Of a stretch of 64,000 nt of DNA, positions 1 through 64,000 are shown piece after piece. Numbering within the stretch: the first letter of the stretch is position 1; each line of letters opens with the position of its first letter. Made by a program: the position numbers and the translations under genes. The notes beneath the pieces are model-generated. The model did no database searches. It worked only from the letters and a program-made list of their open reading frames with translations, and had not been told where the DNA came from. Origin of the DNA: Cloeon dipterum (Eukaryota > Arthropoda > Insecta > Ephemeroptera > Baetidae); the NCBI RefSeq assembly GCF_949628265.1, contig NC_088790.1:24432545-24496544 (forward strand), in the 5' to 3' direction.

Positions 1-2651
1 CACCGAAATCAGGCCAAAGGCGCGCGCCAGCAGAGGCCAATGTCACGACGTGACGGAATTCCGATTCACACCCCGCCAAATCGGTTCATTGGACCGAATG
101 AAAAATAATAATTGCAAACAGAGTGCAGCTGACGACTGACGGCAGTTGCATGTTGGCTGATTTTGAGCAGCTTCTTGCTCGCATCGCCGCTCGCACGTGC
201 ACATGTGTGCGACAGGCCCGAGGAAATAATACGGGCTGCACGCAGCGAAAACTGATATCTCGGGGGGAAAGAAACTTCTTGCTTCTCTTGAAAAACCGTA
301 AAGTATTTCTTTCTGGGATTTGTGTTAAAAGATAAATTTAACGCTTCAATAACTGATAGTTTTCTGTGGTTTAATTTAAATTGATGAATTCGTTTCTTTT
401 TGGTTTATAAAAAATTCAGGTCAGTTTTGACAAAAAAATAACATTTTTTACCTTCACCTAAAGTTCTCCTAGATTTTCGTTTAAATTTCCGAGAAATTCT
501 GTAAAAAAAAATGGTGAGCACTATCTCCCTATTGTAAAACAACGATTTATTTCAAAATTGAGAAAGTCTAACTCATAATTCGAACACCGTTAAATAGATT
601 ACAACAATCAGAATCGAAATAAAGCCAAAAACATTTTTTTACTATCGAGGAACTTGGCAGAAACTAAAATTTTATCAAATTCCATAAATAAATTCAGTGG
701 TTAACAGTTCAAAATGTTTTCCTTTTAAAAAAGTCATATGATACTGTCGGAATGTTGGCTTCTTCCAAACCCTTCCTTCGATCACAGAGAAAAACAATTT
801 AAGATTACCCAATCTGTTGCACCACGATAAAGCAGGTGCGACAAACTCTAAAATATTAAATTTATAAATTACCTCGTTTGTGAAGCTGAAGTTGCCGAAA
901 TTATCATCCAGTTTGCACGGAGAGAGAGCACAACACACAAGCACAACACGATAAATTGGCCAGCGCACTGAATGGAGTCTGAATGGAGAGGAGTGGCACC
1001 GCTGGGCCCAAACGCGACGTTTCCCCTCGCTCCCGCCAGCGCACCCCCGGCCCCTACATCCCGTCGCGGAAAGATAATTCTCATCCATTCAGCCGCACAA
1101 AGCTAGAGGAGGAGGAGAGCGCCCAAACTGACTGACTTGTCAAATGCAATTGACTAAACGGAAATTATTAAATATTGTATTATCTCCTCGGTGCTGGCTG
1201 GCGAAAGTGCAATGAACCGGCATAGTCTTGTGCACCGTCATTCTTTCATCAGGCTCTCCCGTTTTACTAGGAAAACTGTTTTCTAAACTTGATGAGGTTG
1301 ACTAATTAAATTGTTGCGAGATGAAACGGTCAATTTTTAAGTTTTCCGGTAAGGAAAGTTTACTAATATTGAAAATTTCTCTTCTGGATTTGTTCTTGAC
1401 TCTACAAATTTTAAAAGACTAAAAAATACAAATATTTAAAACAGGTCTAGTCTGTCATGGTTTGCAGGACAAAATTTGAATGAGATCAGGCAAAAATTTC
1501 CAACTAGATTGAGTCATAAAAGTTTCTAAACAAAATATTGTTTTTACGGGACAATTCTGGAAAGCTTTGAGACCTCAGTATCTCATCTTACCGTGGAGCA
1601 ATTTAAAAAATGAGGTTTGCTCTGGATTCCGCTCGCCGAGCTCGAACGAACTGACACCAAATTTAATGTCCTACGTCAAGGCCAAAGGTCATTACGGATA
1701 ATTTCTGTGTCTAATCGAAATTCAAGAAATGAGCACCGAGATTTTGGAATTAAAAAACGTTGTCCCATAAAATTTGTGAACTTGTGGGAAATTTTCTTAT
1801 GCTTTCTTAACTCGAACACGAATTTTCGAGATATTTGAATATTATCAACTTGAAATCTCGAGTTCTATTCATTAGAATTGCAAAAGCTGCGCACCGTTAG
1901 AATCATCGTCTCAACTTCTCTAACCAGCTGAAGAGTTTTGGGATATTTGCGGCTAAATTAAAAATTTAAGCTTCATTTTAAAACTCCGATAAGTTCAGTG
2001 CTGATAAAATTTCCTTATTTTCCCATGTTGATAAAAATCTTACAGCATTTTCGTTAATGAGTTAGAATTCTTGACGTAAATTTGTTGGTCAGCTCAGAAA
2101 TATTAATACATTTTTCATGTAAATTACGATTTTTCAAAATAGAGTATCAAGATTGACCGAAATCAGGCATCAAAAGAATTTCTCATGCTAAGGATGCTAA
2201 AAAATCGCAAATGCCGTCGTTCAATGACAATTTTTGCCGAGCGGCACAGTTATTTTTATCATTAAATTCACCAAAAACGTTTCCGCGTTTATCAATCTTC
2301 AAAAACAATAAATTTAGTCAAAAACAAAAAAATCGATATGGATTATCAAACATGACCCAAAAAACGAAACTTGATCGAGGGAAAACTGACAGCTAAAAAA
2401 TCTATTTTCTGCAATTTCATTCCTGGCGCATTAGCGTTGGAAAGCGGCTGTCATTAATTTCAGTCAGAAAGCCACCGTTTTCCTTCCTTTTGTTTTGTAA
2501 ATCAAATCAGCAGCCCGTATTAAACAAACACACACACACAATGTTGCGGCAGCACGTCAAGTTCGGAAGCGATTTTGCGACATGTGCGAACTACTTTCAC
2601 TCGACTTGCTCTCGTCAGCGGAGTGCAAAAAAATTATATAAAGATTTTTAC
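1..2651. other. AT-rich stretch left of the PDZ-GEF exons, no gene recognised
   Basis: I see no convincing coding exon here. It should lie inside or downstream of the PDZ-GEF gene, which reads leftward, but the exon expected after 2652 was not found, so the next intron probably runs out of the window. The segment 868-1110 is GC-richer, with purine runs and a possible minus-strand splice donor near 874. It could be an alternative 5' exon or promoter, but no reading frame in it resembles a known protein. A (CA)n run lies at about 2529-2540. Confidence 0.5.
525..625 (+). repeat. Copy of a dispersed degenerate repeat
   Basis: This stretch resembles 45223-45335 on the same strand: both carry a 'ggtgarcact.tctccct' start, a 'cgatttatttcaaa' core and a later 'acaccgtt' block. 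A further partial copy in reverse orientation may lie near 55330-55430. The copies are old and diverged, and no termini could be defined. Confidence 0.4.
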
Positions 2652-5112
2652 CTTCGTCTGGGCAGGAACATGGAGCCATCGATGTAGACCGACCCGCTGA
2701 GCAGCACATACCAGCAGGTGGCCACCTCGCCGGTGCTGAAACAATCACCACAATCGGTCCTTGAGTCGAGCTCGGATTCGAGTGCGTCCTCTGCCAGTGT
2801 GCCAGACACCGGAGGCTATCGGACTTTGGGCAAAAACGGTGCGCGCTCGTCCCAAACCCATGCTGCCATCTCAGCGCCGACCGTCGCACTCGCCGCCTCA
2901 AGGTTAATTAAACACACTCTCTCCGCACAGAGACCACAGCCGGTGCTTGATTATTTTATTATTGAGAGGATGAAATTTCTAAGCAGGAAATAAATATTAA
3001 ATTTATTTACGGATTTTAAACAAATTATAATCAAACTTAAATTGAAAGAAGTTATTTTCTACAGCTGTGATGTTTTGATTAGACGATTTCATTTTTATCT
3101 ATAATCTCCTATTTTTTCAATTTTAATTTGATAATGAGTTGTTTTGGATTTGGAATTTTTCTAGAGCTTTTTATCTTCGAATGAGTAGGAATAATGCAAT
3201 TGAAAGCCATTTGAATACTTCTTTAAACCGTCTAAAAATTCCCTAGCCATCAAAAGGTGACTAAAAGCTTTCAAATTTGAATAATTCCGTTTAAAATTTG
3301 TAGCAGGAAATATTTTCCAGGTTTGCCGCGCAAAAAGATAGGTAACTATTTTGTTAATTTATTTTTCCGGGAGGAAAAATTACGTTGCATTCATAAATTC
3401 GTCGTATATTTCACAAATGACCAAAAAATAGCGAAACCTTGAAAAAATTACGCAGGATTTAAAGCTCAAATTGGACAATTCCGTATAAAATTCGACACCC
3501 TACGATGGACCTTCTGCTAGATGGAAATTTTATCTGGAGAGAGCTATTTTTATTGCCGCGTGGTGCAAACCAAAATAAATGCATCTCGGTCCACCACTTT
3601 ATAACTTTTTTATCAGCATGCTTCTTCGAGAGCGAGTCGGTCTGCTTGAAAGCTGGAGGGCGGGCGAGGTGTTCGACGGGCATTCCTGCTCGATGACTTA
3701 CAAATGTCACAAGAAGCAGCACTTTACACTGCCACGAAAGCTGCTTTCTGCACTATTCATTGACCGCGCGAGCAGAACAATGCGAGGAGCTTCAGTTTCC
3801 TGGTTTGAAGCTTTTCCCTCGGGCTTGGTGCGTGATTTCAAAGGGAAAATATTTAAAATTTCACTCACTAGTAGAGAACGTCGTTGCCTTCGTGCTTCTC
3901 ATGTCGGACAGTCCTGCAAATGGAGTGGATGGCACTGTCGGAAAGCACCTCCAACTTCCGCAGGTGGACTAGGATGAGCTGTAAATCCTGTAAACAAAAT
4001 AATTTTGTTTTTTAATTATTTAATTCACAAATTAGGGTTCTAAGCACCCTGATGTGCCCAAAATTTCGTTCCTGAACGTACTGGTGGCTTCCAAATCAAT
4101 CCTTGGCGTCTGAGCGATGGATACTATTAATTCGCATGTCTTTTTTCACTTTATAACAACGCCTAACGGGCTCTGTTTTGCTTCGGTCTGTAAGAAATGC
4201 ACTCTGTTAGAACGGCCAAGTCGAGAACTTTCTGGAAGTCATTAGGGCGCTCAGGAACGAGATTTTGGACACTTCAGGGTGTGTCCTGAGCACCCTGATG
4301 GCTTCCAAAGGGTCGAATTGAATATATTCTTTAAGCTCTTTTGACTTTGCCGTTCCAACGGTGTGCAAATCTTGCAGATTAATTCAATACAGAGCCCATC
4401 AGGCACCGTTGAGGGCTACCCTGACGTCAGGGTTCAATTTTTAACTGGACCTGATGGCCATAATAGACCTTAAAGGTGACCCCAACATGTTCCGAGGGAA
4501 AAATCAATTTGTCACTTTAAAAAGTGCCAATTTTAAACGTCTACGTCTTAATAATTTTGGTGGTCATCAGCAAAAAGTTGAAAAATTACAGATCAAATCT
4601 CTCGTGGAAACACCCACACATGCAGAAAATGCTAAATATATAAAAAGGCTAACCAAAAAGTAATAATAAAAAGGTTTCATCCAAAGAATAAGAGCCGTAT
4701 CGTAATTTATTTATTTAAAAACATAAAATGAGCAAGCCAAGTCGTGAAATTACTATGTCGTCAGTCAGTTTGGCATCAGATAAGCGGAAGTCGACAGCTT
4801 GAATGCAAATTTCGCAGCAGAGGTAACCATTTTAAGGCTCAACCGGAGGGATCAGCTGCCCAACACTACTTGGCGAATTTAAATAGAATGAGAGAGACCA
4901 GAAAGGAAATGAATCGATTGTAAACGTGTTGCCTGACTGGCGCGGATGTTAATTCTTTCACAACAAACATTGATACGTCGCATAATAAAAGTAGTGGAAT
5001 TTTGTCTCACCTGGTTGGTCCTGTTGTCCGGCGGGACTTTGAGAGCGTTGGAGAAGTTCCGGTCAAGCTCGAAGGGCGTCTTGCTCGGGTTTGCCATGTT
5101 TGGGAATCGCAT
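2652..5112 (-). CDS. Gef26: PDZ-GEF / Gef26 (RAPGEF2/6-type) Rap guanine nucleotide exchange factor, N-terminal exons only
   Basis: This would be an exchange factor that activates Rap GTPases at the plasma membrane and junctions. Three coding exons are visible on the minus strand: 5011-5112, 3869-3987 and 2652-2735. Their phases join cleanly (102, 119 and 84 nt). The first exon opens with MRFPN then MANPSKTPFELDRNF; the ATG at 5112 has a good AAA context, and a second in-frame ATG is at 5097. Exon 2 ends in an R-x-E-x-H-x-x-N-x-V-L-Y motif and exon 3 reads GEVATCWYVLLSGSVYIDGS. Together these match the cyclic-nucleotide-binding-like domain at the start of PDZ-GEFs. REM, PDZ, RA and CDC25 domains should follow but lie outside the window. 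A 5' acceptor for the first coding exon is at 5146/5147. The orthology call rests on these 101 residues, so another CNB-containing RapGEF remains possible. Confidence 0.85.
4038..4470. repeat. Dispersed repeat family R, copy 1 (internally inverted)
   Basis: The segment 4285-4470 matches 56990-57210: both have 'caccctgatg', 'gccgttc.aacggtgtgca', 'atacagagcc' and 'gagggctaccctgacg.cagggtt' in the same order. The left part (4038-4260) contains the same blocks inverted, so the element is partly palindromic. It lies in the intron upstream of exon 2 of the PDZ-GEF gene. No coding potential is seen. Confidence 0.6.
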
Positions 5113-5146
5113 TTTCGTCCGATGTCAAGAGCATATTGTCACATCA

Positions 5147-8100
5147 CTGAAACACAACGAAAAAAGTTTCCTCAATTGATAACTTTTATTTTCCTCTTAA
5201 GGCGTCGTCATCGATAAAAGTTTTTAAGAAGGAAATAACAAAATCGGAAAGAATTAGTAAAGCAAAGGAAGCAAAGTGCCATATTTTTTTCTGAACAGGA
5301 GACAGTTACTGCTGCTAAAAATGGAAGTAAAAAGTGGCCCAACCCATGCTTATGCAAACATTGCGGGGACGCTCCTTGCGAGACAAATATGCACTTCTAT
5401 CGCGTCTAACCAACTTCCTATGAAGGATTTCTCTGTGCTAAACTGGAAAAGAATAATAATGGAAAGCACCGAGAAAAAAATGGGACGCCGGTGCTCTCGT
5501 ATCTAAGACTCTTTATGAAAGCTCGGTGAACGACAACAATTATTTTACGTTAGCGGTGAGCACTTTTTGCGGCTCTGATTAATTGCGGTGGCAGGAAGGA
5601 ACTTGCAAGCCCTCAAGAATGTACTAAAAATACGCTGGTGAATAACTAATTCCCACAAGGCCAACCGTAAAGTCCATATATATATAAAAAATTATGTGAA
5701 AAACCTTATGCAATGTATTTTAATTTAAAAAAAGGATGGCGTCATTGCTCCTGCCACAGGAAAAGTTAAACTTAGAACCGGAATTTCAATCATTTATTTA
5801 AATATGAAACGGCAAATTGGCAGAAAATAGCCAAATATTTATTAGAAACTGAAATCATGCAAATTATTAGCCTTTTTTATCAATGGGATTATGACTCGAA
5901 AGCTCTTTTATTAATTAACTCGTCCCTCTGAGTATAAGCAAACAGCAAATCGACCGATCAGCACGGCGAAAAGTGAAAAGCATTCGGATCCAAATTCGAG
6001 ACGGCCTTCGTCCACGCTCACCTCTTTGTCTTTCGCAAGTGCAATAATTAAAATAAGGTTCGAACAGGAATTGTTATGCAAACGGCTCCGGAATCTAGCT
6101 GCGAGCGGCACGACCGACCGACCGACCGGCCGCATGAGAGAATTTTTTGCTGAATCGCTAGTTAGCACTAATTCCGACACTCGCGTGGAGTGCATTGCAA
6201 TAATGGTTCATTTCGTTCTCCATCGCGGCTGCGAGATGACGTCATCCGCGGGGCAAATAAAAAGTAGCAGCAGAGCACTGACGCAACTCACGAGAGCGAG
6301 AGAGAAGCAATCCTACTCACTCGGGGGCCTGCTCGCTTACTCCATTGCTCGCTACTTTTGTTTTCTTCTGCTGCGGCTGCTGCCTCGGCAAAAACACAGC
6401 CTTACTAATTGCATTTATTTGCGTATTCTGATTCTATCCAGCCGATTCTCTCGCCAACTGTTACATTTGTGACACGGAAATCAAATTTTTTTAGGGAAAG
6501 AATAAATTGGGAATTTGAATGGCTGTGAATTTTAGAAGTCCTAAATTTTCTTTAGAACTGAAATTGAATTAAAATCATCACAATATTAAAAATAGTGAAT
6601 TTTAAGTATTTATTAGCTTCAATCCTTTAAGTTTATGCAGATTATCCTGGAAAAAATCAGCAAGAAATTAGGTTTATTTTTAAAATTCGAATTTTTGATA
6701 AATTTCCCTGAAAGATGTGTCTTTAGGAAACTTTGTGGCTAATATTTATTACTAAAAGAGTCCAGAAATTGGATTCAATTTATTCCTAAAACATTTAATA
6801 ATTAGAGTTTTTGTCTATTTATCCCTGTCCGAGGACCGGGATTGGTTTTTAGGTTAAAAAAATAATAATAAATCAAGAGTTTAATAGCGAAAAATTGTCA
6901 CTTAAATAGCTTAATTTTAAAATAAAATAATTTCATTGACATTTTAAATTAAAAATATATTTATAAATAATAACAAAACGTGAATGACGCAACATTGTGG
7001 CTTCTAAACAAATTTTAACAGGAGCAAAGTACGAGAAAAACAATGAAAACAACTCTATTAAAATACTGTATCTAAATCAGAAATTTAATTTTTAAATGTT
7101 TTTACACGTTCCAGACGAAAAAATAAATATCAAATTTACAAATTACTGCAAAACGGAAAGGTTTTCCAGTGGTTCAAATGTGAGTTTCCTGCTTTTAATA
7201 AATTAAAAATCTGCTGTGCATGATTTTAGCAGCTGTAAAGCGCATTTAGCAACCAAGATTTGCTCGAAATAAAAATTTCAGTGCACATAAACAGTTATGG
7301 AAGCTTATCAAACGACTTTCAGGACAGGAAAGCGTCAGTGTCACTGACTTGAATAAAAACAAAAATATCTTCGAAGGAGCCTAATAAAAATTTTAAAAAA
7401 CAATGTGATACGTAACACTGAAGATATCAATTTTTATTTTCTAGAAAAAACACTCCGCGTTGCGCTAAATTATTAAACAATTTCAAAATTTCCCCAGACA
7501 TTTGTTTTTGAGAAACATGAATTTCTAAAGAGAAAAAAGGGGTCCTCGGGGGACTCCATTCAACAAAAAAATTGCTGTTTTCTCGAGGAAAAGTCAAGAC
7601 ACCGTAACAGAACAAAGGAGACTCCCAAAAATGATTAAAAAGAGAGTTATCTAAATATCTAAAAGGGCCCGTTACTGTTATCAACTCAAACAAACGCGAC
7701 AAGAGAAAAGAAAACCGTCGTGCGAGGTGTGTACACTGTACGCATTTTATCTGTTCAATGGCAGGAAATGTTATATATATATTTGTGTTGAAAACATGGA
7801 AAGGACTGAGTGAGGGGCGACAAGCAAATGCAATTTTGCCTCGCTATCTGCAGTCGCGCTTAACAGGATTTTTGGTTCTCGCGCGCGTCTTTGTTTCTCC
7901 GACTTGAGGCCATTGTCGTCGCTGGTCGAAAATCACTTTTTCCCAAGCACTCCCGCAGTGCGCTGAGCTTACACACAGAGACAAAAGTGCTTCTTTCGAA
8001 AGGAACGGATTGTCACTTCCGATTGCCAGCAGAAAATGGAACTTTAAGACTAGAAAAAAAGTTCAAAATTTAAAGAAAAGCTCTGTTGCTTCGAGCATTG

Positions 8101-8573
8101 CAAATTGCACGAATTTATTGAAGGTGGTATTGCAGGAAGTGAGCCAGGGGCTGTTTCAACTCATGAAATTGCTTTATTATCGTTGGGTAATTATTATTGC
8201 TACGCCGGTCTGAAATTGTGAGAAAAATAAATAAATAAATAAACTCCAGGAAAGCCGATTTCAAATATCTAAATGATCTAGTTATTATTTCCAACTTAAA
8301 CCCCGATTAATTAATTAATAAAAATAAAAATCTGCACATTTAGTGATTAAAAACAAACTCAATTACATACACAAAAGCGTGTCTAATTCCAACTCATCAC
8401 AGACGAAAACAAACCAAACCGAATTAGTGCAAATTCGGCGTCGAAACGGCGACTCCGCCAATTTGCAGTCATTCAAGTCTGCAGCAGCGATAGTTAGCGA
8501 TCGAGCGACTGACTCTTCAGGTTGGCGAGGCTGTCAGGCACCCACCTCGACCTTTTTCTCGGCCGATAAACTC
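5147..8573. other. Large first intron of the PDZ-GEF gene, no coding exon recognised
   Basis: This is AT-rich DNA between the first coding exon (acceptor at 5146/5147) and a probable 5' UTR exon near 8.6-8.9 kb. The part at 5990-6460 is GC-richer and contains tandem GACC units (about 6114-6130) and a CRE-like palindrome. The rest is low complexity. Short open frames such as 6026-6472 show no family resemblance. Confidence 0.5.
6236..6300 (+). promoter_or_regulatory. Possible intronic promoter or enhancer with CRE palindrome
   Basis: A perfect 10-bp palindrome ATGACGTCAT (CREB/ATF site) lies at about 6236-6245. It is followed within 20 bp by a TATA-like AATAAAAAG, and about 30 bp further on by a CACTGAC initiator-like block. 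No exon could be tied to it, so a real core promoter is only a suggestion. Confidence 0.25.
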
Positions 8574-8575
8574 AC

Positions 8576-8960
8576 CTTGGAGTCGACTGCGACGCCAGTC
8601 GGCGCTCGAAGCAATAATCCACGGGTTTAACACGAATCCGAAGCACTCGCACAGCCACTGGCACTCCACAAACACACGGCACTCGGCGCCGTCACGGAGC
8701 CACAGCCGAAAATCCTAACTGACTGACACAACACAGCGAACCGCTCGCTTTCGTGCGTGCCTTTCGCTATCGTTGTTGCCTCAACGTAAACGTAACGTGC
8801 GTGCTGCCTTCGTGCGCCGTCGCCACAGCGGCTCGGGTCGTGTCGGCAATGGAATTGAGTTGAGACTGTAACCGCCGATGGCGCCACTCTCCTACCTGCT
8901 TAAAATTCTTGAGGCTGAGATTGGCGGGAGAGGAATTTGACAGTGAACGACCGCAAAACA
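8576..8960 (-). promoter_or_regulatory. Probable noncoding first exon and promoter region of the PDZ-GEF gene
   Basis: This is a GC-rich island on an AT-rich background. On the minus strand it ends in a strong donor, CCAAG|GTGAGTTT, with the exon boundary at 8576. No frame in it is protein-like, as expected for a 5' UTR exon. The next acceptor leftward on the same strand is the one in front of the first PDZ-GEF coding exon. The transcription start was not located; 8960 is an arbitrary right limit. Confidence 0.4.
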
Positions 8961-9446
8961 TTTTCCCGCCTTTACTTTAGGAACGCAAAAATTGTAAAAA
9001 TGAACCAGAATTTAATTAAAGATAGCTGAATTCTTGTAAGATAGGAGGACTGCAGCAGCTATTGGGAATCTTACCCTTGAAATGAAGATTCGTGAATATT
9101 TATTTTTAAATAATTTCTTTTTTCCCAGGAACTGAAATGAAAAATGAACGCACAGATGATTTTTCAAGGAATTTTGATGCAGGGCTCACCATTTCGGTAA
9201 CTAGGACTCCCAGCTTTCTTATGAATTTACGGAATTTACATGATGTTTAATTCTCCACTTGAAAAGTGCTGCTAATAGATGGCGCCACCGTTCAATTACT
9301 ATTTTCAAAGGAACAATTTAGCTGCCGTTTTTTCATTAATATTTGGCTAAACCGATTTGGGGTAAATTCTTTTACGCCAAGAATGCACTGCATGAGCAGG
9401 ACTGCTGGTGGCACCAAACATAAAAAATTTTCCGATTAACATAAAA

Positions 9447-9452
9447 TTTATT
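9447..9452 (-). terminator. Poly(A) signal candidate for eIF2B4
   Basis: AATAAA on the minus strand, about 230 nt beyond the eIF2B4 stop codon at 9682. No better-placed hexamer was seen between them. Confidence 0.4.
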
Positions 9453-9681
9453 TTGAAAAAAAATTCCAAGCAAGTCAACTTAGGTTTTGATATATTAAAA
9501 TAAGGAATATAATACTATAATTATCATTCTCCAGGGTTTTTTTAATTACAATTAGTCAACCATCACTTGTATTCACTGCGTTGCAAGTTCCACTGATTAA
9601 TTAAATTTACCAGGAGCAACAAAGATATTTCGTTCAGCCATTTCGTATTTTTGACAATCAACTACATCGTTCGTTCCAGCT

Positions 9682-12600
9682 TTACGCGGTTCTGGATTTA
9701 AGCACGGTGTCGGAGGAGGGCGAATGCAGCACGTCCGGCACCGAGGAGCACGGCAAGATGGTCACTTCTGTGATGATGGCGCTGATGAAGCGTTCGGGCA
9801 CCACGTCGCATCGCAGGGAGCACTGCGACAGGTATGGCGTGTTCTTCATCTGCGGCGCCAAAAATTCCGGTTCTGCGCATTTACAGTGAGTAAAAAGGGG
9901 AAAAAATGTTAAAAATAATATAGTTATACCCAATTCGTTCTGCTTGAAGAAGGAGCCTTGGTGCGAATCGTAGGAGAACTTGCTGGTCTCGCAGCACGCG
10001 TACACCGGCACGCCCTGAGAATTGGCGACGCAGGCGATCTGAGCGCTGCCCGCCGGACCGACCATCGAGCAGTTGGCCAACATAGACTCGGCGCCGAGCA
10101 GCACCAGTTGAACCTGAAAAAAAATTTAGAAAAGTGGTTGTAAGGTTAGCATGCTTTTCAAATGGTGAGGACTGACTCCCAATTTGAAATAATTTTTATT
10201 TCCAACAAAGAGTTTCACCAAAAAGTGTCACACTCCTTTGGATAGGGCTCGAAAAGACGATTAAATTTAGCAAGAAAATATAGAGAAAATTGGCAAAATT
10301 GAAACATGAACTGTATCAAAGAAAAAATTGTTAAAATACACAATTTGATCCATAATAATTTTACATTATATGATGAAGAATTCACTTTATTTAATTGTTT
10401 GAGGTCACCGTTCATTTTAAAAGCTTTCTGGTGCTACTTGAACTGCGAACTCAGATTTAAACTTGATAGAGTGCATTCTTGCTTGGCGTGAAAATTTTCG
10501 TTTAATTTGCTGACAACCAAAATCGGGTTTGGCAAATCGCAACAGAAAACTAAAAAAAACATTTTTCAAAGACAAAAAATCATTGCTTTCATTTATCCTG
10601 CGATTGGAGAATTGGTTTTGGTTTTCAGCTACAAATAATATTATCTTATATACGCCAAGAAAATTGTAAAATAACGCTGGCCAAATCAACCTTCTGTAGA
10701 CCGTAAATAATAATTTAGCAATCACTCAAATTAAATGTTTTTAATGATTGTGTTTTTCGATTAGTTTTACTAATAAAACATGCCCCTGAATGACACGAAT
10801 TTGATGAATTAGGAAACCGTGTGTCTGTTAGAAAAGGACAAAACCGCATCGAGTATGATATCTCAGTTTACAAAACTGGCTGAATGATATTTCCACACGA
10901 TGATTGCATTCTAATAAAGATAAATATATTTATGATAAAAAGAATTTCCCAAACAGGACCTGCTGAGGGTGGTCATCCCAGATCCGTGTTTCTCAACAGA
11001 TATATATTATTATGGACATTCAAAAACCAACAGGTAAAAAAATGACGTAATACTGATAAATGAGTATGTCGTGTAACACAAGGAACCACCCAAAAGGGGA
11101 TTCGGAATATTTCTAGGATTTTAACTTTGAATGAACACACTGGTAAATATGATATATTATGTAGTTTTTTTGTTAGGCAACCATGGGAAAAGGTGTTTGA
11201 GGGAAAGGTTATATATAATTTTTGTATGATTTACAAAATACTAGCAAGGTTTGTCTTCTTGTCAAAGCTGTTGATCTTGTTTTTATTTATTACTACACAT
11301 GTGAGCTTTATGAATGGCCTCTAACTGCATTACACGTATTAAATTTCTTCATATTGGGCTTCTCCATAAGGAATTCTATCTAATTTTAAATCAAAGATCG
11401 AATCAATAATGTTCAATTTAAATCCAGCAGTAGCCAGATGCGAATTGAAATTGATTCCCACTGGTCAGGTCCAAGATGGTATCGAAATGTGGAAAACTTT
11501 GAGCCCTATTTTGATTTCCGTAAGTTTCACATCCGTTCGGCTTTGATAAGTAGTGCAAAGCAAATTATATTTGAAGCAGTGAAAAATTGTTTTTCAGTTT
11601 TTTTTTGCAAAACTGATAATTAAATTTTTACTTCCTCTATTTGACGACAGATTCTAAAAAAGAAAAAGACCGAAATGACTTACTTTAGGCATAATGAAGT
11701 TAACTTGATTGATCAGCAAGTAGGTGCACTGGACTCCAAGGTCCGACAGCTGGCTCAGCATGGTCATGCCGCCATTGTGCGTGGTCGAGCCGACAACCAC
11801 GACTCGGAAATATTTGCCAGTCTTAAAAAGCTGCTTCAAAGCATTCATGATAAGACACGAACTGAAACAAACAAGCAACACACAATTTTATGACAGAAAT
11901 TATAAGTTCAAGTCCACTAAACATAGAATAATAAAAAGGTTTGAGAAAAATCTAACACAATCACGCAGTCTAACAATGAGGGTCTCCTACAGCTGAATTC
12001 TCTTTTAATAGCATTTAAAAGTAAATTAGATTTACAATATTGATGATTTTATGATATAATATTATTAGTAGTAGAGGTCTCAGCCAGCCGCATGTGGGCA
12101 AAAAAGGGTCAAAAATAAAAAAAAAATGTCTTCCAGGCCGTTAAGACTATCAAATTTCACATTTAAATATTGTCAGCCACCGCTGCCGGGCAAAAAAATC
12201 AGCTAAGCCGGTCCCGCCAGCCGCCGCCATCAATCTTGCGGCTGAGACCTCTAATTTTTAATGTTAGCCCTGACTTACTAGGAATAAACAGCGAGTAAAG
12301 CCCCATCTTTGACTTTGTGTGCTAGGTTGAGGGCGACACTCTGCATGTCCTGCTCAATTTTATTGATGTAGGCATCGATGGCGGCGTTGACTGTGACCTT
12401 GGCATCCTGCTCGGAGACGTCGTAGGCGAATGTGTTGAGGCGCAGCGACTTAATTGCGTGGTCCAGCGCCACAGACATGAGACGGCGGCCCCGCAGGTAC
12501 GCCACCTGCTTCTCGACGTGCTCGACCAGATCTCTAGTGATGGCCACGTTCTCTGGCACTTTGTAGTCATTGATGACGCTTCGCAGGGCCCGCATCAGCC

Positions 12601-14170
12601 CCACCACCCGCGCCGTGCTCCCTTCCAACAGCCGACTCTGCATTCTCGCCTCAAGCTGCAGGAATGCTGGGTGGACGCCATCGCGGTTGCTGAAATTTTG
12701 ATGATGATTCGACATTTATTAACTAATCAAGAGATGGGAGATATTAAGTGCATGTGTTTGAGAAAACTGCAGAGTTTGATTTTAATTAAACTGTAATTTT
12801 CAACAGATGTTTTCAGGAAGTTTTTAAAAATTAGAAAAAAGGATGGAAATCTGGAAAACATGATTTTAAAATTTGGTATTTACAGCACACTTTTGTTCAG
12901 AACCATTCAAAAAATTTAACTGGTAATTTAAAGCATTTAATTGAAGTAGGATACTGGAACATGTTGTAGAATGCAAATAATAGGAATAAATTAAACCCAT
13001 ACAGATTGTGCTTTTTTTCTATTAAATTATGAGCATGAATTTATAGCACATAATTTATTTGAATTATTTAGATTTAGAATTTCAAATGTGTTGGACCATT
13101 ATTAAAGAGATGAGATTTTGTATATTTTCCCCGACATACCAATCAATTCTCGCACACTCTCTGGCCATGGCAGCAATTGTCCTGGCCAGACCAGTCAGCA
13201 TTGGCTTAGCTGGCTTGTTGACGTTCTCCGTAACAGACTTGACAGGTTTGGCGGGCGCCTCTTTTTCTTTTGGTGCTTTCGCCTGTTCTGCTTTCTGCGC
13301 CTTGGCCGCTCGTTGCGCCTCCTGTACCAGAATATTAATTTTTTAATGTCTAATGGTCATTTTTACAGTACCTGTTTGAGTCTTCTCTCCTCCTTGAGCT
13401 CTTTACTGCTCTTTTGCTGCACCACAGCCTTCTCTGTGCTTGCTGCCTCCACAATTTTTTCTACTGGCGCCTTTTGAACGGGCTCTTTGACGACGGCAGG
13501 TTTCGGTTGTGCTTGCTCTTGTGCTTTTTCTTTTGGGACGTTCGCCTTTTCCTCCTTTTGTTCAGGCTTCTTGTTCTCCTTGGATTTTTTGGCCGCTTTC
13601 TTGGCTTGGCGTGCGGCCTTGATTTCCTCGCGGCTCATTTCGGCACCTTTCGTCACGTCCATTTTAATCTGCTCGGTTTTCGGGATTTCTTGAGTATTTT
13701 CTGGCTCTTCTACTTTCACCGGAGATTCCTCTTCCTTCTCCAAGTCTGGCTGCGGCTTCAGGCAGGGACGAGGCTCTGCTGGAGGCTCAACTTGGACCAC
13801 CGGAACGAATTCCAGGTCCGCTTGGGCTTCACCGCCGTCCTCCTTCGGTCCTTGCTTGTTCAGTTTTTTCCGCAGTCTCTTTCTTTTTGATTTGCTCACC
13901 GGCTGAAAATAGATGATTTTATTTAGCCAAAATTTTCTGATTCTTTCCAGCAGAAGTAAATTTTTCCGTGCAAAATTATAAAACTAGCAAATCAACGTTT
14001 ATTTGGCTCAAATTAGGATACAGAAACACGAACTTAGAAGTATTTACATACATGCGAAGATAAGCAGCAGATTTTTAATCTCCAGTGTGGAAAAAAATTA
14101 ACAACACGCAGGAATCAATTCTAGAAGTGGAACTCGAAATAATCAATACCTGCACAGGATTTTCCTCCAT
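9682..14170 (-). CDS. EIF2B4: Translation initiation factor eIF2B subunit delta
   Basis: This is a subunit of the eIF2B decamer, the exchange factor that reloads eIF2 with GTP and the sensor of phosphorylated eIF2alpha. Seven coding exons are predicted: 14151-14170, 13372-13894 (or -13902), 13140-13321, 12279-12689, 11684-11861, 9930-10113 and 9682-9872; phases join throughout. The first part is a lysine/glutamate-rich disordered tail. The conserved domain starts at DGVHPAFLQL in exon 4. It continues with YFRVVVVGSTTHNGG and YLLINQVNFIMPK in exon 5, ACCETSKFS in exon 6 and ITEVTILPCSSVPDVL in exon 7, all hallmark delta-subunit blocks. The model gives about 562 aa; vertebrate delta is about 520-540. 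The start is uncertain. The ATG at 14170 is in frame only if exon 2 begins at 13894, the second of two AGs eight bases apart; the first AG (exon start 13902) gives an eight-codon dead end. The family assignment is secure. Confidence 0.93.
12072..12253. mobile_element. Short MITE with 14-bp terminal inverted repeats in eIF2B4 intron 4
   Basis: The ends are TAGAGGTCTCAGCC and its exact reverse complement, bounding 182 bp with further imperfect inversion just inside (CCGC). It sits in the 417-bp intron between exons 4 and 5, with its right end only about 25 bp from the donor of exon 4 (12277-12278). A target duplication could not be settled. It has no coding capacity. Confidence 0.6.
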
Positions 14171-14750
14171 TTCTTTGATTCGACAGCTATGTACCAAGAA
14201 ATCAAGATTTAAATATATTTGGTGGTGATAATAATTACATAATGTTAAAATCAATTAAATGATTTGAGCTTTCACAAGATCATGAGTCATTATATTATTA
14301 TGAAGTCTGTGTCAAGAAGAGCAACAAATTAACTGGGCCACGAATCGACAAAATCAGATGTTTGTCACGAAAGAATGACATGTTTTGCATCGATAAAAGC
14401 TTGAAAAGATGATGTAATTATCTTAAACTCTGTTTGTATGTAGTATGGCTTTCTCGAAGAACATTATACCATGTGTATGGGCACGACAACACGTTTTAAA
14501 ACATTTCTGAAGAATTTCGGTGATGGCTTTCACCCAGATATAAAGGATTCTGGTGGATTTGACTGTAAATGAGCAAACCAGAGCAAACATACCTGTTAAA
14601 CTGAAAATAAGAAGCGAAATTCCTCGATAAACTAGTTGTGTTGCAAGGTTCGAGGATTCAGAATCGAAATCATAACAATGCGTGGCTCCGAGCGGCTGAC
14701 GGAAATGTGAACTAGACGAAACAGCGATTTGATTGGTCGTTTCAGCCGCG
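14151..14750 (-). promoter_or_regulatory. 5' leader exons of eIF2B4
   Basis: Minus-strand exon 14151-14186 has acceptor ACATAG| and donor GTGCAG|GTATTG, and holds the proposed ATG at 14170. A further upstream exon ends at 14593 with AACAG|GTATG and has no sustained frame, as expected for UTR. Its start is probably 14.70-14.75 kb, facing the MARVEL gene promoter about 0.5 kb away. The right boundary is approximate. Confidence 0.5.
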
Positions 14751-15200
14751 CGCTCAGGTGCCTCTGATTTGAATCTTTTCTCCTTTCCCCCTCTTTTTAT
14801 TTCCTCTCCAAAGTAGTGTCAGTGAAACTAAAAATGAATCTTTGATAGACTAATTCTCGTTAGAGCTAAAAAAAAAAATGCAAATATGATCATCCTGGGA
14901 ATTAAAAAAAGTGTTCGCAACAACTTTTTGTGCGCACACCAAACGAACGCCCCGCTTAAAAGCTTTACAAGATAAAAAATGAATAATCTTATCGTGAATT
15001 AACATGAAAGGCACCGAGATTATTACAAAAAAAAACGTGACATAGTACGTAGATGTATATAATATGAATTTTGATCTTTCTAGCCTTATCTTTTATTGAA
15101 CAAAAGCGATTGAGATAAAAAGTCGGGCGAATCATAGACTCTAATCGATCGAAATTAAAATATGCCAATCAGGTTGGCTGATGCCTCAACGACAGCAGTG

Positions 15201-15298
15201 TATAAACCGTCGTATTATGATGGCTGTCAGTTTCAATTAATTGGGTACTACATTGCAACAACTCGAGTAAACTCTTCACATTATCAACAATTAACAAG
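15201..15298 (+). promoter_or_regulatory. Core promoter and noncoding first exon of the MARVEL gene
   Basis: TATAAA at 15201-15206 is followed by an insect-type initiator TCAGTT, whose A at 15230 lies 29 bp from the start of the TATA box, the standard spacing. The putative UTR exon runs to 15298 and ends in AACAAG|GTAAAC. The next acceptor on this strand in front of a good coding exon is at 16511-16513. The motifs are seen directly; the link to the MARVEL gene is inferred. Confidence 0.6.
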
Positions 15299-15554
15299 GT
15301 AAACACTTACTATAGGGAACGCTGAAGATTTGACATTCCTATCGATTTAGCTGTTTGAGAAATTATTAAATACGTGTAGGTTTTCGACAATTTATATGGG
15401 ATCGAGTTAAAATAAAATTACGAAAAAAAATCCCCAAAACGTGTTTGAAAAAACAGATTTTTGGTGTGAAAAATCGGAAAAATCGATCAGAGTACCATTT
15501 TTTAATTTCTGTGTGAGAAAAACTTTTAGTTTTTGTCCTGGAATATTTCGTCCT

Positions 15555-15682
15555 GGTCCCGGCAAAATTGCGCAACGTTCAACAAACACCCAAATTTTCA
15601 CTGTCGAATTAATTGTTGACCTTTTGTTGCAACAAGGAAATTCGCGTTTGGTTGTTGAAAGTTACGCAATTTTGCCGGGACT
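15555..15682. repeat. Short foldback element
   Basis: The arms GTCCCGGCAAAATTGCG and its near-exact reverse complement are extended by further matching blocks (CAACAAAC-type), separated by about 50 bp. It lies in the first intron of the MARVEL gene and has no coding content. Confidence 0.5.
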
Positions 15683-15808
15683 TAAACGTTTATTAGATTT
15701 GTATTATCAACAAAATATTAACATATTCATGAAGCAGAAAAACTTTAACATTCTTTTTTCACGGTTTATCATCATCTGTGCCAGTTATTTCAAACTATTG
15801 CCAAACAA

Positions 15809-15842
15809 TTGTTGGCATAGTTATTTCAAACTATGCCAACAA
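15809..15842. repeat. Perfect 14-bp-arm hairpin
   Basis: TTGTTGGCATAGTT, a six-base loop, then AACTATGCCAACAA. An extra partial copy of the arm lies immediately upstream (about 15785-15805). The pattern suggests a local inversion or replication slip in the MARVEL first intron. Confidence 0.6.
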
Positions 15843-16518
15843 TTTATTTTATACTGATGAAAAATCTATTTTGTAATTTTTATTCCGAAAAAATTAGTTC
15901 AACAAACATCTAAAGTTTGGAATTGAAATTTGCTGAATTTGGCCGTTCTTGGTGTTGATTCTTAGATTTTCGACCGCGTGGAATTAAATTTTAAAGTCAT
16001 TATTGGATAAAACATTTTCATAAGGGCCAAACTATCACTTTAAATCATTTCTTGGATCACAGTCCGATTGTGAGCGGCGGCATTCTCTCCTTTGTGAGCT
16101 GTGCTTGATTTAATTGTTATATTTTAATGAAAATTTTCCCTGTGACCAAAATGGAGCTAGATGATCTGGTACTCAGCTCAGAAAGTTTTAAAATTTAACC
16201 TGAACTTTATGGGATAAATGAAATTTTTCCTGCCAGAGCGGCAAATTCAGAGACGTTTGTCCGAAAAAAATTACATATTAATCATCAACTCGTCTCGTCA
16301 CAAAAAACTAGCTGCCAAATTCGATTTAGAGATTGGAGATTAATAAATCGAAAGCTCCGTCAAATCAAACATTTTCCCTGGTAATATTTTATCTCATACT
16401 TCTATGGAATAGAATGAGATATGAATGATTTCGCCAAAAGCTAAACGTCAAATCCCAAGAATTAACCTTGCAGAAGCACTAGAATCCTTGCAATTTTTTA
16501 TTTTACCTTTTAGAGATA

Positions 16519-17254
16519 ATGGCGGACCGTGGGTCTTCCTACACATCCAACAAGACAGACCAAAGCGCCGACGAGAAAGTGAGGCAGAGATTCTCCAGTG
16601 GCAACTACGTCGTCTCTATCCCTGGCATACTCAAATTCTTGATAATTGTACGTACAACCTCATATCAGCCATCACAAAAATAATATATAACAAATGAAAT
16701 TTTATGATAATAGGTGTTGTTTCTGGTCAGTGGAATAATCTTCGTCAGCTCCAGTCGATGTCCGAACACGCCTGACTGGGACCGGATTTTGTTTCCAGTC
16801 GTCACCTTTACCATTACGTTCATCTGGCTCATGTTGTACGCTGCCTTTTTACTCGCTTTAGCCAAGAAGAACCTGAATGTCTGGGCTTCGGTGGTATACA
16901 TAATAATCACTTATCAGTTTTATCATTAAAATTAAAAATTAATCCCCAGGACGTTGGACTTTCCGCATTGGCAGCGATTCTGGTCGTGGTGACGTGCATT
17001 TTGACCATTACCAATTGCTCAGGAGGACTAACCATCCATTTCGTTCCAGCAGTGAGTGATTTTATTAATATATTTTTAAACATTTAAAAAATATTTTAAA
17101 AATGTCCTGCTAGCCGATTGCGTTGGTCGGAGCGATCCTGCTCGCGGCAAACGCTGCGGCAACGTACATCATGTGGAAGTACCAAAAGGTGCCGGCACCA
17201 GAGAGACCGGAATTCATCAACCGAATGGCTCGGAGGTTCACAATCGAGGCATGA
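16519..17254 (+). CDS. MARVEL-domain four-pass membrane protein (CMTM/plasmolipin-like)
   Basis: Four exons (16519-16647, 16714-16893, 16950-17051, 17114-17254), all joining in phase 0, encode 183 aa. The acceptor in front of the ATG is at 16511-16513. The N-terminus (about 30 residues) is hydrophilic and Ser/Thr-rich. Four hydrophobic segments follow at roughly residues 34-58, 69-93, 106-128 and 138-157, with a charged C-terminal tail ending RRFTIEA. Size, topology and the short cytoplasmic ends fit CKLF-like MARVEL transmembrane proteins, which act in vesicle trafficking, apical membrane organisation and junctions. The precise subfamily cannot be told from sequence reading alone. An AATAAA lies at about 17360. 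The gene is head to head with eIF2B4. Confidence 0.8.
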
Positions 17255-17374
17255 TAAAATTTTGTCTGTCAAAACATAAAACTACTGGAAATTATTGTAT
17301 ATAAAAAATTTTAGTGACTTAAAAAATCGTTTGTATGATTTTTTTGTGGTACATGTTGAAATAAAATTTTGTAT

Positions 17375-17600
17375 TTGTGCCCAAAATCTCGTTCCTCAGC
17401 GCCCTGATGGATTCCAAGGAGTCGAATCGAAAAATTTTAGAAAGGTCGCGACTCCAACGGCGCGCACGCCTTTCATATCGAACCGAAATAGAGCCCACCG
17501 GCGTCCGTTAAATGGCCAAACATGTGTATTTAATTATATCGATCGCTCCAGGGCTACTCTGACGCTAGGTTTCATATTTTTCTTGTTTTGATGGTCTTGT
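17375..17600 (+). repeat. Dispersed repeat family R, copy 2
   Basis: It shares with the other copies the blocks 'tgcccaaaat.tcgttcct', 'gccctgatgg.ttccaa.g.gtcgaat', 'agagccca.c.ggcg' and 'agggctac.ctgacgc.aggttt'. It starts within or just past the 3' end of the MARVEL transcript. Confidence 0.55.
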
Positions 17601-19221
17601 CTGAGACCAACAGCATACTACATTTGAAAAAATCGACCGATTGTGCAATTTTTTTCTCTCAATTCTCTTCAATTCAATTTTTTTAACACTCGTTAATCAA
17701 CCTTTGACCTTCCGTATCTCACAAAATAAGAGTTACACTAGGGATGTAGACACATGATAAATATGGTGATTTTACAAAAATTCAAAAATTGCAAACGATA
17801 TCAAATCTCTAGTGAAAACACCCACGAATTAAAATGGTTTGAAAACGTCTATAAAACCAAATTGAGAATTTAACTGGAAATTTAAACTGGTATATTGTAA
17901 GAGAAGCCATGACCAATCAAATAAATGCTGTAAATCGATAATCAGGTTACTTTAAGCGTCTTAAATTAGCAAGAATATATTTAAATTACACAGAAACGAT
18001 AACGCTGTTCAGATTTTACGAACTGCTACGTCACAAACAAAAGCCTTAATTTGCGAAATCGGCGAAACCTTAAAAAATGTTTAAAACTGCAAGTCTTTTT
18101 TACAAATGTTGCAATTTGCTCTTTATTGAAGGGGGATGGAATTGAACACATGTTGAAGTACGTTTAAAAAAAACTGGATTCACAAATATAATAATCATTT
18201 ACGTGTACAGTTCTCAAGTGGTTTCCAAAGTAGCATAAGTTTTACAATGGCTGGAAACTTGAATGACTGTTTTGAACTTTGAGAACACGCATACTATGGA
18301 ATCATGGAAGTCCTCGGTACTCGTTTTTTGTTTTTTTTCTTCTCAACAATTGAGACGCAAGCAAATGCTCTTTGTAAAAGAAAATTTCATCGCGGCGTGC
18401 TGCCATGTCTGCTTGCCCAGAGAGGGTAGTTGAACTTAGAAAAAAGCAGACTAAACATTAATCTCAGTTGACTAATGGGAACAAAGAGTTTGTGTTTCTC
18501 GTTCACATTTGACATGTAGCGTCTGGATTACATACACATTAAAATACTCGATTCTAATCATAATTGTAACGTGGTTGTGATGCACATTAGATAATTAAAT
18601 TGATAAATTTATACAGCTGAAAGGTAAAGCAAGCTATATATTTATATTTACTATACACATAAGAAAATCACCTACGCAATAAATATTTTGTTTGCAGAAA
18701 CCTATTGGTGAAGGGCAAGAGAGGTTTGTCGCGTAAACAATGACTATTCATCCTTTTGCGCCTCGAAATTATTTATAGCTGTTCGAAACACAATAATTAA
18801 ATTTAACTTAAAACGCGCGATCAGCGATTAGCAGGTAATGATTCGTGGCTTAGCACTGTTCCAGCACTAAAAATCATCAAAATATTGGATATGTGTTCAT
18901 ACGTTAAGGAAAAAATAATTTAAAAATGCATTATCACAAACGGTGAATTGTTTGGAGAGACCTTTCTGTACAAAATGCAAGTCAATAACTTCGACAGCAG
19001 ACCAAAGTTGTTCAAAAACTCAATCAGTAAACTGGTAAAGCATAAAATAATTCAATCTTAATTCAAGTGAGGGAATAAATGGATTGAATCAAGTCTCGCA
19101 AGATGGAAGTAACGTCAACGGGGGGATTGGGTCCCATTCTTGGAATCAATTCGCAAATTGTAGTAAGTTACGTGTTAAGTTCAGTCACATTGCGCAGCTG
19201 CTGAGTTCTTCCGGGATCAAG
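17600..19221. other. Intergenic DNA and probable CTTNBP2 3' UTR
   Basis: No coding exon is recognised. On the minus strand a candidate poly(A) signal AATAAA is at 18122-18127. If used, the CTTNBP2-like transcript would have a 3' UTR of about 1.1 kb covering most of this stretch. Confidence 0.4.
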
Positions 19222-22200
19222 TCAAGACAGAATCTGAAATGTTAATTATGAAGCTTAAATTAAAATTTGTGCAGTAAAACCTTGGAAAATTGAGTGAATT
19301 TTTCTAATATTTGAAATTACATTAATTATTTATGTTCCTGTAACAAAATTTCGAAAGTAATCATACCTTGCTCGGCTTAGCATCTAAATCGGTTGGCTTT
19401 TTGGGTGGAACGACGGGTTTGTTCGGCGGCACCGGTGGCGGCGTCCCGCGAACCACGGGAGCCAGCTTTTTGGCTACGGGACTAACGGCGGGCGCGGCCC
19501 CACTGTTTGGCGCCACCGGCATCAAGTTGCTCACAGGAGATAACTTTGGACTAGTTGGCATGGTCTGCACACAAAGAAAAACGCAACAAATTAGACACAA
19601 CTGGCAGAACTAATTTTTTTTTAAATTTAATTTACCAACAAATATTAAGCTTTTTTATAAGCTCACTTCATCACATTTACAATAGAGGAAGTTACATATT
19701 TAGTCATTCATAATAATTCAATAATTTAAAAACTGACTGAATTGATGAGGAACTCCCATTTTAGGATGAGAAATTTGACTGACCTGGTTAGATTGAGTGG
19801 CTTCAGCTGGAGTTGGTCGCAGAGTTTGACCAGGAGAGACAGATCTAGCAATCCCTGTAGCTGGAAGAAAAACATTTTGTACAATCGACAAGCTGCAAGA
19901 CAAGGAAAATGCCATACTTGGTGCGCAAACAGGAACACTGGAAACTGTGGCTGTCGGCTGAACAACTTTAGAAACAACACTGCTGGTCATGCCTGGAAAT
20001 TAAATTCAAATTAATTGTACCTGGGATTTTAAAACGATTTTCCTCAAATAAATTATGACTAAAATGGTCTGATTTATTTAAATTATCAATTTACATTTTA
20101 GCAGGAAAAATTAAAATATGCATTTATAAGCCACTCTCACTTTCAAGAGTGGCTTAAAATTACAAAAATTGCAAAGATCAAACGTCTTTAATTACCAGCA
20201 GCAGTTAAATTGGCAGGTTTGGGAACGAGTTGCGGCGCGACCGCAGATCTGGGCCGCATGGTGGCCGATGGGCCTGTGGCTCCGTCCATCATTTTCCGCT
20301 TCAAGGCTTCCAATTCTACCTCAGCCTCTCGAGCTCTGTAGAAAACCAAATTCAAGATCAACGGTAATGTGAATGGACAAAAAACGAACCGCTTCTCCTC
20401 CTTGGCAAGGGCCGCCCTGAGCTGCTGCCGCTCCGTGTCGAATTCGGCGAGGTGCTTTTCGAGTTCAGCCTCCATTTGAAGAGCCTTTTTGCTCTCCTCC
20501 TCCAGCCCCTCGGCCATCGAGTCGACCCTTCCCTTCTCTTCGCTTAGAATCTGAGCCAAGTCTTCTGATCTCTTTCTCTCCTCGATGTATTTCATGATAG
20601 CCTTTTTCCTGTCCTCCAGCAAAATCAAAACGATTTGCTTCTGCTTCTCCCTCTCCTCCTCCGCCTGGTCCATCGCCTTTTTCAACTCCTTCTCCAACTT
20701 TTTCTTTGCCAGTCGCTCCACATCGAGTTCCTGAAATTGGCACAACGTTGAATATTGAAATTCAATAGCACGTTATTTTATTTGAAGGGAAAATAAAAAG
20801 GAAAGCAATTTTTAAGCGATTCATATCTCCTGATTAGACTGTTTTCCGGAAAATTGGGGTGAAATCTAGAGAAATGGGTTATTTGAAGTTCACAAAAATT
20901 ATTTCTAAAAATGATAGGAAATTATTTAACTTTGTGCCAAAAAGATACCCATTTAAAAAGCCTGCAAGATTCATGTTTGAACCAATTTTTTAGAATTTTT
21001 CAAATTTGAGTTACTGTTTTGTTTATTTTATTTTAGTATGGGGAAAAATGTCCAACGTATTGATCGATTTTGACCTGCTGAACATCCTGGGAATCACCCA
21101 TAAGGCCATTAACACAGGCAAAAATTAAACCCTGGCGTCAGGGCAGCCCTCAAATGATCAAATCACAAAGTGTGGCCACTTTACTGACGCCTGACAGGCT
21201 CTGTATTGGTTCAGTAAGCACGTTCTGCACAGTTGCAAGCTCAGAAAAAATACAATCCTACACATTAGAGCGTATTCAAGAAAAGTTTTTCTGTTCCTGT
21301 CCTGACCTGTTCCGGAAAAAATTTCCTGTCCTGTCCTGTTCCTGTTCCAAATTTGGATTTCCGGTCCTGTCCTGTACCTGTTTTTCCCGTGTTTTTTTTT
21401 CTTAAATTTAAATTCTATTTAACAAATTGATGTTATTTAATTTTTATACCTATTTTTTGTTTGCTTTTAATTATTTGAAACTTCCATTTTGACAGAATTT
21501 CAAAGTTTTTGAATTATGTCTGTTGATATATAATTCCTAATTCATCCAATTCCCATTATGAACTAAACGGAAAAAATACTATGCGCACCCGCACAGAACA
21601 TAATATCCAAGAAAGGATTTCAAAAAATTCTTAAAATGAAAAAAATTGCAGAAAATAGCGAAAAATGCTATTTTTTATATACAGTATACAGTAGATTGTT
21701 TTGGTAACATGCTTGTTGATTCGAACACCACTAACTATAATTAAAGAGTTGTGCTTTTTAAAAAAAAAAAATAGAGCAAAATTGTGGATAATTTTTAGGC
21801 TAAATGCTTAGTTACATGAAAGAAAGTAAGCGTTGTAAAGCAGTATCAAAATGAATTGTTATGCTGTCTTTAAATGAGATATATTTGATATAAAAGATCA
21901 AGAATGGAATTGTTTTGAAGCAGAATTCCTGTCTTGTCCTGTTCCTGAAAAATATTTTCCTGTCCTGCCAGAATTCCGGAAAAAAGCAGGAATTCTTGTT
22001 TCCTGTTTCCATTTCCTGTATTGGAATACGCTCTACTACACATCCCCTATCAGAAGCAAATAATTCAATCAAGAAAACTTTTGGTTTGACTTTGAAGAGA
22101 AAGGAAATTTCATGCTCGGATAAATTCCAAAACTACTTTTTCTAACCCCGAAACTGCACGGCATGCAGGTTACCTGCTTCAATCGAGTTCTGTCCTTTTC

Positions 22201-23059
22201 CAGGCCGTAAGTGATATCATCCCCTTGTGCAGTGTCGTGCTCATGCTTACACTTTTCCTCTTCCAACTCCTGCACCACCTAGTATAGAATATTGTCAACA
22301 AAGGAACAACCACAGACCCCCGAATGGCTCAACTACAGAGGCAAGAGGAAACGCCAATAAGGGTGCACAATTGAACTACTCTCAAACCTTTTGGTGCCTG
22401 ACTTCAGCGTCCTTGAGGATGCTGGTCATGTGCAGCTGCATCTTGCGGTTCTGCCGGATGAGGTTCTCGATGGAGGCGACCTGCCGGTCGGCCAGCCCGC
22501 GGATCTGCGTTTCGTCTACCCTTGAGTCCTTGACCTGCGTGCTGTCCCTCTGCAGGGCGTCCATCGGCTCCGACTGCGCCGGTGCGGTTCGGTAGCGGTT
22601 CTGCACCAGCATTTGCTTCACCTTTTCCGACTGCGAGCACAAAATTAGTTAAAAATCGGCGGAGGGAATTTATTGGAGGCATACCTTCAAGACCGCTATT
22701 GCTACGTCCCTGGCCTGCAGCTCCCCTTCCAGGTGGCTGAGGAGCTTCAGCAAGTCCGTGCTGCTCAAATCCATCTTTGGATTCCGCTGAAAGCCAAAAA
22801 GGAAATCAATAATGTGACAGGTTGGCAAAAACCGGCTTTTGGCAGAGGGGAAAAGTGGTCAGTTCGTATTTAAATTGACTGACACGAGAGAATAATTCTC
22901 GAAAAGAGGTAAGAATCGTCCGTTTGTGTGGATAAACAAGCATCGCAAATTAGTAAACACAAAGTCCAAAGCTGTCAAAGGTGCGGAGAGCATTCAGCGC
23001 AGGTAAACAGTCACCTTCAGGGTGCTGCTGGACAGCTTCTCTTGCTCCTGGGTCTGCAT
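19222..23059 (-). CDS. CTTNBP2: CTTNBP2 / CTTNBP2NL homologue (cortactin-binding, fly naus)
   Basis: Nine coding exons: 23015-23059, 22685-22786, 22388-22630, 22174-22278, 20390-20730, 20196-20335, 19784-19992, 19367-19564 and 19222-19233; about 464 aa, all phases consistent. The N-terminus has the family block LLKLLSHLEGELQARDVAI. A long coiled coil follows (about residues 50-290), containing the diagnostic HDTAQGDDITYGLEKDR and the block EKHLAEFDTERQQLRAALAK. The C-terminal third is Ser/Ala/Pro-rich and disordered, with the SH3-binding stretch GTPPPVPPNKPVVPPKKP. In vertebrates such motifs bind cortactin, linking the protein to actin and the cell cortex; the family also associates with STRIPAK. 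The last exon contributes only Ile-Leu-Ser before the stop. A small upstream ORF precedes the ATG. The intron between exons 4 and 5 holds a hAT MITE and an R repeat. Confidence 0.9.
21098..21245 (-). repeat. Dispersed repeat family R, copy 3 (reverse)
   Basis: Reverse-orientation match to the right half of 56990-57210: 'aaccctggcgtcaggg', then 'gtggccactttactgacgcctgacaggctctgtattgg'. It lies directly against the left target duplication of the hAT MITE at 21266. Confidence 0.55.
21266..22035 (+). mobile_element. hAT-type MITE, copy 1 (CCTGT-rich ends)
   Basis: A 770-bp element with perfect 12-bp terminal inverted repeats TAGAGCGTATTC / GAATACGCTCTA. It is flanked by identical 8-bp direct repeats CTACACAT (21258-21265 and 22036-22043), the target-duplication length of hAT transposases. 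Both ends carry arrays of CCTGTCCTGTTCCTG-like motifs. No transposase frame is present, so it is non-autonomous. It sits in the CTTNBP2 intron between exons 4 and 5. Copy 2 is at 39975-40769. Confidence 0.88.
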
Positions 23060-23340
23060 GATATCATCAAGCCGTGAGGATTCTGCATGAAAAACGTCGC
23101 TTGCTGAGCATATTGGCTGAATTTCAGCACAATTATTCAAGACAAGTCAACACTTCCTCAGACACCGCCATGTTTCGCAGCGCAGCAGCCTGCGCGCCGA
23201 GATCCTCAATTTTTTAGTCCAGGTTCGGCGGAGTCTTTCATTTGGCCAATAGATGACACTGGCGACGGCCGACGCCGCACTCACTGAGAGTTGATGCACA
23301 TGCACAGTGGTATTTTTCCATAGCACCATAGATTTAATCA
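23060..23340 (-). promoter_or_regulatory. 5' UTR and promoter region of the CTTNBP2-like gene
   Basis: A GC-richer stretch just upstream of the CTTNBP2 ATG (23059), with a CCAAT-type box near 23240-23250 and an upstream ATG whose short frame overlaps the main start. The open frame 23147-23341 has no protein resemblance. The transcription start was not located. The MBD4-like gene starts on the other strand about 0.75-1 kb away. Confidence 0.4.
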
Positions 23341-24090
23341 TGCCAGATAGATGTCTCTGGGTGTCTTTTGCTACCCTCGTGCCTCGTGTTTCTTAAACAC
23401 AGGCAATAACCAATCACAATCACGGTTGAGACTCGAGGGCTCGAAAAATCTGGCTCTGGCTGAATTCACAATTCACCCAAGTGATACGCTTTCGAATTCG
23501 GGCCCGGCGTGTAAATGAACGTGCTGCTTTCGTGACATCAATCCAGTGTCTTTTTTGCTATTTTGTAAGTGTGTATCTATGTAGGAGAATTTCATATGAT
23601 GAGGTGAAATTTGAAGTTAGAAAACCAATAATTTGATGTCAACAAGTGTATTCACTCGTGAGAATTTATTCTAGAATTTGTTTGGAGTAAAATATCAACA
23701 AAAAATGATAAGACAAAAGGCACAGCATCCTGGTTCATTTCGGTCATATCCTGTATAACTCGTCTCTGATTAGGGAATCCACAATCCAAACTTATTGGCA
23801 TTTTTATCGAGTTTGTGTGTGTATGAAACTGGAGGTTTTTGGTCCTGGGGTTATGGGAGTGGTGAGGGTAATTTAGGGTGTTTTCTTGGGCTCTCTGACA
23901 GCTCTACAATTTCTGATATTAATCCACAAGTTACCGCTGGGATTTTTCAAATTCATTCATGGACTTAATACAAATAGTTCATCATTTGCATTTAAATAAT
24001 ATTTTTAAGGTCATCTTTAAATATTTATAATTCAATGGTGTTGTTACAGTTAGTGCCAAAATATTCTTTTGCCGTATCTCCACATCCGCT

Positions 24091-26404
24091 ATGTCACAGC
24101 AGACCTACAAACTCACCGAACAGCTAGAAAATGGTTTTTATAGAATACTTGCGATTAGGGGCAATGGTAGATTGGTTGTCATTGTGTTTGCGCCGAGCGG
24201 AAAAAGATTTAGGTAAGTAGCACGATTATTGCAATTATACATATTAATCAGTCGTCGTAACTAATATTAAAAATTATGTTAGTTCTCGGGAGAAACTACG
24301 CAGTTACCTGAAGTACTACAAAGGTGCCGGAATCGACCCTGACATTGCCTTTGCAAGACCATTAAAATCTGATGTCATCTCAAGTTCACAGAAGGGCTCT
24401 GAAGGCAGCACTCAAGGTTATCTCTCTCAATTTTTCGTCGAAAGAGAATTTAATTTCGCATTTAATATCAGGTCCTAAAACAAACGGCAGCACTGAAAAA
24501 AGCGCACCCGTCTCTGAGAGGCCCTCTGATCAGTCACAACCAGCCAAGACCAAAGTGACTAAAAATAAGAGAACCAAGTCTGATGATTCAAGCCAAGCCC
24601 CTTTGGACAATAAGGACACTTCTCAAAATTTGTCCAAAAGTAAGTTTAGTAGGGGCTTAAAGGGGATCTACAGTGAAAACTAATTTTTACCTGGCCCTAA
24701 AATATTTCACAAAAGTTGGGTGAAAGCTAAAATTGATATCATGCAATGAATTCCATCCACTAACATTTTTGGAGATTTAAGAGCCTGTTGAAATGCAGTA
24801 ATGGTTCTGGGAATGCCACATTGATATGATTCTTCACAATCCTTGGCTGCATTCGTCTTTGAATTTTTATCTGTTCGCTTTGCAGGTCAAACAGAGACAG
24901 CTGTCACTAATATGTTACCTCCCAAGAATCCAAAAATGGTTAAAGCAGAAATGAAAGCTGACTCGGAAAAGGAAAACTCAAGGCAGAAACGAGGTAATTC
25001 TGCACATTTTTTTGTTTCATTTCGCCTTCAATTCGACATTTTCTGAAGCTGGTTGCCTCTACTTTAGATTTTGTAAATCTCTGTAAAGTTGTTTCAGTTT
25101 CAGGTGCTTTTAAATTTATTATAAATATCAAATATTTAATTTTCGACCTGATATTGTAAACAATTATTTATAAGTGATTATCCATTCTTTAGTAGAGTCC
25201 TTATATTCTGAGTTGCGTGGATTAGCGGACCGACGCGAGTGGATTCAGTAATTTTGACACAGAGTCGCTAACAAAAACTCATTTAACATAGAAAAAGATA
25301 AAAGATGTGTCCAATCTGCGCAGGGCAAATGCTCTGCTAATGGTCCGCTGATCCGCATGACTCTGAATATAAGGACTACATAATATATTCTTTAAGGGGT
25401 CTCCGTGGTTGGTTTTTGAGCTGTATAAACCTTAAACAAAATTATTGGCGTTCTTGGTGTCATTGCCAATTTTTCCCCCATCAGAACCTTGAATCTGATT
25501 GTGAGGCCAGTTTCGGATTATCTCAAAATTTAAAGATTCTTTACTCTGGCTTAGAAAATTTGCTAGAAAAGTCATTCAATAAAAAATCTTGTTTTCAGTG
25601 CTGAGGACCAAAGCATCGAATCCCAACGTCAACAAGGACCCAGAAGATTCCAAGCATGTGTCACCCTCTAAGAAGGCAAAAATAGAACCGCCTGCAGGCC
25701 TCAAGAATGGAAAGCCAGGAACAGGCCCCAAGCAGCCCAAAGACCCGAAAAACTTTTTCATTGAGGTAGAGGCGCCGCTTAAGTCGCCCTACAAATTAAT
25801 TTATGAAGATTTGGCGTTGGAGCCGTGGAAGGTGATTGTAGGCTCGTTCTTAATGAATCGGACCATCGCTATCAAAGGCTGCTGCTTGGTGCAGTTATTC
25901 TTCGAAGAGTTCCCTTCCCTGGACAAGCTGATGAATAAGAAGACCCTCACACAATTTTTTACTGTGAGCGCGTAAAATTTAAACTCATTTTAAATGAACT
26001 AGAGGTGGTGGAAATTGTGAATTAAATCAAATATAAATATAAAGCGAAATATTTTTAACGTGGAAAATTAAAGCTGCAGGTCAAAATTGCTGTTTGAAGG
26101 TTTGGTTACTTCCTGATAAAAAAAAAACAGCAATCAAGTGTGTAACCTGTTTTGATAATCCCCCTTTTTACAGGGAACCAAAGTGATCCCCTGCATGGAG
26201 GATACCATTGAGGAAATACTTGAAATTAGTCTGCGCCTGAAGGAGGGCGTGCAATCTCTAGATGAAATCCCCCACATTGATCGTTACACCTACGAGGTGT
26301 TTCAAGTCTTTTGTGCTGGCCAGTGGGCGCAATTTGAGCCCAGTAGCTTGGACTTGCTCACCTACGTGAAGTGGAGGAGGCTGCAACCAGTCGGTGGAGA
26401 CTGA
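24091..26404 (+). CDS. MBD4: MBD4-like protein: methyl-CpG-binding domain plus DNA-glycosylase-type fold
   Basis: Six exons (24091-24212, 24283-24416, 24472-24639, 24886-24993, 25599-25963, 26174-26404) encode 375 aa with consistent phases. Residues about 8-66 fit an MBD: a GFYRILAIRGNGRLVVI strand, FAPSGKRFSSREKLRSYL and a closing DPDIAFARP. A Lys/Ser/Pro-rich linker follows. Residues about 238-375 match the MBD4 HhH-GPD glycosylase domain (SPYKLIYEDLALEPWKVIV, then SFLMNRT). MBD4 removes T or U opposite G at deaminated methyl-CpG. Here the HhH loop, GIGK in vertebrates, reads HIDR, and the residue aligned with the catalytic Asp is Glu340 (RYTYEVFQVFC). The helix region before it is also shortened. 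The protein may therefore bind DNA with weak or no glycosylase activity. The family call is good; the catalytic alignment is by eye. Confidence 0.85.
25197..25376. mobile_element. 180-bp MITE in MBD4-like intron 4
   Basis: Terminal inverted repeats of about 35 bp with a few mismatches: the left end begins GTCCTTATATTC and the right end finishes GAATATAAGGAC, with GCGGACC/GGTCCGC at the inner limits. No coding frame. The target duplication is not clear (a TA or TAG is possible). Confidence 0.65.
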
Positions 26405-26557
26405 GACTGTCTCGTCATGTTTCTACCTCGTTGTTTATTGTTGTATATTCATACATTACTTTCAGAAAAAGACTATAATTAAATTACATGAACAAATGCA
26501 TTAAATGATTCTGCTTGTCATTTTATGCCTTTATTTTTTTAAAGTTGAAGCACAAAA

Positions 26558-26610
26558 AATAAATTAATTATGAGATCTCATTACATAAAATCAGGCTGAA
26601 GTTTTTTATT
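26558..26610. terminator. Convergent poly(A) signals of the MBD4-like and NACHT genes
   Basis: AATAAA on the plus strand at 26558-26563 would serve the MBD4-like gene (stop at 26404). AATAAA on the minus strand at 26605-26610 would serve the NACHT gene (stop at 26688). The two stop codons are only 284 bp apart, so the 3' ends nearly meet or overlap. Confidence 0.5.
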
Positions 26611-26687
26611 TTTATCTTGCCATTTCTACAATGAAACGGGATGTTTTTGGTTAATTAAAAAGCAATAATTTTTAAAAGGGAAAAAAT

Positions 26688-29600
26688 TCAGGACATGGAC
26701 TGGACTTTTTTGGAAATCTTGGCTCTTGTCCAATGGTAGAGCCGATTAATCTTCCTCTCAGGCTGCTCTTGAAACCCACACACTGATGCAGCATCCAACT
26801 GCTCGTTGCTCATCTTCAAGACGTCGCAGATGCCAACTTTATGTCCCCTCCTGGCGATGTCGATTGGCGTGTCGAGCAGGTCGTTTCTCAGCTCTACCGA
26901 GGCGCCGTGCCTTTTCAGCAGGGCGGCGCAGTAGATGTGCAGATATTTATCAGGGCCCTCGTCGGCTAGGATGTGCAGGGGCGTGTTGCCGGCCAAACAG
27001 CGCGCGTTGACGTCGCTGCCCGCCCTGATCAGCATCTCGATGACGCTGAATTTGGGCGAGAACTTGCAGGCAAAGTGGAGGGGCGTCTTGCCGAAGAAGT
27101 CGCGGCTGCTCGCGTCCATCTCCCTCTCAACCAGCAGCAGGTTGAGCAGCTCCAGGATGTCCCTGAGTTATTTTAAGGTATAAAATGCGAGACATAAATT
27201 TAATTTCAATAAATACATTATTTTTTAAAATACCATTCATTAAGTCCAGCCCGTTATGGCTCGAATTATTAAGGCATTCTTAGGAGTGTCAAGGCAATGG
27301 GAGACATTTGAGCAGTTTGGGGATCTAATACTGGCTGCCCAATGGCAAAAGCAGGTGGTTAGTTTAGTGACTCGAAATGCTCAAATAGCTCAACGGGCTG
27401 GGAGGCGCACCGGCGCCGACTCGCCACTTGCTGGTTTTCGCACCTTTCCAGTGGCTTTAGGAACAAATAAAAAACCTTGGTGCGGGGCGAAAAGATGGCC
27501 TTATTGGGCCCAAGCTCCTCTGCGGCCACTCGGATCACTTGTTCCATGTTATCCGCTCAGCGGTGCTATTGGGACTTGGGACCCGGTGGAGTGCTGAGCA
27601 GAGGTTCAAAAAAAATATAGAAAGCTGTATCGGGCCACTCAAACCATTGGGAGACATTAAAAATCTTAGAAAAGCTAAATTTTTTGTGTCGCAGTGTTAA
27701 TAACTGGAAAAACTGACAATTTGTAATTAATTTTGAGAATTTCATTATATCTTTTATCGTTATATTATATTAATCATGGTTACATTAAAGTTTTAGGAAC
27801 AGCCTATATTGCTGGCTTGAATATTAAATTTATTTGGTGATATAGAAATGAATTTAAAAAAACGCAAATATATAATACATAAACCCAGAATTAAATATTT
27901 TTATTCAAAGAGAATTAGCACTTAAATTTTAAAATATAATAAACATAAAATCTGAAATTTTACTCTCTCAAATAGTCAGCAAAAATAAAAACATGTCAGT
28001 TAATTAGGCTAAATTGCATGGAAAGACTTTTTGGAAAAAACCCTTTGAAGTCAAAATTATTCATGACCAAATTTCCAAAGTGCCAACTTAAACAAAATAT
28101 TTTTACACGCTAAAAAACTAACCTTTTCTCGCTCTTGCAAGCTGCGGCCACGGCGATGTGCACCACGCTGCGGCCGTAGGTGGTCCGCTCGCCCAGGTCC
28201 TGCTGCATGCTGTCCGCCAGGAAGACCACCGCCTCTTTGTTGAGGAATTTGGCCGCCAGGTGCACCGGTTTATATCCGTACTTGTTGCTCGCGTGCAGAA
28301 GCTCCGGATTTGTTGACAGGATCGTCTTGAAGATGTGAGTGTGGCCTTTTTCCAACGCGATGCTGAGCAAATTCAGCTGCTCGTCCACGAAGAAAAGGTC
28401 GTGCGAGTTGTTCCGCAGGAAGAGCTCCGTGCAACTTTCGTGCCCATTCTCCACGGCTCTGCGGACCACTTCTCGGATGGGCATTTTGTCCGACGAACGC
28501 AGCACGCACGAGGTGTCCTCGCAGTCTTCCTGGTGCACCCTACGGATCGCCGCGGGAAGGGTCGTCGAGAGGAATTTGCAGTGTGAGTTTACTTGTTTCA
28601 TTGCTTGGCTCTCGCTCAGGAAGTAGGAAAAATATTCACCTGGAAATTTCAAATGTGAGGAAAAATTTCATTTTCGCATCATTGAAATAAATTATGATGT
28701 TGAGGTTTTCTGCGCGATTATTTTTTCCAGTATTTTGCCTGATATCGATTTGTTTTAATGCGATATCCCTTTAAGGTTAACTCATGTATTGCAGGTTTTT
28801 TTTATAATATTAGTTTATAAAAGGTTTTTACAACTTCTCTGAAAATATAAACACAAAAATAATTAAGAATTTCTTATAAAATTGTTTTCACTCAATTTTT
28901 TAGTCATGAAGTCTCAACAAAATTTTAATTTTTAAGTTAGAGCAGCTTATTCAATTAAATAAATTAAGAATTTAAGCTAAATTACTTTTTAAGTACTTTT
29001 TAGTTGAAATTGTGAAATATTTTACTATCAAATTTCCTATTTAAAAACCGTGTTGATGTTTATACGTCACTTAATGCAAAATTCCGCAATATTCTAAAAA
29101 ATTTGACTGCTTTAAAGTGGATAAAACAACAATTTAAAATGTTCTAAATCGATATCATTAAATCTTCTGAAACACCCGTGACTCTATAAATTAGAAAAAC
29201 ACCTACCCCATCCAACCTCTTGATAATTATCCTCTTTGATGAGCTCCAAGAAAACGGCTCCAAACTGCATCTCGTCTAATTTCCTGATGAACTCCCTTTT
29301 CCGCGCCTCCGAATTCTTAATGGTCGGCATTGCGCCATGGTCCAGCAGCGTTTTCAGAATCCGCCGCTCTCCGTCTTCCAGGATTCCTACCTTCCCCTCT
29401 TTTAGAGCGCCGGCCGACTCGAAAAAGGCACTGATAAAAGCCAGAAGTGGAGACACTTTGATGCTCGTCGGGTGCACACTCGCTCCGGCGTCCAACAGCA
29501 TTGAGACCATTTTCTCGTGGCGGAGGAGGACGGCGATGTGCAGGGGCGTGAAATGGTACATTCGGCCTAAAATGTTTCGGTTGTCGGCGATTTCAAGCGA

Positions 29601-32600
29601 GTAGATGTAATCTTGGTCGCCGTCGGCAGGCGACATGCAGATGTTCGAAAACTCAGAGGAGTCGATTGCGTTTTTGTTTGGCAACCTTTGCCAAAACGCG
29701 GAAAATGCGTTCGTTAAATTGTACTTTGCTATGTCGTGAAAAACAAAATATCTATCGTGCTCGGTGCAAAAGTCACATGCTTCTTGCAAGTATTTTCGCT
29801 TTCTTAGAAGGTAATTAGTAAATTTCAGCCTGTTTTGCGCGATGGACTCGATTAAAATCGGCACCTCGATGTGGACAAACGGCCTGTGGCTGATGCTGTG
29901 TCTGGTGGTGCGGAAAACTGATTTCTTTTCTGCTAGAAAATCGAACAGATCGTTCAAATTATGCTCCATAATGCGATTTTGTATTTCAATTCTGGCAGTT
30001 TGGTTATTTTCCAAAAAATTCAGAAGACTATTTTCCGTTTTCTTTGACTCGGTCTGAATCATGTCATTTAAATAGCACCACGTGCTTGGCGACATTTTTG
30101 CTAAAAGCAATTTAATTAAATACGCATGGAAAGGGTTCAAATCTCCTGGAATTTTTTTCAAACCGTTTGCAAGCCACTTTAGCAAATGCGAACTCTGCCA
30201 CTCGTGGTTGTGAAAGCCTAAAGCGATTTTGACCGAGTTAGCGATCAGGAATTCAGCCATTGTGCGGTGGAAAAACTCATTATTTCCGTCCAGCAGGCCG
30301 AGATTTTTAATCCTGGTTAATTCATGTGCGTCTTCGATCCGCGACTCCAGCTCTTGGATAGACTTGCAAAAAGAATCAGTTCCGGCGTATACCTGGCGCA
30401 GAGCGTAGAAAGTGAGCAAGTTGAAATTGTAACTTAGCCTCATTTCGGTTATGTCCGAGTTTGAAACGGTCCTGCAGTCGACGCCGACCTTTTCGAAGTA
30501 GTAAATGGCGAATTTCATGTCTAGGAACTTGTCTATCAGCTGGTACGGCTTAAAGAGTTTTGCCTCAGTGTTGTGGGCGCCCATTTCGACTAAAAGACGC
30601 AGGGTGAGCGGCACGCCAAGGGTGTCGGCGCCGAAGTTGCTCGACACCAGATCCAGTCTGGACATGTACTTTCTCGTGATTTCCTGAGAAATTTCTTCCC
30701 TTTTGGCCGCCAGTAACTGTTCAAGGTACAGTTTTTGCTGCTCTCTGGTGAACAAGCCGAGATCGTAGAGTTCGTAGTTGAGCAAAATGCCAGAATTTTC
30801 GATTTGACGCAGGGCCTCTTTTCTGGAGGTCAGCCAAACTTGCATCACCGCTATGTGCCTGACGAAATATTGTATCATCATTTGACAGTTTCTTCTCGAG
30901 TTCGGGCTGACCTCGTCGAAGCCGTCAAAAAGGAAAATCACCCGCCAATACGTGGCCATTGCGAAATCGAGCAGTTGCGCGTCAAACTCGTCCATTTCGT
31001 GGTAAGACTTGATTATTTCGATTTCCCTCCCGGCGATTTTGCTGCTGTCATCAAGCAGGCGGTTTAGTTTCCGCAAACTGATCATGAAGACGAAAATGTC
31101 TGTTTGGAAGTTTTTTATTTGGTGCCGGAAGTTTGAAAGGCAGGCGGTTTTCCCCATGCCAGGATTCGCTGCGATTATGCGCAGAATGGTCGTCCGAATG
31201 TTGAGCGACATGTCAAAAATTGTTCCCGCTTTGTTGACTGGCGGTGCGTGGATGTAGAAATTATTCGCCAGGGTAGAACTTTCCCAGGTTTGAGGCAGGA
31301 AGGTGCCTGTTTCCAGCTTCTGGCCCAGTTTGAATAAATTTACGTTGCTCAAGAAATTCGAGAATTCTGTCAACCTGACTTTGTATTTTTCCTTTTGCAG
31401 GCCGACGCAGAAGTTCTGGAGTTCGTTTTTGCTGTGCTCGCTTAAATCTCGAAAGTTAAAATCTTCCTTGTCTGTGTCTTCCTCGTCTAAACTATCTTCA
31501 GGGCTGGTTTGAATGAAAACGAATTTTAATCGTTTTTCAAACTTCTCCGTAAGCAAACTGGAGGCAGGAGTAACTTTTTCCTCGTTGCTCTTCACGACCA
31601 CAATCAAAAGCAGATAAGAGAGCAAGCAGCTATTTTTAAAATGCTCACTGTTCACAAACATCCTCTCGAATGTGGCTCTGTCCGGAAACACGATCCCCAT
31701 CGAATTCGGCCTTTTATTCATCCAAGTGTTGCGGATCAAAAATGCCAACAGTTTCTTATCAAAATCCGATCCGTTTTGCAAATTAATAATTTCCTTCAGT
31801 TTGCCCCACGATTTCTTCACGAGGCTCAAAGAGTTGAGATAAAGGTCGCTCAGTATTGGACAAGAAAATTGGGCCCCGAGCTCTTTCAACAGGGAAAAAG
31901 AAATACGCGAAATTGCCTCGATTTGATTCTCCAGAAAATCCTGATTTTTTTCTCTTTGGGCCAATCTTCTAATTTTCATCACGAACGCGTCTCTCTCCTC
32001 GGCACTTATTTCAGACGGGAATTTGATCATTTTGAAATGCGTGCCGTGAATGTGGAATCTCGGAATCGCCTCCTCGGCCAAGATAGAAACCCCAAGTTTA
32101 GCTGCAAAATTAACAAGCTGCAGGAAACTCATTTCCTTTTGCGTGAAGCAGTAATCGGGCCACATCCTGAAGCTGAAATCGGCGAAGGCGGTCGTGCGGG
32201 AGGCGTCGAACTTCCACAATCCCCCAGCCACCTTGCGCATCAGGCCCAGGGTGCTCGAGGTGTGGGCCCAGTTGAAGATTCTCAGAGACACCTCCTGCTT
32301 GCTCTCGAACAGCTTGATGAACACCGCGATCGGGTGCTTGTCCACGCCTTTGATGACCAGCGTCCGCTGCTTGCCCATTCCCTTCAGAGCCTTGTCCACG
32401 CAGATCAGCGTGCCGAAGTGAATCGCGATGGTGTTCACGATGTTCGGGCCCATCACGAAATTGGTCACGTCCAAATAGGTGACGGCCCTCTCCATCCCGA
32501 CATGCAGAGGATTCGTCTTCAGCATGGTGCGGATGACGTCGAAACTGCCCGGAGACTCGAACGTCTCGACGTGCGGATGCGTTTCGTCGAAATCCTCCTC

Positions 32601-34079
32601 GCGCCTCGGCACGAAAACGTCTCCGTCCAGTCTGAGGAATTTTACCGAGGCCGCGGTCACCTGGGCCAAGACGCCGCCCATCGAGTGGCCAGTTATGACC
32701 AGCTGGTAGCCACCCTGAACGGCCAAGGCACGCACGGCGTCGGCAAAAGTGCACGCCTCCTGCAGCTGGTAGCCCGTGTTGCCCTGAAAGTAAAATAATA
32801 ATTTATTCTTGTTAAAATTTAATTTATTTCACTGTTCAGTGGATCACCAATAAAAAAAACAACAACTGGAAATCCAGAATTGGATTTTGTAACCTTTCTA
32901 CGATTTAAAAATAAAATGAAAAATAATTGGAATTTATAATTAGAAGAAATTTGTCCTGGTGTCTGACAATTTGGTTGATTTTCACGCCACAAATTGGCCC
33001 ATTTTGACTGAAAATGCCATGTTAGCCATTATTTTGGCAAGGTGTCCATAATTTAATGCAAAAAGTACGTACAGCTACATTGACGCTATTTTATTTTATT
33101 TTCCCAAAACAATTTATATACTTTAATTAAATAATTTATCATGATTTTAAGAAGTACGTGATAAAAATGTCTTTAAATCGACTAAAATCAAGTCTAATTC
33201 GTTTGAAACTATGGGCATGGCCGTCTTTTAGATCAAAGAAAGGTAAAAAATTACATCGCCCGGAAAATTAAAAAAATCACTATTTAAAAAAATTAAATTA
33301 TTACTTTTTATTACAGAAGAGCGTTAAAATGTTCAAAACAGTTCTATAAATTCTTGAGGAATACGTTCTTCCAGCAAAAATATCGTACGGAAATACCTGG
33401 AAGAGGATGCGATAGTCGGAGATAAGATTGCCAAACGACGTTTTCACCGTGCCGCGGTGCACCAGAACGATTTGCTTCATATTGAAATTGAGCAGGGCCA
33501 CCCCGCGGTAGGCGTAGCGTCCGTTGCACGCTGCCAGCAACTTCCACTCGCTCAGGTTGTGTTCAGACAGGTACTCGATGATTTCTTCTTTCTTCGGGCG
33601 GTACACCAGACTGCTAAAATGGGCCAAGGTGAGGGTGCTCGGAAAGGATTCCACACTTTGTGAAGGAGAATAATTGCTGCTGCTGCTGCTGTTGCCTAGC
33701 TCCCAGTTTGAAAACTCGTAGTGTGGCTCAACTCTGCTTAATTTCTCGATCAGTCTGATCTGAAGAGGACATTTTTGAGTTTATTTTTATAAATAGAGCT
33801 GGTAATTTTTTTGGAGCAAAATGATTGGTTTTTTTTCTGTTGCTTTTGCTAGGAAAAATTATATAATTTTTTTGCTAACAAATAACAGATTAAATTAAAG
33901 AAGTATTTTGTTTCCAAAAGAATAAATTCATTAAATGCAAAAAAAACATTTCCCACTAAAAATGCACAGTTATTTGATGGTTCCAGGACGATTGGGAGCT
34001 CAGAAAAAATGTTATCGTCTGAAAATCAAAGCCCTAACTTGTAAATAAAATGGTTGCATACCTCTGTTTGGCCTTCCAT
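26688..34079 (-). CDS. NLR-like protein: class-3 lipase domain, NACHT NTPase, ankyrin repeats
   Basis: Five exons: 34062-34079, 33397-33759, 29207-32783 (3,577 nt), 28123-28639 and 26688-27162; all phases agree; 1,649 aa. Residues about 65-340 look like a lipase_3 alpha/beta-hydrolase: strand IVLVHRGTVKTS, then the nucleophile elbow VITGHSMGG (Ser161). Asp232 and His249 are possible triad partners but not certain. A helical linker follows. The NACHT region has Walker A ANPGMGKTA (Lys672), Walker B RVIFLFDGFDEVSP (about 741-754), sensor WLTSR, TLGVPLTLRLL and the winged-helix signature FFHRTMAEFLIA (about 964-975). Ankyrin repeats occur at about 1204-1310 and 1370-1620 (HFTPLHIAVLLRHEKMVSML; GKTPLHFACKF; GNTPLHILADEG). 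No signal peptide or membrane segment is seen, so it is probably cytosolic. By analogy with STAND proteins, ankyrins would sense, NACHT would oligomerise and the lipase would be the effector; this is inference. Known orthologues were not recognised. Confidence 0.88.
27236..27670. other. GC-richer insert of unknown nature in the last NACHT-gene intron
   Basis: Part of the 960-bp intron between the last two NACHT-gene exons is clearly GC-richer than its surroundings. It carries an open frame of 113 codons on the plus strand (27256-27597) and one of 62 codons on the minus strand (27359-27547). A 'attgggagacatt'-type block occurs near both ends (about 27295 and 27645), hinting at an inserted element. 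Neither frame resembles a family I know. Confidence 0.3.
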
Positions 34080-34540
34080 TCAAATTACATCATGTCACGC
34101 AACTCATGCTTTTCTTTAAATCCATATTGATTTGTGTTTCAAACTTTAAGAGCTGTTGTTTTCCACTGCAAGATGAGAACTGGTGTGTAACATCCTTTTT
34201 TGTTACTTGGCAAGCGCTTTTAACTGACCACAAAGGAGCTGCTTTTTCACTGGAGGAAACATGCTTCCGCGCTTTTATAATTTAAAAAGTGTTAATCTAA
34301 AAACAGCCAACACTTTATTTTATTTTACTTTCTATGTTTTCAAATATGTCAAATTCTCCTATTTTGAATATTTTAACTTCTACGACTTAAGCCTTCCCAT
34401 TTTTTAATTTAAAAATATTTTGTATTCCCGTTCCAAGATTATACTAATGGTTTGCTTGTAAAAACGATTTTAAATGATGAAGTAGACGGCATTAAATAAG
34501 TCAAAACCAACTAAAAATGAAGATTCATCCACGACGCAAA

Positions 34541-34746
34541 CTTCCGCCGTGCCCCATCGATGAGGGACGCCTGCGAAAAGAAAAGGCACGCGTCACGCAC
34601 TGCGTTGATGACCGACCGGTTGCATATACCTAAATCGTACGCTCGCACTAGCAGCGTGTACAGACTGCAGAGACGGTTCTTGTGCGGTTCAACGAGCAAA
34701 TTCTATTTTCTCGGTCCTCTATTTCTCGTCGAGGAATTACTTCAAT
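34541..34746 (-). pseudogene. Decayed duplicate of two cadherin exons and their intron
   Basis: About 205 bp nearly identical to 42187-42369, which holds the end of cadherin exon 14, the short intron and exon 13. Shared blocks include the acceptor CTTTTCGCAG|GCGTCCC, the donor region with the 'catata' run, and the text encoding YTLLVRAYDLG. The copy has several small insertions (near 34665, 34683 and 34711) and a 2-bp loss in the intron, which break the frame. The intron is retained, so the copy arose at DNA level. It lies between the 3' end of the cadherin gene and the 5' end of the NACHT gene, in the same orientation as its source. Confidence 0.85.
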
Positions 34747-35424
34747 TTTTTTTAATTTAATAATACTTATAATCTTTACACATTGAATTTTTTGTATTAT
34801 ATTATGTTCCTTTTTAACTGCTTTTAATTGGGAGTAATTATTGTACAATCTATATTTAATAATGAAAAATTATTTTTATGAAAAAAATAAAGCGTGCAAG
34901 TCCTAACAATAAGTACCTAATTGATCTAAACTAAGAATTTATTTACATCGGGTAGTTTTTGGAATCTTTTAACAAGTCAAGAATTTTCGTAAGAACCTCA
35001 AAAATGGATGGATCGTTACACAAATTTCTTTGTCATTTTTCAATTCACTTTTGTTATTCTAAAACAAAAATTTCCATTTCCAATCGTTTTGTGAGGTTGA
35101 GCCTAGAATTATTCTTAACACTTCATTTAATCAAACACAAAGCGTGTCAATTTTGAATTATTTTATTTGTATAAATAATCTATTCACAACCGTTTTGATG
35201 TATACTGTGAAAAATTATGTTAAAACAAGAATTCATCAAAACCCTATAACATTGTTGACAAATATCTTGTGAGCTGCTGCTGCGGTATAGATTTTAAAAA
35301 TCATGTCACATATAAAAGAGTTGCGCGGCTTGAAAATTGGTCCGGTTATGTATATAATGTGTATGAGTGGAAGGAAGCAGCGTTAAACTATTAAAAGTGA
35401 GTGATATTATTTATCCGATTGATG

Positions 35425-38400
35425 CTACGACAACGGCGAAGCGCTCTCGGCCCTAATGCTGGGAATGCCGACATCATTGTAGGCTATTGTGAAGATGCTC
35501 TTCTTGTTGGTGAGGTAGGCTAGGCGCTTGCTCCTCTCCTCCCCCATCGCTATTCCCGAGTCCAGGTCGTCTTCCCACGGCGCCCTGGTCGAATTGATCA
35601 GGGGTACCAAAGTTACGTCTGTCTGTATTGAAGACTCTACCGCTTCTTTCAGTGCGCTGACGTCGGCCTGCTGTTGCTCCGTCTCGCCACTCTCCTCCTC
35701 CGTCCCGTCGGCCCCGTGCACCAATTCGGCCACGGTCGCGTCATCGACCTCGACTCGTTGCTGCAAGTTTTTTTGGTTCTTAACCGCTGTGTTGCTGCTA
35801 TTGTTTTTTTCCACCCTGGTCAGGGAGGTCTTTGTGTGCTTGGATTTTATCTCGTCCCTCGCCGTTCTTGAGTTTTGTTCGCCTGAAATCACAAGATTCG
35901 ACCGTCTATCTAAGTTATGCTAGGCTAACATTTAGTCTACACACTAGGGTGATTTTTCCTGAATGTTATTAATTTGTTTAAATATTATGCCGGCATTTAT
36001 TTAATCTGATTGCATTAAAAAAAACAATGCCATAATCTCCTTACCATAATATTGTTTTCTACGATTTTTTTCCACTCTCCTAAAACATTTTTGCATAAAT
36101 TAAAATGCGGAAGTAAGGAAATTTTGTATTGGTGTGAAATCAGATGAAAGTGGAATATTTTAAATAATAAAATGCAGAATAGTTTTGGGACTTTAAGGCT
36201 GTCCAATTTTTTTCTGTGCGTCTCGTATTTATTTAGGCATGACACAATTTTTAGAACTGAAAGCCGCACTCGAAAAATCACTTAAATAATTTTTTTGTTA
36301 ATCCTCAACAAACACTGTCTACAAATATCTACCCAATTTTTAATTTTTCTAAAAAGCAGTTTAACGGAAAATGTATATAAATTTAATTACCAGATAAATA
36401 TCTATAAAAATGCTAAATTCGATACCAGATGAAAATTTATTTTGGTAAAAAGGCTCAGGAAAAAGGTTATTTCATCACGTACCTCGTTTGTTTGCCTGCG
36501 GCGGACTGGGGCTCTTGCTGGGCCCGCGCCGCGCCGTAGTTTTCTTGCTGGACGGCGAGGGACTGTGCTGTCTGCTGCTCTCCTTGCTCCTCCTGGACGT
36601 GCCCGGACTGCTAGGCTGCAGGGAATTCCTGGACTTGACCTCCTCGGCCCGGTTGGCGCCCCTCCTAACTGGGGCGGCCGGAGGAGGACTCTCTTTATTG
36701 TTTCTCGTGCTGCTGCTTTCCTGCTCTACGGCTGCTTTGCCGGTCGTTTTCTCTTGCTTCCTCACGTCTGAGCCGGCTTCTTTTTTCCCGCCGGCTGCTG
36801 CTGGTGCTGCTGTTGTTCTGCCGGGCTTCTTTTCTTGGGCAGCTTTGCCGCCGGCCTTGGACTGCTGTCGCGCGTCCCGGAGCTCCGGAGGCTTTTTAAG
36901 GACGGTTTTGCGGATCCCTTCACGCTCATCCACCTTCCAAGGTGCTTTTTTGACTGAATCAGCTCTTGAGCCATTTCTGGAAACAGAGACGAATTGACTT
37001 CGCTAGAAAGACAGCAATTTCGATTGACCGCAGCCGGATATTTTTTTTCAGACAGGTTCCAGATTAAATGCGGCCGGAAGTGGCAAACGGGAATAGAACT
37101 TTGATGAAATTACTATGTATGAGGATTTAAATTTTTTATTAGGAAACATAGCACTTTTTAATCAAAAAATTATTATTCCTTTTTATAGTTCATTAATTAG
37201 CTCTTTAAAACTGCCATAATTTCTTGGAAATAAGTGATCACAAACTTTACAATATTGGAATCTCCTCGGCGAGACAAATGGAATTATGTACAATTTTAAT
37301 TAACTTTCCTTAGAGTGCGTGATTTTATTAAAATTTTCGATCAATTTTTTAAAATGGCTCTCTTGGAATTTGATTCCAGAATATGTAAAAATTTTTCATC
37401 CAAAACTACCTAATACTTCCACAAAGCAATAAAAAACGGTTTTAAAACCAATGAAAATTGTTTGCTTCGCGCAAGGATATATATTTCCTAGTTTATAAAC
37501 CTTAGAAATAATTTACAGTCCTATGGAAATGTTCACAATAAAATCAAAATATAATATTTAAAATAAAGAATAATTATTATGCATTATTTAAAATGCTTTA
37601 ACAATAACAATTTTTCTCTTTAAAAGCACCTGAATTAATTTTGTGTCTAGTAACACACCTTAAGTAAACTTCATCAAATTCAAAAATATCCCGAGCCAAC
37701 ACCGGAACAACCTAATCTGGAACCTATCTTTGACTTTACTCACCTAACGAAGTCATCATCCTCTCCATCGGTCACGCTCGGACTGGCAAACGTCACCTTG
37801 CTGCCCTTTTCCAGGCCCGAGTTGGACACGCTCTTCTTCTTACTCAGGTTGCTCTGGCGCTCCTGCTGCCTGGGCAGCGACTGGCTGCGTCGCCGGTTCT
37901 TGGCCGACTGCCGCCGCAGCAGCGTCGTCTTGGTGTCGGCGGTGTGGTATTCGCCCTCGACATCCTCCTCTTCGTCCACTTCCTCGTTGTCCTGCCTGCC
38001 GATCATCAGCAGTTCGTCCTCGTCGTCCGTCTCCAGCACCCGAATGCTCTGGTCCTCCATGAACCTCTTCATCAGCATCTCCTTGCCCATTTGTCTGGTT
38101 AAACTGTCTTCGTCGTCGTCTTGTTGAGAGAAGAGTCTTAAAACTTCGGCATTGCCCGCTTTGGTGTAGTGCTGCTCGCGTAATTCCTGAAAATGACAAA
38201 CAAAATTAGGTCACTTTCGATTGGAAATAATTTTTATCTACGCAATATTTTATTTTCTAATTTTAAAATAATGAAAAATGTCTATGATTAATGTTTTTAG
38301 ATTTTTCCTATTTATTTAGAAAACTTTCAGTAAAATGAAACTTAACTAATACAGAGTTTTAAATTTATTTTCTCGATATAATAAATTATTTTATGCTTAA

Positions 38401-41400
38401 AGATCCGCTGAAAAAACATTTTCGTATGTTCCAATCGATACCTGAGGGTTGAAATAGGTGGGTAAATAATTATTTCGATCAAAAAATGATTTGTGACGTG
38501 CGAGCAAATGCGCAAAGCGAAACGCACGTTGCTTTGGCGCGCGCAACGTATGAACCTTTTGGTCGCTACTGCGCAGGCGTCCTCCCTCTGACGTCACAGC
38601 AGCTCTCTCATCTGCCAATGCTAAGCAAGTATCATGGCTGTGACGTCAGCGGGGTGACGCTTGCGCAGTAGCAACCAAAGGGTTCAAGCGTTTCTAGCGC
38701 CAAAATAACGTGCGTTTCGTTTTGCGCCTCTGCTCGCACGGCACAAAAATTAGAAAATTTTGTACTACACCTATTTCGACCCTCTGGAATCGAATGGAAC
38801 ATACAAAAATGTGGTTTCTTCGAATTGAAATTTTGTTTAATAAATTTTTTTCTCACCCTTTCATCGTCAGGGAGGGTGAGCACTTCGACCACACCGGTAT
38901 TGGAAGAAGGAATAATTCTGCGGGCAATGTCGGAGCCTCTCTCCATCTCGTGACGCCTCACTGAGGAGTCCTCGTCGGCCTCTTCGAACAAAACCTCCGA
39001 GTTGTAATTGCCCTTTCTGTGAAACATTTGAGGCCTCTCGAGCTCGAGGACCATCGGAGTGTCCGTGTGGATCGCGGACCCCTCGTCGTATACCTTCATG
39101 TCCTGGTTCTGCAGCTCGCGAGTGAAAATTACGCTTGGCCTCTCGTGCTGCCGAGGCACTTTCTCGCTTCTCGTCGAATACGAGTCTTGGATTTGCGGCT
39201 TTGGGTCCAGAGTCAACACGTTGCGGCGGTTGAACTGCACGTAGCGGTCGCGGCCGTCCGCGCTCCACGCTTCCCGCCTGATAACTACGGAGGAAATAAT
39301 TATGAATCTTAGCCTACAAATTCAACTAGCTATGAATTAGGCAAAATATTCCGTTTTCCTTTATATTTCATTAATTGATCAAACTCAAATCACTTGGAGT
39401 AAACGTATATATGGTTCAATAAAATATATTATTTGTAAGGTTGGCAGTATATTTATACTAATTTTTAATTCAAAAGTAAAATAAATATAGGCAATTTTTA
39501 AAACATATATTTGATGAAATCATTTTTAAATTATTAAAATAACATTAATATACTTAAAACCATTAATGCCTTTAAAAATGTGTAAAATAATAAATTAATG
39601 TCCAAAAAGTGTACATTTGCAGAATATAATATTAAAAAATTTAATAAAATTTTTAGCAACTATTTTTTACACTCATTTCATATAACATATGTTTCTGAAC
39701 CTATAAAACAAAATGAAGTCTTGTAATTTATCCAACTACAATTTAAATACGTCTCTGACCATTTAGAAAGAACTGATATACATAAAAATACGAGACAGTC
39801 TTAAAACTCCAATTTTTCTATCCCAAAGGGAAAAATTGACCAAACATGTCTAAAAAAAACTGGGAATTAGATGATTTTCTGATACATGAAAAACTCCTAG
39901 ACTGGGAAACAAACTACATAATTCAACAATTTTAAAAAATTCGAAAATTTGTTCACATTGGAATGTCTTTACAGTAGAGCGTATTCAAGAAAGGTTTTTC
40001 TGTTCCTGTCCTGACCTGTTCCGGGAAAAAAATTTCCTGTCCTGTCCTGTTCCTGTTCCAAAATTGGATTTCCGGTCCTGTCCTGTTCCTGTTTTTTTCC
40101 TATTTTTTTTTTCTTTAATTTAATTCAAATTTACAAAATGGTCTTCTAATTCTTCCATATTAATATTTATACCTGTTTTTTGTTTGCTTTTAATTATTTG
40201 AGACTTCCATTTGACAGATTTTCTAAGTGTTTAAATTTTGATAGAGAATATAATTTCTAATTCATCTAATTCCCCTTTATGAACAAAACGGAAAAAATAA
40301 TATGCACCCCGCACAGAATTTAGTATCCAACAAAAAGTATTTCAAATAGTGCTTAAAATGAAAAAGAATTGCAGAAAACCCCTAAAAAATGTTAATTTTT
40401 GATACAGTTGATTGTTTCCGTAAAACGCTTGTTTTTTCGAACACCACTGACTATAATTAAAGAGTTGTGCATTTTAATTCAAGCTTTAGAGCAAAATTGT
40501 AAACATCGTCATAATTGTTAGGTTTTTTTGGAAAATATTTATAGTTCATGAAAGAAAGTAAACATTGTAAGGCAGTATCAAAATGAAAAGTAATGCTGTC
40601 TATAAATGAGGTATATTTGATATAAAATAGACCAAGAATGGAATTGTTTTGAAACAAAATTCTTGTCTTGTCCTGTTCCTGAAAAATATTTTCCTGTCCT
40701 GCCGGAATTCCAGGAAAAAGCAGGAATTCTTGTTTCCTGTTTCAGTTTCCTGTCTTGGAATACGCTCTACTTTACAGCTTTTAAAAAATAAGTACAATAT
40801 TTTTAATGAATTTATATTTTCTTACCGAATTTGTCACCGTCGTTGTTGTCCGTTCGCTCGAGAACAAGACGAACCTCCTCCGCTTGCCTTGGTGGTGGAG
40901 GAGGAGGCGGAGGAGTCTCTTTTCTGAATTAAAAAATGATTAAGATGAATGAGTAAATATTTTTTATTGCGAACCTTTGGATGTACAGCGGGCAACCGGC
41001 AAACAGGAAGCAGATAATGAGGGCCACCAGCGCCACCAGCAGCGCCAGGGTGAAAAACACCATGAACCAGAAAAGGGCACTCGTGTCTGCTCTGTATTCG
41101 GTCTGAAGAAAAAATGAAAAGTGGAAATTTCAAATTAATTTTAGAGTTGTTTTAAGCAGAAGTTTTTGAGTCAAATTATTTTTCCATTTTGTAAGAAAAA
41201 TTTAAATTGATCACAGAGAAAATACAAGGTGTTTAAAATAAGGAAAACAATTTCTGAAGTTTAAACTAATAGAATTGTAATTTATGGCCCAAAAATAACT
41301 GTTTTGATGAGCTTGTGAAAAATTTGGACGGTTAAGATATGATTAATTTAATTGTTTTAAAATCTACAAATTCTGATCCTTCAACTGCATAAAAATACTT

Positions 41401-44400
41401 TTTAATGTTAGGTTTAACAGTCATTTTTTAGATTTTTTACTCTATATCCACTTCAGTTTGATTCTAATATTGTTAATATTCTTTTAAATTGAATCATTAT
41501 TTTTCTCTTTACTTTTTGGCCATTAAACAAATGATCAAACATAAATAAGTTTATTTTCATTTAACTTGCTAGGTTATATAAGACGAACATTCAATAAAAT
41601 CATTAATGCTGGACCCTTTTGAAAATAAAAATACTCACTATAACTTCCTTCACGACAGTCTGGTTCGTCATCAGTCGCTGCTGAATCTCAGCGACGTCCA
41701 CCATCGCAGGCTCTCCTGAGTATGATATATCAGCCACCACGACACTCCTAAAAATGCCCTCATTATTAACACTCTAACCAAATTTTAAAAAAATTCGATA
41801 ATTGAACATTAATAAATAGAACTTTCCATATTTTTTTAGTCTCTTTCGTTGGCAAAATTCTCAAAAGCGTTTTTCCGACATTTTTTTCTTTCGAGCTAAA
41901 AGTCCAGTGGTTTTTCGCTAACTCTACTAGTTATATGCAAAAATTTAATTTAATCTCCACTCACTTATCAGTGTGGCTGGCGCCAGGGGCGAGGTCTGCC
42001 GCGGCCATCGTCTCCCCAGGCTTGAACGGACGGACCTCTTTGATGTGCACTTTGCCTCCGGTCAGCTGCGTGAGCAGCTTCTCGGTCGCCCTCAGGTCGG
42101 ACAGCACTCTGGTCGGCGAGTTTGGCACGATGAAGACGACCGAGCCCTTGGGCGACGCGTCCACGATGCTCGGGTGGACGCGCACCTCCGCCGTGCCCCA
42201 GCGATGAGGGACGCCTGCGAAAAGAATCGGCACGCGTCACGCACGGCATTGATGACCGACCGGTTGCATATATACCTAAATCGTACGCTCGCACTAGCAG
42301 CGTGTACAGAGACGGTTCTTGCGGCTTGAGCAAATTTTCTCGGTCCTCTCGGCGAGGAATTACTTTCAACTCACCTGAAAGATAATTATTTGAGTGACAG
42401 TACAATTTCGTAATTATAAAATCAAATTATATTTTACAAAAGAATAATAATAAATAAAATAAAAATTTCATGATCAGAACACGATGGGCGTCACCATTAA
42501 GGTCAGATCAGGTCAGAAGTTAAATCCTGGTGGCCGATCTTATGAAATCCCATAATACAAAGCCCATCAGGCGTGATTTTCGTGGACTCGCCCTTTTATT
42601 AAATTTCCTTTGAAATTGAGTCTAAAACCAACCAAATTTTGTTGAAATTCCCCAAATAGCTATTTTAACTCAAAATATTACACAAAATATAAGCCCTATG
42701 TAGAAAAAAATTTAAAATGTAACCATCCAGTATTTCCGAGTGTCAATAGTTCAAATCAGATTTAAAGTGGAATGATACTGAGCAACAAATGAAAATTATT
42801 TAAATTGTAGGATGCCTTAAACAATTGACTGATAAACAATTTGTTCAAAAATTTGCAATAATAAAAAAATGACCTTCCTACAATAAAAATTCAAATTTTG
42901 CCAATTTTCTCCAAAAATTTACAGTGCTTGAACATATTTTCTTGGCATATTCCGATTCGAGATCTGTCCAACGGTGTCTGCCACTTATTGGGGAAACTCT
43001 TGGTTTTGAAATAAAATCGGATTTCAAGTAAGGAGACAGCCATTACCATTTGAAAAGCACGCTAACTTTCCAGCCAATTTTCTCAAAAAATTACAGCGCT
43101 CCTTAGGTCAATTTAGGCTTTAACTGAGTCCTAAGGGACGAGTTTATGCAATGGCAACAAGCGTTTTCCAGGCTTTTCCAGTATCATTCCTCTTTAAATC
43201 AAAGAAATTCAAGGAAAAACAAATAAAACAATATTTAAATATATTAATTTCTCTAACCTGTGATTGGATCAAGGAAGAATTTATTGGCGAAATTGCCACT
43301 GATGATCTCATAGCGCACGGCATTGTTGGGCGACTCCGCGTCCGCGTCCGTGGCCTGAAATTTCCGTTTATTGAGCTTATTTTCACTGAAGAGAGCTCAG
43401 TTCGTTGCGAGACACACCTTCAAAAATACTCTGGTCGAGAAATTGTTGTTGTTCGGGGACAGGTACAGATCGTAATTCGAATACTCGAAGCTAGGCGAGT
43501 GGTCGTTCACGTCTATCAAGGTAATTATTAGGGGGACGGTCGATGCTCGACCGCCTCCACCCTCGTCCCTCGCCTCCACATAGAATTTGAACTCTGCAAA
43601 AATAAATTAGGCATATTAATTTAATAATTTAATTGACTAGAGTTTGTAAAAATAACATTATTATGTTTTTTATTAAATCTTTACATTAATTAAATTTTTA
43701 TTTTTATTAGAAATATATTTTATAAAGGAGAGATAAGCTGATTCCAAACGTTGAACATTTTATTTCTTTTCTAAGTGTCGTCAGTGAAATTTCCGCGAGT
43801 TTTTTTCTATTTGAAACGATAAATAAATACTCGACATCTATTTAAAAAATATGAATGAAGGCGTGGGAAAATTTACCTTTCCTGAGATTTCTAGATAAAT
43901 TCCTGATGAAATTATCAATTTACCGGTTTTGCAGGAAGAAATTTGTTTTCAAAGGCTTAAAAATCCGTGCTTCGTGCTTATTTGTATACAACATAAAAAA
44001 TCGATAATTTATTTTGCACGTCCCTAACAATATTAAAACTGGTTTGAATCAGATATCAATTTTTATTGTGATTAAATATAAAAAATTAGCTTGACTTTGA
44101 TAGCTGATCTTTTTAAGGTTAGAAAGCAAAACATTCTAAATTAAAGAGCTTTCTATTGGTCCAACAGATAAAAATTTGGCTGTTTGACCTTGTTGAAGTC
44201 ATTGTGATAAGGACTTATTTTCGCTCTCACTCAGCACTGACACTCGGAAGAGGAGCGTGTTAAAAATGAAATTCTTAGCGATTGCGTGCTTTTTCACGGT
44301 TCTGGCCGGGGTGGCGTTTTCCCTCACCCTCCCAGCACCAAAGAAGAAAATCGGTATTTATTTCTAGAATTCATTTTCGTATATATGCTCATTTGAATTG

Positions 44401-47400
44401 CGACTTTTTTCAGAAATATAAGTTAAAATCATTTATTTTGAGCCTCTTATTCGAATTATTAGAAAAATCTGTTTATTTTGCATCGCGGATCTATCGCAAA
44501 TATTAATTTGCCTTCTATTACGAGAATTTTTCCAGATATATTTAAGGAAAAACGTAATTTTTTACGGATATATGTTTGTCAAGTACTGGTCATGCAAGTA
44601 GAATTAAAATAATCCAAAATTTTTAAACATAGAAGAGGGGTTGAAGAATTTTTCGTTTCCTCAGCAAATTTTTTAGAGTTTTTACTTTTAAATTAGTTGA
44701 AAAACCCACAGCCTAGCTTAAATACTTATTGCGATTTATGACTAGAATTCAAAAATGGACAAAGCTACGCAAACTGCGGCCGAGTTCCTGCCGCTTGTGA
44801 GAGGAGCGGCAAGGATGCCGTTCGTGGTTGCCATCCGTGGCACGCGAAAGTGACTCGCAGCGGCCGCAAATCAACCTGCGATGGCACTCTGATCTCCAAA
44901 CGAGCAATCATTACAAGTAAAGTTTTTATATAATAATTTTAAAACCTCTTTAACAAGTGTTAATTTTAACAATAACAAATAACAGGGGCACAATGTCTTT
45001 TCAACGTGCTGGATTTGTTCAGCCCGTCGGACATCCAAGTGACCTTGGGTGCTTTCAACATTTCTGATCCGAACGAGAGCACGAGACAGACAGTCAGAGT
45101 AAAAAGCTAGATTTTTATTTCATTTTAGAAAGGGAAATGGTAAATATATTTTTAAAAATGATTGTTTCTAAATTCTCTATTGTGTTCATTAAATGTTTGA
45201 GAAATTGTCTTGCTAATCAAACGGTGAACACTGTCTCCCTAATGTAAAAATACGATTTATTTCAAATTTAGTAAAATATTCATCAAAATTTGCACACCGT
45301 TTGATAAATCGCGACGAGAGGAATTGAAATCAAGCAAAAAAGATCTGTATAATTCTAAGAAATCAATTATTTCTTAGCTCCACAATTCCTATTTAGCGTG
45401 TAAAAAATTAATTTACAATTTTCAGGCCAAGGCTTTGATCCCGCATCCCAATCGCGAAGATTTCTGCATAATCTGCTTTGAAAATGACATCGGAATAATA
45501 ATTCTGGAGGAAAACGCTCTGACGCTGAACGAACACGTTTCTCCCATCTGCTTATGGGACGCAGAATTTAACCCTCGCACTTTCGCCAACACTGTCGGAG
45601 AGGTATTATATTCCTTAACTAAATAAATTTTACTCAAACATAAATAAAATTCCGCACTCACAAGGCGGCTGCTTGGGATCCGAAAGGCAAATTGGTGAGG
45701 AACGCTCTGGAAGTGGTTGCCTACGATGGACAGTGCTACCAAAAATACAATAATGCAGTCAAGCCGCTGACTAGCTTCTGCTTTCAACACGTCCGCAGTA
45801 AAGGATTCTATTAAATTGTAAAATTAAAATTAAAAATTAATTCCAGCAACTGACACGGCTTGCACCATTGAGACTGGGGCCGGATTCGTGGTCAAAAAGG
45901 ACGGACGCAGTTATTTGAGAGGACTCCTCGATATATTCGAAAACGAACCGCTCATTGTCAAAGGAAAAGATCGGGGATTTTGCTCCAGCGTCGTGAAAAA
46001 CTACATAGCTGAGGACCTGGCGGACTACATGGACTGGATCATCAATAATGTGCCAGATGTGTCTCGAAAATAATTTTTTGTTGAATTAAGGGGCTAAAAT
46101 TTTATTTTCAAGTATATATTACATAAAAAAATAAATAAATGTCTCGTGTTGGAACTAGAGAATATACATTATTTTATGAATTTGCAAATTAATCTCATTT
46201 AAATAATGTTTTTCAATGTTAAAAATAATTTAGTAAACAACTGGTCTCTATACTACATGTATATTTCCATGAATTGATATTGAAACTAGAATCTGAACAA
46301 AATTATAAATAAAATAATTGGAATACAACTTAGTTGAATTGTCAGAAAAAAATGTATCCTTGCGAGTAAGATTATTAAAGGTTGAATTTGCAAAATCAAA
46401 AAATGGAAAAAAAACTCATAATGTATATTTATTTCAAATTATTAAAATAACTCTAATACAAATAAAAAACTAGATTGTCTCTTTATTCAAGCTTTTAAAG
46501 TGTAATGATACTGGGAAACAATTGAAAATTATTTAAATTGTTAAACAATTGACCGATAAAAAATTTGTTCAACAATTTGCAATAATAAAAAATGACCTTC
46601 CTACAATAAAAATTCAAATTTTGCCAATTTTCTCCCAAATTTACAGTGCTTGAACATATTTTCTTGGCATATTCCGATTCCTCTCGTTGAGATCTGTTCA
46701 ACGGTGTATGCCATTTATTGGGAAACTCTTGATTTTGAAATTAAATCGGATTTCAAGTAAGGAGACAGCCATTGCCATTTGAAAAGCACGGTAACTTTCC
46801 AGCCAATTTTCTCAAAAAAATTACAGCGCTTCTTAGGTCAATTAAGGCTTTAACTGAATCCTTAGGGGCGAGGTTATGCATTGGCAACAAGCATTTTCCA
46901 GGCTTTTCCAGTATCATTCCTCTTTAATCTTTGTAAAGTTAACAAATGAGCGCAAATCTTGCAATAAAACCACGCTTTAAGACGTCTGAACTGACTCGAC
47001 CCGTCTAATTTGTCCACAAGCATGATTTTCTATCTTAAAAAAATAATTAGCCTATTAATTGTGTATGGGAAATTTACTCTTTTGACGGGACAGTGATTAC
47101 ATTTTTCCCTGGCAACATTTTTCCATACAAAAAATGGAACTTTTAGTAAATAACGCACATTTACTAATTTTCATTAATATTTTAGTGAAAAAAAATACCT
47201 TCTATAAAAACATTAGCCCTTTTGTTATTTACAACTAAAGATAAAAATTCAAACTCAACCCACCTGGTGCGACTTCGCGGTCAAATCTGTGGTTGTTGGC
47301 GGCGATGGACACCTGTCCGGTGTAGGGGTCGAGACTGAGCGAGTCGTTCATCATTCCGAGGATGCGAGTGTACCTGACCTCGCCGTAGACGCCGGTGTCC

Positions 47401-50400
47401 ACGTCCTCGGCGTGCACCTGCGCTACGGGCGTTCCCGCCGTCGCGTTTTCCTGCATGGTCGCCACGTACGTCTGCTGGCTGAACTGGGGCGCGTTGTCGT
47501 TCATGTCGCTGATCATGACGGTCACCGAGGCCGTCGCTGACAGGGCGCCGTTGCCCGGCTGGTTCACCTCTTTTGCTAAAATCTAAAAATATGTATTAAA
47601 TAATACAGTTGGATTATTTTTATTCATGTAATTTATTTTCTTGCAAGTTAAATTTGTTAAAGGACGGCGATTGAAAATTATTTGAATTGTTGGATGCAGT
47701 AAACAATTTGTTCTACAATTTTCAATAGTTAAAAAAGGACTTTGATTTTTGATTAATTTTCTCCTAAATTTACAGCGCTTGACCAACTTTTCTAGGCAGA
47801 TTTCGATTTCTCTCGTCGAGATCTATTCAACAGCGTATGAAAACTTTCAGGGGAACTCTTTTTGTTGCGAAATAAAATAAGATTTCAAGTAAGGAGACGG
47901 TCCTCTCCATTTGAAAAGTATGCTAACTTTGCAGCCACTTTTCCCAAAAATTTAAAACGCTAATTAAGTCAATTTTGGCTTCAAATGAATCCTAAGGGAT
48001 TTGTTCATGCATTGACATCAAGGACTTTGCAGTCATTTATCCTCTTTAAATTGAATTTCTTGCACATCTTACCTTAAAACTAAGCATCTGGTATTTTTCA
48101 TAGTCCAGCATGGCGTTGTTTTTCACCCTCACGATAAAATTGGCGCTGCCCTCGACCACTGAAGGGTTGATTTCAAACGTTCCGTTGTCCTCCAACAAAC
48201 TCAGCGAGAAAACCCCACCGAGGCCCTAAACAGAGCGATAATTCCCTATAATTTTAGATTAGAAGAAAGCCTCTTACCAAGTCATCATCTCTGACCCTGG
48301 GAATCCAAGGCTCCGTGAAGGTCAGCGGGGTCCCTGGGGGGCTGTCTTCCGGAACAGAAGCGACGTAACTGGAACGGAACACGCATGCAACTATCAATAT
48401 TGGACTCACAGAAAGATAAAATGAAGGCGCATTTGCATTCGGGGTCAGCGCGATAATTCAACCCTAAACAATTGGGAGCATCTCTCGCATGCTCACTGGT
48501 CACTTTCTCGTGTTTATTATAGACAGCGCGATGACCTGAAAATCCGGAAACCCCGAAAGTAAGCCGCATTTGCATATTTCTCACCGTTCGCTTTCAAACC
48601 GCGGCGGCGTGTTTGCCGAGCCGGGCAGAATGAGCGCCAACTCCGCCTCGGTGCTGATCAGGTGCTCAGGGTTGTCCGCCTGCCTGCCATCCAGCACCAC
48701 TTCCTCCGCGATCACCCTGAGCACCACCGGCGTGTTGGGCTTCACGATCGCCCGCAGCTCGTCCAGAGAACGAATCAGGCGAAGCTCACCTTAATTTAAA
48801 ATTTTCAGGATCAGGGGAGTTTCCTAAGCTATTTTTTAAATTTAATTTATAACACGGGAGAAAGATGTTTTTAGTTATTTATTTATTTATTAAATATTAT
48901 TGATCTTTAGGTAAGGAATAATTACTTTTAAATCTAAAAAATTGAATTTCCTAAATAATAGAAATTTCTTCAGAATTTTTCATTAAAAAAATATAATAAA
49001 ATTCATAAGTTTTTAACCCGATTTTATGAAATTCTTACCTGAAGTTTCTTCCATCCTGAAAAAGGGTGTGAACGGATTGCCCTGGGTGAGCAGGCCGTAT
49101 CTAATTTCCCTCGGGTTGCCTTTATCTCCATCTTCAGCTAAGACCCTCAGAACAAGATCTCCCTGAATTTAATTTAAGTAAAAAAAAACAATTCATTCCC
49201 ATCGTATTTCCATACCGGCCGAATTGTCGCCGGCAAAGTGGTGACCGAGGGCGCTTGGATGAACACCGGCGGCGTGTCTTGGACGTCCGAAACCACCACA
49301 GCCAGGTCGAAGCCTAAAATGTTCCTCGTGTCCTCCAAAGAGTTTGTAAAAGGATCCTATTAAAAATAAACACGCATGCAGGCAATTTTATTATATTTTC
49401 GTATTGCTTTAAACTCTATTTTACAATGAAATTGTAAAAGTTGGCAGTTGCGTAAACTCGTAGTGTTTGAAGCCGCCAAAAGATGGCACCACCTTATACT
49501 TTCTTAATAAATTTTATTTTAAGGCACTTCCGCTGTGATTTCAGACTCAATCCAGCCACTGTGCATTCTTCCCTTAATTTATTTTCTTTTGACGTGCTTG
49601 AAAACCAAAATCAGTCCAGCCATTCGCCGTAGAATCGTTGGAAAAGATTTTTTTTATTTCTAAAAATATAATGTTTCACGATTCTACGGCGATTGACTGA
49701 ACCAGTTTTGGTTTTCAACACGTCAAAAGAAAACGAATTAAAGGAAGAATGCACGGTAGCAGGACTGAGTCTGAAATCGCAGCGAAAATGCCTTAAATTA
49801 AATTTATTAAGAAATTATACGGTGTTGCCATCTGTTGGCGGCTTCAAACACTGACTAAGAGTTTATACAACAGGTGAATTATATTATTTGTTTTTTATTT
49901 ACCGTCGCCGCCATGTGCAGCGGATATAAATTCTGACGCTCATAGTCCAGTTCTTCGAGCAAAATGACGCTGCCGTTGGACACGCTGTTTCCGGCCAGTC
50001 TTTGCTTAACTCGGAATATCGGTGCACCCTAAACGAGATCGGATTAATGCAATTTTCTTCCAAAGTGCAGTTTGAAAATTCCTACCGACAACTCCAGGTA
50101 TGCGTGTCTGGCGTGCAAGTTACTCTTTCGTACCAGAAAGTACTCGAGCTCGGAACCGACCCTGGTGTTCTGCAACACATTTCATAAATTTTATTCTATT
50201 TGCATCGGCTGGTTTTATGGGATTGCGGTCTTTGCACTTATAAAAAAAACACTGAATTAATTCGGGGTATCAGAATTTATTGCGGTGCTGTGACACATTT
50301 TTCAGGAGGAACACAGACTTGCGGCATTATATAAATGTCACCGAAAAAAGCGCGCCGAACGAGCACCACTGGCGTGACCAAACAGAATGATTTGCCACTT

Positions 50401-53400
50401 TATGGGAGGCAGTTAAACACATACACAAAGAAGTGCAGCAACACGCCACTGGCAATGCACCAAGACGGCCGGAAAACAACAGCTGCATTTTCAAACTATG
50501 GGCACTTGCTTACTGTGGGAATATTGACACTTCTGCTGCATTTGTTGCAACCGTGCGAAGATAAATTCAAAAAGTACTAAAAGTACCTGCTGATAAAGCA
50601 ACTCATTTTGTCGTATTTTATAATAATTTCAAACAGATTTTTCGATATTGAAGGACAGGAATATATATTTTTATATTATTTTATCCGTTTTTATGATATT
50701 TTTATTTTTTACTACAAGCTGAATCTTAAAATTAATTTAGAGCAGGATAATGATGTCCCTCTCTGTGTAAAATATTAAATGAATTTATTATTTTGATGAA
50801 ATGGCATATGCCTAATTTTTTGTTCTTAAGAGGTCTAGAGTAAATAAAAAATAACTACCATTTTAATATTACATCTCGAAAAGGGGCAAGCATTTGAATA
50901 AAATAAAATTAAGTGAGAAAAATTTGTTTCCGTTTCCTTCTAGTGTATGGTTTTTAGACATTTTTTTCATTCTGTAACCGTTGTAAACAACCATATTTTC
51001 AAAAATATGCAACCGTATGAATTTTAATATTGAAATTGCTAAACGAAAAAATCAGTATTATTGTAATTCCCATCCTTACCATAAAAAAACATTAACCAAA
51101 CGTAAAAAAAAGTATTTTTAGAACCTTTTTTTAATTCTTAATGAAGGAAGACGATAAATAGATTAATAATTTAACCAAGCTCAATTTAACTCTCCGCCTC
51201 AATCCCATTATTTCCTTTTCCGAATCGAGTTCGCAAAGGCGGAACTCATTAAATCCTCGTGAAAATTTGATGCTCTCGCATTGAGTTGCCTGATCAATAC
51301 GGCCGCGAAATGTCCATCGGCCGGCGATGCGGCGATGCTAAGCAAACGCCGTAAATATTTCATTATTTTCAGAGCCGCGTCTGAAGTAAGAGCGTTTGGC
51401 AAATCGTGTGCGGTTAAAAAAGTGTGGCCTAGTTTACACAGGAAATAAAATCAATCGGATCGCCGGCGAAAACACATAAAAAGACGAAGAAACTTTAGCA
51501 CGACAGTATGGTAAATTTCCAGAAATACAAAATAAATAAATTAAAACCAAAAAAAGCTCAGACTTTTTAAATTAGCAATTTATTTTAACAAATTCCATTT
51601 GAAATTAAAACTTCTGATCAAAAAGTGGGCCAAAAATGAAGCAATACACTTCTTCTCCACATAGTTTCATAATAAGGGAACGTCAGCGGATTAGGGGGAG
51701 CATTTTACACTGACAGGTGCATGTGCACGCGCGCCTCCGAGGGTCGGAAAGTTTAGCGCACACACAGCCACTTTCACGCACGCACATTCACACACACACA
51801 CTCATCCACGTGTTTTTACCTACGACTTGTTTACACTCCCGAGAAAGAGGAAACGAAATCCGCTATAACTTTCTGACTGCAGTGGAAAATCGCATATTGA
51901 GGCATTGAGGGGTGAGGAAGATGAAAAGTAATTTTGCAGGGCTAAAGTGCTAAAATATTTTTGTTGGTCGATTTATATTGGTGATTATTTACAAACAATA
52001 GAAAGCGTTTTTGCTTATTCCGGTACTAAATAATTACATACTTAAAAATATAAATAATGCAACAAAATTCAGAAGATGCAGATTTTTTTGTATCGTATTT
52101 TCATGGTGTTTTTTTTAAGATAGTACAATTTTTTTATCAATATTTACTTTCATTTTCCCAACCATACCTGAATAATTTAAAAGTTATATCATATAGAAGA
52201 AAATTATTAATAATATTAATTACATATTTAGTCTGGAATAAAAAAATTAAAATACTTACTAGTGCAGAATGTTTTTTTTTGTAATTATTATTTTTATACT
52301 GGTGTTGTAATGATTTGTATATTACTTATCTCTTAAAATAGATATAATTTACCGAAACTAGTCGAGTTTAATTTAACTCTGAATGTCTGAAATCAACAAG
52401 GATGAAATCTTGTTATTCATTTACCTTTCAAGAGTGCTAAAAAAGTAAATACGAAATAACTTGTTGAAAAAATTGTGAATTCACCAGTTGCATAAACCCT
52501 AAGTGTTTGAAGCCGCCAACAGATGGCGCCACCGTAGACTTTCGATTTTAAGGCACTTCCGCTGCGATTTCAGACTCAATCTAGCTACTGTTTATTCTTC
52601 AATTAATTTGCTATTTTTTGACGTGCTGAAAACCAAAATCGGTTCAGCCAATCGCCGTAGAATCGTGAAAAATTATTTTTTTTAAATAAATAAATCTTTT
52701 CCAACGTTTCTACGGCGAATGGCTGAACCGATTTTGGTTTTCAGCACGTCAAAAATTAGCAAATTAATTAAAAAAAGTAAAATAGCTATATTGAGTCTGA
52801 AATCGCAGCGGAAATGCCTTAAAACCGCTTAAAACAAAAATTTTAAGTTGCGTCATCTGTTGGCAGCTTTAATAACTAAGTGTTTATGCAACTGGTCAAT
52901 TAAGTGAAATTTTGATTTTAAAAAAAGTATATGAAAACGTCACTAGCACAGATTTGGGCAATAATTTGAATATTTACTAGGTGCAAAGTAAGAAAAATAA
53001 ATAATTAAAAAGTTACCACACGATTAAAAACGCTAAATTGGTATTCTTAGTTTTGTTGATGAATGCAAAATATTATTCCAAATTTATAATTTTCAGCAAA
53101 ATAATGGCAGTTTCTGGATTTTACAACCGTGTAGAAGTGGAATTCCTATTTAAACTTATTTAAAACTGCAGCAAAAATATCAAGGTATTTCTAAAAAACA
53201 AATAAATCTTTTTTCAACTATCCGCCAATTTTCCAAACCCTGTATTAATCAGTTTAAATTAGAAAACAAACTGATTATTTCATTATATTAGATTTTAATA
53301 GAAATTATCGGAAACTCACCTCTGGAACCATGATGAGCGTGGAATAGCGCGGGAAGGCAGTGTCGAGGGCGGCGACCGACGAGCCCGGGGTGGCCGTCAG

Positions 53401-55747
53401 GGTGGCCTCCACGTTGGTCTGGTCGCCCTGAGCATCCCTGACGGACATGGTGAACTGGTACAGCCGGCTTTTCTCCAGGGGTTTGGCCAGCAGGACGTTG
53501 GCCTCGCACACGGACGAGTTTCGCGGACACGGAAGATTCTCGACGCGCAGGAGGCTGCGGCCCGTCCGACCTGCTCACGAATTGCGATTTCGTATCAAAG
53601 TGGGTTTACGGCAGGCCTTAACGATCGTATCTGAATCGTTCCCATTCTCGAGCCAGCACACAACACAACTTGTTGTGGCTTTCTTTGAATCGCGTTTTTT
53701 TTCTTTACTTTTCGTGCCGTAGAACGAAAGTGGGTGTGAAAAAACCAGGCTCGAAAAATAGCGGTGTAATAACAATAAAAAGCAAGTGCTGTCGATTTTG
53801 CCGAATGTAATCACGGGAAATTTCCCGCTCCTTTAACTGACCTGTTTGATTGGAAATTGGATTGCCCTTCTGTGTTTACTTTTACTTGAATGGAAAAAAT
53901 GCACTAATCGGATTCTAATTTATCTCGGAAATAGTTAAAAAGGCTTGAGGAAATTAGAGAAGTAAAAAAAATGTAAAAACACACAAAAGGGGGAAATGAA
54001 ATTGTTAAAATCATTTTCAATTTTTTAAAACATACCTATATGTCAATTATAATAATTATTGAAATTCCTGATTTAAACATATAAATTACGAAAATTTCTA
54101 TTAAAATCTCGAGAAGATTAACAATAGATGTCAGTCATTGGAAAACTATTTTATAATGATTTAAACAGGTAAAAACAAAAAATGATCAAAACTTTATATT
54201 AGGAATCTTTATATGTACTTCGTCAAATTAAATTTCACTTATTATATATAAAACAATAATAAATTTAAATTAATTTGTCTGTTACATTTATATTAACTTT
54301 TTGTAAAAGTTTTTAATTTTCTACAAATAATAAAATTTAATAAATTTAAACAAGAACTTAGAGTAAACGAGAAAATGTATTGATTAATCCTATCAAGGAA
54401 GTCAAATTTAAAATATGAAAAATGCTATATAACAATTGAATTAATTTTTCCTATTTATAAAGGAACCTGCAGAGTTAAAAAACAAACTAAAAACTGATAT
54501 TTAAAACACCAAAAATCCTTGAAACAGCATTAAATTCTGTTAGTTTTTAAGATTTTTCTGTCTTTTCAGCCTTCACATGCAATTTAGATGGGTTTTGATA
54601 TTTTTTTAAATGGATTTGGGCCTTTAACACAGTGTTAGGTAAGAATTAAAATTAATTTGAATTGTTGACTACAATTAGCAGTTGATCAAATTGTTATTGT
54701 GAATTTTTTGAACAATGAACAACAGTTTCCAGAAGTTGCCAAAGTTAAAGAGGAAAAATACTGGAAAAGCCTGGAAAATGCTTGTTGCCAATGCATAAAA
54801 TCATCCCTTAGGATTCTGTTAAAGCCTAAATTGACCTAAGAAGCGCTGTAATTTTTTGAGAAAATTGGCTGGAAAGTTACCGTGCTTTTCAAATGGTAAT
54901 GGCTGTCTCTTTACTTGAAATCCGATTTAATTTCAAAACCAAGAATTTCCCCAATATGTGGCATAAACCGTTGGACAGATCTCGATGAGAGGAATCGGAA
55001 CATGCCAAGAAAATATGTTCAAGCACTGTAAATTTTGGAGAAAAGTGGCAAAATTTGAATTTTTACTGTAGGAAGGCCCTTTTTTATTATTGTAAATTGT
55101 TTATCGGTCAATTGTTTCAGGCATCCAACAATTTAAATAATTTTCAATTGTTGCCCAGTATCATTCCACTTTAATTTAGTATTGATGCAGGCTAAGAATT
55201 AAAATTAATTTGAATTGTTGACTACAATTAGCAGTTGATCAAATTGCTATTGTGAATTTTTTGAACAAGCTGCCAAAGTTAAAAAAATATTAGCATTATT
55301 TAATTGGTTTTTTGCTTGATTCCAAACGTCGTAGTGTCGCAATCTATCCAAATCAGTGCGAATTTGAGGAAAATTTTCCTAAATCGTGAATTTTAAAATA
55401 GGGAGACAATGCTCTCCACTTAAGCAAACATTAAAGTAATTTTTTATAAATTTAAACAGCAACTAACTTTTGTAGATTTAATTTAAGGAAAAGAAAAAAA
55501 ATCAGAATTTTGCAGCGATATCCCCACTGTATAAAATCGATTTAAAATTCCGTTTACCTTGCACGTCAAAGCTCAAAGGGTAGTCGTAGTCTGAGTCGGT
55601 GGCCCTGACCCTGTAGATGACGGTGCCGACCCTGGTGTCCCAGGGCACTCGCAGCACGCGCATTTTGGTCGACTCATCGAAGAGGGGGTAGTTTGCCGCG
55701 ACCTGTTGCGCGGCGAGCAGCGCCACCGCGCACACCACCCTGAGCAT
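35425..55747 (-). CDS. Cad86C: Six-repeat transmembrane cadherin, Cad86C-like
   Basis: Twenty-one exons, all in phase, encode 1,487 aa. Exons: 55558-55747, 53320-53570, 50086-50169, 49903-50028, 49216-49356, 49039-49162, 48585-48789, 48278-48368, 48073-48225, 47264-47582, 43418-43593, 43258-43354, 42276-42374, 41965-42214, 41639-41747, 40975-41102, 40826-40923, 38857-39284, 37744-38186, 36483-36976, 35425-35882. A signal peptide is followed by six cadherin repeats with linkers DVQDTPPVF, DMNDNAPQF and DVNDHSPSF; some linkers lack full calcium motifs. A membrane-adjacent domain precedes one membrane span (about 815-840). The 640-aa cytoplasmic tail is disordered, with a Pro run, acidic stretches and basic Ser-rich blocks, ending in ASPLS. 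Layout and N-terminus point to insect Cad86C, an epithelial cadherin; relation to Cad99C/PCDH15 is possible. A poly(A) signal may be at 35162-35167. Confidence 0.9.
38405..38823. repeat. Foldback palindrome A in a cadherin intron
   Basis: About 420 bp made of two inverted arms of nearly 200 bp. Matching blocks include 'gtatgttcca.tcgat', 'gtgcgagca', 'cgaaacgcacgtt' and 'gctactgcgca.gcgtc', meeting around two GACGTCA sequences near the centre. It lies in the intron between exons 18 and 19 of the cadherin; its right limit is close to the donor of exon 18. Open frames that read through it are by-products. Confidence 0.75.
39975..40769 (+). mobile_element. hAT-type MITE, copy 2
   Basis: 795 bp, same orientation and high similarity to 21266-22035, with the same 12-bp termini TAGAGCGTATTC / GAATACGCTCTA. 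Its own 8-bp target duplication CTTTACAG is intact on both sides (39967-39974, 40770-40777). It is inserted in the cadherin intron downstream of exon 17, about 55 bp from that exon's donor. Confidence 0.88.
42484..42590 (-). repeat. Dispersed repeat family R, fragment
   Basis: A short, diverged stretch in a cadherin intron with 'gatgggcgtcaccatta' and 'acaaagcccatcaggcg', reminiscent of the other R copies. It is too short to define ends. Confidence 0.35.
42762..43197 (+). mobile_element. TTAA-bounded MITE, copy A
   Basis: 436 bp bounded by TTAA on both sides with inverted ends TTAAAGTGGAATGATACTG / CAGTATCATTCCTCTTTAA. It closely matches copies B (46495-46927) and C (54745-55174, inverted) and is related to D (47657-48049). 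TTAA boundaries are typical of piggyBac-type insertion, though the termini are not the usual piggyBac ones. It sits in a cadherin intron about 60 bp from the donor of exon 12. Confidence 0.8.
44266..46073 (+). CDS. Secreted serine-protease homologue (inactive, trypsin fold)
   Basis: Six exons (44266-44353, 44746-44916, 44986-45098, 45426-45602, 45665-45797, 45847-46073) encode 302 aa with consistent phases. It opens with a signal peptide (MKFLAIACFFTVLAGVAFS). The chymotrypsin-fold landmarks are visible: HPWHAKVTRSG, CDGTLISKRAIIT and NDIGIIILEENALTL with PICLW. The catalytic His motif (usually TAAHC) reads ITRAQC, and the Ser motif (usually GDSGGP) reads ETGAGF; only the Asp position is kept. 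It is therefore a non-catalytic homologue. Such proteins often act as cofactors or decoys in haemolymph cascades (melanisation, Toll), which is inference here. The gene is nested, on the opposite strand, in the cadherin intron between exons 10 and 11. AATAAA lies at 46130-46135. Confidence 0.88.
45223..45335 (+). repeat. Copy of the degenerate repeat seen at 525-625
   Basis: Same block order as 525-625 on the same strand, within intron 3 of the serine-protease homologue. Ends are not defined. Confidence 0.4.
46495..46927 (+). mobile_element. TTAA-bounded MITE, copy B
   Basis: 433 bp, TTAA at both borders (46495-46498, 46924-46927), with the same inverted ends and internal sequence as copy A. 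Internal markers are 'ttcttggcatattccgatt' and 'ggagacagccatt'. It lies in the cadherin intron that also holds the serine-protease homologue, downstream of that gene. Confidence 0.8.
47657..48049 (+). mobile_element. TTAA-bounded MITE, copy D (diverged)
   Basis: 393 bp between TTAA tetramers, clearly related to copies A-C (internal 'aaataaaataagatttcaagtaaggagacgg') but with more substitutions and an eroded left end, so an older insertion. It fills most of the cadherin intron between exons 9 and 10. Confidence 0.65.
49447..49871. repeat. Foldback palindrome B, copy 1
   Basis: About 425 bp: two inverted arms of roughly 200 bp around a short T-rich centre near 49660. Arm landmarks, in order and then inverted: 'tgtttgaagccgcca', 'agatggc', 'aaggcacttccgctg.gatttcagactcaat', 'gacgtgc', 'cgccgtagaatcg'. 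Tips are GTTGCGTAAAC / GTTTATACAAC. It lies in the cadherin intron between exons 4 and 5. Copy 2 is at 52483-52897. Confidence 0.8.
50170..53319. other. Large cadherin intron 2
   Basis: AT-rich intron between exons 2 and 3 of the cadherin, holding foldback copy 2 and a (CA)-rich tract near 51770-51800. A mildly GC-richer patch at 51180-51420 and the open frames at 50335-50580 and 51208-51402 show no protein resemblance. Confidence 0.6.
52483..52897. repeat. Foldback palindrome B, copy 2
   Basis: 415 bp, same family as 49447-49871. Perfect tips ACCAGTTGCATAAAC / GTTTATGCAACTGGT, arms carrying the same ordered blocks, and a centre near 52690. A further isolated half-block ('agatggcgccaccgt') occurs near 9278-9292. 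It lies in cadherin intron 2. Confidence 0.8.
54745..55174 (-). mobile_element. TTAA-bounded MITE, copy C (reverse orientation)
   Basis: 430 bp bounded by TTAA (54745-54748, 55171-55174). It is the reverse complement of copies A and B, with few differences, in the first intron of the cadherin. The flanks on both sides (about 54634-54720 and 55184-55270) contain a repeated 'gaattaaaattaatttgaattgttgactacaa' block, so the insertion lies inside a local direct duplication. Confidence 0.8.
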
Positions 55748-55990
55748 CCTACTCAGGGGGCCGGTCTCAGGTCGAGCAGGGTAAATCGCCGTCGCCGGGC
55801 GTCATGTCGTCGCGCGTGGCCACCGAGTACTGCCGCCGCCGCCGCCGCCGCCAAAGCTGCCGCGGCTCCCTCGGCTGCAGGGGGAGGGGGTGCTTGACCA
55901 CGCGCACTGCCCTCCGCCGGACACCCCCATCGATCCCACGAGGGCTTTATGGCCTTTCGACTTCAACTCTCTTTTCTCTCTGGTAATATT
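55748..55990 (-). promoter_or_regulatory. 5' UTR / promoter region of the cadherin with (GCC)n tract
   Basis: A GC-rich stretch immediately upstream of the cadherin ATG (55747), including an uninterrupted GCC repeat at about 55832-55852. No coding frame on either strand resembles a protein. The transcription start is not located. Confidence 0.45.
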
Positions 55991-56989
55991 TGTCGCGTGA
56001 CGTACCAGTTATGCACACACTCTCTCACGTTCGTTGTTATGCAGAAATCGAGAGAGGCGCCTGTGGTTTTTCGTGCAAGACTTCTTTTTATTTCGGGACG
56101 GAAATTTACATTTGAAACTTCTTGTTATCCGAAAGTTTTGAAGTATGTAAATACCCGGCCGGTATTTTACGAAATAAATAGACTTGAAATGAGCACAACT
56201 CGTGGCGGTGTGCCCAATTGGCAAAATAAAATGTAAATTGGGAACTTTCAACGGTATATATTCTTATTTTTTACTATTCTTTGGATTTTAGCATCAAAAG
56301 TAAATATTAAAAATATTTTTCCACGGAATAAAATTGTTCCTGTCCAAATTTAAACAATTTTGTTACTACAGGAGCGATATTTCTCATTTGAAAAAAATAT
56401 TTTGGTTCCTCAGAGTCACCGGATTAAAACATAAATAGTCAAAACTTTGCTAAGCAACCATCTGAATTTTGAATAAAATTTAAAAAAGTTTGTAAACAAT
56501 TTAATTATACACAACAATTAAAAATTAAAGCTACAAAAAAAAATAGGATTTTACCCTTAGCAAACGAAACAAAATTAAAATGCGCAGCACTTCTGTGAGT
56601 AATACGTCAAAGTCTCTGCTCTCCGTGTCTCTGTTGAAATAAAATTATAAACAATCGAAATTTCATTCAGGTGTGCGAGTTCGATCACGAGAATAGCCGC
56701 GTAATGTGCATGCATCATGCTTTTGCTCTCATGCGGGGTGTGACGCTTCGTGAGGCAACCTATTTTCTATTTTCCCTTGCTTGCTTGCTTGGCATGCGTG
56801 TCTGGTCAGACTGACCAGCGTTATTATTTGTCTGTTATTTGCATTTGGGTCAGCCAAGCAGACACTTCATTTCAAAGAACACGTCTAATCATCAGAATTA
56901 AAAAGAACAGATTTTACACGCAACATTTTAAACTAGAATCTAGAGGAAATATTTGAATTACTGAAAAATTAAATAAAATTATTTATGTA

Positions 56990-57215
56990 ACACCCTGATG
57001 TGTCAAAAATCTGGTCCCTGATGACTTCAAAAGGGTAAAATTGCACATATTCTAAAAGATCTTGACTTGGCCGTTCTAACGGTGTGCAGATCTTGCAGAT
57101 CGAGCCAATACAGAGCCCGTCAGGCGTCATTAAAGTGGCTACACATCGACCGCTTGAGGGCTACCCTGACGCCAGGGTTTGATTTTTACCAGTTCTGATG
57201 GTATGGTCAGCATGT
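56990..57215 (+). repeat. Dispersed repeat family R, copy 5
   Basis: The most complete-looking copy: 'caccctgatgtgtcaaaaat', 'ggccgttctaacggtgtgca', 'caatacagagcccgtcaggcg' and 'gagggctaccctgacgccag'. It matches 4285-4470 in order and spacing. No terminal repeats or coding frame are evident. Confidence 0.6.
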
Positions 57216-58105
57216 TCAGAATTTAAAAATCATCAGATCGTGTAATTTTAATTTTCTCAGTATTCCCCTGACTCAACCTTTAACTCTTTTGGATCTCTAA
57301 AAATAAAAGATTCCCTATTCTGAAAATTTCTAGGCATGCTACACACAATCTATAAATCCTGTTTCTCGATTCTCGACCTTAACAGCCATAGAATTAATGG
57401 GATTGCCTCGCAAGATTCAATTTCCTTCCTCTTTCGGTCGATCAAAAACCACGAGCCGCTTCCAATTTATTTTCGATTTGCACCAAAATGTGCATCGCCA
57501 TAAAAATGCGAGAAGTTTGCCTTTAAAGTGTTTCGCATTTCGACGCCGTGGCTGCACGCAACACGCACATAAACCGGTCATTGCGACTTTTGGGAATTAG
57601 TGCGCCTCTACGATCAATCTCTTTTGAAAAGCAGTGCGAAACTTTTCCCATAAATGCAACCGCGCGCGAGAGAGGCGGCAAATTTAATGAGAAATATTCT
57701 TCCTTCTCTTGAGCAGGGCGCACACCCCATTGATTTTTCCGCTCTCGCGAAATGAATTGGGGAATCAATCGCGTCGAGCACGAAGAGCCTTCCTTCAACT
57801 TGTCAGCCGAGCTGCAATTCGAACTTACCGGCTTGTCAATCGACTAGGTTATTGTTCTAAGAAATCTTCGGGAAGTTTAATGGATTCCTCGAATCAACTG
57901 GTAATCGACCTGCCTTGTTGACTGAAAATGTAAATAAGATTTTAAGTCAAAAGTTGGGTGTTTTCACGAGATTTGATATAGTCTGAGCATCATTTTGATT
58001 ATTGGTATAAGTTGTTTGGGTCCTATAGAGGTTTCGGAATGTCCCGATAAATCAGGGTGAAAACTCGGATTTTATTCAATTTCGAATATCTCAAAAACGG
58101 CATCT

Positions 58106-58524
58106 TTAAAGACCGTCTTTGACGAAGTTTCTGAGAACACCAATCGAATTAGATAAAGTGGATATTTTTTCCGAACAAAAAGTCCAGCGCGACGTGCGTA
58201 TTGTGCGTAACACAAGTAGAACTTTTTTCCCGCCAAAACAATATGAACTTATATGCGAGAAGTGCGCATGCTTTAGGGCTGATGTGGCCGAGGAGAGGCG
58301 TCACGTCAGCTGCTATCAGCCGGCGGTTGGCGTGTGCCAGCTCTGACGCATGCGCATTTCTCGCATATAGGTTCATATTTTTGGCGGGAAAAAAGGTTCT
58401 ACTTGAGCTTTGAGCTACGCACATTGCGCTGGACTTTTTGGTTGGCAAAATTATTCACTTTACCTAATTCGACCCTCAAAAATCGATTAATGTGCTCAGA
58501 AACTTCGTCAAAGACGGTCTTTAA
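58106..58524. repeat. Foldback palindrome C
   Basis: 419 bp, two long inverted arms: TTAAAGACCGTCTTTGACGA at the left and its reverse complement at the right. Inner paired blocks include 'gtccagcgc.a.gtgcg', 'gtagaacttttttcccgccaaaa' and 'atatgcgagaa.tgcgcatg'. The tips coincide with TTAA. Different sequence from palindromes A and B, but the same size class and, like A, with CG-rich central blocks. Confidence 0.75.
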
Positions 58525-58839
58525 TTTTTTGTGTCTGACATAAAATGTTGTAAGTGAATAGTGATACGATGAAAATTGAATGATCGGTGGTTTTTTTACC
58601 CTCAGAAACTGCCGGAGGGGTTAAAATAATTTCTAGGCTGCATATTTCATTATTATATCAACAATCTAGCTGGAACAGTGTCCTTGGTGATAAAACTTGT
58701 ATCACATATAGAGCTTAATTAATCCTTTTTTTAATTATTTGCTCAAGGTGATGGCTCGTACTCACAAAATTCGTGGTCAGCCATCAGTCAAGCAATTCTC
58801 CTCGAAAAAATAATAAAAAATATTTGCGTGCGCGCGATT

Positions 58840-59085
58840 TCCAGCGGAAAATAGCCGCACGGAAGCAGAAATAAGGCGTTCTCGCGTTTTGAGGTCAAGA
58901 GATTTGTGTGTGTGTGTGTGCGTCCTTTGTAAATATTCATGAGAGCCGTTGGCCAGCTAGGCAGGTCACGACACCCCTGGCCTGGCCTGCCGTGGCCTGC
59001 CCACCCCCAGACCGCAGAATTGACCGACCGACCGCCTCCTTATAGCAGCGTATCGCTAGCCCAGATCTGGCACGAATTCGTAAGT
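58840..59085 (+). promoter_or_regulatory. GC-rich promoter-like patch
   Basis: It contains (TG)n, repeated GGCCTGCC units, GACCGACC repeats, a TTATAG box near 59040 and a good donor GAATTC|GTAAGT at about 59079. It could be a 5' exon of an unrecognised plus-strand transcript or a distant upstream element of the cadherin. No gene could be attached. Confidence 0.25.
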
Positions 59086-60704
59086 CCCCCTTCTTAATAC
59101 GTACGCTCTGCAACAAAGCCTTTTAATTTTTCCATCGCATTATTCACGATCTTATCTGGAAAATCCAAGGATTTCGCGGCTATGCTCGGCCACTTAAGTG
59201 AGCCTCATTCAGCGTTTGGTAAGGAAATTTTTAGATTCTTTTGTGCTTTATCACATCGTAAAACTTTATTGGCTATAGTTAGGATGAAAGAGGTAGAAAA
59301 AATTAAATTGAAGGAGGCCTTTTACAGGGATAAATAAACTTTGTTAATAAATAAGGACCGATTTTTCCGAAAATTTCCAAGGTTTTCAATTTCCATTTGT
59401 TTTAATATATCATCTATCCTATCCAGCAGTGTGAAGCTTTCAAAATTAAATTAAAATTATAGGGTTGTGAATTTTAGCCGTCGCTTAAACTGCAACAAAA
59501 AATAAAATCATCTGAAAGCGTTTAGAAATGTTCCTCTATTTATATTTGACGTCAGGAAAACTATCTCAATTTTATCATTTGACAAAAATTATTTTAGGTT
59601 GGTGTTACAGTCCAACAATTGTTACACTATAGCCAAGTGTCAGTTTTATTGCCATTTTTAGACATTTTTATTTTCCTTTGGGCAAAAATTCAGCAAAGAA
59701 AATGTTGCTGCTCTTGTAAATTTAATATTCTCGCAAATCATAAATAAAACTCATGCCTTGTCCATTTTAATCGCACACAATAGGTTTGTTTATTAACGAT
59801 TCAGACGGTATAATAAGATAAAAACGACGTACAAAATTCCCATAAAAAGAGAAAAAAATTACACAAAGTTTTTGGTTAATTTTCTTTTTTTGATACATAA
59901 AATACAATTTATTTCAATTTGTAGGTTAAAAACATTTTTGTTTTTGCACTCAGAGCAGTATTTTGTAAGAATATGACATTTTCATCGGAATTTCAACAAA
60001 ATTAAACATCTATTCGGGAAAGTGCCATTTTAATTGAAAAACTTGTAAATTTGTAAATTTGGCCTAAAATATAATGTGTAAAAACCTCTAAAACACAACA
60101 AAATTCAAAATTCATAGCTCTAATAATTATGGGATTTCCGTAAAATTTTCGACAGGCAACCAATCTAATTTATTAGGAGGCTACGCAGCATTCTGTAAAT
60201 GAGTCCTTGTCCAATTTAGAAAAAATATCAAATTTAATGCAAATATGGCAGATATGAAGAAATCTTCCTGAATTATGCAGCATAGTAGTAGGTGTAAAAA
60301 TACCAAGAGATTCTCATGTAAATCAAAACAGTCTCTGACGTCCGTAGAGGACAATCGGAAATTCAAATCACCGACCGAATACGAAAGCACTTTGTTGTTT
60401 TATCGCGGGAAAATATGCTATTGGCACTGCTGCCCTATTGACATGCATTTGATCCAAAACACCAATCTGCATCGCATTTGTATATCCCATTTTTTTCTTA
60501 CCACCCTCGAGACTCGAGACAAAACGTCGGCGTGCTTCTCCCCTGACGCTGTATCAATAACTTTAATGAGCATAACCCCCATAAATACGGTCAGCTCGAA
60601 CTAGGTTGCCTGCGCACGAAGAAAATAAACGCTATAAGAGTTTTCTTAGGGTACAATCAGTTTATATGTTGAAGTTTTTCAAATAAAATCAGTGAATAAT
60701 AAAA

Positions 60705-63700
60705 TTATTGCATCTCGCAAATGAAATTGGCTAAGTGGGTGCATTTATCCTTGTACAATTTAACTTCATGAATTTTCCTGATATAACCGCAGAATGCAGA
60801 ACCCTTTCCGTCGTCGTCTGGTAACCTTTCCTTTCCCCACAAGGTACTGTTGAGCACCTCTCCATCCAGCCACTGATATTCGACGCCTTTGTTTGCCGCA
60901 TCAGACGCAGAAAGCCAAAAAGCATCATCTGACAACAACAGATTTATAAAAACAATATAGTGCTTTTTTACTTCAAATTTACCTGGCTCCAGCTCCGTCA
61001 GTTTTTTATGCAAAAGACTGATTTCTTCCTGAGTTTTCGGACTAGCAAGACGCATTCCTTTATCCTCGCAGATCGTCTTCGCCATGTACCACGTATTCTA
61101 CGCAAAAAGATTTTAAAATTTTCTAAAATGTTCATTAAAAACGAAAGCTTATACTCTTTGCAACGAAAAATGATACGTTTTTCCATTTTCCAGCGTAGAC
61201 ACGACCCATCCTGAAAGATTAATGAAAATAAAATTTCCCTTCTCAGTTAAAATAATTTGCAACTCACGCTTTTGCTTGCATAGCTCCACCACCTAAGAAA
61301 AATAAAAATACAAACATTTATTTTCAATCAAGACAGCAGGTAAGAGGAAAGCTCAATTTTTTTTTTATATTTTATACGAATCCGTAAAACAATTTTTACC
61401 GTTTCATTAAATTGCTGGAGCTGGTTCCTAAACTGTTGCTTTGCGTCGCTAACTTCACTCTGAAATCGAAATAAAACTATTTTAAAAATTTAAACTGCAG
61501 AAAAACTCACCTTTAAGGTGTCCTGGTCCTGTTTCAGTGCTTGTATTCCGATTTGTGTTCCATCAATCTGACAAAAAAATTGCTAAATTAAATTTAGGTT
61601 TCCGTCTAAATTGTTTTACCTTTGATGCCAAACTATTTTGGTTAGCCACTAAACGGTTTTCCAACTCACGAATGTCACTTCTATAGGATGAGCCCTGAAA
61701 AATCAAAATTTAAAAATATTGAGTGATGTTGAAAAAGGTGTGAAATGGATATTATCACCTGATTCATCAGGTCTCCTACGAATTTCTGCAGATCATCCTT
61801 TCAAAATAGAGAGCAAATTGAATTTCGCTGGAAAATCGGAATTAAATCGATCTCACCTTCAAATTATCCTGCTCATTTTTCATGGTTCCAAATTCATTTC
61901 GCAACGCGGTGATCTGAAAGTGAAGAAAAAATTCTAAACATTTGATTTCAGCACTGACAATTAAAATATAACCTTTGAATTTGTCGCTTCCCAGTCAGAG
62001 TCCAGCCGAGATTTTAATTTGTTGATGTCTGAGTCCTATTGAAATATAAAAAATAAATTAAAATGTGACCTGGAGTAGAAAGGTGGAAAATGGATTTTAT
62101 ATCACCTGATTCTTCATCAGCTCTCCTACGACTTTCTGCAATTCATCCTTTTATAATAAAGAGAAAATTGAATTTAGCGGGAAAATAAGAAATAAATAAA
62201 TCACCTGCTTATTTTCCAGGGTTCCGAACTCAGTTTGCAACGTGTTGATCTGGGAGTGAAGAAAAATAATGAAATATTTTTTTCAGCACTGACAATTGTA
62301 ATATTACATTTGATTTGGTCGCTTCTCGGTCTGAATCCAACTGAGATTTTAAGTCCTTTATGTCTGATACAGATTTCACGCCCTGATGAATTAAAAAAAG
62401 GATAATTTGGAGTTGAAAGATAGAAAATGGATACTATATAAAAATCACCTGATTTTTCAGCTCTCCTTCGAATTTCAGCAATGCAACCTTTCAAAATAAA
62501 GAGAAAATTGAATTGGGTGAGAAAATAGGAAATAAATCGATCACCTTCAAATGATACTGATCATTTTCCAGGGATCCAAACACATTTCGCAACGTGGTTA
62601 TCTGAGAGTGAAGGAAAATTTTAAATATTGATTTCAGCACTGATACTTGAAATGTTACTACATTTGAATTGGCCACTTCCCGGTCAGAGTCCTGCCGAGA
62701 TTTTAATTGGTTGAGGTCTGAATTTGATTTTACGTCCTAATGAATTATATGAATTAAATGAAAATATGATCTGGAGTTGGAAGTTGGAAAATTTATTTTA
62801 TCACCTGATTCCTCAGCTCATCTCTTACGAATTTCTGCAAGTCAGCATTTTGTAAAAAACAATTAAGAGAAAATTAGATTGGGCAGGAAAATAATAAATA
62901 AATCGATCACCTTCAAATTATCCTGCTTATTATTTAGGGTTCCAAACTCATTTCGCAACATGGTGATCTGAGAGTGAAGAAAAAATTAATATAATGATTT
63001 CAGCATTGACAGTTAAAAAAATTTTACATTTGACATGGTCGCTTCCCAGTCAGAGTCCAGTTGAGATTTTAAGTGTTGGATGTCCGATGTAGATTTCGAG
63101 TCCTATTTAATCATATAAATAAATTAAATTAAAATACTTCGAGTTGAAAGTTGGAAAATGGATATTATCACCTGATTCTTTAGCTCTCCTGCGACTTTTT
63201 GCAATTCATCCTTTCAAAATGAAGTGAATATTAGATTTTGGAGGAAAATAAGAAATATATCAATCACCTTCAAATAAAACTGCTCATTGTCTAGGGCTCT
63301 AAAATCACTTTGCAACATATTGATCTGTGAGTGTAAAGATAAACTTGAAATATATTGATTTCAGAATTGACAAAGTATTTACGTTTGAGTTGGTCGCTTC
63401 TTGGTCTGAATCCAGCTGAGATTTTAATTTGTTGATCCTCGTTCTAATAAATTATATTTAAATATTATGGAGTTGAAATTCGAAAAATGGATGTTATCAC
63501 CTGATTCTTCAGCTCTCCTTTGACTTTTTGCAGTTCGTCCTTTCATAATAAAGAGAAAATTTAATATTACGGGAAAATAAGAAATAAATAAATCACACAC
63601 CTCTAAATAAGTCTGCTCAATTTTTAGGGTTCCTATCTCATTTTGCAACATTTTGATCTGTGAGAGTAAAGAAAAAATTGAAATTTTGTTTCTGAAATGA

Positions 63701-64000
63701 CACTAATATTACATTTGATTTGGTCGTTTTTCGGTCTGAGTCCAGCTGGTATTTTAATTTGTTCAGGTCTGATTTAGATGTCTCGTCCTTTTATAAATTA
63801 TATGAATTAAGTAAAATTTATGATTTATAGGGGTGAAATTTGGAAAATTGATAGAACATCACCTGCTTTTGAAGCTCTCCTACGACTTTCTGCAATTCAT
63901 CCTTTCATAATAGAGTGAAATTTGAATTTTTCGTGAAAATAAGAAATAAATTAATTACCTTAAAATCAGTTTGCTCATTTTTAAGGGTTCCAAACACAAT
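60705..64000 (-). CDS. C-type lectin with exon-repeat coiled-coil stalk, 3' part
   Basis: The 5' end is outside the window. The C-terminal C-type lectin domain is spread over exons 61268-61292, 61155-61210, 60983-61097 and 60705-60928. It shows CKQKR, the strand KTYHFS, NTWYMAKTICEDKGMRLASP, the core FWLSASDAAN and YQWLDGEVL, and terminal Cys residues (FCGYI, KCTHLANFICEMQ). The Ca-dependent sugar motifs (EPN/QPD and WND) are not there: LPDDDG and CTHLAN occupy their places. Upstream exons 61400-61459, 61511-61567 and 61620-61694 are unique stalk exons. From 61759 rightward the stalk is a tandem array of A, B and C exons, all phase 0, rich in Leu/Ile heptads with Asp/Glu/Lys/Gln. Signal peptide not seen. 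Probably a secreted or surface oligomeric lectin; a role in immunity or haemolymph is inference. Confidence 0.85.
61759..64000 (-). repeat. Tandem three-exon cassette array (about 350-bp units)
   Basis: Each unit on the minus strand holds exon A (21-25 codons, pattern S-D-x-x-x-L-K-S-x-L-D-S-D), exon B (usually 19 codons, I-x-x-L-x-N-E-F-G-T-L) and exon C (usually 13 codons, D-E-L-Q-K-x-V-G-E-L-x-N-Q). A exons: 61973-62035, 62308-62382, 62662-62736, 63028-63102, 63383-63443 (damaged), 63713-63787. B exons: 61857-61913, 62205-62249, 62545-62601, 62911-62967, 63268-63324, 63601-63657 and a last one from 63959 out of the window. C exons: 61759-61797, 62106-62147, 62449-62487, 62805-62834 (shortened), 63172-63210, 63501-63539, 63863-63901. 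Introns are duplicated too ('gagtgaagaaaa', 'agttgaaa.ttggaaaatgg'), so whole units were copied. The period is 330-365 bp. Confidence 0.9.

What the first reader, a model, noticed from the sequence alone, without database searches (positions are those of the whole stretch)
26688..34079. Lipase-NACHT-ankyrin (NLR-like) protein in an insect-type genome
Seen: one 1,649-residue frame across five phase-consistent exons joins a class-3 lipase-like domain (RGT strand, GHSMGG elbow), a full STAND core (Walker A ANPGMGKTA, Walker B FLFDGFDE, sensor WLTSR, winged-helix FFHRTMAEFLIA) and two ankyrin blocks. Known: NACHT-type NLRs are immune sensors in animals and fungi, and fungal forms can carry hydrolase or patatin effectors, but classical NLRs are generally held to be absent from the best-studied insects. 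Inference: this may be an intracellular sensor whose activated NACHT core assembles a membrane-attacking or lipid-signalling lipase.
Basis: partly seen in the sequence, partly recalled or inferred. Interest (0 to 1): 0.9.

Follow-up and report, generated by a model that had tools for sequence, protein, structure and literature searches.

The report
Insect immune-type sensor with lipase
An insect chromosome carries an intact gene that joins a lipase to an NLR-type ATP switch and ankyrin repeats, in a genome where many other genes appear to join such a switch to caspase-like modules; it may be a built-in sensor-plus-killer enzyme of a kind little known in insects.

Summary
Five minus-strand exons (34079 to 26688) with four GT-AG introns give one 1,649-residue frame. 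Exon 3 alone carries the GHSMGG elbow, the NACHT core and an ankyrin repeat, so the lipase-NACHT fusion needs no splicing argument. Lipase_3, NACHT and Ank pass Pfam cut-offs. The best lipase model is RLip, a secreted Rickettsia lipase (43.8 bits, E 1.6e-11, far below its cut-off of 440); exons 2 and 3 match adjacent parts of it. The genome looks insect and holds at least 102 NACHT matches. Of these, 97 have just 5' a marker exon of a block that in 20 of 21 sampled loci also shows a caspase-like module. Of seven Lipase_3 matches in the genome only the window's lies with a NACHT. Best reading: an NLR-like sensor whose NACHT oligomerises and concentrates a lipid-cleaving effector, as proposed for fungal SesB-like/NACHT/ANK proteins. 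Lipase fold, catalysis and immune role are untested (the fold model failed).

The parts
34062..34079 (-). exon 1 (MEGQTE), putative start
   Evidence: ATG and GT donor, phase 0 into exon 2; weakest exon, no homology support
33397..33759 (-). exon 2: N-terminal part of the lipase domain; HRGT at 33448-33459
   Evidence: AG acceptor and GT donor; its last 75 residues alone match NF052630 positions 44-98, 18.4 bits
29207..32783 (-). exon 3: rest of lipase, linker, NACHT, winged-helix region, first ankyrin repeat
   Evidence: within one 1,214-codon open frame 29184-32828; Pfam hits over cut-off
32130..32783 (-). C-terminal part of the RLip/class-3-like lipase domain (about residues 128-345)
   Evidence: NF052630 128-216, 21.2 bits alone; Lipase_3
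32673..32690 (-). nucleophile elbow GHSMGG, Ser161
   Evidence: aligned with the GHSLGG of class 3 lipases of the PDB
31215..32129 (-). linker between lipase and NACHT, no family match
   Evidence: Pfam none up to E 10 (protein 2); paralogs' second-module profile finds nothing there
30708..31166 (-). NACHT domain (Pfam match)
   Evidence: PF05729 E 1.1e-7
31146..31169 (-). Walker A ANPGMGKT
30912..30935 (-). Walker B FLFDGFDE
   Evidence: DGFDE invariant in 24 of 24 aligned rows
30822..30836 (-). sensor WLTSR
   Evidence: its Arg invariant in 24 of 24 rows
30240..30275 (-). winged-helix motif FFHRTMAEFLIA
   Evidence: aligned with the FLHQTFAEFLAAQ-type motif of paralogs
29472..29552 (-). ankyrin repeat in exon 3
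   Evidence: PF00023 27.6 bits
28123..28639 (-). exon 4: ankyrin block
   Evidence: Ank_2 55.2 bits; GT-AG
26688..27162 (-). exon 5: ankyrin block and stop codon
   Evidence: Ank_2 52.2 bits; AG acceptor

Best explanation
An intact insect gene for an NLR-like receptor, probably cytosolic. Shown by sequence: an RLip/class-3-type lipase module, a STAND (NACHT) switch with Walker A, Walker B, sensor Arg and winged-helix motif, and C-terminal ankyrin repeats, in one predicted polypeptide. Inferred: the ankyrin repeats bind a ligand or a guarded host protein, the NACHT exchanges nucleotide and oligomerises, and clustering switches on the N-terminal lipase (Ser161), which cleaves phospholipids of an intracellular or plasma membrane and so kills the infected cell, damages a pathogen-holding membrane or releases a lipid signal. 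It is the lone lipase version found in a genome whose other NACHT-ANK genes mostly carry another block, caspase-like where sampled, in the same N-terminal position.
Against: No expression, activity, oligomerisation or infection data. The lipase model has no confidence (mean pLDDT 32.6), and the catalytic acid and His are not assigned. The lipase match is narrow in Pfam (25.1 bits against 22.0) and far below the RLip family cut-off (43.8 against 440). The window NACHT alone finds no PDB chain at E up to 1, so the NAIP/NLRP3 match rests on the profile with paralogs. The NACHT is very divergent from the sampled others (19-23% identity, end branch 5.04), so a shared function is not assured. The linker has no recognisable caspase-like module.
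Confidence: 0.55

Rival explanations
1. The lipase module is a catalytically dead or regulatory pseudo-enzyme; the protein works as a scaffold or decoy whose NACHT and ankyrin repeats do the job.
For: The catalytic acid and His are not assigned; Lipase_3 covers only 30 and 34 of its 140 positions, around the elbow; the fold could not be confirmed. The sampled paralogs also carry a second module in which no catalytic motif was recognised (by eye).
Against: GHSMGG and the RGT strand are intact, and the match to RLip extends 178 residues through the elbow.
Confidence: 0.2
2. A non-immune STAND protein, for example in lipid homeostasis, development or a housekeeping assembly.
For: No second lipase-NACHT gene was found; solitary locus on C5, away from the NACHT clusters; very divergent NACHT. 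Several of the best fold matches are NLRPs of eggs and early embryos by their entry titles, so a NACHT of this kind alone does not prove immunity.
Against: Ankyrin repeats and an N-terminal hydrolase are the layout of fungal NLRs linked to non-self recognition; NAIP and NLRP3 are the nearest solved chains of the profile.
Confidence: 0.2
3. Mis-joined model: the lipase exon 2 belongs to another gene, and exon 3 starts a protein with only part of a hydrolase.
For: Splice sites are predicted, no RNA was seen; exon 1 is only 18 nt.
Against: Exons 2 and 3 match adjacent, colinear segments of one lipase model; GT-AG and phase fit.
Confidence: 0.05

Closest known systems
Fungal SesB-like / NACHT / ANK NLRs (e.g. 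the Metarhizium anisopliae entry tabulated in PMC4986451; passages)
   Same: Same order: lipase-type alpha/beta-hydrolase, NACHT, ankyrin repeats
   Different: The hydrolase here is best matched by RLip and class 3 lipase models; host is an insect; the NACHT profile is nearest to animal NAIP/NLRP3
Neurospora PLP-1 (patatin-NB-ARC-TPR; PMC12881547, passages)
   Same: Lipid-cleaving N-terminal effector on a STAND switch; a working model for cell death by such a layout
   Different: Patatin, NB-ARC and TPR instead of class-3-like lipase, NACHT and ANK
RLip of Rickettsia (NCBIfam NF052630; PMC12507273, passages)
   Same: Best-matching lipase model, Ser hydrolase motif, acts inside host cells
   Different: Secreted bacterial protein without NACHT or ANK as far as described there; the window domain scores 43.8 bits against a family cut-off of 440
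Animal NLRs (NAIP, NLRP3, NOD2)
   Same: NACHT core, sensor Arg, winged-helix motif; closest solved NACHTs
   Different: No LRR, CARD, PYD or BIR found here; an enzyme fused directly at the N-terminus, ankyrin repeats at the C-terminus
NACHT-ANK genes of the same genome with a 5' caspase-like block
   Same: NACHT followed by ankyrin repeats, cell-death-type module at the N-terminus
   Different: The window gene has a lipase and no detectable caspase-like block; its NACHT is 19-23% identical to the 23 compared
Bacterial and fungal STAND proteins with caspase or CHAT N-terminal modules (PMC8195603; PMC12881547; passages)
   Same: Enzyme module fused N-terminal to a STAND switch
   Different: Protease type, not lipase; other kingdoms

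Membership tests
STAND/NACHT NTPase | Walker A, Walker B acidic stretch, sensor Arg, winged-helix motif; Pfam NACHT over cut-off | tested here: met
   32.3 bits against 26.7; motifs aligned with 23 paralogs; NLR matches of profile and model
Bona fide animal NLR (NACHT plus C-terminal LRR, as defined in PMC7308585) | C-terminal leucine-rich repeats | tested here: not met
   Only ankyrin families at the C-terminus
Bona fide animal NLR | N-terminal CARD, PYD, BIR or Death domain | tested here: not met
   Only hydrolase-type models in the N-terminal 358 residues, none in the linker
Lipase class 3 (PF01764) | Pfam gathering score | tested here: met
   25.1 bits against 22.0, a narrow stretch of 34 of 140 positions
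Alpha/beta-hydrolase lipase | Complete fold with Ser-Asp-His triad | tested here: inconclusive
   Model of the exon 3 part has pLDDT 32.6; Ser161 present, acid and His not assigned
RLip lipase (NF052630) | NCBIfam cut-off of 440 bits | tested here: not met
   43.8 bits, E 1.6e-11: related, not a member
Fungal SesB-like NLR | SesB/SERAC1-type hydrolase at the N-terminus | tested here: inconclusive
   No SesB-named model was matched; PGAP1 15.3 bits, below its cut-off of 24.3
NACHT-ANK family of this genome with a 5' caspase-like block | Caspase-like block 5' of the NACHT | tested here: not met
   No Peptidase_C14 or marker-exon match at the gene; linker profile test negative
Known or candidate anti-phage defence families (PADLOC) | Any model at E up to 1 | tested here: not met
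   0 families for exon 3 and for the lipase

The most novel reading that the evidence does not exclude
The insect has a two-branch, all-in-one inflammasome-like repertoire: about a hundred sensors that carry their own caspase-like block and at least one that carries its own lipase captured, directly or indirectly, from an intracellular bacterium's host-targeting lipase, so that a microbial weapon became an insect immune effector.
Probability: 0.22. Interest if true: 0.9.

Novelty: new variant of a known kind. Interest (0 to 1): 0.72.

Why it matters
[quoted passage not shown] a crustacean NLR is described (PMC12370184, listing only). An insect with at least 102 NACHT matches, most with a 5' block that looks caspase-like where sampled and one with a lipase, would bring insect innate immunity closer to fungal and bacterial STAND systems, and would make it directly testable whether a lipase can be a STAND effector in an animal.

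Tried and rejected
A degenerate caspase-like module in the window linker (residues 345-620), suggested by eye, was tested with profiles of the paralogs' second module. The window gave 0.0 bits or nothing with the separate exon profiles, as did its reverse. With the joined profile the 13 best rows printed were 12 shuffles and the reversed sequence, not the window, whose own score fell outside the part I printed; profile-profile comparison gave E 0.85 for the window and 0.19 for its reverse. Dropped.

Relatives of the lipase in prokaryote genomes and viral contigs: none confirmed (single-sequence scans that reach close relatives only). Plasmids gave 7 Acinetobacter records (DUF2974/Mbeg1-like, 25-27% identity over a third of the query), phages 1 record; all weak and partial. 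PADLOC: none. PHROGs: an esterase/lipase at E 0.09.

The window NACHT alone found no PDB chain at E up to 1. PDB matches of the lipase to designed SAKe proteins are stretches of 24-26 residues, none passing alone: taken as chance.

NACHT tree of 24 rows: the window row has an end branch of 5.04, so its place is undetermined.

Literature: searches listed, by title and start of abstract, no paper on a lipase-NACHT or caspase-NACHT gene in an insect; the library is open-licence PMC only, so this is no proof of absence in print. One search for the species' genome paper gave nothing useful.

Species: not identified. Five contigs of 33-43 Mb make up about 187 of the 190 Mb. A mayfly was my guess from recall; only one odorant-binding-protein match was found, and nothing tests the guess.

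Full report
The gene. The frame that holds exon 3 runs 1,214 codons, about 10^-28 by chance per start at its composition. Exon 3 alone includes the lipase elbow GHSMGG, the NACHT core and one ankyrin repeat, so the fusion of the two modules does not rest on splicing. Exon 1, of 18 nt, is the weak point. No expression data could be consulted.

The lipase. Lipase_3 passes its cut-off narrowly (22.4 bits for exon 3, 25.1 for the spliced N-terminus, cut-off 22.0). The best model is NCBIfam NF052630, the secreted Rickettsia lipase RLip: 43.8 bits, E 1.6e-11, residues 76-253. This is kinship, not membership, as that family's cut-off is 440 bits. Part of exon 2 (18.4 bits, positions 44-98) and part of exon 3 (21.2 bits, positions 128-216) match adjacent segments separately, while a hand-scrambled sequence matches nothing. 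By these coordinates Ser161 falls near profile position 136 if no gap intervenes; RLip's serine needed for activity is numbered 138 in PMC12507273 (passages), and I did not see the residue-by-residue alignment. Class 3 lipases of the PDB align from the RGT strand to the elbow, weakly (E 0.012). The catalytic acid and histidine are not assigned, and the fold of the exon 3 part could not be predicted (pLDDT 32.6).

The genome. Five contigs make up about 187 of 190 Mb. Five matches to the insect odorant-receptor family 7tm_6 (best E 8.7e-12) point to an insect; that the family is insect-specific is recalled. One odorant-binding-protein match was found, with stops inside. There are 102 NACHT matches, 101 over cut-off, 46 on C4 and 34 on C2, many in clusters. 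The window gene stands alone on C5.

The other NACHT genes. I fetched 22 stretches at and 5' of NACHT matches; they were chosen (first among strong or related hits, then scattered ones), not random. Of the 21 examined first, 20 show, by pattern and by eye, a caspase-like module, then a second module, then the start of the NACHT exon; L045 does not. A Cys motif of PCRG/QACRG type is present in 17 of 20, an SHG motif in 17 of 20 (16 by pattern, L041 by eye). Of two first-module frames given to Pfam both pass the Peptidase_C14 cut-off (43.5 and 22.5 bits against 21.4); the one second-module frame given matches no family, so calling the second module a degenerate caspase rests on my eye alone. The 22nd stretch, L061, is a decayed copy. 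Census: one second-module exon as query gave 113 matches; 97 of 102 NACHT matches have one within 4.5 kb 5' on the same strand (median gap 525 nt), against 1 of 102 on the 3' side and 0 on the opposite strand. Independently, 19 of 49 Peptidase_C14 matches lie 1.1 to 3.0 kb 5' of a NACHT match on its strand and 0 on the 3' side or the other strand; the other 30 include two tandem arrays. So direct caspase evidence covers the sampled loci and these 19, and extension to the rest rests on the shared marker exon. The five NACHT matches without the marker are L045, L048 (a diverged one is visible by eye), the window gene, L061 and one sub-threshold match. The counts are lower bounds; a NACHT at C4:29999001 is missing from the 102.

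What sets the window gene apart. A search with its lipase found only itself at E up to 10, as did the RLip model at E up to 1. Lipase_3 gave seven matches at E up to 10: the window's at 25.9 bits, two that score higher (31.7 and 27.5 bits, L001 and L002, GHSLGAG elbows, separate lipases by eye) and four that score lower; only the window's lies near a NACHT match (compare). The linker shows no caspase-like module. The NACHT is 19-23% identical to the 23 others compared with a very long branch, so I do not claim that the lipase replaced a caspase in this family; a separate old lineage fits as well.

How it most likely works. Shown: three modules in one predicted protein and an intact switch by sequence. 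Inferred: ligand or guarded protein bound by ankyrin repeats; ATP-dependent oligomerisation; lipase activation by proximity; lipid cleavage leading to death, membrane damage or signalling. Fungal precedents are the SesB-like/NACHT/ANK class (PMC4986451, passages) and PLP-1, whose killing depends on its patatin activity and nucleotide-binding motif (PMC12881547, passages). I put this at 0.55.

Known or new. The layout lipase-NACHT-ANK is known in fungi. PMC7308585 says that D. [quoted passage not shown] a shrimp NLR is described (PMC12370184, listing only). Caspase or CHAT modules on STAND proteins are described in bacteria and fungi (PMC8195603, PMC12881547, passages). Eight searches of an open-licence library listed no paper on a lipase-NACHT or caspase-NACHT gene in an insect. 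Hence a new variant of a known kind. The bigger surprise may be the repertoire around it.

Noticed in passing
L037-L043, L046-L058 (own genome, C1-C5): 20 of 21 sampled stretches 5' of NACHT-ANK genes show a caspase-like module followed by a second module; with 97 of 102 NACHT matches sharing the marker exon, the genome may hold about a hundred caspase-NACHT-ANK genes.
   Followed up: partly
C3:8346644-8631669 of the own genome: 11 of the 16 marker-exon matches without a NACHT match nearby lie in one cluster: perhaps genes without NACHT, or NACHTs too diverged to be found.
   Followed up: no
C5:27147932-27160033 and C4:1033374-1039141 of the own genome: Tandem arrays of caspase matches not next to any NACHT match.
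   Followed up: no
L058:252-767, L042:474-980, L038:430-915: An unknown conserved domain (NYFAYC ... WG.VF..AW..SLE.DPD) lies 5' of the caspase-like module in some paralogs; Pfam finds nothing in the one frame scanned.
   Followed up: no
L061: A decayed NACHT copy with only a remnant of the second module has an open frame that looks membrane-bound (by eye) just upstream.
   Followed up: no
window 27359-27556 and L040:673-855: A short open frame with PLERC.NQ and LFEHFES in intron 4 of the window gene recurs in another stretch of the genome, so it is likely a repeat.
   Followed up: no
window 34511-34702 and 41968-42426: Two short minus-strand frames share the text SLYTLLVRAYDLGI, probably copies of a repeat.
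   Followed up: no
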